DNA of 60,000 nucleotides, taken from Strigamia acuminata (lineage: Eukaryota > Arthropoda > Chilopoda > Geophilomorpha > Linotaeniidae). Below are positions 1 through 60,000 of the stretch, piece after piece. The notes beneath the pieces were generated by a model, which was not told where the DNA came from, ran no database searches, and saw nothing but the letters and a program-made list of their open reading frames with translations. The DNA lies in contig OX442316.1 of assembly GCA_949358305.1 (NCBI GenBank), positions 9,674,001-9,734,000 of the forward strand, written 5' to 3'. The position numbers were made by a program, and so were the translations under genes. Position 1 is the stretch's first letter. Each line of letters starts with the position of its first letter.

Positions 1-199
1 TTGTACTGACTGCTGCTGATTATTGGGGCTGGTGCAGGAAAAGCGTATATGTGTGGACCAGGTGCTCCATAATGTAGAAAGCCAGCAGAGGCAATTGCTA
101 AGACACAAGCGAAAATAGCCTAAAATTTGGAATAAAACGTTAAAATTACAATGATGAGCTCAATGAGTTTGGAAAATGTTTACTTACTACTTTGAACAT
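1..199 (-). CDS. Cuticle-type secreted protein, N-terminal part (cut by window edge)
   Basis: Exon 1 is 188-199 (M-F-K-V, donor gtaagt at 187-182). Exon 2 starts at 119 after an AG acceptor and runs off the window at base 1, so only 43 residues are visible. They form a clean signal peptide (MFKV|AIFACVLAIASA) followed by a Gly/Pro/Ala/Tyr-rich mature start (GFLHYGAPGPH). Splitting the signal peptide after a few codons is shared by the other cuticle genes here and is typical of arthropod cuticular protein genes. The RR chitin-binding domain, if present, lies outside the window, so the cuticle assignment rests on composition, promoter type and neighbours. Confidence 0.65.
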
Positions 200-269
200 T
201 TCTGGTGTTGGTTGTTGTACTTGTGATACTGACCAAGCGAAGAGTGAAGTTGGTGGGCACCGAGGGGCC

Positions 270-276
270 TTTTATA
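270..276 (-). promoter_or_regulatory. TATA box of the partial cuticle gene
   Basis: TATAAAA on the minus strand, 71 bases upstream of the ATG at 199. A start site about 30 bases downstream (near 246) would fall in a TTCACT initiator-like sequence. All five genes of this cluster have a similar TATA element. Confidence 0.6.
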
Positions 277-1313
277 CAATGTATTGGACAGTAATAGATG
301 CATCTGATTGGAGGAGCTGTGAAGATTTTTAAGCTTTTGACCTTACACTTACTAGGCCAAGGTTTTTTGACAGCTGAGGTGTGAAAATTTTGGAGGGAAT
401 TATGATATCGTTTACCATAAGAAAATATATTATTATTTTTAAATTTAAAATTTAAAAATTTTATGTTAAAATACATGTGTTTTAATTAAATGAATTTATA
501 GGTGTGGACAATTGCAAATATTCTGTACGTAAGCATTTTAGACATTTCAATTAACGTACTTTTATATACTAGTAATAAAGAGACATTATATTGACAATAT
601 GTTTTCATGTACTGTATATAAGTTTAATTTTTATATTTGGTCAAATCTGACGTATAATTTTATTATGCTGGACACTCTAAACTGTAGGAAGTTGAATTGA
701 TGGTCAAGTAGGTAGTCCTTGAAGACATCGAGGTAATGTGAAGGCCTAAGGTTATAATCTTGCTATTCATTTTTGTGTGAAAGGATTGATACATTTTTTA
801 TCATCATGGCTTAATTGAAAAAAAAAAATACTGAATTTAAATTGCATAATTAATTTTATTGAATTTATTAGAAACTTTCAAGAACTTGATTTGGAAATAA
901 TTTTCTAAGTACTGTATATTACATACAGTTCTTATTAAAAAATGTGTATTATTTTCGAATAAATCTTCTTTATTATTATTTTTATTGAATTTGAATTTTT
1001 TTGTCAACTTGGAATTGGTTTCATAATGCTAATTAAACATAAAAATTGAGATTAAAGTTATATGGTAATAGCTTGTGAAAGATTTATATTTTGCATTGGG
1101 GATAAAATGCGACTATCTTAGTTTGAACGAAAAAAAAAATTAAAGAACTAAAACAGCAATTTGTATTTTCTTCATGTCAGTGCTATGCACAGAAGCCTGG
1201 CGATAATAAAAAGGAAACTAGACAAGTTTGTAGTTTTCCTTATTGGAAATTTAGAAATGATCTTATCATCAATATAAATAAACCCCACAAAATAAATTTG
1301 CATTTAACTACAT
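277..1313. other. AT-rich intergenic DNA
   Basis: No convincing reading frame, RNA gene or repeat seen between the TATA box of the partial cuticle gene and the poly(A) signal (AATAAA, minus strand, 1314-1319) of the next gene. Confidence 0.5.
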
Positions 1314-1383
1314 TTTATTTTAAAAATGTAACACATAATCAGATACAGAAAAACAATCAAATCTAATTCAATTTAAATCATAT

Positions 1384-2251
1384 TCAAGACGAAAATTTAT
1401 AACTATAAGCGTACTGTGGCTGTGGCTGTGTCAGTGGCAGTGGCAGTGACTGTGGCTGTGGCTGTGCCAGTGGCTGCGGCTGTGCCAGTGGCTGTGGCTG
1501 TGGTTGGTATTGCGATTGCTCGGTATTCACTGGTTGAAGAACTACGTACTGAATATTTGGTGTTGAAGATGCGTACGACACAAACTGTCCAGGTTGTGAA
1601 TGCGAATAAGCATACGGTAATGGTGAATACGATGCAGGTGCCACTAACGATATTGACTTTTGATTGGCTTCAATTTGTCGTACTTCGCTTTCAACTTTGC
1701 GAACCACAGCTTCGACTTCTGACACTGCGGCTTTTGATTCTGCTGCGGCTTTAGCTTCTGCTTCAGCTTTCGCTTCCAAGTGGCTTCTCGTAGCCTCAGC
1801 AACATCTCGTGTTGGTTCCACTGGTTTCGGAATGGCATCTCCAGAAGCCTTAAATCCGTTTTCACCAGCTGTGTAAGTGATACTCACTTTCTGACCCTCT
1901 GGACTGATGTACGTGTAGCCGCCAGAAATATCACCATTTAAACCTCTTTCTTCGCTTTTTACGATGCCATTTCCAGTTGAATAGCCGTAACTGTACTGTC
2001 CAGAAATATCTTGAGCTTGATATTGATTGTTGGTAACATCTACTGGAATGGGGATCTTGTAGAGTGGAGATGGAAGCTCTCCTGCAGAGGCTGAAGCGAA
2101 GTTGTAGTGATGAGGTGCTGCTGGTATGAGCAAATCTGCATTCACCGTTGCAAGAACTAGAGTGAAGATTAGCTGGAAAGATATTTGGAGAATATTTTAG
2201 TGAGTGGAACGACGGGTTGTTGCTTGCGACTACAGTACTTACCGTGTACAT
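1384..2251 (-). CDS. RR-type cuticle protein with C-terminal Pro/Gln repeats
   Basis: Two exons: 2243-2251 (M-Y-T) and 1384-2172, giving 265 aa. Signal peptide MYTLIFTLVLATVNA. A Rebers-Riddiford chitin-binding domain spans roughly residues 58-118: GQYSYGYSTGNG, then GGYTYISPEGQKV, then YTAGENGF and a terminal GDAIP. An Ala/Glu/Lys-rich, probably helical segment follows (AEAEAKAAAESKAA), then a Tyr/Ser-rich part and a degenerate Q-P-Q-P-L-A repeat near the C terminus. Expected role: chitin-binding structural protein of the exoskeleton. TATATAAG lies at 2304-2311; AATAAA (minus) at 1314-1319. The RR class (RR-1 versus RR-2) was not resolved. Confidence 0.9.
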
Positions 2252-2303
2252 TTTGTAATTAGGTATAGATCTGTGAGATGAGCAATTGGGAGTTGTGGGT
2301 CGT

Positions 2304-2311
2304 CTTATATA
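2304..2311 (-). promoter_or_regulatory. TATA box (TATATAAG) of cuticle gene at 1384-2251
   Basis: Canonical TATA element 53 bases upstream of the ATG at 2251, inside a longer palindrome (cttatataag, 2304-2313). Confidence 0.65.
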
Positions 2312-3068
2312 AGAAAAGGAAGCCCCAAAAAAATAACGGACTGAATATTTTGATTGGTGGAGAAATGAACTGAAGCTTATTAGGTCAAGGATGTTGATAA
2401 TCTTCACACTTGACCCACCCCATCATGTACATTTAGGGGGGGTCTTTCACTTTCCTTGCTTTTTAGATTGAAATGTTGATAAATGTTGACGCCTGCTCAG
2501 GTTTTTCATAATTTAATGGTTTTAATAATTAATATATTTTTTCTCCTATTAAATTAATTTTAAATTTTAATTTTTTTTCTTAATTTTTTTTTTTTAAATT
2601 TATAATATTGGAAAAAATATTGGAATAAAGTGTTGGTTCATGCTAGTAATATGGCTTTAACTATTTGAATAATGCTGTATAATGAGTGTTTCATTGCAAA
2701 TAAATATTTCAATGTCAATATTAATGATTATTTTTCGACTTCTTTGTTTGATTGCGTGTCTGGGTTTAATGGCCTACCCAAGGTGCTTTCATTTCACATC
2801 ACAGTTTTCCCTTCACCATGACCTAAATTTTAGCTCTTGGTGCATTCCAACTGTGATGTCTATGATAAATCATACAATAGTATAAAAATGCATTTTTTTT
2901 ACAATAAATTCTTTATATTATACATAAAAAAAAATTAAATTAATTTACATTTGCCCCATTTTTGTAAATTTAATTTTTTTAAGTTAGGTTTTCCCTAATA
3001 ACATGCATATATAATTACACAGGATAATAATTACCAATTTCTTATATAATTAGCCAGGAAAATGGAAA
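2312..3068. other. AT-rich intergenic DNA
   Basis: Contains homopolymer A and T runs (for example around 2560-2600). A 67-codon plus-strand frame at 2682-2885 has no recognisable domain, so I do not call it a gene. Confidence 0.5.
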
Positions 3069-3834
3069 TCAATAATTAAATTTATAATTATATAACATTT
3101 TATCCATTTTCATATTATTCATCATATAATTATCCCCACTCATTTTCTGCGGGTGGTGAGTGGCATAAACGGTGTAGCCGTTATATCCAGTGGGATAATT
3201 ATACACATATGGGAGACTGTATGGATAATACGAAGTATACGTTAGCTCAGGTTGGTCACTATTTTTTTCGGCTTCAGCTTTTGCCATCATGTGATCGTGG
3301 GTTGCTTGGGCCACTTCTGCTGTTGGTTCTACTTGCTGTGGTAAAACATTACCAGTGGCTTTAAATCCTTCTTCCCCTGCTGTATACCTGATGACTACTT
3401 GCTGACCTTCTGGGCTTATATAAGAATATCCTCCGACGACTGTACCATCGGCACTTCGTGCTTCATTCTTGTCAATTCCATTGGAAGTGGAGTATCCATA
3501 ACTGTATTGACCCAAAGTATCTTGCGCGTGATACTGTGTGCTGTGACTTTTATCGAGAGTACCGTACGTTTTAACTGGAATTACAGTATGATATTTCGCA
3601 TATTCTTTGACGGGCACAATGGCTTGGTAGTGATATTGGGCTGCAGTTGCTGGTGGAGGGGTAGAAGGAACGAAAACCACTGATGGGTTGGAAGCATAGC
3701 CGTAGGTCGCCAATGTATTAATGTAGAGGGAGGTGAAAGTTAAGACGAATAAAAGCTGGAATTAAAGAAAAATAAATTAATGGAGACGTGCAGTGTTGCG
3801 TTACAATACCTCGTACCTTTGACTTCATTGTCAT
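3069..3834 (-). CDS. RR-type cuticle protein
   Basis: Two exons: 3817-3834 (MTMKSK, donor gtacga) and 3069-3755, giving 234 aa. The start is the ATG at 3834; a second in-frame ATG two codons on is also possible. Signal peptide KLLFVLTFTSLYINTLA. The RR chitin-binding domain has GQYSYGYSTSNG, then GGYSYISPEGQQV, YTAGEEGF and a terminal GNVLP, very like its neighbour at 1384, which points to tandem duplication. The C-terminal part is Tyr/Pro-rich and ends in a Met/Asn/Lys stretch. Expected role: chitin-binding exoskeleton protein. TATATAAA lies at 3881-3888. Confidence 0.9.
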
Positions 3835-3880
3835 CCAATTGTTGATTTTCAAACAAAGATGGTTTTGTCAATTTACAGTC

Positions 3881-3888
3881 TTTATATA
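3881..3888 (-). promoter_or_regulatory. TATA box (TATATAAA) of cuticle gene at 3069-3834
   Basis: TATATAAA on the minus strand, 47 bases upstream of the ATG at 3834. Confidence 0.65.
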
Positions 3889-6819
3889 CTGCATCCTACA
3901 ACCATCATTACCCATCTTGTCTTCCGGGTATAAAGAGTTACGCTGTTTAGGCGAAATCTGATTGGAGAATATAGGTGTGATGTGTCTTTTTTTACCCTTA
4001 TTGTTTATTCAATAATGTATGTCAAGGCCATCTAAACTCATACATAAACAATCGGTAAGTTAATACATAAGCATGTGAATCCTAATATGGCACAACGTTG
4101 ACAACAATGGACATTTGTAATTAGGACTCGCCCATCTTCATAAGGGCCTAAATCGATCTACCTAAGTTCATAGATGGTATAAAATAGGTGTATCCAAGGT
4201 AGTTTGATGTGATTTACAGGCAATCGTATGAGCATTACTAATTTGTTCGATTGTTGCTATAAGTATATAAATATAAAAATATATATTTCTTTTAGGTTAG
4301 TATTAATTTATAATGGCTGGATTTAGTGTTTTTTTTAAATCTACATATGGTAAGTTATATAACTTATTTTTGATCGTAATTATAGGTTTGATCAATCTAT
4401 AAATTGAAATAAGAAATTGGGCCTTCGCTACAAGGGCATTGCAAATAAATAAGTAAGCTTAATGCAATAAATTATTGCAGAAAAAATTCAATGATTCTGA
4501 AAATTAATCAATTAAAATTAATAAGATTAAATTTGTAACGGTATAAGTATAATTTTATTATGGTTGTTAGAAGTTAATCAAATAAATCTTTATTTGGTTA
4601 TTTGTGCCACCAAAAAAACATTGCAGTTTGATTTTGGAAACATTTTGCGCACTCTTGTTTATGACCTACAATTTTTATCAATTTTCACTTTTGTTTATCA
4701 CTTCTCAGCCATGTTTTTATAATACATCTGTGTGAAAAACAACTACTCAAAGTCTCACATCATTAATTGTGCAAATCTGCAAACAAAAAATGCAATTTTT
4801 TTTGCTTGTCAGCTTGTTCTTCTGCGTGTGTTTAATGAGCAGAACAATAGTTCTTTACATTTCGCCATCCAAGTTTTGGAATATTAAAAATTAAAATAAA
4901 TATGAATTTTATTTTATGTATAGTTTTTTTTTTTTTTAAATGAAACTTTTAAATTACCAACATTTTTATAAGAATTTACAAAAATAGTTGAAGCTGGAAA
5001 CCTAGATTTTTTTGGAGCATTTGTTAAAAATGAAAGTCATGCACTTGAGTGAGTGACAAAAATTTTAACTGACACAAAATGGCGTAGGGGTGGAGCCAGG
5101 GTGTGGCAAATGCGCACTAATGCCAAGGCCCAGATGCCGTTGTGCTCTCTAACAAGGATTTCTCTCATTATAATCCTTGACCTACATTAAATTTTTTAAA
5201 AACTTAATTAGAAAATTATTTACTTTAATTTATAAATTCATGATTTATAACTAAATATATGTTAACTTTTCAGGCCACCTGTGGTGTCCCAGCATGTTTT
5301 ACAATGAGAAATTGGTTAATTTTTTTTGAAGTATTTTATGATAAAATGATAAAATATTTATTTCGCCCTTCTTTATGCATACTAACACTAACACACTTTT
5401 CTACCATCAAGACAATAAATCTGTCGTCGTATTAACATTTTAAAACACATTCCTGTTACTTTCAAGTTTTTTTTTATTTGACAGATTTTTTGTAAGAATG
5501 AAATAAAATAAAGGTTTTGCGGTGAAAGTTATTTTTCACTTAATAAACTAATGCTGATATGTGTTATTAATCATAAAATCTTAAAAATTTTATACGAAAA
5601 TTATAATAAGTGATCGTTTTTGTGTATCTCCATAAACCTTGACACGCCCTATGAGAATGCTTTTAGGAAGGAAAATATAAATCGTTTTTTTTTTAATTTT
5701 TAATTTTTTTTATTACTTTTTAAAACATACTATAAATAGCACTTAAAAACAATTTATAAAAAAATTATCAAGTACTGTATTCAACAAAATAAATCAATAT
5801 CTATTAAATACCCAAATTTTATGTTTAATTTGTATGTTTCATGCATCATTTTTTCGCGCTAAATTGATTAGGCACAGTTATTATAGTTATTATAATAGAT
5901 GATTCGGCTATAAACTAACATTTATTGCAAGGAAAGCTCTAAATTTGACATAACTTCAAATTACTGCTATTTTACCACAATATATTATTACCACAGCTTC
6001 ATAAAAGTAATTAAAAAGAGAAAATTCTAACCTTTCTATTTTTTTGTAATCATAAATCTACTTTTACATTTGGGCTCATTGTTTCCACGTGGGAGTCATT
6101 CAAAAAAGTATTTTTCCCTTGTTTTTTATACGTCTTGGCCATTTTTTTTGCCTATTTAGGGCGGTGTTCCGACCTGCCCTTGGCATGCTGATCACGTGAA
6201 AACGAAGGTCTATTTTTCCATTTTTATTCAAATTTCTGCTCATATAAATTGGGAAATGACTATCACCGCAGTTATTTATTTCCCAACGATTTCTTAGCAT
6301 TTTCCTAATACTTTAAGTTTTAGCTGTATAATAAAAAAGATGGAAATTAGAGAATAATATAATGAAGTGTTGGTTTACATAACCCAAAACGGACATTATG
6401 ACTGTGCTCTGACTCGTCCTTGGGGATCTTCTTTTGCTTTACCAGACACTACTAAATTTTAATTTTCTCATAAATATGGATGAAACTTAACAAACAACGA
6501 TTCACCTTCTTTAAAAAAGATTTTGTTTTTTAACGAACGTTTATTTAATAATACTGTATTTCGATAAAAACATCCAGTCTGTAACTTTTAATTTCTGTTT
6601 CTTCTATATATTCGTGTATAAAAATATAAATTAACAAACCTATTGCACAATATAAGTTCTTTGTCTTTTTAATGACTTTATTACTGTACTACGACCTGCT
6701 CGGTCCTGTGTATTACTGATTGAGAGAAATAAAAATTGACAATACAATGTTGGCGGTGGCCATAAAACAAGAGAGGCCATTCCCCTCACATGACAATCAA
6801 CAATAAATTCCCTAAGATG
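3889..6819. other. AT-rich intergenic DNA
   Basis: About 2.9 kb with no supported gene. Many A/T runs. A short GC-rich patch near 5085-5150 stands out and could be a transposon remnant. The 66-codon minus frame at 6100-6300 has no signal peptide or domain and is not called. Confidence 0.5.
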
Positions 6820-6827
6820 TATAAAAG
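6820..6827 (+). promoter_or_regulatory. TATA box (TATAAAAG) of secreted protein gene
   Basis: TATAAAAG 74 bases upstream of the ATG at 6901, the only plus-strand member of the TATA-driven cluster. Confidence 0.65.
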
Positions 6828-6900
6828 AGAGTCGACTAAATCCACGAGTTGTCTTCTGCTTGAAGTGTTCTAGCAGCCACACACTCAATTTCATCCAAAC

Positions 6901-7615
6901 ATGATGTTCCAAACAATTATTCTGGTAAGTCTAATCAAATTCAACAAAACTAAAAACATCTCTAATTAGTTGATAAACTTATTCATTCCAGTTTTGCATT
7001 TGTGCTCCAATGATAGCAGCTCAAAGAACTAGTTCCTTGCTTGGCTCTTCATTGGACAACACCTCGACAAGAACCAATTTTTCAAACATGAGAAATCAAG
7101 GTTTAAATTTTCCCTCCTCTACCAACTTTCCATCTAATTCCAACTTCGATTCTCTTCCTCGACCTTTTGGTTCTCTTGGATCGACTGGAGATTTAAGTGC
7201 ACCAAATTCAGGCGTAGGCTTAACCCCACTAAACCCCCTTCTTAATACCCGTTTGGGAATGTTTAATCCGAATCCCTACACTCAACTTTTAAGCCAGCAA
7301 GTACCGTTCCCTTATAATCAGTACCCCTATAACCAGTATCCTTTCACAACGTTCATGCCACAGCAACCCATTTTCAACGGTGGATTAGGGTCAAGTCAAC
7401 TGGAACTGATGAATAATTACCCTTTGAATGCATTATATGCCAACCAGATGGGAGCAGGAGGAATTGAACCTTTTTATAATAATCTTCTCTTGTCGAACCA
7501 ACTCCAGATGCAAAGCTATTTAGGAAACCAACTACAACAACAACAACAACAACAACAACCATTTGCTGCTGGTAGCGCTTTAAGTTCGTCCAAGTTATTT
7601 AAAACTAAACACTGA
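6901..7615 (+). CDS. Secreted Asn/Gln/Leu/Pro-rich low-complexity protein
   Basis: Two exons: 6901-6924 (MMFQTIIL, donor gtaagt) and 6992-7615, giving 215 aa. The splice completes a signal peptide (MMFQTIILFCICAPMIAA). The mature protein is disordered and rich in Asn, Ser, Leu and Pro, with Tyr/Pro-Gln motifs (YNQYPYNQYPF), then a run of eight Gln near the C terminus and a basic end (KLFKTKH). No known domain recognised. A split signal peptide, strong TATA box and position among cuticle genes suggest a structural or cuticle-associated secreted product; this is inference. It ends convergently with the cuticle gene at 7878. Confidence 0.75.
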
Positions 7616-7791
7616 TCTTCAAGTAAATATAAGTAAGTATGACGTTAATTCAATTGTACAATTGAAATTAATATATATAATTTTAATTTTTAGTCTGTAG
7701 GGTCATTAGAATGTAGAAGAAACAATCATCGCAAGAAAAACGATTCGTATCTCTAATTATTACACCTTAAATTAAAAATTTGTGATCACTT

Positions 7792-7807
7792 TTTATTCAT
7801 CAATAAA
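7792..7807. terminator. Back-to-back poly(A) signals of convergent genes
   Basis: AATAAA on the plus strand (7802-7807) for the secreted protein gene and AATAAA on the minus strand (7792-7797) for the cuticle gene lie only 4 bases apart, so the 3' UTRs probably overlap. Confidence 0.5.
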
Positions 7808-7877
7808 AAAAAATTTTTTTACATAAGATTTTGAAAATAGAAACTTTTTCTTTGGATTTATTCTATCAAAAACAAGT

Positions 7878-8536
<659 letters not shown>

Positions 8537-8583
8537 GATGAGTTAGAGAGAAGACACACTGGTCTTGGTAGTGGGTTGTGCGG

Positions 8584-8591
8584 CTTTTATA
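8584..8591 (-). promoter_or_regulatory. TATA box (TATAAAAG) of cuticle gene at 7878-8536
   Basis: TATAAAAG on the minus strand, 48 bases upstream of the ATG at 8536. Confidence 0.65.
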
Positions 8592-9901
8592 CCAGTTGGA
8601 GCATCTTCACGTATATTATATGAGTGTTCAAGGTGATCACGTGAATGTGTTGCCCATGCGTAGAACAAAGGACAGCGTAGAGAATTCTTTTGGAGGATGC
8701 TCCAGTTCGCCCTTTCACCATACCTTGGTCGTTTGACGTTGACCTCAAGATGAAAGATGATAGATGGGGGTAAAAAGTGTGAATAGTACAGTAAAAAGTG
8801 TAGGGCGGAAAGTGTGGACGAGTAAAAGTAATTTATTAATCTTAGTTATAAACAAGTTTGGACGTTTTAAATAAATAATTTTTTTTTTGGTAATAAATTA
8901 TAAGATTCGATTGTTTGGTTTTGAGATTTATAAATGTTACCTAGGACTGATCGTCCTAGATGTTACAAATTGGTTTAAATTGGTTTAAAAAGTTATGATT
9001 ATTAAGTTTTTGGGAGAAATTTATTGCGAGAAATCTGATCGTTGCGTAAAAATTGAGGTATTTCGCTTATGGTAACTCATTACAATTCAGTCTGCGACGC
9101 GACATTAATGACTTTTGTGCAGTCCGAATTGATTGATATTAAAAAAGTTTCACTTTCGAACTGTTGATCAGGGCGTAATAAATGTGTCAAGGCTCGAGGC
9201 GAAGGGCAGTTCCCAGTCTGAGAGGGACAAAATATCTAGTTCTAGGCCCCGCCGACCCCGCCAAAACGTGCCGCCCATTTCGACGCGGTAAAAATGACCA
9301 TGGAAGTGCTACACCTGTATTCCCTTACCTAGCTCAGGAATTTCTTTTTATTAGATCTTTTTGAGTAAAAAAAGTTTTTTTTTGTGAAGTCACTGGATAA
9401 AATTAGTATCTTTGGAAGAACAAAACAAATATGTCATGTTATATTATTTAAAATTTGTGAGATCACTTTAATTGAGACCGGTGTCAAAAAATAAATTTTT
9501 GTCTCTCTGCTTCTTTAATTGGATTAAACTACTTGAAAAAAATAAAAACTAATACAGCTAATACAAGTTATTGTTTATATCTTTAAATAGGTTGGAATTT
9601 GCAGTTTATGTTAATTTTCTACAGCAATGAATTCTACACAAAAAAAAATGGAAAATGGAAATCGTCTCTTTCTTTACGACATTAATTATATTTTAGAATA
9701 TTACCGGTATGTGTTTTTTGTTATGGTTTGTTTCACATGAGTAAAATGGAATGCGAAAACTTTTTTCTCATTTCGTGAGAAGAACACTTCACATCCGGTT
9801 TGACTTTTGACAAGAACGAAATATTTATACGATCAGGTTTTCCGTTTAACCCTATGTATAATCAAAACTCGTTATCTGGTCGTTCTAAAAACGAGAGTTT
9901 C
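8592..9901. other. Intergenic DNA with a GC-rich islet
   Basis: Mostly AT-rich, but 9180-9300 is clearly richer in G+C with several CpGs. A 60-codon plus frame covers it; no domain is recognised, so it is not called a gene. Confidence 0.4.
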
Positions 9902-9909
9902 TGACGTCA
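9902..9909 (+). promoter_or_regulatory. CRE palindrome upstream of prolyl oligopeptidase
   Basis: Perfect TGACGTCA, 123 bases upstream of the ATG at 10032. It matches the CREB/ATF consensus; function is inferred only. Confidence 0.35.
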
Positions 9910-10031
9910 TAAAAGAATTGTCTATTACTCGCGAAGAAGGCATCGTGACTGAACCAAGTTTCCGCGTGAGCTTTCTCGTGTTTACGCCAATTTCAGCTTT
10001 GTATTCGTCGAAATCGGTCTCCAAAATCGAA

Positions 10032-13000
10032 ATGGCAACCGAATTAAAATTTGAATACCCTAATGCCCGCCGTGATGAGAATATGTTCGATGATTATCAC
10101 GGTGTTAAGGTAGAAAAACATTATCAGAATTACACATGTAATTCTTTTATCTGATAAATTTGCTAACACAATTCTTTCAAATTCTTCACGTTCCAGGTTG
10201 CAGACCCTTATCGCTGGCTGGAAGATCCAGACAGTGAAGACACTAAAACATTTGTCGAGGAACAGAATAAAATTACAGTCCCCTACATCGACAACTGCAA
10301 ATACAAAACTCAACTTAACGAAAAGTCAATATTTATTTCCTTTTTCATTTTGTACAGAATCAATAAAATTCTACTCAAATTATTACAGGATGACAGACCT
10401 TTGGAATTATCCGAAATACAGTTGTCCTTTTAGACATGGTTCCCGATATTTTTACTATATGAACACTGGCTTACAAAATCAGAGGTAAAATGAGATGGTA
10501 AATCCCCTTGCAGAAGCGTCGACAAATCTTATTTTGTATTGTTCTAGCGTCATGTATATGCAGGACAGTTTGGAATCCGAAAGTAAAATTTTTCTGGATC
10601 CTAACCAGTTGTCTACAGACGGCACAATCTCACTTAACGGGACTGCATTTTCCGAAAACGGCGAGTATCTTGCGTATGGTTTGAGCGAGAGTGGCTCCGA
10701 TTGGATTAAAATCAAGGTGCTGTTTAGATACTAAACGTTTTTTAAATTTAGCTTATTAATTTTGTGGTGTAATTAGTTTCGTAAAGTTTCGAATCTGGAA
10801 GATTATCCAGAAGTTTTGGAAAAAGTTAAGTATTCGAGCATCACTTGGACTCACGATCACGAGGGAATATTTTACGGGGTAATTATTTGCACTATTCTCT
10901 GCGATTAAAGCCGTCAAATCTTTTATTTTATTTTATTCAATAATTGCAGCGGTATCCGGATCAACAAGGTAAAACTGACGGCACTGAAATAGAAGAAAAT
11001 CAAAACCACAAGCTTTATTACCATCGATTGGGGACGTCTCAGAGTGAGGATATTCTCTGTATCCACTTCCCAAAGAATCCTCGTTGGCGAATGTATTTTA
11101 CTTTTTGAAATTATCATTGAAATTAAAGCGTCCTTAATTTATTTTAATATTTTTTAAGTGGTTCGGAGGTCACGGATTGTGGGCGTTATTTAATCGTCAG
11201 TGCTCAAGAGAGCTGCAAAGATAATCAAATATATTTTTGTAATTTGCACAAATTACCGAATGGTATTGATGGAAAATTGGACCTGACAGCGATTGTTGAT
11301 AACTTCGAGGCGGAATATGAAGTTGGTACCACGAGTTTTATACCGAGAAATAATTAGTAATATTTTTTATTTGCAGTACATTACTAACGAAGGATCGATC
11401 TGTACCCTTCGAACTAATAAAGGAGCATCGAAGTATCGTTTAGTGAATGTTGATTTGAATAACCCAGCACCTGTGAGTTTTTGTGGAATTCATATCGCAT
11501 CGATTAATAAGTGGTGTGTTTTATGCAGGAGAACTGGATTACACTTGTGGGAGAACACAACAAGGATGTACTGGACTGGGCAGCGATTGTTAACAAAAAC
11601 AAACTGGTTTTATGTTACATACAGGATGTCAAAGTAAGGAAATTGAGAATGTTTATTTAATTTATAATTTTTTTTAATATTTTCTTTTTTTTTAGAGCGT
11701 TTTGCAATTACACTCGTTAGCATCGGGTCAACTGTTAATGACATTTCCATTAGACGTTGGCACCGTAACTGGCTATTCCGGTAAAAAGAAGGATCAGGAA
11801 ATATTTTATCAATTTACATCGTTTTTAACCCCGGGAATTATATATCGATGCGATGTATCGCAAGCCAAACTCGAACCAAAAGTATTTTTGTTTAAAAATT
11901 GTTTAAGATTTATTTTAAATTGTATTTTTATGCGTTGTATTAGATCCATAAAGAAATTACAGTTCCTGGTTTTGATCCTGATTTGCTTCAAACGAGCCAA
12001 ATATTTTATCCCACTCACGATGGGTCAACCATCCCAATGTTTATTGTGCATAGGAAGGTAATTGAAAGGAGATAAAAATTCTGAAAAAAGGAAATTAAAT
12101 TAATTTCTCATAATTTTTAGAATTTGGTTCTTTCTGGGAATAATCCATGTTTATTATATGGATACGGTGGATTTAATATTTCCATCCAACCGACATTCAG
12201 CATATCCAGAATAATCTTTCTGCGATATTTGGATGGTGTCTTAGCCGTGGCTAACATCAGAGGTGGCGGGTAAGTTGGTTTTAAATAACTTATTTCCTAT
12301 TATTAAAATTTTATTGATTATTGCAGGGAGTACGGTGAAGAATGGCATAATAGTGGCCGATTTCTGAACAAACAAAACGTTTTTTACGATTTTCAGTTTG
12401 CTGCTAAATACTTGATCGAGAAAAACTACACCAAACCTGAAAAGTATTTCAATGAAATATTTTTTTTTTTTAAAATACGTTTATTTATGATGGAATGACG
12501 ATTTTCAGGCTCATCATTAATGGAGGATCGAATGGTGGATTGCTGGTCTGTACGTGCATAAATCAACGTCCGGATTTGTTTGGTTGTGCGATTGTACAAG
12601 TTGGGTAAGTTGTCGGGTGGACGAATTGTTTCTCTCTTATGCATTTGACATTTTGCAGCGTTATGGATATGTTACGTTACCATAAATTTACCATTGGACA
12701 CGCGTGGATATCGGATTACGGCAGTTCAGAAGATGAAAAACATTTTCAAAATTTATACAAGTAATTTATTTTCTGCATTTTACACTATTACTTTATTTAT
12801 TTATTTATTTTAACTTTTAGCTACTCGCCATTGCACAATATTCGCCGACCCAAAAATGGTGTTCAATACCCATCCCTTCTTTTGCTCACTGCTGATCACG
12901 ACGATCGAGTTGTGCCATTACATTCTCTGAAATTTATCGCCGAGTTGCAACATTCAATAGGAAAAGATCCTAAACAGGTAAGAGAACAATTTAATTATTT

Positions 13001-14809
13001 CTGTACCCCGATAATGCGATAAAAAATAATTGAAACTGCACCAGCCACCAAATAACTCTGAATTTGTAACATTTTATTGTTCGAACAGCATAAGATGTTA
13101 TAAATAAATAAATACAGTCAACACTGTCGATGAAACTAACAATAACTTAACCTAAACCAAGCGAAATTGGTTGTAGATGGTTAATAACATCGGTATTGTC
13201 ACTGTTCACGCGCATAGCAGTTTCCTTAGCCACATCAATGTCGTCTTGACAAAAGCCGAGGAAATCCGTCGCGTCGTCTTTGACGTACACATCGTCGTCA
13301 CACACGATATCCCCGTCCATGAACCCATCGATGATGCTTCGTTCAGTCAGTCTTTTCCACGTGGTGTTGACGCACTCCAAAATCTCTTTGCACGTGATTC
13401 GCGATTGAAATGCGTTACGAAACATTTCGCCAAGGAAGTCCGAATTATTCGAACCGTTCGGCACGTGGACGACGTCAGTGAGGCAGTATTGGGCGGCTAA
13501 GGATTGAAGAGATTCTTGGCCAAGCACACTGGTGATCGAAGAAACCAACAAACGATGGTTTTGGTATTCGCTCAACTTCCACACGTGTTTGAGCCACGAT
13601 AAAATTTCCGGTTCCTCCGGATATCCTTTTTTTGCAACGAGGATGTGAACATCTGGTGGAATTTTGATGGAAGGCGGCAGATCTTGACCTTTAAAGATAA
13701 CGAGCGGTTTCAATTTCGTACCGTCTGCTAATGCACACAAGACGAGCGTCACGTGTGACGTGTAATTGGATTTTAGGAAAGGCACACTGGTCTCGCTAAC
13801 GATTCCAACGTCCATTAGCTGATAGTCGTGAATTGCGTGCAAAGAACGAATGTTTTTATGGAAGTCTGAGAGATCGTCGTCGTCTTCCTCAGCCGCACTG
13901 GCTGGACCAGCATCGTTGCAAGGATTCTCGTTGGTATTATCACTTTGTGTGTCAGTTTGTACAGTTTCTGTAGTGTTTACGTCTTCTACTAGTCCGTTTA
14001 AGTTTGCATCGGACGACGTGGCGTCGGGGTGCGATTGTTTGTATAACTCCATTTGATCGTTGACCCAGTTGTATAAATCTTGCTCTATTGAACAGCTCGT
14101 TTCGGTTAAGATATTGCCTCTCCCGTTCCGCCATTTGCGACTGTGAACCGCCAAGCACAAATCCTTCTGTTGGTGTTTCCATAATTGGACTGATTTGTAT
14201 GAAACTTGAAACATGCGCGCAGCTGCGGTCATGGATTTCTTGATGCTGTATTGTACCACTTTAAGCTTGAATTCTGCCGTAAAACTTCGTCGATGTGAAT
14301 TGTTCCGCTTGCCCATTTGCAAGTTTTTTCAAAATAAATAGCGCACTCGTGCAGGTTGTTGACCTTCAAAACTGTTAGGAAAAATCTTGTCTCGCTCACG
14401 ACGCCATTGATTCGTGGGTTAGTTGCTCATCTCAGCGAGTTAAATTTGAGCTTGAGTGACGTCACAATTTGTTTGTTGGGTAAGTGAAGACTGATTTTAA
14501 TGACGTCAGAAGTTCTCATAATTAAGTGCGTCTGCTTGAAAAGTTTTTACTACCATTTGTTTGTCTATTTTTAAATTAAAATATTATTGTTCTTATTTAA
14601 TGTTTCCAGACTAATCCATTGATGATCCGGGTTGATATAAAAGCAGGTCACGGAGCAGGGAAACCAACCACGAAATTGGTATAAAGCAAGATTATCCGCC
14701 ATTTTTAAAAATAAGTTTTCACGTTAAATGTTTGTTTTTACAGATCGAGGAGCATACGGACATCTATTGCTTTATAATTCAATCTCTAGGATTGGAATTT
14801 AAAGATTAA
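10032..14809 (+). CDS. PREP: Prolyl oligopeptidase (prolyl endopeptidase, S9A)
   Basis: Cytosolic serine peptidase that cuts short peptides after proline. Exons: 10032-10109, 10197-10324, 10389-10484, 10548-10716, 10777-10878, 10950-11092, 11159-11321, 11377-11472, 11529-11633, 11696-11881, 11944-12057, 12121-12269, 12327-12443, 12509-12604, 12659-12760, 12821-12977, 14610-14678, 14744-14809. They join in frame to 711 aa (human enzyme 710). The N-terminal part and seven-bladed propeller track the family ([19 protein letters not shown]). All catalytic residues are visible: Ser556 in GGSNGG, Asp in [10 protein letters not shown] (about 640-643) and His681 in KAGHGAGKP. Introns are about 50-90 bases except intron 16 (1632 bases), which separates Asp from His and holds an antisense transposase-derived gene. 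It converges on DRC1, 154 bases away. Confidence 0.96.
13147..14316 (-). CDS. Pogo/Tigger-like transposase-derived protein, nested in PREP intron 16
   Basis: Single-exon frame of 389 aa, starting at [10 protein letters not shown]. The N terminus is a Psq/Brinker-type helix-turn-helix ([14 protein letters not shown], then [16 protein letters not shown]) as in CENP-B, jerky and Tigger proteins. An acidic Asp/Glu/Asn/Thr linker follows, then a DDE_1-like segment ([20 protein letters not shown]). The usual catalytic contexts are not conserved: where DETG and LVDN are expected, the sequence reads DVGIVSE and LLVSS, and the third acidic motif is not recognisable. Yet there is no stop or frameshift over 1.1 kb, and AATAAA lies 69 bases after the stop (minus, 13073-13078). 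I saw no clear terminal inverted repeats. Either a domesticated DNA-binding protein or a young decayed copy; I favour domestication. Confidence 0.75.
   Translation of the reverse strand: MGKRNNSHRRSFTAEFKLKVVQYSIKKSMTAAARMFQVSYKSVQLWKHQQKDLCLAVHSRKWRNGRGNILTETSCSIEQDLYNWVNDQMELYKQSHPDATSSDANLNGLVEDVNTTETVQTDTQSDNTNENPCNDAGPASAAEEDDDDLSDFHKNIRSLHAIHDYQLMDVGIVSETSVPFLKSNYTSHVTLVLCALADGTKLKPLVIFKGQDLPPSIKIPPDVHILVAKKGYPEEPEILSWLKHVWKLSEYQNHRLLVSSITSVLGQESLQSLAAQYCLTDVVHVPNGSNNSDFLGEMFRNAFQSRITCKEILECVNTTWKRLTERSIIDGFMDGDIVCDDDVYVKDDATDFLGFCQDDIDVAKETAMRVNSDNTDVINHLQPISLGLG
14457..14508 (-). promoter_or_regulatory. Two CRE palindromes upstream of the nested transposase-derived gene
   Basis: TGACGTCA occurs at 14457-14464 and again at 14501-14508, 141-192 bases upstream of the ATG at 14316. 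They may form a CREB/ATF-responsive promoter for the nested gene, or act on PREP as an intronic element. Confidence 0.35.
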
Positions 14810-14963
14810 AGGGTAGAATAACTAAATTGTACTTTTGATACTGCATTGGTATTTATTTTTGGTTTATTTGTACCGTATCTCCACGCATTGTCAGTAAAAA
14901 TGTATTACCTGTACCGATGAAATATAGTGGTAATTCGAAATCTATTTATTGCGCATTTATTTG

Positions 14964-17900
14964 TTACAAATTTAAATATTGATGTCCAAAATTGTCACTC
15001 TTTTTCGTGCTGGCATTTGGCGAAGTCGCACCTTCTGAACTGATTCGGGGCAAACTCAAAGATTGCGAACGTGTGTTTTTAATTTTCGCTACGATTTGCG
15101 AATTTGGGTGTGCAGTTATAATTCGAACGGGAATTGGTGGCAGCTTTAATTCGTGATTGATCTGCAAGAGAAAAAGTTGAAACGACACGTGCAACTGATT
15201 TTAAAACTATACTAATAACACTATATCTCACCTGAGTTGTGGTGCACTTCGATAACGAAGCTTGTTTTGACGAACAATTTGATTTTAAGTCTAAAACAAA
15301 CACAATTCTTATGATATTTTACCTTGGATTGTAAATAACGGTCCAAAATATTTTGCAACTCGTTGTTTCGTACGCGTAAAACCTGGACGTCTAATTGCAA
15401 CTTCTCTCTCTGAGCTAATACATTGCTGTTGAATATACAATTATATTTTTTAGTGCATTGAAATGGCATTTTCTCGGGAATCTTAACTGGTATTTCTCCA
15501 ATGCTGGTATTATGGCTTTCCACAATCGAATGTGTTCGTCCGGAATACTCTCCAAATATAAATTCCAATATTTTTCATCATTTTCCTTGTTTCGAATTAA
15601 TTGCTGGCAATATAGTGTTGGAACCTTTTCTACAATAGTACTAAAAATAATTATAAAACTAATTAAATGTTTACTAGTTTTTGACGTATAGATGATTACA
15701 TACGTTACTTTTCGATGTTCATTCACAAACTCTCGAATTGCACGCAGAACATCGTTGATGCTTAATTGGTCTGGAGACATAACAGCTGGACGTGAAACTG
15801 TACTTTTCCGTCTGACAGACTTTCTTGATTGCGCCGAACTCTGAAGAGAGAAAAAACATTTAATTGGCTAAAAAATTTTTTAACACGCGTTTTGTATTAT
15901 CAATTAACTGGAGACATTTCTTGCGATGATTTTTGAGGTGTCTCTGGATCTTTAGTGTGCTCTTGCGTTACGGCGAAGCGAGCAAAATATAGCGACAATA
16001 ATTGCATTTCCTCTTCGGAATAAATACTTAAAGCCTGAAAGAAAAAATAGGAAATTAAAATTAAAACCAAAACTACGTCGTAATATTAATGTACTTACAT
16101 TAAAGATCGTGCTGACTTTAATTAAATTTTTTTCGTTTTTGGGTAAACTGTTTACAATTTTCATAACTCGGTCTTCGACGAGGAAACCAGCTTGGTCGCA
16201 CAAGAGCGCCATTACTCGCTTTATAATTAATTGATTGTGTATTTGCTGACCAGGAAGGATTGTTTTCCTAAAACTAGCTCTTCGAGCAGGTACTGCAAAC
16301 ACATTTGTCACAGATGTCTGTAAATTAATACTTAAAAATGAGTGAATTCTAATTTTTTTTCTTTTTAAATTACTGGTGGCACTGGAGGAACATGAACATG
16401 AACAGGAACAGGAACAGCGTCCGAATCAGTTTCAACTGCCTGAAAGGGAGCATCAGACATCAAGTCATCCTTTAGCTTTGGCTTGTCTTTTTCTTTTTGT
16501 GCAATTATTGCTTGGTCCTTTTGTAGTCTTTTGGCGGCTCCAGACAGCAAAAATTCAGTTTGCGAGTATCCTTGTAATAAAGCGCTTGTCTTGACTAAAA
16601 ATGGAATTTGTGAAAGAAATTTTAGAAATTAAAAAAAAAAATTTGATACCTGCTTGGCGAGTTTTCGTTGTAATGTAGCTCGTTGGATCTAAAGCAAATT
16701 TTCCCCACGGGCCCACATTTTGCATGAAACTCCTAACAGCAAACTTATAATTTTTTTTTAGGAATTAAGAGAATTTAAATTCTTACAGAGCTGGCTCGGA
16801 CCAGGGAATCGCTAAATATTGTTCGTGAATAATTTTATCCAATTTGAGCAAGCGAATTATGACACGTTTCATTTCCGCTTCGTTCATCTTCCACACGTCT
16901 CGGTATTTAGCGATATCCACTTTTTGAAAATGTCTAAATTCAAATCAAATTCATAAATTGCTAACTTGTAAGTGGAGTTTATTTAAAATGTACTTACGTG
17001 TACTTTTTTTCGAGATTTAATAATTGGTTTACAATTTTTTTGTAATCTTCGCTCAACTTTTGAGTTTCGTCTCTATTTATTAATATTAATTTTAAGCTTT
17101 TTCTTCTTTTTGGATATCTTATTTTTCTACTCACGAGCATTGTTTCTCCAGTTCGCGAAGTTTTTTCTTCAAATTTGCCATTGTATCATTCATTCTAATA
17201 AAATAATTTAATTAAATTTTAATCTTAACTAATCATTTCAAATTTACTTGGTTAGTCTCCTTTTTTGGTTACTTTTCATCACACTGTTTTCTTCATCTCG
17301 TTTTTTTAGCGTGTGATAATTGTATTCCAATTTCTCTTGATTCATTAAAACTTTAGTCTTCAGTGTTCGATATTCTACTTCTAATTGCTACGTAGCAAAA
17401 ACAATTTCATATATACACATAATTCATTTTATAAACAAAAAATTCACCATAATATCAAGTTCCATTTTCGTTTTTAAAGAGTTATACTCTTGTATATCTT
17501 CTCTCCATTGCTTATCCAACTCCTCCTGACACTCATCTATCAATTTGCGCCTGGTCTCCACATAAGTGTCTTCTTTCTTATTCATGTTTAGCAATGTATC
17601 GTTCCATTTTTGTTGGTGAGCTTTCAAAATATCACGCCGTTCTTGCATAAATGCCAACTAAAATAAATTTAAAAAATCATGTTAAACAAAATATTTAATT
17701 CAATTTATTCGTTTCACACCTCCATTGCCTCCAATTCCCCTTGATAAACTCTTTTCATTAACTTAGCGTGTTCATTCATTCGCTCAATTACAATTTTAAT
17801 GTCGTCCGCTTGTTTTCTGATGTTCAGAACAAACGAGGTTTCTTTTTCCTCCAATTCCTAAATGCAATTTACTCTTTAGTATATTGACTCTACCAAATTC

Positions 17901-18673
17901 CCCAAAAAAAAAACACATTTTTTAAGTGTTCGATTAAGCTGTTTTTCTCTTCAACAAGTGCCGAACAAGCTCGTTTTTGTTCCGTCAATTTCTTATACAA
18001 AATGTGGGGCACTGTGTGGTGGAATAAATTTTCCCACGCTCTTTCCACCTGATAAGAAAACAAAAGCAGGTAAGTGAATAAACTATTTGCGTTATTAAAT
18101 AAGCGTTTTATACCTCGAGAAACCTTTCTTCGCCAGCTTTAGCTTCTAATTCGAGCTTTGCCGTTCGCTCTGCGATGACCGGTTTCTCTTTGGATCGCCA
18201 TTCGAGCTCCCTGGCATCAACGGCTTTTTCCACATTGGTTGTCAATTGTATACCATCTCTAATTAATTTATCTAGAATCTTTCAATCAAATTGACTTTTT
18301 AATTACAACATTTTAGCAAAATTTTAAATTTTTTTTTTTTTACTTGCATACTGGTGTTGATTTGTTTTTGACTGAAACTTAATTTGGATTTATGATCTTC
18401 TCTTATAACGTGGGAGGATGAACTAAGAACGGAAGCAAACGTGGTTGAACTACTCGACTTCTGGGAACTGTAAACAAAACGAATTTATTTATTTTTAAAT
18501 TCATCAATAATTAATAAATTAAAATTAGATTTTTAATTTTTTTTTTTCGTTGTATTTATTTACCTCAAAGGTTCAGTTCGTCTTTGAATTCGTATTCTTC
18601 TAGCTAAAATCCTTTCACTTGGATCAGATGATAGCACCGTAGGTTCCCCCGAAACTACCAAATTATTAGCCAT
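14964..18673 (-). CDS. DRC1: Dynein regulatory complex subunit 1 (DRC1/CCDC164)
   Basis: Structural subunit of the nexin-dynein regulatory complex in motile 9+2 axonemes. Exons (5' to 3'): 18564-18673, 18344-18467, 18114-18278, 17917-18048, 17720-17857, 17448-17657, 17248-17387, 17135-17194, 16998-17072, 16787-16933, 16650-16732, 16374-16594, 16099-16317, 15909-16034, 15704-15840, 15488-15640, 15323-15425, 14964-15161. They join in frame to 846 aa. Family landmarks: SDPSERILARRIRIQRR near the N terminus, long coiled coils (EKLEYNYHTLKKRDEE), IPWSEP and the NVGPWG block, MALLCDQAGFLVE, ALEKYH-x-VLAQREKL and the C-terminal YLQSK-INHELKLPP join. A 62-base intron (15426-15487) is needed to keep the conserved ALEKYHNVLAQ segment. 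It is head-to-head with RPL11, 189 bases between ATGs. Confidence 0.93.
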
Positions 18674-18862
18674 TTCTAGTTTGGTTTCCAAAAGATTGGT
18701 AGGTGAATTTAGATGTGGACGGGTTGCTTAGTAACGATGACGCCGTACTCTCGGTCTCAGACATCTCGATTAATAGCTTTTCGAAATGAACGCCAGGTGT
18801 AATGTGAGCAGAACTTCCACTTCCTGTTTCGTGTTGTATGGTGGAAAGGAAGAGAAGACAAG
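18674..18862. promoter_or_regulatory. Shared divergent promoter of DRC1 and RPL11
   Basis: Only 189 bases separate the two start codons. No TATA box is seen. Pyrimidine-rich CTTCC stretches near 18814-18825 could be the 5' TOP start of RPL11 mRNA (inference). Confidence 0.5.
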
Positions 18863-20239
<1,377 letters not shown>

Positions 20240-20488
20240 ACGTTTATCTTTGTAAACAACAAAAAGTAAGTTAATTAGAATTGGTTGTGTTAGCACTAGC
20301 ATCGGCCACAAATGATGTAATCATGGTCATTTGTGGTTATATTTATTTAGCAGTGCAAAATCAAGTCTTATTTGTTTGCAACGCACTTTAATCTGAACGA
20401 TTTAAGTGATACTATTAAAAAAAGAAACATTTTTATCATTAGAATTTATTCGTTTAAAATATTTAATTAACGCAATTTTATTTTACAG

Positions 20489-20524
20489 TACGACGGAATT
20501 ATTCTTCCAGGGAAGAGTCGATAA
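20489..20524 (+). CDS. RPL11: Second copy of the RPL11 last coding exon
   Basis: Identical 36-base exon encoding the final 11 residues and stop, preceded by an intact TTTTACAG acceptor. Splicing exon 5 to this copy gives the same protein with a 3' UTR carrying the visible AATAAA. Splicing copy 1 to copy 2 through the donor at 20266 would create an intron 26 bases after the first stop. Confidence 0.6.
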   Translation, partial: YDGIILPGKSR

Positions 20525-20569
20525 ACGTTTATCTTTGTAAAGGACAAAAAGCTAATAAAAAATAAAATA

Positions 20570-23500
20570 TAAAGAAATGTTCCATAATTTATTATAATCT
20601 ATCTATAAAAATACACAAAATGGCGGAACGTGTCTGAACTTGTCGACGACCATTTTATTACGTCACTACCCAACCGATCGGGTTTATTTTTTGACCGGTC
20701 TTGGGATGAGGTCACATGATTCATAGGCGTGCCAGTCCGAAAAGCGGATCTGGCTAGATGGTCAGTAGGCCTACGGCTGCTCACGGAAATCCTTGCCTGG
20801 ACGAACAAATCACATTAATCATATTTATTTCAAAATTTGTCCGATGAATTATGGCGGCATTCAAAACAACATGAACGGACATACGGCGATGTAATTGGCT
20901 CTAGTTTGAAGGTAAGATGCACAGACAATATAAACTGAAAAAGGTAATTTAACAAGATGAGGCACAGGTGGGAAAAGGTGTTAAGGAACCCGGCAAAGCG
21001 TTGTTTTTCTTTTAAAATTAAATTTTTGAATGGTAAAAGGTTATGCAGATAATATAGAAAACTAGATATGATGATAGAACTTGTTTAGTACGTGTTCATA
21101 ATTTTTAGAAGCCGAAATTAGGTTTATTTTGTGTTTGTTACGAGTAATGACATTGATTCGAACACGTTTAATGAACCCAATTCAAGTAATGGAAATTCTA
21201 AGATCCGTTTGTATGAAGAAGTAATTTAATAATTTTCCAAACCGTTGCACTCGGGACTTTCATCTTTCCGCGAATTTTTAATGAGAAGATGTCGAAATCT
21301 CTTTCTAAAAGCGACTGGTTGAAACAATTAGGATTTCTATTGACGATTTGACTTGGGAATTGTTACCGTGAAATTTATTCCACTCGCAACACATTGCCAT
21401 CGAACATCGTTGGGATAAGTCAACGGATGAAGGTATTTTTTTCTCCGTTATTAATTACTATGAAAACCATGGCCGACTTACTAATATATATATTGACCTG
21501 TAGAAACCATCTGTAGCAAATGCAGGTCAGTTATGATTTGTCTGAACCAAAAAAAAAAAGAGAGAGAAAGAAAAATATAATAGAATAAATTATTAGTTTA
21601 ATTTATATCCGTAAAAGAGTTAATATTGATTGGGTCGTAAGAAAATTACAGGCGCGGTGAAAAGCTCGACTATAGACCTATTTATACGAGTCGGATCTAG
21701 CCTAGCCCCAAAGATTATTTAGTAACGTTTGACCCGTTAAACGTCGTTAATCGCAGTTGAGGCCTAATATTATTGACTCGGGCTCAAATTGCATTGAATT
21801 TTTGTTCCAGTTGAGCAAATCTTTTGCTCCATTGCCTTCCTTCTTACGATGTATATCAGAAAAATATACGGTATTATAGATACTTTAATTGTAAGCGTAT
21901 AATAATATACAGAAGAAAAAATAATGTGGGAGCAAAACATTCAAAGAAATAAACTCGGTGAGAATTATTTTATATTAGTTTTTTTTTATTAAAAAAAAAT
22001 GCATGTAAATGGTTCATTTTGCAAATGTTAGGTTGGAAGATGTCACCCTCGAAGTAGGTTTTAGGTTTTTGGGGGAAAAGAGTTGGGATTTAGGTGAAAA
22101 GTTTATGACTTTTGATTTATTTAGTGTGTTGGAAGGTTTTGTTTGTAGTTTAGGTGCATAAGATGTTGATATTGTTGATAGGAATGGTAATATCGATCAT
22201 TTGCATATGTTCAGGGTTAGTGCAAATGTCATTGATTCATTAGTATGGAAGAATGGATGTTACGAACACAGCTGCTGAGGACTCAAGTGCGTAGTAGCTT
22301 AGAATGTGGAATATATGATTTTTTTTGTTAATTTTAATTTTTGTATGTATTTTGAGGATTTAAAATGCAAATTTCATTCTATTTTAATTTAAATTTCGGG
22401 TTTTGAATGTGTGTTAATGAAATAATTGTACTTTTATGATCCAATAAGGTCTGGATTTGCATTTTCTCATGGAAAAAAAGAATGGCTGGTTTTAGAAATT
22501 GAACATTTTATACGAGCTGTGAAAAAAAATTAACTGTGTTCCACTTTAAAAAGTGCTCGTGAACAATAGAGGAATGCAATTTAAAACAATAAAACGCATG
22601 GATTTCTCACACTATAGCACAACGACCTGAAAAAATTTAGCATTTCTAAGCATTAATAAATTTAAACACCTTTGCATACAATATAGACCGCTTCAACTTC
22701 GGTCTTTATAATCATTCTATCCCATTGTCTTGACGCTTGGACGTCACTAATTGAATTTTTAAACGCACCAAACAGGTGATAACATGTGGAGAAAATAAAA
22801 ATAAAAATAAAAAATAAAAAAAAGTTGATGGAAATACAAAGGAAAGTGCACAATAAGGCTTATTTTTAGTCATTTTTCATTTTTTTTCCTTCACCTTTTG
22901 ATCTTAGCATGGTCATCAGTGGAAAATTGCAGGTTTGTTTATAAGGACTCGTTTCTTCTAACCTTGAATTATGAATTATTATAGTTACCATATAATGATA
23001 ATTGTGGAAAATGGGGTTTGAATGGCAAGGAAAACACAATTAAAGGAATCAAATATAATTTTTTTTCTTTTATATATATATGAAAATCGGATTAATGTTC
23101 AAAATGAAATGGCACTTGATTTTTCTAATGGTCGTTTCATTTTATTTGATATCTCGATAACAAACCTTGACCTAGATAAATCCTAGCCGGAGTTGTGACG
23201 ACGAGATGCCAATTCTCACGCAGGTGCATGTCGGGAAATACAAACGTTGGAATGAATGAAGCACTTAAAGCTTTTAGTAATTTTAGTGATATTGAAAAGG
23301 ACTTTTCTCTCGCACCTCCCGTCCCTTTGCCGTTGGTAATCATCACACTTGTTTGAATTGACCCACGAAATGGTAAAAAAAAAAAAATAATGACTCGTTT
23401 AGAACTTCTTTCGCTTCCTACTGTCTGTCATCTTGTCAGATTGGGGGTTATCTCTCGGTACAGTTGAATCTTGAGACGATTAGGGACTTGCCAAGGAACC

Positions 23501-25899
23501 CGGAAGTGTTTTTGAGGTTTTTACTCGAACTTTGAGCGCAACAAATGGATTTGGCGGAAAGGTTGCATTTTGGTTTGCTTGAAGAATTTATTTTTTTTAA
23601 GGTTTGTGCACATTTTGGCCATTTTCCAACGTTTTTTGGAAAATTTTCTGCTTGTTGAAGCAAGGAGTTTTGTTTTCGGATTATTATTATTATTATTTTT
23701 TTTTTGGGAACTTTGGAATGGGAATTCTGGATTTTCGAAACGAAACTAATTTTTTTTTTGTGTTTGTAAATGGGTCGTGGCTCATCACGTGATGATAAAA
23801 TGTGGTCGTAAATTTTTTTTATTATTTTTTTTTGGAGGTAAGAAGTCTTCGGTGTGGTAAGTACCCACTTTATTATCGTTTTTTTTTTTTGTTTTTGTTG
23901 GGGTGTTTTAAGTGAAGTTATTTGAAATTGGTTTTCCGTTCGTTTTTTAATCTTAACTATGTCAACTTTAGAAATTCATAACATTGTTTAAGGCAAAGTG
24001 AAAGTAGAATGGGGTGTGGTTGTTATTGTGGGATTTTTTGAAGCAATCTAGGTTCTTTAAAGCGGCCTCGTGTTGACATGAAGAAAGAGTACTTGCTGCC
24101 CTTGTTACGTTTTCTTTAGAAAGTATAATCATTTTTTTTTATTTTTTTTTTAAATTAAAATTTCAAATTTTTACATTTATTAATGTAAAACGATACCAAT
24201 TGAGTTTTTGCTCGATACTTTTTCTTTTCTTTTTTTTTCTTTTTCTTGAATAACAAAATCCCTCCATCCGAACGTGAAACCAGTTTTACGACACTTATAA
24301 TTTCGTTTGCAATAGCGCTTTTACGTGCATCTATTACGATTCATTGTCTGTTTTTGTCTGATTAAAAAAAAGAATGATACTTCCTTATAAGTTTTCGGCA
24401 CACTGTTCACCTCTATTGAGGAGTCATTGCACTGTTGGCAGCACTGATCTGTGTTGAACATCTTATTGTACCAAATGCACCTGCGCACATTTCTTCCTTT
24501 CAAGGATCGATGAGGAAGATCGGTGTTTTGTGATTAACTGAATGATTGGTTTTTACTGCTGGTGACATTTTTATGTAATGTGTAATTTTAATCCTGTGTT
24601 TATTCTGCGATAAGTTTTGTCATTTCTATGGAAATGGATTACGTAATGGTTACATGGTGGATTGTAATAAAAGATAATTCCGAGGTGTGATTATTATTAT
24701 TTCGAAAAAAGTGTCATGAGGTTTTGGTTTTCTCCCTAATTTGATGCAATTTCGCGAAATGATGTCAGTGCTATAAAGTATAAACAAATTAAATTGGTTA
24801 CCGAGTTTCCAGTTTGTTAGATTTTAAGGTAAGAATATGTACTTGATATATTTCGCTAATTTATAACGTGGTTAATTGGCTGAAACATGCTGAAATGTTG
24901 TAAAACGTGCAAATTATGGGCTTCGAAGGTGATTTTCACGTAACAAAACCACCACACCCTTTACCAAGTGAATGAATTCATTTATTTTTTATTCCTTATT
25001 TTTCCTTTTGTGGCTTTGATCTTTTTTCCTTTTGTGGCTTTGATCTTTTTTCCTTTTGCTGACTGCGTGCCAGACGTGTTTATTCCTTACGAAGGGAATA
25101 GCGAACTCGTGGCCTATTTATGGTCATGTGTAGTGCACGAATCGAATTGAAAATTCAGTCCGCATTTATAGTTAGTTGGATCTTGAATTAATAAAACAGA
25201 AAGTGAAATGTGTAATTATACATTTTGCTTGTGGTGGGAATAATTTTCAAGTTCCATTTCACTTTTTTTTTCTGGTCTAATAGGCCGTGAGCCCGTGATT
25301 GTGTGAGAGAATGATTTTATACTTCACATATACATCGAATACCTGTTTGTTTGTGTGTGTCACCTTTTGCTTTTGCTAACAAAAGCCCCTGAAGGAGGGT
25401 AAAGACCTCGTATAACGTGATCTGAATAATTTAAAAGTGCGATTTCTCAATCTAGGTTTATTATTTTAAAGGGTGATAGTTAGGAAAACCTTGGCATTGA
25501 TTTTTATTTTTTTATATTTTATTTTGTTTTTATTGTTTTTATTGTTTTTATTTTTTATTTTATCATTTTGATGCTATCGGGGAAAGTTGTTCTCGTTTTA
25601 TGGGAATTTGTGCTCGTTTGATAATTCAATTAAATTTATTTAATTTTTTTGAAGTTAAAATTTCATGTTTAAGGGTAATTAGGAAGTTCGTTGGTCCTTA
25701 ATTTTTCTCATTGGAAACCTACAAGTTCACTGACATGTGGATACGTATCATGAAAAGAGAAATATAATATTTTTAATGATTTCACACCGTGGATCTAAAT
25801 ATTTACAATAAAAAAATTCTTTTATTACATAAACACAAAAACATAAAAAGGGAACTCTTTGAAATGTTTAATATTTATTACCTTTTGTTTTATTTGTAG
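20570..25899. other. 5.3 kb without recognisable genes
   Basis: AT-rich with long T and A runs; no frame longer than about 70 codons shows a domain, and no tRNA was seen. It may hold 5' non-coding exons or regulatory DNA of the RhoGAP gene: an AG acceptor 7 bases before the RhoGAP ATG implies an upstream non-coding exon. One possible donor is TTTTAAG|gtaaga near 24828. Confidence 0.5.
25006..25058 (+). repeat. Short tandem repeat, about 23-bp unit
   Basis: A unit containing TTTTGTGGCTTTGATC occurs twice in full, with a partial third copy. Confidence 0.6.
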
Positions 25900-25906
25900 A
25901 ATTATA

Positions 25907-28900
25907 ATGGAAACGAATAATTCTCAAGATTTTGCTGATTATTTCAACGAGTGTGTTATCATAGATCAAAATAAAGACGAATTTTGCATGGATGAAGACA
26001 TAAATAAACTTACCACTGGTATGTAACGTTATAATTCCTTCGAAAGTTCTAAAGCCTTTAAGTTTGACATTATAATGTGTATATAAAAATGTCTTTGTCT
26101 TGGTTGGTAATTCGGTTTCCTTTCTTCCTTTTTTTGACTACGGTACTTATTTTCAGAAGGTGAATTTGAGGCTGAATTTCTCCGTAATGTGGGGTTTGAG
26201 TCTCTTGTTGCCAAAATTGAAGGTACATCTCTATTTTTATCTATTTATCATTATTTTTAATTTTTTTATTTTAATAATAATAATAATTTCCCACTTTTTG
26301 CCAAATTAATTTCTCACTCGAATCTATTTGTTGTGTTTTCTATTTCTTGTCGACCAATTAATTTGAAGAATGTAAGATAACCGTAAACATTTTTGATGTT
26401 TTCTACAAATTCCTTTGTTTAACTATTTGAAAATCTTAGATTTTTATTTATTTTATTTTTTTTTTGTTTTTCGTGAGAAAAACAGACGTTGGAGTAATAG
26501 TCAATTATTTAGTCGATCCGCTTCATCAATTTTAAAGTTTTAATGACTCGTTTCTAGCTGGTAAAGACATCGACGATGACCAATTTGCACCACTCTTCAT
26601 GTCGTTGACAAATCGACAAGCTACTCTTGTTAAGAAAAAAATTACCACGCTCAAAACCACTGTCAGGAAACGGAAATGCCCAAGGAGCAAAGTGAGAGAT
26701 GTGAGAGAAGTTTTTCCTCTAAACTGTGAGGTAAGGAAAAAAAAATTATCTTTTAAATGGGGCTTTGGTGCACAATTACACAGTTTGCAATCATTTGAGG
26801 TTAATAAGAATTATTATAATTATACTAGACGTGGGTCAAGGTTATGGTGGTATTTAATTTGTGATTTTTTTTTAGACGTCGAGCGGCGGAACGAGAAGTC
26901 GAAGTGCAACTCCTGATTCCTTGGATTCAATATCACCAACTGATTCCCCGCCAAGTATTTCTGATGATTCGTGGTTCCGAAGAGGTGCAAATGAATCGCC
27001 CACACCTAGTCAAGGGTACCATTCGAACACTCGAAGCAGTCCTGATGTAATGGACTCGACAAGTGTCGGACAAGAAGCAATTAATCCACGATGGGCATCG
27101 GATGTTTACAGGCGAAGCCCTGGAGAGTAAGTTTGTTTATTTTATTTGTAAATTTTAATTTAATTTTTGTGTTTTTTGAACTTCAGCGGTTGTTCGAGTC
27201 CGGATATTACGGAAAGGACGCCGGAATTTGTTCATATTTTCCGACCGCCTGTAACGAGAATAAATGGATACGGTATTAAGGATACGGTCGATGGTGCGCC
27301 GAAAGTATCGCGATCTGAATCGTTTCTTCGATATCGAAATCCTACTTCGTACGATATCGCAGGGCAGCATCGACATACCTTTGAGGTGGCGTCAACTTGC
27401 AGCTTGAACTCTGATAGTGGTGAATTTGATGTTTAGTTTATGTTTGGGAAGGTTTGTTTATTTATTTTTTTGTTTTGTTTATGTGTAGGGATTGAAGCTT
27501 TGTCATTTCAACTCAGAGGTTCGTTTTACCATCACGGGGCGAAACAAATTTTGTCGTATGTTTCCGAGTCTGACATCTCTTTAGATTGGAGAGATGATAA
27601 TGTAAATTTAAATCACTGTTTAAAAATAATAGAAGATAAAATTTTATATTTTTGATTACAGGATTCGGACTGGGGATTTGAAAAGAAACGGGAATTGTTA
27701 AACGAAGATGATTTACCGGTAATTTTTAATGTTAATTTGTTTCAAACTTTGAAAATTGATTATTTATGTTATTTTTTGTGTTATTATTAGGATATGGTAT
27801 TAGTAGGAGGGAAATTGGGAGTTACGTGTATCGAAGATCTCAGTGCTGAAGATATGACAAAAATTCGCAGTTTGGTGCTGATCGAGTTGTCGGCGTTATT
27901 TGATCAGTACAATATCCACTATAGTCGAAGAAAAGGTGTGAAGAAGAAGAAGAAAGATGCCGAGAATTGTGTTTTTAGTGTCCCACTAACAACTTTGTTG
28001 GAACAAGACAAAAAGATTCAAGTTGAATGCAAAATTCCTTTGATAGTCAGAAAGGTTAATTTGTTGTTATTATTCGCTATGTTTAATGGTGATACTGAAA
28101 TAGTTTTGTTCGATTATGATTAGATTTTAAACCATTTGGAAAGTGGTTTGTCGGAAGAAGGGATTCTTCGCGTGCCTGGAGTGGTCGCGAAAGTGCAACA
28201 TCTGAAGAAAGAAATCGAGTTGAACTTTTATTCATCACCTGGTTTGGTTGATGTTGCACTCAGGGAAAGTTCGATTAACGATGTTGCGGCATTGATTAAA
28301 CAGTTTTTGAGAGATTTACCATTACCTCTTCTCACGAATGAATACATGGATGCATTTATTCAAGTTGATAGTACGTGTGTCTCCTTTCCAAGCCTTATTT
28401 GCTATTTTAATATATTTATATTTATTAAAAGAAATTACGGAAAAAACGGATCAAGTTAAAGCCTTGATACTTCTAGTCTGTCTTTTACCCGATGTTCACA
28501 GAGATACGCTTAAAGTATATTTGTATTATTCTTGATAGTATTTGAAAAGTATTGATTTGTTGGTGTTTTTTTTGCTAGGCTTTCTTGGATTTTTTGGTGA
28601 AGATTACACTTTATGAGTCTGAAAATCGAATGAGTTTGCAAAATGTGGCCATGATCATAGCACCAAATTTATTTATGCCCAAGAAGCACAAAAAGAATTC
28701 GGAGAGAGATTTGGCATTTGAAATCAACTTGGCAGCTATAACTTGTCGGATTACTAAAATGTTGATCAAGTACAAAGACATATTAATGACGGTATTACGG
28801 AAAAATTATATTTCGAGTTTATATTCGCTAATATTAATGCGATCAATTTTTATTTAGGTGCCAAATTTTTTAGTTCAACAAATTAGAAGACAAAATGAAG

Positions 28901-29660
28901 AATCCATGTACAGGAGAAGAGGAAGTAAAGAGAATTGGAAATATGTAAATAATATTTTGATCGGATTATGCAACATTAGAGAGATTTTTATTGATTTTTT
29001 TTTATTAAAAGGGGAAAAAATTTAATGGAAAGATGAAAAAGACGGATATTTACAGACAGATTAATAATGAAGTAAGTCTTTGATTTAATTAAAGAAGTAA
29101 TTTTGTCTAATGCAGTTTTATTAGGTCGATTTTCAAGACGGTATAATCCGAATAAATGCTCTACAGTTTGGAAAATACAACGAACCAATCAAATTAACTG
29201 AATCAACAACGGGTCGAGATGTGGTACTTCAAGTTATCAACCATGTCAATCAACATCGTCACGAGCACAAGGCGAAAGGACGAAAAGATGTTTGGAAAAG
29301 GTGCTTCTCTTTAAAAAAAAAATTATTTAAACAGTTTGGAATAAGTTATTTAAATTTATTAATTAGAGCGTTATGTGAAGTGAGTCCGAGTGATCGCATG
29401 ATGTGTTTTTTAACATCGGTCGATGATGCAATTAAGAATCACGCTTTATATGAAGTTGGAGGCAATATTGGTAATTGAATTAATGCGCACGATGAAAAAA
29501 ATGATTCCATAATTCATTTAATTTAATTCCAGGTGAAAGACGAATAGATCCTAACGCGCACGTAATGGCGGTGTACCAGCAAAATCCAAACGCGGAATGG
29601 GAAGTTCGTTGCCAGCATTTAACAAGTCAGCCAGTAGTTAAAGAAATTATTTTGTTATGA
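25907..29660 (+). CDS. ARHGAP18: RhoGAP protein of the ARHGAP18/28/40 family
   Basis: GTPase-activating protein for Rho GTPases. Exons: 25907-26018, 26157-26222, 26558-26730, 26876-27126, 27187-27419, 27489-27601, 27662-27718, 27791-28054, 28124-28370, 28432-28514, 28579-28791, 28858-28944, 29012-29071, 29125-29300, 29367-29470, 29533-29660; 788 aa. The Ser/Pro-rich N-terminal half is disordered and contains an AINPRWASDVYRR motif. The RhoGAP domain includes VPLTTLLEQD, EEGILRVPG with the arginine finger (Arg439), LPLPLL and MSLQNVAMIIAPNLF. The C-terminal part ends in the family signature YEVGGNIGERRID...NPNAEWEV. The first exon begins with an acceptor (ttgtag at 25894-25899) seven bases before the ATG, so a 5' non-coding exon is expected. 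The Drosophila relative is conundrum; the symbol is family-level. Confidence 0.92.
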
Positions 29661-30069
29661 AGAAAATGTTATTTGCCAATTTACAAATGCTCAAATTTTT
29701 GTTTTTTTCTAACTGATTTATTTTATATTATTAATTTTTCTTCATTACTAAAATACAGTAATTGACGTGAAATGCTAAAACACTAAAAAAAAAACAAAGA
29801 AAAAACGTATGGGTTCATTTTAAGATATACTTTTTATTGCATAATTTTAAGTTAAAAAAAAAATAAACAAAAAACAAATCCGTGTAAATATGTAAATATT
29901 CAACAAATATTGTATATATTGTTTGAAATTGTAATAAAAATTACAATATAATAAATACCCATTGCAACAAAAATCACCAGAAAAAAATCGTATACCATAG
30001 TTACGTATAGATTAGGTAATAGTGGATTCACAGAACCCTATTTGGTAACAAAATGCTCATTACGAGTCC
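29661..30069. other. Convergent 3' region
   Basis: Between the RhoGAP (+) and TMEM205-like (-) stop codons. Several AATAAA hexamers in A-rich DNA at about 29868-29960; no gene. Confidence 0.5.
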
Positions 30070-31482
30070 TTATTTAGCCGTAGTCGATAACTGATTAGCT
30101 AAATGGTACAAATGTAAAATATTACAAGCAATTGCAACGATATTTGCAACTGCAGCTACATTGTGCAGCCTCTTAAAGCATTTCTTAAGAGGTCCGTGAA
30201 GGGGACATTGGTTTGCTCGTGTCGACTCCTCTCCACCAACTCCTTTTAAGATTGAAAGAATGGGAGGGACTAAGTAGAGCCACGTGATCAGTTCACTGAA
30301 GAAACAAACGCACAAAAGCACCACCTGGAAAGAATTTTAATTTAAAAATTAATTTTTATTTTTGCGATAAATATTTACTTGTGTTTGTTCTGTCGATTTG
30401 TTGATTCTTTGTAAAAATGTGTTGACAGTGATAAATGATAGGGCGGTGTTAAGCAGGAAATATCTGGGGAAAAGCTGTTCTTGTACCAATCCAAATGTGT
30501 GGCGCGGTACGGTTAGAAAAAGGATAATTCCTGTTAGTAAATATATCGGACAAATTAAAATATAAGGAAGTGAGGCATCATTAAGAAATTCTGACCTGAA
30601 ACAAATGTCATCCACAATTGAGCGCCGAAGTGAAAGGCGAAACTTGCCAAGTAAATGAGGTTGAGAAATGGTGATGGCGATGAATCTTTCGGAGAATCAT
30701 TTGCAATTATGGAGCAGAAGTAGAGAAGAAAGAGTAAAACAACTATATGAGCTGGTTGGTTTACCTTGAAAATGGAGCTGGAATGAAATGATTTTTGTTA
30801 GAAACGATCATAGATTTCAACATGTGCTTAAATAACCCCCAACGAGTTCGTTTGATTGAAAAAATAGGGTCGTGCGATTGGAGATTAAAAAGTGTCTCGT
30901 TTTCTAAAATAAAAAAATTAATTTTGACATTTTTTTCAGGATGCGCGGCATCAAGGTCAATTTTTTTTTTAATAAAAAGCATTAACTGATGCAATATGTC
31001 AATAAGACAGTTGTAATTCAATTTTTAAAAAAAAGAAAAGACAAATTCAGGTTCAAAATTCTTTTATACCGAAAGATTGCGTCGGTATTACATCATCCAG
31101 TTCTCATTCTTTTAAGTTTCATTTTTAATGCTTTTAGAAAAGGATGCTGATGAATAGATACTGTGATTTTTATTTTCATAATAAAAATATTGAATTAATA
31201 CTGTGAATAGCAATATTTTTATTTATAAATTGATTAATTACCACACGGAGAAACAAATCGGGGACAGAAATGGAAAGTTTTGCAGTTTTTTGGAGAAAAA
31301 ATTAAATTTTTTCTTCACTTATTTTAAGCTTTTTTTGAACTTTGTGCGTCAAAAATATAAAGGAAAAAAATGTAAAGCGTTTATATCTCTTACCTGAAAG
31401 ATGTGACATGACTTTTCTTATCATCGGATGCATTTTTCAATAACTCTTCACGGCATTGTTGCATAGTAAAAGTCGTTGTCAT
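30070..31482 (-). CDS. TMEM205: TMEM205-like four-helix membrane protein
   Basis: Exons 31394-31482, 30596-30777, 30379-30530 and 30070-30324 join in frame to 225 aa. Family hallmark: FHFGAQLWMTFVSGI followed by VPRHTFGLVQEQLFPRYF, very close to animal TMEM205. About four to five hydrophobic segments: VVLLFLLYFCSIIA, the AQLWMTFVSGIILFL stretch, VVLLCVCFFSELITWLYL and the near-C-terminal NIVAIACNILHLY. The soluble N terminus of about 36 residues (QQCREELLKNASDDKK) is longer than in human TMEM205. In vertebrates the protein is linked to trafficking and drug resistance; its role in arthropods is not established. Intron 1 (about 616 bases) is the only long one. Confidence 0.88.
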
Positions 31483-32293
31483 AGTAAAACTCGGTATACC
31501 CAATTATTTACATCTTCTCACCTTTATAGTGCCCGTCTAGCACGTGGTCATTGGAGGTGTGTCTCTGGTCACATGTCTCGCCTGATGCTTGCGTCATTAT
31601 TGAACTTCAGGGATGAATACTGACTGGTTAAATTTTCTATTTTCTGCTTATTGTTTTGAGCAGACACTAAACAAACTTTATGGCTTGCTATATATAATAT
31701 AAATTGGATCTATTTTTAGCTGAATATTTTTTTCGCGTTAAAATTAAATTAATTATTATCTGTATCTAATAATCATGAATTTGTAAATTCAATCCGACAG
31801 AAATTGAAGTTCTTTAGCGGAATTTGATACTGATTTGTAAACTTGAACTTGAGGAGTTATCAAAACACAATATTTGCACAAATGTTGCCAATTTGCTGTG
31901 CAATTTCGGTTGCGGCTGATGTAAGAGTTTCCAGTTTTAGACGGCAAAAAAAGAGAAATATTTCAGACGAATTTCCTCGCTAAAAGTTATTGAACTTACG
32001 GTGTGTGAATGGGAAATGATGCAATACGTGTTAAACTTACTACACTATCGACTCCCGATCCAAGGACAATTTTTGGCGGGAATGTGGAATTCCATTTCTT
32101 TTCTTTTTATATTTTTGGCATTCTTTCTGTCCTTGATCTAAATATTTCAATTAACGTTTACAAATTTATGGAATTTTGCATAGTTTTGTGTAGTTCATAA
32201 CAACAGTTAGCCACTTGGAGCTTAAATTAGCCTAAATGTTAATTTGGTCCCATTAAAATTCGAATGACATTCTGCATTTTTTTGTTCAATATG
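31483..32293. other. Intergenic DNA upstream of TMEM205-like and CLCA-like genes
   Basis: Divergent spacer; no gene seen. The 63-codon plus frame at 32009-32200 lacks recognisable features. Confidence 0.45.
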
Positions 32294-32390
32294 TGACGTC
32301 AAATCGCGCCTCCAAAATGAGCCAATCGGAAGGCTTATTAAAAGACACGCCACTTTGGACAGTCACCTTGTAGTTGACAGGTGAGAAGAT
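32294..32390 (+). promoter_or_regulatory. Putative promoter and first non-coding exon of the CLCA-like gene
   Basis: A perfect CRE (TGACGTCA, 32294-32301) is followed by a CCAAT box (about 32322-32327) and then a good donor (GACAG|gtgaga, after 32390). The CLCA-like ATG at 33396 has an acceptor (TTTCACTTCAG) ending at 33378, so a spliced leader exon is expected. Assigning it here is inference. Confidence 0.35.
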
Positions 32391-33395
32391 TAATTTACTT
32401 ACTACGTGGATGGCATGGTTTAAGTAGAATAAATCAACTACACTATTTCAAATTGGAGACAAATTCCACTGTGAAACATGAACACGAAGAAAAATGACAA
32501 AAGGGGCTTGTTCTTGAAGGTTTTTTTTACCGAACCTGGATTCTTGGTTTTACATAATTTCTCGCTCTGAGATGCAGAAATTGGCGGAGACAAAACAATT
32601 TAGACTTCAGGCTTTTTTGTGCAACAGAGAAAAAATAAATTCTGGGTATTTGCATATTAGAACCGCGGTTGGTATTTTGCAGTTTATTATGTAAGTTCAT
32701 GATTTATTTATATTTAACATTAATACATTTGGATACATGAGTTTTACAAAGTGTTGGAGGTAGAGATGAAATAAATCTGTTTAGAACAGATTGTGCCAAC
32801 AGGATCGGTCGAATTATATAATATATTTCATTTGTTTAAAACCACAGTACAATGATCCGTCTTGGAAAATTGATTTCAACATTTAATGTTTGCAGAAAAA
32901 GACGTTTAAAGTTGTCATTAAATTATTATTTCTGTGTGAAAGTTAAATTTACTTTGTTAATGAAGTGCAGCAAAGCTCCAGGGGCTGAAGATAAACCACA
33001 CGTCGATCAATGGTTGAAATGCGCAGATTTTTCTAACAATTGTAGTATAACGTTTCAATAAAATGCTAAAATAAGTGTTATTAAATTGCGATGAGTTAAT
33101 TTCAAGTTAATTTCGTTTGCGCAATTAAAATAAAGTGACTATATGGTACTTAGAAAAAAGGTGATTTCATTCAATTTAATTGAAACTTTTAGATAACATA
33201 TTTAACGACTAAAAAATGTTTTTCGGAAGTTGTGTCATGATTAAAACGTATACTGCTCATAAAGATTGTTGAATTTATCATTTAGTTGCCGTAGCAATGT
33301 AGATAAAGTTATTTCTTTTTACTAATTATGACTCAGTTTTTTATTAACAAGTTATTTGTGCTTAATATTTCACTTCAGTTCGATCTGAAAGCACC

Positions 33396-34656
33396 ATGAA
33401 TAACAAATCAATGATATTCTGCTTATTTTTTACCATCCTAACTCAAGTTACCGTGTCGATACCCATTCTAACCAGGGTTAAACATCAAGCTGAGACACTT
33501 GTTTTAGTTGCCATTAGACATCCTGAGGGCGATGTAAAAACTTATCATATAATTTCAAATTTTTCGTATGGTATGTAAAAATATCACAGAACTAAAAAAA
33601 ATATATTTTTTAGGTTGATTTTAATAATAACGGCGAAAAACTATACATTTACGCCATACTCAAGTTTGGATCATCGCCAGCTATCAATGCGACTGTAATC
33701 GCTACTTTAACGCCTGCGAAAAATGCCGGTTTTACTGTTGCGTTATTTGACAACGGAAAGGGAATTGATAACGATCCAAACGATGGCACGTATTCGGGTG
33801 TTATTGAGAATTGTCAGACACCAGGACGGCATAGTATTATCTATACAGCAGAAGCAGTTCACCCCGATTGTAATCCGGCCCCGCAAACCAACTGCGAATT
33901 ATTTCGCCGGAGTTATAATGGTGGGTCCGTTAACATAAAAAATTGCGCCATTGGTGGTCAGTTGTCTGGTCATGGAGTGCTAGATTTAGAAGTACTCAAT
34001 TCTGATAAATCAGATTCCATAATTACTATAAAGTGGACTGAAGGATGGAAAGATACAACAAGTGAGTTGTTTATTCGTTGGTTTCTTTAATTGTTTTATT
34101 TTATAATAACGATGCAAAAATCGTTTCAGTTGTAGCCTACGATTTGGTTTACATTAAATCAACAACAACCGGCAATGTTGTCCAAGAATGGGTTGATCAT
34201 GGAAAAGTTTTAGTAAATCTTATGCCCGCGCAGCCAATACAGACCGAAAGGACGTCTCGGGTCGATTTGTCTCATTTAAATGGAGAAATTAAAATTGCAA
34301 TTGTTGCACGAAGTTTGACTGGCGATATGGAAAAGTCAAACATCAGATCCGTTTATATCAACGACGTCACTGAGTCCACAGTCGAACATATTGATGTCAC
34401 TACGACGATAACTACCGGCAAGGATATAATCACGGAGGGTACAACTGATGAAAGTTTATCAACTTTATCAACAAGTCAAGTAGATGAAATAACAATTGAT
34501 TCGACATTCGAAGCTGCCACTCCCTTTAACGATACAAATAAATCCGGTTCTGAAGCCTGGATTTTTATAGGCATTGGTATTGGTTGTTTGTTTGTAATCT
34601 CTGGAATTGTTGCATTAATCATTTTCAGGAAAAACAGAAAGAATGCAAATTGTTAG
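33396..34656 (+). CDS. Short CLCA-like type I membrane protein
   Basis: Exons 33396-33533, 33614-34061 and 34130-34656; 370 aa. A signal peptide (MNNKSMIFCLFFTILTQVTVS) is followed by beta-sandwich segments resembling the C-terminal half of calcium-activated chloride channel regulators: YIYAILKFGSSPAINATV, then ALFDNGKGIDNDPNDGTYSG and the TSRVDLSHLNGEIKIA block. A Thr/Ser-rich juxtamembrane region and one TM helix (WIFIGIGIGCLFVISGIVAL) with a short basic tail complete it. Family members are about 900 aa and begin with a metalloprotease and VWA domain, which are absent here. The exon 1 donor (GAT|gtaaaa) was chosen for phase; the later donor gives an immediate stop. It may be a genuine short form or part of a larger alternative gene. 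Confidence 0.72.
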
Positions 34657-35399
34657 ATGAAATTGATGTGTTACTTTCTGAAAACAGAACAATAATATTT
34701 ATAATTTAAATATATTTATTGCATTATTAATTTTAAATAGATGTTTTACAGTGTAAAGTATTTCGTTAATTTACATTTATAACACAAGTTTCGACTTATT
34801 AGTTAAGTTGTTTACGACAAATGTAATATACTGCAGTGTTTTAATTAAACTACTTCCGTGATGGCGCTTGTACAGACAGAGTTTTTCCTTTTATCTCCAA
34901 TCAATATCTCCAACCAAGAATATAATTTGAAAAATTACATTTTTAAGTATTTAAATAATTTAAATAATAAATCTGGAAATGAAGACATAAACTTTTTTTT
35001 CACAAAATCTATTGAGGAAAACCATGATGCTGTAATCCAAGCATGAACAAAAATTAACTCGTTCGTTCAAGCGAATAATATACATCCTTGGTATTAACAA
35101 TACTACGTAATAGGATATGAAATACCGTTTTGTATTCTCTATTATAGATAGCACCAATTCTATCGTCTCGACTATAAGCACAATTAACATATCAAGTATT
35201 TTCATCGCTTTTCTTAGGAGCTGAGAGATACGGCATTGTAAGTAAGTTAAGATGAATTATTGCAAGACTTTTAGTACAAGTTAGCTAAAGTTTGTAAATT
35301 TTTTAAGGAGTGAACGTACAGAATATAGAAGACAAGAATGCGGCTTTTTTTTGGTTCTTATTTACAACTACTTAAAAGAAATTGAATCTTAATGTGATC
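34657..35399. other. Intergenic DNA before the NLR array
   Basis: AT-rich, no supported gene. The 62-codon plus frame at 34858-35046 has no recognisable feature. Confidence 0.45.
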
Positions 35400-38300
35400 A
35401 TGGAGGAAGTAGATTTAACTGCACTAACTCAAAGTAAGTGAGAGAAAGGAATGTTTAATTTATTTTAATTAAAATCAAAAATTGTTTTTAAATTATAGAT
35501 TTCTTAGAAAACAGTTCTCTCCAAGAAGGAATTGTACAAATAGGTAATTATCAGAACTTAGAAGGTTATTTACTATCGTTGCTCTGTATTGTGCTGGCAG
35601 GCAGTAGTGGATGATAGAACGGTGATCTGATTTAAAGTGTTTGCTTAAATTCTGCTTATTGTATTGTTATTGTATAAACGAATAAATGTGTTAAATTTTC
35701 AAATGTGAGAGTGCGACTTAATATTCAAGAAAATTTGTGCGTTATACAAGTAGACTAAAAAAAACGTATTTTGTAGGTAATGAAAATTCTGTCACCATCT
35801 GTATAACATCTAAGGAAGTAGAAAACTGCAATGACGACTGTGGTGCGTAAAGGCCAGCTATATTATAATATGTTTATAAGATCTAAGCAAAAATTGTTAG
35901 TTCTACAAAATCATAGAATATTTCTTTCTATAAAGCCAAGACACTTGAATTCGCACTGAAAGAAATTTATAAACAACTGACTCTGCCGAAGTTATCATGG
36001 TTGGACGAAGGAATGGATTTGGCTCTCAATACTTTTTACATGGAATTGCAATTAGACAAGGATAAAAAATTGATCAAGTTAGAAGATTTATTTAATTGCA
36101 GTTGTAAATGCAATCGATTGTTAATCGAAAGTAAACCTGGCTATGGCAAGACAACACTCTGCATCAAATTGCTGTACGATTGGGCGAATGATGCACCTTA
36201 CACTGAGCAATTTAATCTGGCCTTTTTAATCCCTCTTAAAAATTTGCCCGAAGAAGAGATTGAGGGTGGATTAGCTGCCATTCTTCCAGATTGTGGGATT
36301 GATAAAAATCGTTTAATGGACGTTATTATCAAAATGGGGGATCGTGTTTTGATAGTACTCGATGGATTTGATGAGTTAAGCCAAAGTCATAGGCAAAGTG
36401 TTCTCAGGGTGATGTATCGTCAAAGGTTTTGCAATGCTACTGTAATTCTAACTACCAGAGTTGGCGAATTTTATGTGCAGGCTGAAGAGTTGGAAAATAT
36501 TTTCGGTACTGCGGCATTTAAAAAAGAATTTTCTAAAGTTAAATACACAATCACGGGAATAAATGAATTCGAAGTGAGCAAATTTGTTAACAATATCAGT
36601 CCACACTGTGACGTTGAACGTCTGAATAGATTGGCTAAGATTAATCCCGAATTGTTCCAATGTCCCCTGTTTGTCATTATGTTTGCATTTCTCTCCTCCT
36701 GCAGTGAAAATATTGACGAGTTGAATACCCAAACGAAACTATATTGCTCACTGTTTAACTGCATCATAAAAAACAATCTTTCCAGAGATAAGAAGTGTTT
36801 CTCTACGGATTTTAACATATTTGATATGGAAGATAAGTCGTCTGACAGCATAAAAGTAATTTTACACGAATTTGGATACTTTGTTCGTTGGAATTCTGGA
36901 GGTGTGTTTAAATTGCAGTTTGAAGTTTGTCCGTTGACTGAAAAAGTGTACAACCTTGGTTTTCTTGTAAAGCATCAAAAACTGTCATTATTCAAGACAA
37001 CGTCCCATTTTGAAGCATTTCATAGATCTATTTTGGAGTTTATTGTCGCTTATTCCCTCTGGTTCGAATGTTCAATCGTCAAATTTGAGCTGACTGTAGA
37101 GATTATAATGGGACTTGTTTGTGTCTTCAATCAACAAAACACACAAACTTTGCCCTTTTTAATTGGTTTGTGCGAAGGTCATTTGTTTCAGTTTATTAAG
37201 AATACGAAAAAATATATCAGTCTTTACTCGAACGTGGAAAAATGCATATGGGAATTGACCTTTCGCAATATTTTGAATGCAAATTTGTTACGAGAGTTTT
37301 GTGAATTTATGCCCTTTCATTCATACGCTTCCTCATTTAGTGCAGAGGATTTGGAGTTTTCTATCGTTTCTGGCCATGTTAAGAAAGTGTGTATTCTTGA
37401 TGACGAAGATGTGGTTTTACCAAACGTTTTAATTCCACAACTGCGCTTGATTGTGACTGCTGGAGGTAAAGTTGCGGACCAAAATTTTTCATATCTAGAG
37501 AATGTGAATTGTTGCAATTTTATTCTCGATTTTCAGTTCGAAACTATCGATTTTCACATTTTTCAGATGTATTTACAAAGTTTTAAAGTCATTCACAGCA
37601 AGAGAAATACAATAATTAATTTAAATTCGGAAACACTCGATAAATTACCAGCAGATTTTAAGCTTGGAGGAATTAAAATTGATCAGGTCAAATGTAAATT
37701 AGCAGGAAAAGATGTCAAGGAATTCGAATGTGTCGATCGTTTTACAACCGCCCTCAAAGTAGATTCGTTAATAAAATGTGAAGTTCTGGAAAACACATTT
37801 ACAGGTCGAAACACGTTAATCGACATATTCGCAGCATTGCCTACGTCTGCTGAAGCAGTGGTTGTGGTTAAATGTTGTGAGCGTGTTGTTTTTAATGTTA
37901 AGGATTTGTCTGAGGAGGAGAGAAAAGAATGGTACGAAAATGTGAGCAAAGGCATGGTTACTTCGAGTTCAGGTTATAAACAGATTAAATATTTAAACGT
38001 AAATACTTTTGATCGAGATACATTGGCATCCATTTTAAAATTTACATCGGCATCCATATTGCAATGTGTATTTGAGCATTTGCTTAATGCCGTTGCCACA
38101 CTGCCATTATATTGGCCTGGTTTTGTCCACCTTGAGGAGTTGAGTCTCATTTTAACTGAAGACCAGAGCCCTAATTTTTGGGTAAAAATATTAAAATTTA
38201 AAAATTTGAAGTGCTTACAACTGCAAATGGTGGAGAGATTCGAGGCACTTAGTCACGTTAATCCTCTCTTAAATTGCATTTTATCATCATCTGTTACTCA

Positions 38301-38691
38301 TTTGTCCGTTCGTGCGTGGGTCAAAGATGATTTTGAATTTCCGATTTGTCTCATTAAAAATTTTAAAGAATTGTGTTTTCGGAAAGCATCGTTTGCATTG
38401 AATACAGTTAGCATTATAAGCATTTACAGATTTAACCATGCACTTGTCACTGATCTATTAGAATGTGTCAAGTTGAAGCTGTTACTCACAGTGCAGTTTA
38501 TTATTAATCCCGATGATTGGGCTGACATTGTGCGCAAATCTCATTTTGATTTTTCGATTTTTCGTCTGGTATTTCATGAGTTTGATTTATTTAGCGACCA
38601 GACGGAAATCCCTAAACTTCCCATCCAATTTTCAGAGGTTTATGATACAACGATAAACATTTTGTATATTCAAGTACAATTGAAAAATTAA
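35400..38691 (+). CDS. NLR protein 1: RHIM-like motif + NACHT + leucine-rich C terminus
   Basis: Exons 35400-35433, 35499-35543, 35777-35842 and 35936-38691; all splices are phase 1; 966 aa. The N-terminal tail carries VQIGNENSV (residues 24-32), matching the RHIM core. It is followed by a pre-NACHT helix block (IYKQLTLPKLSWLDEGMDL) like that of many animal NLRs. The NACHT NTPase has Walker A PGYGKTT (Lys120), Walker B VLIVLDGFDEL (Asp191-Glu195) and a TTRVGEF sensor-like motif. The C-terminal half (about residues 480-966) is rich in Leu/Phe/Cys with LRR-like lines (HLEELSLIL, NLKCLQLQM) but no regular repeat. No TM or signal peptide: a cytosolic STAND-type sensor is expected, ligand unknown. 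First of three tandem paralogues. Confidence 0.88.
35522..35801 (+). other. RHIM-like motif of NLR 1 (split by an intron)
   Basis: Encodes G-I-V-Q-I-G|N-E-N-S-V-T-I; the intron 35544-35776 splits the Gly codon. Compare the RHIM consensus [IV]-Q-[IVLC]-G-x-x-N-x-[MLI]; only the final Val departs from it. Confidence 0.7.
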
Positions 38692-38733
38692 CTTAGCGAA
38701 TCTCTCATTTTTAATGGATAAAATTTCAGTAGT

Positions 38734-38894
38734 CAGGGACGGATCTACATCAGGGCAAATAGGGCTTGAGCCCAGGGCCCCCAAGACACAATATTCGACT
38801 ATATATACATATATATATATATATTTTTTTTTTGATAAATGGTCCCCGAAAAAACCTCAAGCCCAGGGCCCCCAAAAAGCTAGATTTGCTCCTG
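38734..38894. mobile_element. hAT-like MITE, 161 bp
   Basis: Starts CAGGGACGGATCTA and ends in the inverted counterpart (TAGATTTGCTCCTG), with a second inverted match inside (GGGCTTGAGCCCAGGGCCCC against CTCAAGCCCAGGGCCCCC). It is flanked by TCAGTAGT (38726-38733) and TAAGTAGT (38895-38902), an 8-bp duplication with one mismatch, as expected for hAT. A TA microsatellite lies inside. Non-coding. Confidence 0.75.
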
Positions 38895-39779
38895 TAAGTA
38901 GTTGTCCTTTTATTTGTTATATATAAGTTATATATAATTAATTAAGTAATGTAATGTAAAGAAAAATTATTTTTTTGAAAATAAACACAATTTCTGGTAA
39001 CACATATTTCTTTAAATTTTTTTCTCTAAATTTATAAATAGGTATTATCAGAAAAAAAAAGTTATTTAAATAAACCCTCCAGCATGAAATAAACCATCCA
39101 AAAAAATTCAGGGAAAACCCAATGAGGAAAAGTATGACATCATGTGATTAATCATGACCGGAAATTAGCTGAGTATTCTCTTATTACACGTGGTACAGCC
39201 ACACATGTCGTTTCAACACACAAACATCCAAAACGATCGTCTACGAGCTGGATTTTTACAGCAATTTGAAGTGTTTTCATGTGCTTTTCACAGAGTTCAC
39301 ACATGAGATTGTAGGTAGGTTCTGACGTATTATTATGAAACTTTTGGTTGATGAACTTTTGATAAGACTAGACGAGAGAGAGATGACAGTGGTGTGATTG
39401 ATTGAAATTTAAACTAACATTGCCCGCTGTAATACACAGTTGTCAGCTAAAATATATCTATGTTTAATTAGGAAAACGATTAAAAGAAAGCAAATAACCT
39501 TTTGAGCGTAGCTGTGTGACTCAGGCGAAGGAACTGGGCGAGGCTCTTTTGTTTGTTTGGTTGTTACTAAAACGCGCGCTCAGAGTTTTCGTGTTATTAT
39601 ATTTGTTATACCATTGTTTTACCTGACAAGTTGATATTTATTTACAGCTCACATTTGTACACATAAGTGCTGCTCTTTCTTTAGTCGATATTTTTCTATC
39701 TACGTGTTTAATATTATTGCGATTTTTTCATGGCTGCGGAAACCATTAGGAAGAAAAAGGAAATGAAATCTTATTGATT
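38895..39779. other. Spacer between NLR 1 and NLR 2
   Basis: No gene seen; presumably the NLR 2 promoter. No canonical TATA box near its start. Confidence 0.45.
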
Positions 39780-42700
39780 ATGGACGAGGTTGCTTTGGAT
39801 TTAGCTGCATCAATTCAATGTAAGTAACTAAAAAAAATAGTATTTTTAAGTTTTTAAATTAAAACCCAACTTCCTTTTTAAATTTCAGACTTATTAGAAA
39901 ACGGTTCTTTCCAAGGAGGAATTCTACAAATTGGTAATTATCAGAACGTGGCAACTAGAACTTTCATTTACTAAATATTTGTGTGTACGGTGCTGGTAGC
40001 TGGTGGCGGGTAACAGAACAGCGATTGTGGTGCTTGGAGACCTTGAACCTGGGTACGGGCATGGGCATTAAATGGAGGCCCACCAGTTTATTGTTTTGAA
40101 TATCAGTAGGGCAGTCGATCTCGGGATCGAAACAGATTGAGAAGTTGATTATTCAAAAAATACAGCATGCTTCATGAATAAAGAGATGCTGGATGCTATT
40201 CGCACTTAGATCCTTATCCCGACCTTAGTGCCCTCTACTAATTAGTGGCTCTAATTGATAAATATTTTTTAGGAAATGAAAATTCTGTTACCATTTGTAC
40301 GGGTAATGAGGCGGTAGAAAACAGCAGTGATGATTGTGGTACGTACAATTCATTTACAAACGAAATAATTATTATTCACAAAATGCTGTTAATAATTCTT
40401 TCTGTATAAAGCCAAGGAACTTGAATTCTCATTGAAAGAAATTTATAAACAACTGACTCTGCCCAAGTTATCATGGCTGGACGAAGGAATGGATTTGGCG
40501 CTCAATACTTTTTACATGGAATTGCAATTGGACAAGGATAAAAGATTGATCAAGTTAGAAGACTTATTTAATTGCAGTTGTAATTGTAATCGACTATTAA
40601 TCGAAAGCCAACCTGGCTATGGCAAGACAACACTCTGTATCAAATTGCTGTACGATTGGGCGAATGATGCACCTTACACTGAGCAATTTGAACTGGCTTT
40701 TTTAATTCCTCTTAAAAATTTGCCCGAAGAAGGGATTGAGGATGGATTAGCTGCCATTCTTCCAGATTGTGGGATTGATAAAAATCGTTTAATGGACGTT
40801 ATTATCAAAATGGGGGATCGTGTTTTGATAGTACTCGATGGATTTGATGAGTTAAGCCAAAGTCATAGGCAAAGTGTTCTCAGGGTGATGTATCGTCAAA
40901 GGTTTTGCAATGCTACTGTAATTCTAACTACCAGAGTTGGCGAATTTTATGTGCAGGCTGAAGAGTTGGAAAAGATTTTCGGTAGTGCGGCATTTAAAAA
41001 AGAATTTACAAATGTCAAATACACAATCACGGGAATAAATGAATTTGAAGTGAACAAATTTGTTAACAACATCGGTCCACACTGTGACGTTGACCGTCTG
41101 AATAGATTGGCTAAAATTAATCCCGAGTTGTTCCAATGTCCCCTGTTTGTCATTATGTTTGCATTTCTCTCCTCCTGCAGTGAAAATATCGACGAGTTGA
41201 ACACCCAAACGAAACTTTATTGCTCTCTGTTTAACTGCGTCATAAAAAATAGTCTTTCTAGAGATAAGAAGTGTTTTTCTAAGGATTTTAACATATTTGA
41301 CTTAGAAGAAAAATCGTCCGATTGTGAAAAAGGAATTTTACAAGAATTTGGAAAATTTATTAAAAAGTCAGGTGGTGTGTTTAAGTTGCAGTTTGAAGTT
41401 TTTCCGTTGACTGAAAAAGTGTATAAATTAGGATTTCTGGTTAAGCATAAAAAAATGTCACTATTCAAAACCACGTCACATTTTGAGGCGTTCCACAAAT
41501 CCGTTTTGGAGTTTGTTCTAGCTTATTCACTGTGGCTTGAATGTGCAAGGGTAAAATTCGAGCTGACTCAAGACATTTTAAAGGGAATCATTGGTATCTT
41601 TAATCAACAAAAAAGTGCTCAAATTTTGCCTTTTTTTATCGGTTTGTGTGAAAATAACTTATTTAAGTTGCTTGATTATTTAAAAAAATATATCAGGCTT
41701 TATTCGAACGTGGAAGAATGCATATGGGAATTAATTTCTCTCAATAAGTTGAACACTAATTTGTTACGAGAGTTTTGTGATTTTATGCCCTTTCATTCAT
41801 ACGCTTCTTCGTCTAGTGTAGACGAATTAAAGTTAAATCTTGTTGCTGGCAGTGTTAGGAAAGTGTGCATTCTTGATGATGAAGATGACGTGGTTTTACC
41901 AAATTTGTTAATTCCACAATTGCGCTTGATCGTGACGGGTGGAAATAAAGTTGCCAACCGAACGTTTTCATATCTAGAGAATGTGAATTGTGACAATTTT
42001 ATTCTCGATTTTCAGTTCGAAACTATTGATTTTGACACTTTCCAGACGTACTTTCAAAGTTTCCTAGTAATTAACAGCAAAAGGAATATAATAATTAATT
42101 TAAATTCGGAAACATTCGATAAATTGCAAACAGATTTTAAATTTGGAGGAATTAAAATCGACCACGTCGAATGTAAATTGTCTGGAAAAGATGTCAAGGA
42201 ATTCGATCGTTTTACTCGTTTTACAAACGCACTCAGAGTACACTCACTAATAAAATGTGAGATTCTGGAAAACACATTTACTAGTCGAAACTCTTTAATT
42301 GACATATTTGTGTTATTACCTACCTCCGCAGAAGCAGTGGTTGTGGTTAAATGTGGAGAAAGAGTTGTTTTTAATGTTAAGGATTTGTCTGAGCAGGAGA
42401 GAAAAGAATGGTATAAAAATGTGAGCGAAGGCGTGATCACTTCGAGTTCGGGTTATAAACGGATCAATTATTTAAACGTAAATACTCCTGATTGTAATAT
42501 ATTGGGGTCCGTTTTAAAAGTTACATCCGTATCAACATTGCGGTGTTTATCTATGCACTTACTGAATGCGTTTGACACGATACCATCTCGCTGGCCTGGT
42601 TTTATTCACCTTGTAGTGTTGAGTCTCATATTAAGTCAAGGTCTGAATCCTAATTTTTGGAGGAAAATTTCAAAATTTCGAAATTTGAATTGTTTGGAAT

Positions 42701-43173
42701 TGCAAATGATGGGCGTACTAAAGCCTTCCGATCACGTTGATGCTCTCTTAGATTGCATTTTGTCACTACCCCTCACTAGTTTGTCCTTTCATTTAGAGGT
42801 TGTAGATGACAATGAATTTCCCAAGTGTCTAATTCAAAAGTTTAAAGAAGTTTGTTGTCGGAGGACATCGTATACTTTGAATTCACTTTGCATTGTAAGT
42901 GTTCTCGGATGTAATCCCACACTCGTCTCTGATCTATTGGAATGTGTCAAGTTGAAGTTGTTGCTTAAAGTGCAGTTTTTTATCAACCCTGATGTGTGGA
43001 CTGATATCGTGAGCAAAATTCACATCGATTATTCGATTTTTAACGTGGTGCTTAAAGTGTTTGATGTGCATAGTAGTGATAATGAAATCCCTAACCTGCC
43101 TACCGCATTTTTAATACATGTTGATTCAACGAAAACTATTTCGTATTTTCAAATACAACTAAAAAATCTCTAA
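39780..43173 (+). CDS. NLR protein 2: RHIM-like motif + NACHT + leucine-rich C terminus
   Basis: Exons 39780-39819, 39889-39933, 40273-40338 and 40412-43173; 970 aa, same four-exon, phase-1 plan as NLR 1. The N-terminal tail has LQIGNENSV (residues 26-34). Walker A is QPGYGKTTLC, Walker B VLIVLDGFDEL, sensor-like motif TTRVGEF. The NACHT half is almost identical to NLR 1, including 231 identical bases, while the C-terminal half is clearly more diverged and differs by small indels. This looks like a recent duplicate, or a pair homogenised by conversion in the NTPase. The C terminus ends ISYFQIQLKNL, like the other two. Minus-strand frames here are shadows. Confidence 0.88.
39912..40297 (+). 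other. RHIM-like motif of NLR 2 (split by an intron)
   Basis: Encodes G-I-L-Q-I-G|N-E-N-S-V-T-I; the intron 39934-40272 splits the Gly codon, exactly as in NLR 1. Leu instead of Ile/Val at the first core position. Confidence 0.65.
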
Positions 43174-43543
43174 TTTTTTATGCTTAAATTTTTTGTACTA
43201 CATTTCTTGTGCCATTTTTAAATATTTATTTTTGTTTTACCAAATGGTATAATTTTTAATGTACATAAAGATATTTTTTGGAAGATTGTCTGTTATTTTT
43301 TGCTGTGAAAAATTACAAAACGTTTGGTGTTGAACTGAAGATCTCCAAATTACACCATTTTTAGTAAATAGTGATTCATTTCCGAAGAGTATTATTTCCT
43401 ATGACCCTTTCCAAAGAGTTGGAAGTAAGAGTTCACATTCTTCTTGCTGGTTAAGGCTGTGGATGCAAGTATAAGCTTGTGTGTAAGTTTTTTTTTTGTT
43501 TTTCTTTTTGCTGCACATTTGTGAGAAATTCCACAATGGGTTA
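43174..43543. other. 3' flank of NLR 2
   Basis: No gene seen. It ends in an 8-bp direct repeat (ATGGGTTA, 43536-43543) flanking the next element. Confidence 0.4.
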
Positions 43544-44471
43544 GAGGCGCATGATATATCGCGAAAAAAGAAATCGCGAATCCCAAAAAAGCGACATTTG
43601 AAATCGCTACTTGTGAAATCGCGAATCGTGTTAGCGCAAACTCTCACTGGCGCGAACTCAAACTGGCGCTAAGTGAACACGCGCGAAAAAAGCAATCGCG
43701 AAATAAACAAATCGCGAAAAATCGCGAAAAAAGCAATCGCGAAATAAATAAATCGCGAAAAATCGCGAATAAAACAAATCGCGAATAAAACAAATTGCGA
43801 ATAAAACAAATTGCGAATAAAACAAATCGCGAAAAATCGCGAAAAAACACAAACATCACAAACATCACAAACAGCAAATAATCGAGTCAACGAAACGACT
43901 AAAATAAATACCTGAATTGAACAAAACGACTAAAATAAACATCTAAATTGATCAAGAACACAAAAACATTGTGATAAAATCAAAGTTCTGTCAATATGAC
44001 ATCCGCGTTCTATTAAAGTATTTTACGGAACTTGTCATACCATTTCCGAAGACAAATTTCCGGCCACAAACACCAACTTCCTTAAATTTAAAAAAGGGCG
44101 TGGGCGAGGACGTGGCCGAGCTTCGGCAACACTGTAAAGTTTTTCTGTTCGTTCTTTGTTTCATTTTGTTAATAAGTTAAATAAATAGTTTCAATTTTTT
44201 GCATTTTTTCGATTTTTTCAATTTTTTGCATTTTTTCCATTTTTTCCATTTTTTTCGATTTTTCCTCAATTTCGCGTTTTCTTAATTTCGCGTTTTCTTT
44301 TTTCGAATTTTTTGTAACATTTCGCTAAAGTTTGATTCGCGATTTCTTTTTTCGCGATTTTTTCTTTCGCGATTCCTTTTTTCGCGCCTACTTCCGTATG
44401 AAAAAACAAATCCCGATTTTCGCGATTCCTTCTTTTCGCGATTTCTTTTTTCGCGATACATCCGCCACCCC
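43544..44471. mobile_element. Non-autonomous TIR element with CGCGAAAAA-rich arms (928 bp)
   Basis: A perfect 24-bp inverted repeat (TATCGCGAAAAAAGAAATC plus GCGAA) lies at 43557-43580 and, reversed, at 44435-44458, inside less perfect outer ends (left GAGGCGCATG; right, reversed, GGGGTGGCGGATG). The left arm holds many direct copies of an AAATCGCGAA(T/A)AAAAC-type unit; the right arm holds inverted ones. Directly flanking is ATGGGTTA on both sides (43536-43543 and 44472-44479), an 8-bp duplication as in hAT. No transposase. The minus frames with repeated FAICFIR-like peptides are translations of the repeat, not genes. Confidence 0.65.
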
Positions 44472-44479
44472 ATGGGTTA

Positions 44480-45343
44480 TAATTTTTTTTCAAGGATTCA
44501 AATTATATTGGTTCGGAATTTAAATATTCACAGGAAAAACCCAAAGGTTGATTTGTGATAACTGATGTGTGTCCAGCCGAGCACATTCATTCTCTTTTCA
44601 TTTATTTCTGTATTGTTGATGACAGTACAGGATGGATTACTAAAATTGGATGTTAATAGAGGATTTATTCCTGAGAAAAGTATACTTTGTAGAGACTACA
44701 AAAGCCTTCAAACTTTTTATTACTTTAAAATTACCTGGAATTTTTTTCCTCACCTCCAAGTTGAAAATAATTAATACATTTTTCAGCACGTGTCGTATAA
44801 ATTGCTTAGATTATACTTTTTTTGTCTAATTATATTTGTTGATTTATGGCATTTTAAATGTTCCAAACATTTATTATTCGATTGAAAAATATTTTTCGAA
44901 TTTCAATTTGTCATACAAGGCCAGCAGGTTCTGATGAAAACAATCATGGAAATCTAAAATTTAAAAATGCCGTGGTTTATTTTCTTTTTTTTCAAAAATA
45001 GTTTTTATTTTTCTTTTCTCAAAAACAATCAATGAAAAAAAAATCTTTTTTAATTGCCAATTACCGTAAATCCTCTTTTAAAACCAGTGCAGAAGGGGAG
45101 TTATTTGAGGATCTGATTCGTATCGAAGGAATATAGAGACCAGTGAAAGAAAATAGACTTTGTCAAAAGAATATACGTATATAATTTATTAATCAGGCCT
45201 ATGGTAAGATTAGCGTATTTTTAATTGTCATTTAATTTTTTTAATAAAACAACAAAGTGATACGCATATGAAATAGAAGTTTAAAAAATTTTATTAATCA
45301 TCTTTTCAGAATAAAATCATAAAATACTTACCGTACGCAAGAA
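44480..45343. other. Spacer before NLR 3
   Basis: AT-rich; no gene supported. The 69-codon plus frame at 44565-44774 has a hydrophobic start, but no splice partner or domain. Confidence 0.4.
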
Positions 45344-48300
45344 ATGATGGAGTTGAATGTCAAACCAGAGTTAGCTTTATTGAGTAAGTAAGATTGTAAG
45401 AAACTATTTGGTTGTTAAAATAAGTAATAAACAGCCTGTTTTATCAATGTAGATTTTCTGCAGACGAATGATCTCAGTAAAGGAATAATACAAATCGGTA
45501 ACTTCTTACATCATAAGTATATAACGGAAGAAATACGAACATATTTAGAAATATAATAGCTTTGTGCTGAGCACCTTCTGACAGAAGCTGCTCAGCAATT
45601 CAGCACGACTGAATTAAATGAAAATTTGAACATATAAAAATGAATAGAGCATACGAGTTAAAATTTAATTATTCATGTTTTTAGGTTATAAAAATTCAGT
45701 TTCCTTGGCATCATATGCGGAGGTAAACAACTCTAGTGAAGACAATGGTACGGTTTAGTTATTAAAACAGTTTATAATTTATTTAAATCCTCAAATTATT
45801 AATTATTTATTAAAGCCACGAAGCTTGAATTAGCTCTAAAGGAAATTTATAAACAACTTTCATTGCCCCAATTGTCATGGATGGACGAAGGAATGGATTT
45901 GGCCCTTGATACGTTTTACATGGAACTTCAATTAGATGATAGAGAAAAAAAACTTATTTTGTTAGAAGACATATTTAAATGCGGCTGCAATCGGCTTTTA
46001 ATTGAAGGCAAACCTGGATTTGGCAAGACTACTTTGTGCGTTAAATTATTGCACGATTGGGCCAACGGTGCGTCATACACCGCACAGTTTAAATTGGCTT
46101 TTTTGATTCCTCTGAAAAATTTGCCTGAGGACGGTATCGAGGAAGGGTTGGCTGCCATTCTTCCAGATTGCGGAATTGATAAAAGTGACTTAACAAATGT
46201 AATAACGGAAACCGGAAAAGAAGTTTTAATCGTATTAGATGGATTTGATGAGTTATCCAAAAGTGTGAAACAAAATGTGCTCAGAGTTGTGTATCGTCAA
46301 ATGTATTGCGAAGCAACGGTGGTATTCACCTCTAGATATGGTGAATTTTACCCACAAACTGATGATTTAGAAGAGATTTTTGGTGCGTCAGCCTTTCAAA
46401 AAGAGTTTTCAGAAGTGAAATACATTATTACAGGAATTGGGGAAAGAGAAATTACCAAATTCATCAATAGAGTCAGTCCATTTTGTGACATTCAGCGCTT
46501 AGAGAAAGTATCGCAAAGTAACCCGGAGTTATTCCAATGTCCTCTTTTTGTAGTTATCTTTACATTTCTCGCTTCTTGCAGCGAAGATGTCGACAGTTTG
46601 GACACAAAGACGAAGCTGTATCGGGCTTTATTCAATTGCATTATCAAAAACAGTCTTGCGAGAGATAAAAAGAAAACGTGTGATCATTTCGATATATTTA
46701 ATGTCGAAGAAAAGTCTTCAGAGGTGTATCAGGAAATTTTACAAGAATTCGGGGAACTTGTTATTCAAAATTTAATGGAATTTAAGTTGCAGTTTAATGT
46801 GAGTCGTTTCACTGAGCAAGTGTACAAACTAGGGTTTCTTATTAAGCACAGGAAAATGTCACTTTTCAAGACGACATCGCACTTTGAAGTATTTCACAAA
46901 TCCATATTAGAATTTGCTGTAGCTTATTCCATTTGGCGAAAATGTGTGATGCTGAATTTTGATCTGACTGATGAAATTGTACAGACTTTAGTTTGTATCT
47001 TTATGCATCAGAAAAACACTCAAATTTTGCAATTTTATTTTGGTTTATGCGAAAATAACTTGCTCAAAATGCTCGGTTATTTTCAATTGTACGCCAGCAT
47101 GTATTGGAGCATAGAAGAGTTTGTGTGGGAATTAATCACTCATATTAAGTTAGATACAAATTTGTTGAAACAATTTTGCAATTTTATGCCTTTTCACTGT
47201 TACGCCTCTTCTGTTACCACCGATGAATTGAAATTAGGACTTGAATCTGGACGTATAAAGAAATTGTGTCTTTTAGCTGATGATGTAACGCACTTGCCCA
47301 AGGTTCTCATTCCAGAACTGCGTTTGATTGTGACCGACACAAAAAATGATTTAAACTTCTCCCACTTACAAGATGTACGTTGTTCGAACTTCGTCCTTGA
47401 TTTTCTGTACGGAAACATCAATCCACACGTTTTTCAAACTTGTTTGCAAGCCGTTAACATCATTAAAAGTGGCAGAAATATCATGATTAATTTTAATTCT
47501 GAAACAATCAGGAAAATGCCATCTGACTTTTATGTTTCAAGGGTCAGAATTGATCAAATTGAATGTACTGTTAGTGTAAAGGACGAGACTGAATTTGATC
47601 AGATTGGCATGTTTACCACATTTTGCAAAGCGAAATCCTTAAAACTTGTAATTTTAGAAAGTAATTTTTCAAGTCGTAACGACTTACTGGACATTATTCC
47701 CTTACTGCCTACTGCAGATGAAGTGACATTGATAAAAGACAGAGATGAAATTGTTTTCAATCTCCAGGATGTGGCAATGCAGAGAAGGAAAGAGTGGTAC
47801 AAAACTTTAAGCGAGAGGGTAATTAATCAGCAAACAAAATATGTCCGGATTAATTACCTAAATGTCAATTCACCCAATAAAGATTTATTACTGTCTATTC
47901 TGAACCTTACTCTTGTTACCCAATTGCGATGTTTTTCTGGACATTTGACCGTTGCACTCGATGCATTGCCAGCTTCGTGGCCCGGTTTTCCGCATCTTGA
48001 AGATTTGAGTTTGTTATTGTGTAATAACCAAACGCCTAATTTATGGGAAAACATTAAAAAGTTTCAAAATCTGAAATCACTTGAATTACAAATGATGTGG
48101 AAACCCATTTACATCGATCACATTGATGTGATTTTAAATTGCATCTGTTGTCTCGCTATCAGCGATTTATCTTTTCATTTGGAAGTTAAAGATGATGCTG
48201 TGTTTGTTGCCGCATTTATTCGAAAGTTGAAAAAAATATGTTTACAAAAACCATCAAATTACTGTGCTTTGAAAGTAATTAATATCATTAGTATTCAAAA

Positions 48301-48577
48301 TTATGATTGCCTAGTTCTGCCTCAACTGTTAGATTCTTTAAAGTTAGGATTTTTATTTAAAATTCAGTTTATTATTAATCCTGATGTTTGGGCTGATGTT
48401 GTACGTAATACTGTTATCGATCATTCAATTTTCCAGATTTTGCATAACGAATATTTGTGTGAAAATACGTCTAATGGTGGGAGTGAAATTGCTAAGCTTC
48501 CCACTGCGTTTAGTAGACCTCCCGACCCAACAAAAAATGTATCGTATATACAAATACAATTAAAAATGACACGGTAA
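45344..48577 (+). CDS. NLR protein 3: RHIM-like motif + NACHT + leucine-rich C terminus
   Basis: Exons 45344-45383, 45453-45497, 45685-45747 and 45816-48577; 969 aa, same intron phases as NLR 1 and 2. The N-terminal tail has IQIGYKNSV (residues 26-34), the best RHIM match of the three. The pre-NACHT block (SLPQLSWMDEGMDLAL) and NACHT motifs are conserved: GKPGFGKTTLC, VLIVLDGFDEL and TSRYGEF. It is more diverged from the other two throughout and so is probably the older copy. The C-terminal half has LRR-like lines (HLEDLSLLL, NLKSLELQM) and ends VSYIQIQLKMTR. AATAAA lies at about 48709. Confidence 0.88.
45476..45709 (+). other. RHIM-like motif of NLR 3 (split by an intron)
   Basis: Encodes G-I-I-Q-I-G|Y-K-N-S-V-S-L; compare human RIPK1 IQIGAYNYM. 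The Gly codon is split by intron 45498-45684. Confidence 0.7.
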
Positions 48578-49263
48578 TATGACCTTATAATAATTTTCTA
48601 ATTAACTTTTGCGTCTCTTACAATTCATTGTGTGTTTCTTTTAAGAACAAGTGATCCGATCCTTGTCTATACATTAAAATTTCATAGGGTTTCATCCAGA
48701 ATGAGAGGCAATAAAAATGGGTGGAGTTGTAAAAAGAGTTTAAACATTTCCTATTAAAGCGAAGGTTTCATGAATTCAAAGTTCTTTGTTTTCAATTTTA
48801 CAGAATTAATTTGATTAGTAAATGGTCGATAGTAAAAATTATCACGGTCACAGTGCGCTTTCTATTGTATTGTATTGTATTGTATTGTATTGTATTGTGT
48901 CTGAATTATTTAATAAATATAGTTACCATAATAACGTTGTGAAATGTGTGTCGATTTACAAATCAATTCACTTGTTAGATGCGATCGGTTGAGTTGGGGC
49001 GATTCAATTAGGCAGCTTATTCGTTTGTGGAACGAGGAATGTTGTTGTAGAGAGAAGTCATCAATTGCATACCCTGGGATCAAGGGTGTGGAACTAAGAG
49101 CTCTGTACATTTGGCCTGGCAGACGACTTGGCCTGAGGCATGACTCTATGGATTTGCTTCAATGCCCAAACAACTTTGCCCATAGTTCTTTTACTCATAA
49201 TCCAAAAAAAGGTTGTCAAAGGATGTGTGACTTTTAAGTAATTTGGAGTACCGTCCAGTCTCA
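48578..49263. other. Spacer with a (TATTG)n microsatellite
   Basis: About six copies of TATTG at 48868-48900. The 97-codon plus frame at 48944-49237 has no recognisable domain and is not called. Confidence 0.5.
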
Positions 49264-52200
49264 ATGGCTACTGCAGAAAGTCTTGCACGCACTGAAATGG
49301 TATGTTCTTTTATATTTGCACGCGTACTTTCTATTTTACGTGAATAATTTCATTTTATTTTATTAATTAACTGTCGTTGTTACTGTTAGTTTTCACCGTA
49401 ATTTAAGTTTAATTCTTTTGACGTTAGATGTGATATATACAGTATATATATATTAAAGCGCAGTTTTTTTTATTTAATTATTTATATAATTCTAATTCAA
49501 ACACGAAAATTACATTTTATTTTTAATTATTTATGATATTTCAATCGTTTTGACATACTTAAAAAATAGGACTTACAAATTTGTTATAATTCAAGTTGAC
49601 ATTCAAATGTTTTTTAAGTTTATTGCTAAAAAAAAATCAATTTCACACAAAACTGCAATTTATGTGACCCAGTAGAAAAAAAATAACAGAACCAGGAAAT
49701 ACAATTAAGTTGACATGTTCTGTTTTCCACACCAGTGTCATGTCAGACCCTGATTTCAAAGTTCACGAAATTTGACAACACTAATTAAATTTTCATTTTT
49801 AATCCTCTGTTACGTGAATTTACACACAATGCGGAAGGGGCTTTTCAATTTATATAACCTTGATTATTTGGATTGGCTGGGTGAGTAAAGTTTAATTTAG
49901 ACTTTTGGTTACATTCTTGATCAGTCAAGTGAATAAGAATCGGTTTCTGAAGAAAATACAAACGAAATTGGTCTACCGTAAATGCACAGCCAATTGTTTT
50001 ACTGCTTTAAAGCTTGAGTAATTTGATTATATGATATCAAAACATGTTGTGCCAAAAAATCTAGAAAAATGTACTTTTTTTTCCAAAATTGCCTTCATTA
50101 TAGTTTTTACTGATCTGAATTTATGTATAATTTATATCTCGGTATTGTGATAAATATATATATGATAATTTTATTCCGTCTTTTTCTTTTGTGAGCTAAA
50201 ATTGGGTTTCTATTCTAAATGAATTATTCTGTAGCAGTTTATGAAATTTATGGCCATTTTACTGAATATTACATATCAATTTATATTTTTTTAAATAAAT
50301 TAGAAGAAAAATTCTAATTTTTCTTATTTTTTATGTTTGAACTTTTATAATTCATTTCTTGCCTTCAAAATAAATAATAACGAAGAAATTGACAGTATAA
50401 AAATGTAGTTTTGACAAAAGTTGGTATGTGTTTCCGTGGTGTAGTGGTTATCACGTGCGCCTCACACGCGCAAGGTCCCCGGTTCGACCCCGGGCGGAAA
50501 CAGTTTTTTTTTATATTGATTTTATATTTTTATATTTTATTTTTAAAAATTCTAATAAGTAAATGACATCTGGGTGTTCAAATTTCTTTTTGTTCTGTTC
50601 TTTTCAGGCTACAGCTCATAATTTATATAGAAGAGCTCAACGGAGCTCAAAGGCAAATTACAATGGGCGTTGTATGAGATTCCTAAGAAAAGCTAAACGA
50701 AAACCAGTCTTGCACATGCTGCTTTTTTTCCTGCTCATCACCATTAGCGTTGTCGTCATTTTAATCGTCGTATTAACGACATGGCCTGGTAAGTATTTCA
50801 TTCCTCTACCACGCTTTAGCTCAAACCCAGTCAACACATTTTGACTAAACCGCCCTCTCGTGGCAACGGCACGAACTTCACATAATGCATCAACAACAAA
50901 ATGATAAAAACGTCTTATTTTCATTTTAAATTTACAAAAATTTATTCTCTAAAACATTTAATTTAATTTTTAAAAACGAACATAAAATTCCTCAGTAAAT
51001 CATGGATTAAATCAAAACCTTAAATATTATTCGAGTGTATTCTTTGAAACATCAGTGCTTTTACGTATAACACAAATTAGGTTTGGAAATCAACCACCAT
51101 TCTTTTTTGACAGAGAGGGTTTCGCACTCCACTCTAACCTAACCTAGGTATTTGGGTTTCTCAGCATTTATGTTGGGAAACAAGACCATAATCTATTTTT
51201 ATCTACTCTGAGTTGGAAGTAGATATTTACCTGGTTGTTCTTCCTGCATCGTGCCAGTTAGTTGTGTGGTGCCGGATGGATAGCCTTTCCAACTTCGCGG
51301 AACCTTATCTCTGTCCGAAAGTTCGGTGGAACTGCTGGAGTGTTGAGCGGCATCCAATTGGTTTTGGCTCTGTTTGCTCGCCAGCTAAATTATAAACTAA
51401 GATAAATAAAAATTTGCAGTAATAATCGATGACAATTTTGTTATTGTGTTTCAGGGCTTGAAAAAGAGTTCTCAGAAACAAACTCAAGTCGTTATGGATA
51501 CGAGGACACTGCGCTGTTTCGAATTCCCACGAAAGAAACATACTTATCAAATGTCAGCACCGAGACGAAACATGAATCCACAGAATTATTTGAGGATTCC
51601 TCACCTGACGAGTCGAACATCACACACGAAAGCATCGATTTGGACGCGGATAGTTTGGAAAAAAAATTAACGAGTGTTGAGTATCCGGTATACAATAACG
51701 ACACAGAGGACGACTTGAAAATTTGGTTAAATAATGATGTGACCTTTAATGGGTCTGATGAATCGGGAAGAGCGTATTATTGGGATGTCAGTCCCTCAGC
51801 TGGAGCAATTAGCACGGAAAATATTTCAAGAAGCTTCGAATTGGATTCTGATCAAGGTAAATGAGATAATAATAATAATATAAAATTTTGCAAAACATAT
51901 CTACCGGTAACATATTTTTATTGATTTAGAGGAGGACAAAATTTCGTTTTATTATGGTCCAGAATTAACTATCGATACGAGCATGTTTACACACACATTG
52001 AAGGAAACTACAACTGAAAAAATATCACAAATCTATACTCATCCAATTACTCAACTTTCGGCTTTGTTGACATTGAAAAAAAGTGTTGATATCAAGCCCA
52101 GTACAGTTGATTCACTGGCAAACCCCGCTGTAGTTTCTACACGTTTGGACACACTCAACTCGACTGAACTTTTTCACGAATTTACTCTTTACACTGAAAA

Positions 52201-53580
52201 ACCACAACCATCAACTATTCAATCATCGATAGCGGAGAATAATAACATAAAATATATGGGTTCAACGATAAAAAACAACTTGCGCTCCTCGGCTATCGAT
52301 CCTCTAGATGCAGAACATAATTTTTGGTCTTCGTTGGCAAATTTATCGCTAGCAAAATTTCCTTTATTGATGTTTTCTAACCACACATCAACGACTGGAA
52401 TTACGACGCCTCAACTCGGTGATGCGAATTTAACAACCGCTTTACCCTTTACAGAAACAGTTCGAATTGATGATGGCAGCGATTACTCTATTCGTTATGT
52501 CTTTCAAATTTCAAGTACACAAATGGTAACGGCAACTTCTATGAATGGAACGGTTTCTGTCGACTCGCCAACAAAAGGCGGTGGGTCTGCTTTAAGCCCC
52601 AGCGAAGCCGAGTACAATCATTGGCCGACGTCTGGAGAAGATATGACTTTAAGTGAACTTGTAGAGCGAACAAACGTCAATGTTGTTAAAGAAATTACGT
52701 CATCCATTTCAACTGAAAGCCAAAAAAATGAAGAGGTTGAAAGCACACCATCAGAAGTGGAATTTTTCCCATCAACAGAAACGAAAATTCCCAAACTGCA
52801 AATTACGCCAACCATTGATAACAGCAAAATGATAAATTCGTCCGTTGTTTCTGGTTGGGGATTTGGTAACAATAACAATGTTGCCACTGCAACCCAAACA
52901 GATGTTAGTCCCCAAAGCATTGTTACGAAATCATCGACCGAAGGTTCACAATGTCGTCGTAGAACCTTATCTTTCTGCGATGATGTTTCGTCGTATAATT
53001 CGACGTATTTACCTAATTTAGCGGGCGCTACAACTGAATTTGAAAAATGGCAACTTATCTCTTATTACAACTCGGTCGTAGATTGGGGATGCAATCTCTG
53101 GCTGAAAGAATATTTGTGCTATATCTTAGAGCCGATGTGTGTGGATGAAGTTGCTGTACCTCCGTGCAACAGTCTATGCAAAGGTATTAATTTAAAATTT
53201 AAAAAAATAATTAAATTCTAATTTTCTAATTAATTTTGTAGCTGCTAAAAAAGGTTGCGAGAAGTTCGTAACTGGTTCACCGACCCTAGAAGCCGTATTT
53301 CGGTGTGATGTATTTCCATCAGCGACTGCACAAATTCTGTGCGCTGGACTTGGAAATGGTGAAGGTGAGTCATACAAAATGCTTAATTTTAATTTCTCTA
53401 TTTAATGATTTTGTTTTTCATGTTTTTTTTCAAATTTTGATTTGCTCAGCATGTAAACACAATGAATATCGATGTTCAGACACCACATGCATCCCTGGAA
53501 CCTGGTGGTGCGATGGAGTGAAGGATTGTGAGCAAGGTGATGACGAGAAAGATTGTCACCCGAGAAACAGAAATCCTTAA
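49264..53580 (+). CDS. Type II membrane protein with Frizzled CRD and LDLa repeat
   Basis: Exons 49264-49299, 50608-50788, 51455-51856, 51930-53183, 53242-53364 and 53450-53580; 708 aa. A short basic cytoplasmic tail (FLRKAKRKP) precedes one TM helix (about residues 46-70, LLFFLLITISVVVILIVVLT). The ectodomain starts with about 475 residues rich in Ser, Thr, Glu and Asn (mucin-like stalk). A Frizzled-type cysteine-rich domain follows (about 548-665: YLPNLAGATTEF, CYILEPMC, VPPCNSLCKAAKKGCEKF), then one LDLa repeat (about 667-701: YRCSDTTCIPGTWWCDGVKD) and the stop. The layout resembles corin or MFRP, but no SRCR or protease domain follows. Role unknown; Wnt or lipoprotein binding is only a family-based guess. 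Exon 1 is the least certain. Confidence 0.8.
50430..50502 (+). tRNA. tRNA-Val (anticodon CAC)
   Basis: 73-base cloverleaf: acceptor GTTTCCG pairs with CGGAAAC, D arm TGTAGTGGTTA, anticodon stem TGCGC/GCGCA with loop CTCACAC (CAC at 50463-50465), and GGTTCGACCCC T arm. A T run (Pol III terminator) follows immediately. No intron; CCA is not encoded. It lies on the sense strand in intron 1 of the Frizzled/LDLa gene. Confidence 0.95.
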
Positions 53581-54136
53581 TATTAAAATACAAAGCTTTT
53601 AAAAATTTATAACGGTTACGATTACGGTATGTTATAAACACATTTTAGCCAAGTCTGAAATACAGTACTGTTATTTTATGTTGGACATGATGTCTACAAC
53701 TTTTCTAAATAAATTAAACACACGATTTTAAAACAATTTATTTCGGAATATTTCGGAAAATAAATATTAATAAAACGAGGAAAGACATTTTTTAACTACA
53801 AGTACTCAACATTCACAGGTCCTGTTCAAAAAATGAAAAATGGAAACAAACCAGTCGAGTCCTCTTTAGAAAAAAAGGTGGGAAGTAGGAATCCCCGGAT
53901 GTCGCATATTGATTTCACCAGTGCACGATGTTGTCTCCACAACCTGTGGGTGTTCTATGAGCCACGTGGACGTATCAAAATATGACCTTTGAACTTGAGT
54001 CACATGGTCCTACAGTGTGCTTTGATTAGTTCTACATAGTGTGGCGTCATACTTCCTTTTTTTCTTCGCATGAAAATTTTTAGGGAGTTGTTTTTATTCT
54101 TGCAAAATTTGCGCAAACTTTTACAATGCTTTCTAA
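53581..54136. other. Spacer between Frizzled/LDLa gene and carboxylesterase
   Basis: No gene seen. AATAAA at about 53708 and 53760 could end the upstream transcript. Confidence 0.45.
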
Positions 54137-58707
<4,571 letters not shown>

Positions 58708-59554
58708 ATGAAGTTAGTGTGTAAATCAAGTAATTACGACTTGACCGCTATGCAGAGTATACATTTTATTTAGCAGTTAGGTTTAGAACATTTATTCCCA
58801 TATGGTGCATTTTTATTTTATTTTTACATTTAATTAATTTATATAATACTTTACTTGTTTTGCAGTGTAAAATGAAAGTATATTTTAATTGAAAACATAT
58901 TTCTAGTCGGTCGGATAAATGTCAATTTCAGAAGTAAAAAACGTGTTACTGTTTTGATTTTTAATTATTCGTTCCAAATTTAATTAATGAAATTAAATTC
59001 AATGCAATACTAAACCAATTGAATATCATTACCGTAAAAGTGTCATAAACATAAGGGCTCATTACATTGCATCAGTTTTATTCAGTATTTATGTAAATTT
59101 CAAATTTTAATTTTGATAGTTGGTTGGATAAACTTTACTTTCCATGTTATATTCAACCAACAGAATAGTTAACTCCCATTAAAACATAAGCTTACTACAT
59201 TTGCAGATAGCACTGCTGTCGTAAACCAAAGCTACAGGCTCGGCATTTTAAGCTATTTTTATTTAAGTACATCAACATCCACATCTGCAGTTACATGATA
59301 GTCCAAAAACATGGTTAGAAACCACACCACGACACTATAACATGGATTTTTTTTAAATTTAAATAATTACTTCACAATCACCATATTTCATGCTGGCATC
59401 TGTAAAATAAATCTATTAAAACTACAGATAAATCCTTATCCCATTTCTGTTTTAAAATTAAAAAAAAAAGAAAAGAAAAAGGAAACGTAATTTGAGCACA
59501 CAATTTAAGTTTATTTCTTATGCATAACTAAATCGCACTTTATTTAAAGCTATC
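58708..59554. other. AT-rich intergenic DNA
   Basis: Downstream of the carboxylesterase; no gene seen. Confidence 0.45.
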
Positions 59555-60000
59555 CAGCGGCGTAGCCAGGTTTTGAAGTTAGGGGAGCGAGTACATAAAA
59601 AGGCACCATGACAATTTTTTGCTAAATTTCCTACGATATTTGACAATTTTCGGATAAATTTCAATGACTTTTGACAAATTTTTGTTGCATATCTTCATAA
59701 ATTTTTGTTGCATTTCAATAAAATTTCATAAATTTCATAAATTTTTATAACTGCGTATATTTCCAGGAAATATAGATAACCTTGCTTTAAATTTTACAAT
59801 GTCAGTAAAGCTGTTGCACAATACTTTATTTACTAAAGGTAAAAACGGTCAGCTAAATGATGAATTGATTTTTACTCAGTGGAATATTCAAGTGAATTAA
59901 ACAGAAATATCCAATGTATCACTTAATTGCACATCAACGAACTGGGAACAGTTTGGATTTTCAATTTTTTCCTCAATAACTATCCACGGCATTAAATTCA
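59555..60000. mobile_element. Possible left end of a DNA transposon, runs off the window
   Basis: CAGCGGCGTAGCCAGG at 59555 is typical of terminal inverted repeats of several animal DNA transposons; it is followed by repetitive TTTTTGTTGCAT and ATAAATTTC-like DNA. The other end is not visible, so the class is unassigned. Confidence 0.4.

Follow-up and report, generated by a model that had tools for sequence, protein, structure and literature searches.

What output a NACHT receptor of an arthropod might have is a question raised by three tandem genes (g1, g2 and g3) in a 60,000-nt stretch of the Strigamia acuminata genome, referred to here as the window. A 2024 survey concludes that arthropod NLRs are without an N-terminal effector domain and that inflammasomes may be present in the other phyla named there, though not in Arthropoda (PMC11508797). 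The three predicted proteins begin with a short tail that resembles the RHIM of RIPK1, RIPK3, TRIF and ZBP1, and this tail is a candidate for the effector domain called missing.

Gene models and the split motif

Joined from the sequence, g1, g2 and g3 each consist of three small 5' exons and one long NACHT exon (Table 1), giving proteins of 966, 970 and 969 aa whose joined frames contain no internal stop. Splice sites were placed by eye and the exon models are predictions; all nine introns are GT-AG and, as judged from exon lengths, in phase 1, which bears out the preliminary description in its claim that the small 5' exons join in phase upstream of NACHT. Exon 1 measures 34, 40 and 40 nt in the three genes, exon 2 45 nt throughout and exon 3 66, 66 and 63 nt, lengths that change only in multiples of three, unlike intron 2 which ranges from 187 to 339 nt. 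The NACHT domain lies above the Pfam cut-off in all three, and a Pfam search of the g1 protein matched no LRR family. The same window also encodes three chitin-binding cuticle proteins.

Table 1 Predicted exons, motif halves and NACHT match of g1, g2 and g3 (positions in the window)
Feature	Position	Strand	Remarks
g1 exon 1	35400..35433	+	start codon, 34 nt, ends in phase 1
g1 exon 2	35499..35543	+	45 nt, phase 1-1; codes ..EGIVQI and first Gly base
g1 RHIM-like core, 5' half (VQIG, Gly codon split)	35534..35543	+	RHIM profile 7.6 bits
g1 exon 3	35777..35842	+	66 nt, phase 1-1; codes rest of Gly, then NENSVTI..; motif 3' half 35777-35793
g1 exon 4	35936..38691	+	NACHT, then ~740 residues without Pfam match, up to stop
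g1 NACHT match, residues 111-225	36121..36465	+	PF05729, E 3.4e-15
g2 exon 1	39780..39819	+	
g2 exon 2	39889..39933	+	motif 5' half (LQIG, Gly codon split) 39924-39933
g2 exon 3	40273..40338	+	motif 3' half 40273-40289
g2 exon 4 (NACHT exon)	40412..43173	+	
g3 exon 1	45344..45383	+	
g3 exon 2	45453..45497	+	motif 5' half (IQIG, Gly codon split) 45488-45497
g3 exon 3	45685..45747	+	motif 3' half 45685-45701
g3 exon 4 (NACHT exon)	45816..48577	+	

The tails carry VQIGNENSV (g1, residues 24-32), LQIGNENSV (g2, 26-34) and IQIGYKNSV (g3, 26-34), about 90 residues ahead of the P-loop and split by intron 2 inside the Gly codon (G/GT), so that the motif lies where it had been placed, some 24-34 residues from the start in all three. 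The core given for it at the outset, [IV]-Q-[IVLC]-G-x-x-N-x-[MLI], stands for Q-I-G-x-x-N, which every copy has, and fails at its ends, the last place being V, outside [MLI], and g2 beginning with L. With V admitted, x-x-N-x-[MLIV] follows the tetrad as NENSV in g1 and g2 and as YKNSV in g3.

The pattern [IVL]Q[IVLC]G..N.[MLIV] arose in 65, 98 and 34 of 200,000 shuffles of the g1, g2 and g3 N-termini, chances that are not independent since the genes are paralogues, and occurred nowhere in 87,572 aa of 120 other proteins. Constraint is a better test of the motif than such counts. Over an 11-residue window comprising the RHIM definition and the adjoining GI, g1 and g3 share 8/11 residues against 11/37 in the remaining N-terminus (Fisher p 0.016) and g2 and g3 share 8/11 against 9/39 (Fisher p 0.004); the comparison of motif with flanks at nonsynonymous sites, for which counts were hand-rounded, gives p 0.001 and 0.0001 respectively. 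The diverged g3 has thus retained the tetrad and following N while its flanks changed, as the preliminary description had claimed for this third copy.

Comparison with known RHIMs

A profile of the proven RHIMs of RIPK1 and RIPK3 gave 7.6 bits for g1, 5.9 for g2 and 7.5 and 7.8 for two related copies elsewhere in the genome (L002 and L005), scores reached by 0/1000 shuffles in each case, and 3.0 bits for g3, reached by 13/1000. Human TRIF, held out of the profile, scored 5.4 bits (4/1000 shuffles), and four of the five clade members lie at or above it. Alignment of the clade with RHIM using hhalign gave p 4.7e-4 and a probability of 33% over 14 columns. The Pfam RHIM model (PF12721, cut-off 20 bits) found no match on the N-termini of g1, g2 and g3 with default filters, and a human RIPK1 peptide used as control scored 24.5 bits. 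The original reading as a RHIM is supported by the profile of proven RHIMs, with no shuffle reaching four of the five members, and not by the Pfam search of the joined N-termini that had been proposed as a check.

No RHIM was found by single-sequence PDB searches. The clade profile had two matches among 177,635 PDB sequences, the best being the unrelated 2o62 (E 0.1) and the other 12kl_B, aligned on IQIGNHNAMSI (E 0.31) and belonging to an entry that also holds RIPK3; all PDB E-values in this study lie above conventional significance. As far as sequence can tell, the motif is real, conserved and, by the proven-RHIM profile, RHIM-grade.

Distribution of the tail in the genome and in scorpions

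With 95 NACHT matches in the genome, g1-g3 belong to a large family. The motif core is kept in 5/5 members of their clade (g1, g2, g3, L002 and L005), GT-AG splice sites being present at L002 also, while in ten distant paralogues tested the Q-I-G-x-x-N core is not conserved and none passes the RHIM profile, making the RHIM a feature of the clade and not of the family. These distant paralogues bear other short tails of a loose strand-like pattern without a RHIM core (GIVPIQIHDVKNVTVKV, SGNVLVNIEHAKNV, TTVNYINIETVQHL), and a mixed profile of all paralogue tails found no RHIM. A strict scan for the split motif took in 55 upstream stretches at 35 loci, three being the window genes and L006 a C-terminal fragment only. 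The clade is decaying in part, as seen in L005 and in a remnant at C4:4601127. A second RHIM read from unspliced exon 2 (QIGNYQNL in g1, QIGNYQNV in g2) was rejected, being lost in g3 and L005 and having its N one place late. Protein searches with g1 and with a nine-paralogue profile found no close orthologue, the latter returning 12 proteins, none named as an arthropod's.

NACHT proteins of scorpions (Centruroides) carry a RHIM-related tail, NCTQVHVGPKIEI, at the equivalent N-terminal place. By a broad pattern it is present in 39/51 proteins, nine being too short and three without it, in a set (48 named Centruroides, three unnamed) composed of paralogues of one genus and hence not independent. 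A tail profile built from 21 of the 39 segments, picked for diversity and anchored on a pattern that was selected once the RHIM likeness was already known, had RIPK3 RHIMs as the top three of its four PDB matches (E 0.09-0.14), and hhalign of scorpion tails against RHIM gave p 1.9e-5 and a probability of 77%. An ungapped profile of 32 scorpion tails gave RIPK3 13.4 bits, where shuffled window-genome tails reached at most 9.8, gave RIPK1 4.1 and TRIF -0.2 bits, and had no significant score on the window tails; direct alignment of window and scorpion tails gave p 0.01 and a probability of 4%. Pfam RHIM matched 0/21 scorpion tails. When the RHIM profile was run on seven of them P0062 beat all 1000 shuffles and the others were reached by 13, 18, 20, 41, 121 and 140. 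P0001 and P0025 resemble the window genes in having an N-terminal tail, here [VI]-[HQ]-[VI]-G, that precedes the P-loop by about 100 residues, P0001 being about 25% identical to g1. Unlike the window clade, scorpion tails mostly have H for Q and mostly miss the N at the seventh place of the core, P0082 (VHVGNNN) being an exception in having it.

A proposed mechanism and its alternatives

On balance g1-g3 are probably RHIM-NACHT receptors whose output is a cross-beta assembly nucleated on a partner that has a RHIM of its own. The C-terminal part would sense a ligand, NACHT would oligomerise and the N-terminal peptides, so clustered, would seed a RHIM fibril of cross-beta type, which in turn would template onto a soluble protein with a compatible RHIM. 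The likeliest type of partner in an arthropod would be an Imd-like adaptor leading to NF-kB, given that Imd, PGRP-LC and PGRP-LE of Drosophila are reported to have RHIM-like motifs (PMC7885112), with a pore or kinase effector as the alternative. These Drosophila proteins are a case of arthropod immune signalling by RHIM-like amyloid but are not NLRs, which Drosophila is reported to lack (PMC11508797). As the N-terminal exons are bounded by phase-1 introns the signalling tail may behave as an exchangeable cassette, and other clades of the same NACHT family carry other tails.

The tail could instead be a short beta-strand peptide that serves for interaction, either by binding to a folded partner or by packing on NACHT, its RHIM likeness being convergent and no amyloid being formed. 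The strand-like tails of the distant paralogues are what would be expected if only strand character counts, and the marginal PDB E-values and silent Pfam model point the same way; set against these, the exact tetrad and N kept in g3 amid changed flanks and the four members scoring at or above TRIF make us regard a strand peptide as unlikely. We think it improbable that the 5' exons lie outside the main transcript, or that translation starts at a Met within exon 4, so that the motif would be part of a minor isoform or of no product at all. Exon 4 does have in-frame Met codons near its start, and L005 and the C4:4601127 remnant show parts of the clade decaying, but exons 1-3 are constrained in the predicted frame (g1/g2 dS 0.56, dN 0.20; Fisher p 0.012, counts rounded by hand), their length changes preserve it and GT-AG sites are found in g1, g2, g3 and L002. 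It seems very improbable that the RHIM serves as a decoy or inhibitor, sequestering RHIM-bearing proteins of host or virus rather than nucleating a signal. Decoy RHIMs are known from viruses, but here the tail is N-terminal on a NACHT protein, a type that oligomerises, and NLRs in general carry their signalling domain at that position.

The partner that a RHIM-NACHT receptor would call for was sought in the genome. A six-frame search with Pfam RHIM, to which split motifs are invisible, gave nothing over the cut-off, and among its sub-threshold matches the one lying in the longest frame (C3:12157285, 15.9 bits) was rejected as a spurious-looking frame without other support. The unsplit pattern had 8 matches against 3 for the reversed control, of which L056 lies in dispersed repeat DNA (47 matches) and a second is its repeat twin. 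With the split-exon pattern there were 10 matches (control 0), six from this NLR clade and four sharing one sequence that resembles a signal-peptide exon (L058 inspected); an exon-3 pattern was too loose for use (76 matches, control 34). Two of 13 death-domain matches were considered as Imd candidates and by eye neither resembles Imd. Among the matches inspected, the proposed genome search for other motif-bearing proteins turned up no RHIM partner, its yield being repeats, the exon resembling a signal peptide, the frame that looks spurious and two death-domain ORFs that are unrelated; split or diverged motifs would escape such a search.

The preliminary description knew of no arthropod NLR family with this architecture, in agreement with the literature searched. 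A 2021 commentary places signalling amyloid motifs in different architectures in mammals as against fungi and prokaryotes, and asks whether the RHIM is the only metazoan signalling amyloid (PMC7889193). Taken at sequence level, the tail suggests that amyloid signalling of the kind used by fungal and bacterial NLRs may be used by some animal NLRs too. If true, a RHIM placed directly on a NACHT protein of an animal would provide the output domain that seemed to be missing and join a fungal and bacterial architecture to an animal motif, and the question of common origin would become testable by cross-seeding. More speculatively, and we hold this to be possible rather than probable, arthropod NLRs may make up a large family in which the short N-terminal tails serve as amyloid signalling motifs on phase-1 cassettes (RHIM in one clade, a VHVG relative in scorpions and still unnamed strand motifs elsewhere), in which case animals would have NLR amyloid signalosomes like those of fungi and bacteria, with several specificities side by side in one genome.

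Fungal PP-motif NLRs (PNT1/HELLP of Podospora, the Chaetomium PP cluster) likewise have a short RHIM-related motif N-terminal on a nucleotide-binding receptor (PMC7885112, PMC7889193, PMC12881547). They differ in having the gene for their partner within the same small cluster, no partner having been found here among the matches inspected, in that the window genes split the motif over two exons, and in that PNT1 is NB-ARC-TPR whereas the window proteins combine NACHT with an unassigned C terminus. Bacterial BASS3 systems share a RHIM-related motif in NLR/effector gene clusters (PMC7885112, PMC7889193), and differ in being prokaryotic with a clustered effector gene. The mammalian RHIM proteins are not NLRs, and the window clade is without the N-[SC]-[ST]-G that precedes the tetrad of RIPK1 and RIPK3, two proteins that share with it the x-x-N after the tetrad. 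RIPK1, RIPK3, TRIF and ZBP1 have the common core V/I-Q-V/I-G (PMC12119088), matched by VQIG in g1, L002 and L005 and IQIG in g3. The LQIG of g2 is a natural RIPK3 variant according to the same paper, in which most variants tested activated NF-kB and only TQIG and VQSG are named as failing (PMC12119088).

Gene models and constraint on the motif

The three tandem NACHT genes (g1, g2 and g3) share a common plan on the plus strand in which three small exons, joined by script, lead into one long NACHT-bearing exon, giving predicted proteins of 966, 970 and 969 aa respectively. All nine introns are GT-AG and, as counted from exon lengths, phase 1 (after the first codon base), with intron 2 interrupting the codon of the motif glycine in each gene (QI-G|GT). 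The g1 protein matches PF05729 NACHT (E 3.4e-15), with no LRR, CARD, Death or RHIM domain reported for it by Pfam. Exon joining and the NACHT match bear out the preliminary description of three tandem NACHT genes carrying a RHIM-like motif on their joined 5' exons. Were intron 2 retained, the frame is predicted to read QIGNYQNL (35544-35614) or QIGNYQNV (39934-39974) and to reach a stop after about 22 or 12 further codons respectively, a possible tail-only short product; this reading is absent from g3 and from the truncated copy L005.

The RHIM pattern arose in 65, 98 and 34 of 200,000 shuffles of the g1, g2 and g3 N-termini, and as the three genes are paralogues we placed more weight on constraint than on these counts. 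Between g1 and g3 (exon-4 dS 1.8, dN 0.33) the 11-residue motif GI.QIG..NSV is identical at 8/11 positions (dN 0.13) in comparison with 11/37 of the remaining aligned N-terminal residues (dN 0.76), and for g2 and g3 the corresponding identities are 8/11 and 9/39 (Fisher p by residues 0.016 and 0.004 respectively). The motif is thus retained in the diverged g3, as had been proposed. In an alignment of the five-member clade (g1-g3 and loci L002 and L005 elsewhere in the genome) the invariant columns are L3, G11, I12, Q14, I15, G16, N19, S20, V21 and V30, among which the RHIM core stands out.

Similarity of the tails to RHIM

The Pfam RHIM model gave no match on the short N-terminal tails of g1-g3 (RIPK1 control 24.5 bits), so on this test the joined N-termini are not recognised as RHIMs. 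With a profile built from RIPK1 (two sequences) and RIPK3, g1, g2, L002 and L005 scored 7.6, 5.9, 7.5 and 7.8 bits, each reached by 0/1000 shuffles, and g3 scored 3.0 bits (13/1000); human TRIF, which lies outside the profile, scored 5.4 bits (4/1000). Comparison of the clade with RHIM by hhalign gave p 4.7e-4 and a probability of 33%. Against 177,635 PDB sequences the clade profile had two matches, the unrelated 2o62 (E 0.1) and 12kl_B (E 0.31), the latter aligned on IQIGNHNAMSI in an entry that also contains RIPK3; single-sequence PDB searches with the window tails returned no RHIM. Each of these likenesses is marginal by itself, and together with the constraint they make a convincing case for tails that are RHIM-grade, short of proven RHIM.

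Tails across the genome and in scorpions

A protein search of the genome (237.5 Mb, 157 contigs) with the g1 NACHT exon gave at least 53 matches and the NACHT model at least 95, on contigs C1, C3-C6, C8-C11 and C89. This arthropod NACHT gene family is very large, and its members cluster at two places on C6 (12.48-12.72 and 13.58-13.63 Mb) and also on C8. Upstream stretches of 1.5 to 5 kb, 55 in all from 35 NACHT loci, were scanned strictly for the motif; its split form with the third exon behind it occurred only at g1, g2, g3, L002 and L005, and its unsplit form at none. L002 is identical to g1 exon 4 at 831/916 residues. One kb past it lies a sixth exon 2 whose exon-1 donor is altered, with no third exon within the 0.48 kb of sequence examined beyond; this stretch (C4:4600665-4601300) is apparently what is left, after decay, of the 5' part of a copy resembling g2, and it seems that the g1-g2 pair was duplicated here as a unit and then partly lost.

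Distant paralogues (~30-35% identity) carry short N-terminal exons at the equivalent place with sequences unlike those of the clade, including GGGIVPIQIHDVKNVTVKV, SGNVLVNIEHAKNVF, SGSVQLNIEDAKNVQ, TTVNYINI|ETVQHL, IYNIEVHRCG|ALQAGNTEI and SGNTSLTCDSVKQIHVETTVH. None of ten tested passed the RHIM profile (the best was reached by 33/1000 shuffles; two gave no score). In full gene models these tails likewise lie on phase-1 introns by exon length, and the N-terminal exon boundaries are phase 1 in all genes modelled (g1-g3, L002, L008, L009, L015-L017, L019, L028 and L029), calls that rest on the exon lengths of predicted models. Since all are phase 1, differing tails could swap between genes with the frame intact. 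In the L051-L054 clade the second exon holds a second motif-like stretch, such as SSGVAINIDNTNSADTG in L051 alongside SGSVQLNIEDAKNV, possibly a two-repeat tail.

Among the proteins in the collection searched, the one most closely related to g1 comes from Centruroides (~25% identity). A search from two scorpion proteins returned 63 proteins, and among the 51 scorpion-type ones examined a tail of type NCTQVHVGPKIEIHSE was found by a broad pattern in 39, with three lacking it and nine too short at the N-terminus. A narrower pattern was N-terminal in 29/33 scorpion proteins versus three matches in the other 19,626 aa. The profile of 21 scorpion tails had four PDB matches, the top three being RIPK3 aligned on its RHIM (E 0.09, 0.13 and 0.14), and hhalign against RHIM gave p 1.9e-5 and a probability of 77%. 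Pfam RHIM matched 0/21 tails, and with the RHIM profile only P0062 of seven scored above all shuffles, the others being reached by 13 to 140/1000. The scorpion NACHT proteins resemble g1-g3 in the N-terminal position of the tail, and the two kinds of tail may be one inherited domain or two recruitments; in direct comparison the scorpion and window tails are weakly linked (p 0.01, probability 4%).

Possible signalling and genomic surroundings

By analogy with RHIM and NLR biology, NACHT oligomerisation would cluster the N-terminal tails, which may then form a cross-beta seed that templates a RHIM-bearing partner. As RHIM-like amyloid motifs are described in Drosophila Imd, PGRP-LC and PGRP-LE (PMC7885112), an Imd-type adaptor would be the first candidate; no Imd or other RHIM partner was identified among the genome hits read from motif-pattern, RHIM-model and death-domain searches. 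Four sources (PMC7885112, PMC7889193, PMC12881547, PMC12261475) place RHIM-related motifs on NLRs of fungi (PP) and bacteria (BASS3), and animal RHIMs on other architectures. Arthropod NLRs are reported to be without an N-terminal effector domain (PMC11508797), and a RIPK1 homologue was not found in arthropods in PMC12119088. The view that no arthropod NLR family of such architecture had been described agrees with full-text searches of the openly readable literature, in which, judged by titles and abstracts, none of the papers listed could be recognised as describing an arthropod NLR with a RHIM.

ORFs near g1-g3 include three chitin-binding cuticle proteins, in keeping with an arthropod source. 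The g2-g3 interval holds ~0.9 kb of AATCGCGAAA-type repeats (43550-44470), the repeats at one end being oriented opposite to those at the other; its appearance suggests an element of mobile or satellite-like type.

Positions of related loci and of other features in the window
Feature	Position	Strand	Remark
L002	C4:4602165-4604912	minus	open gene; split motif present
L005	C11:2588423	minus	truncated copy; split motif present
DDE_1/BrkDBD transposase-like ORF	13147-14328	-	
tRNA-Val (CAC) gene	50429-50503		
Frizzled-type cysteine-rich domain protein	51911-53221	+	downstream of NLRs
Carboxylesterase-family first exon	54137-54562	+	downstream of NLRs
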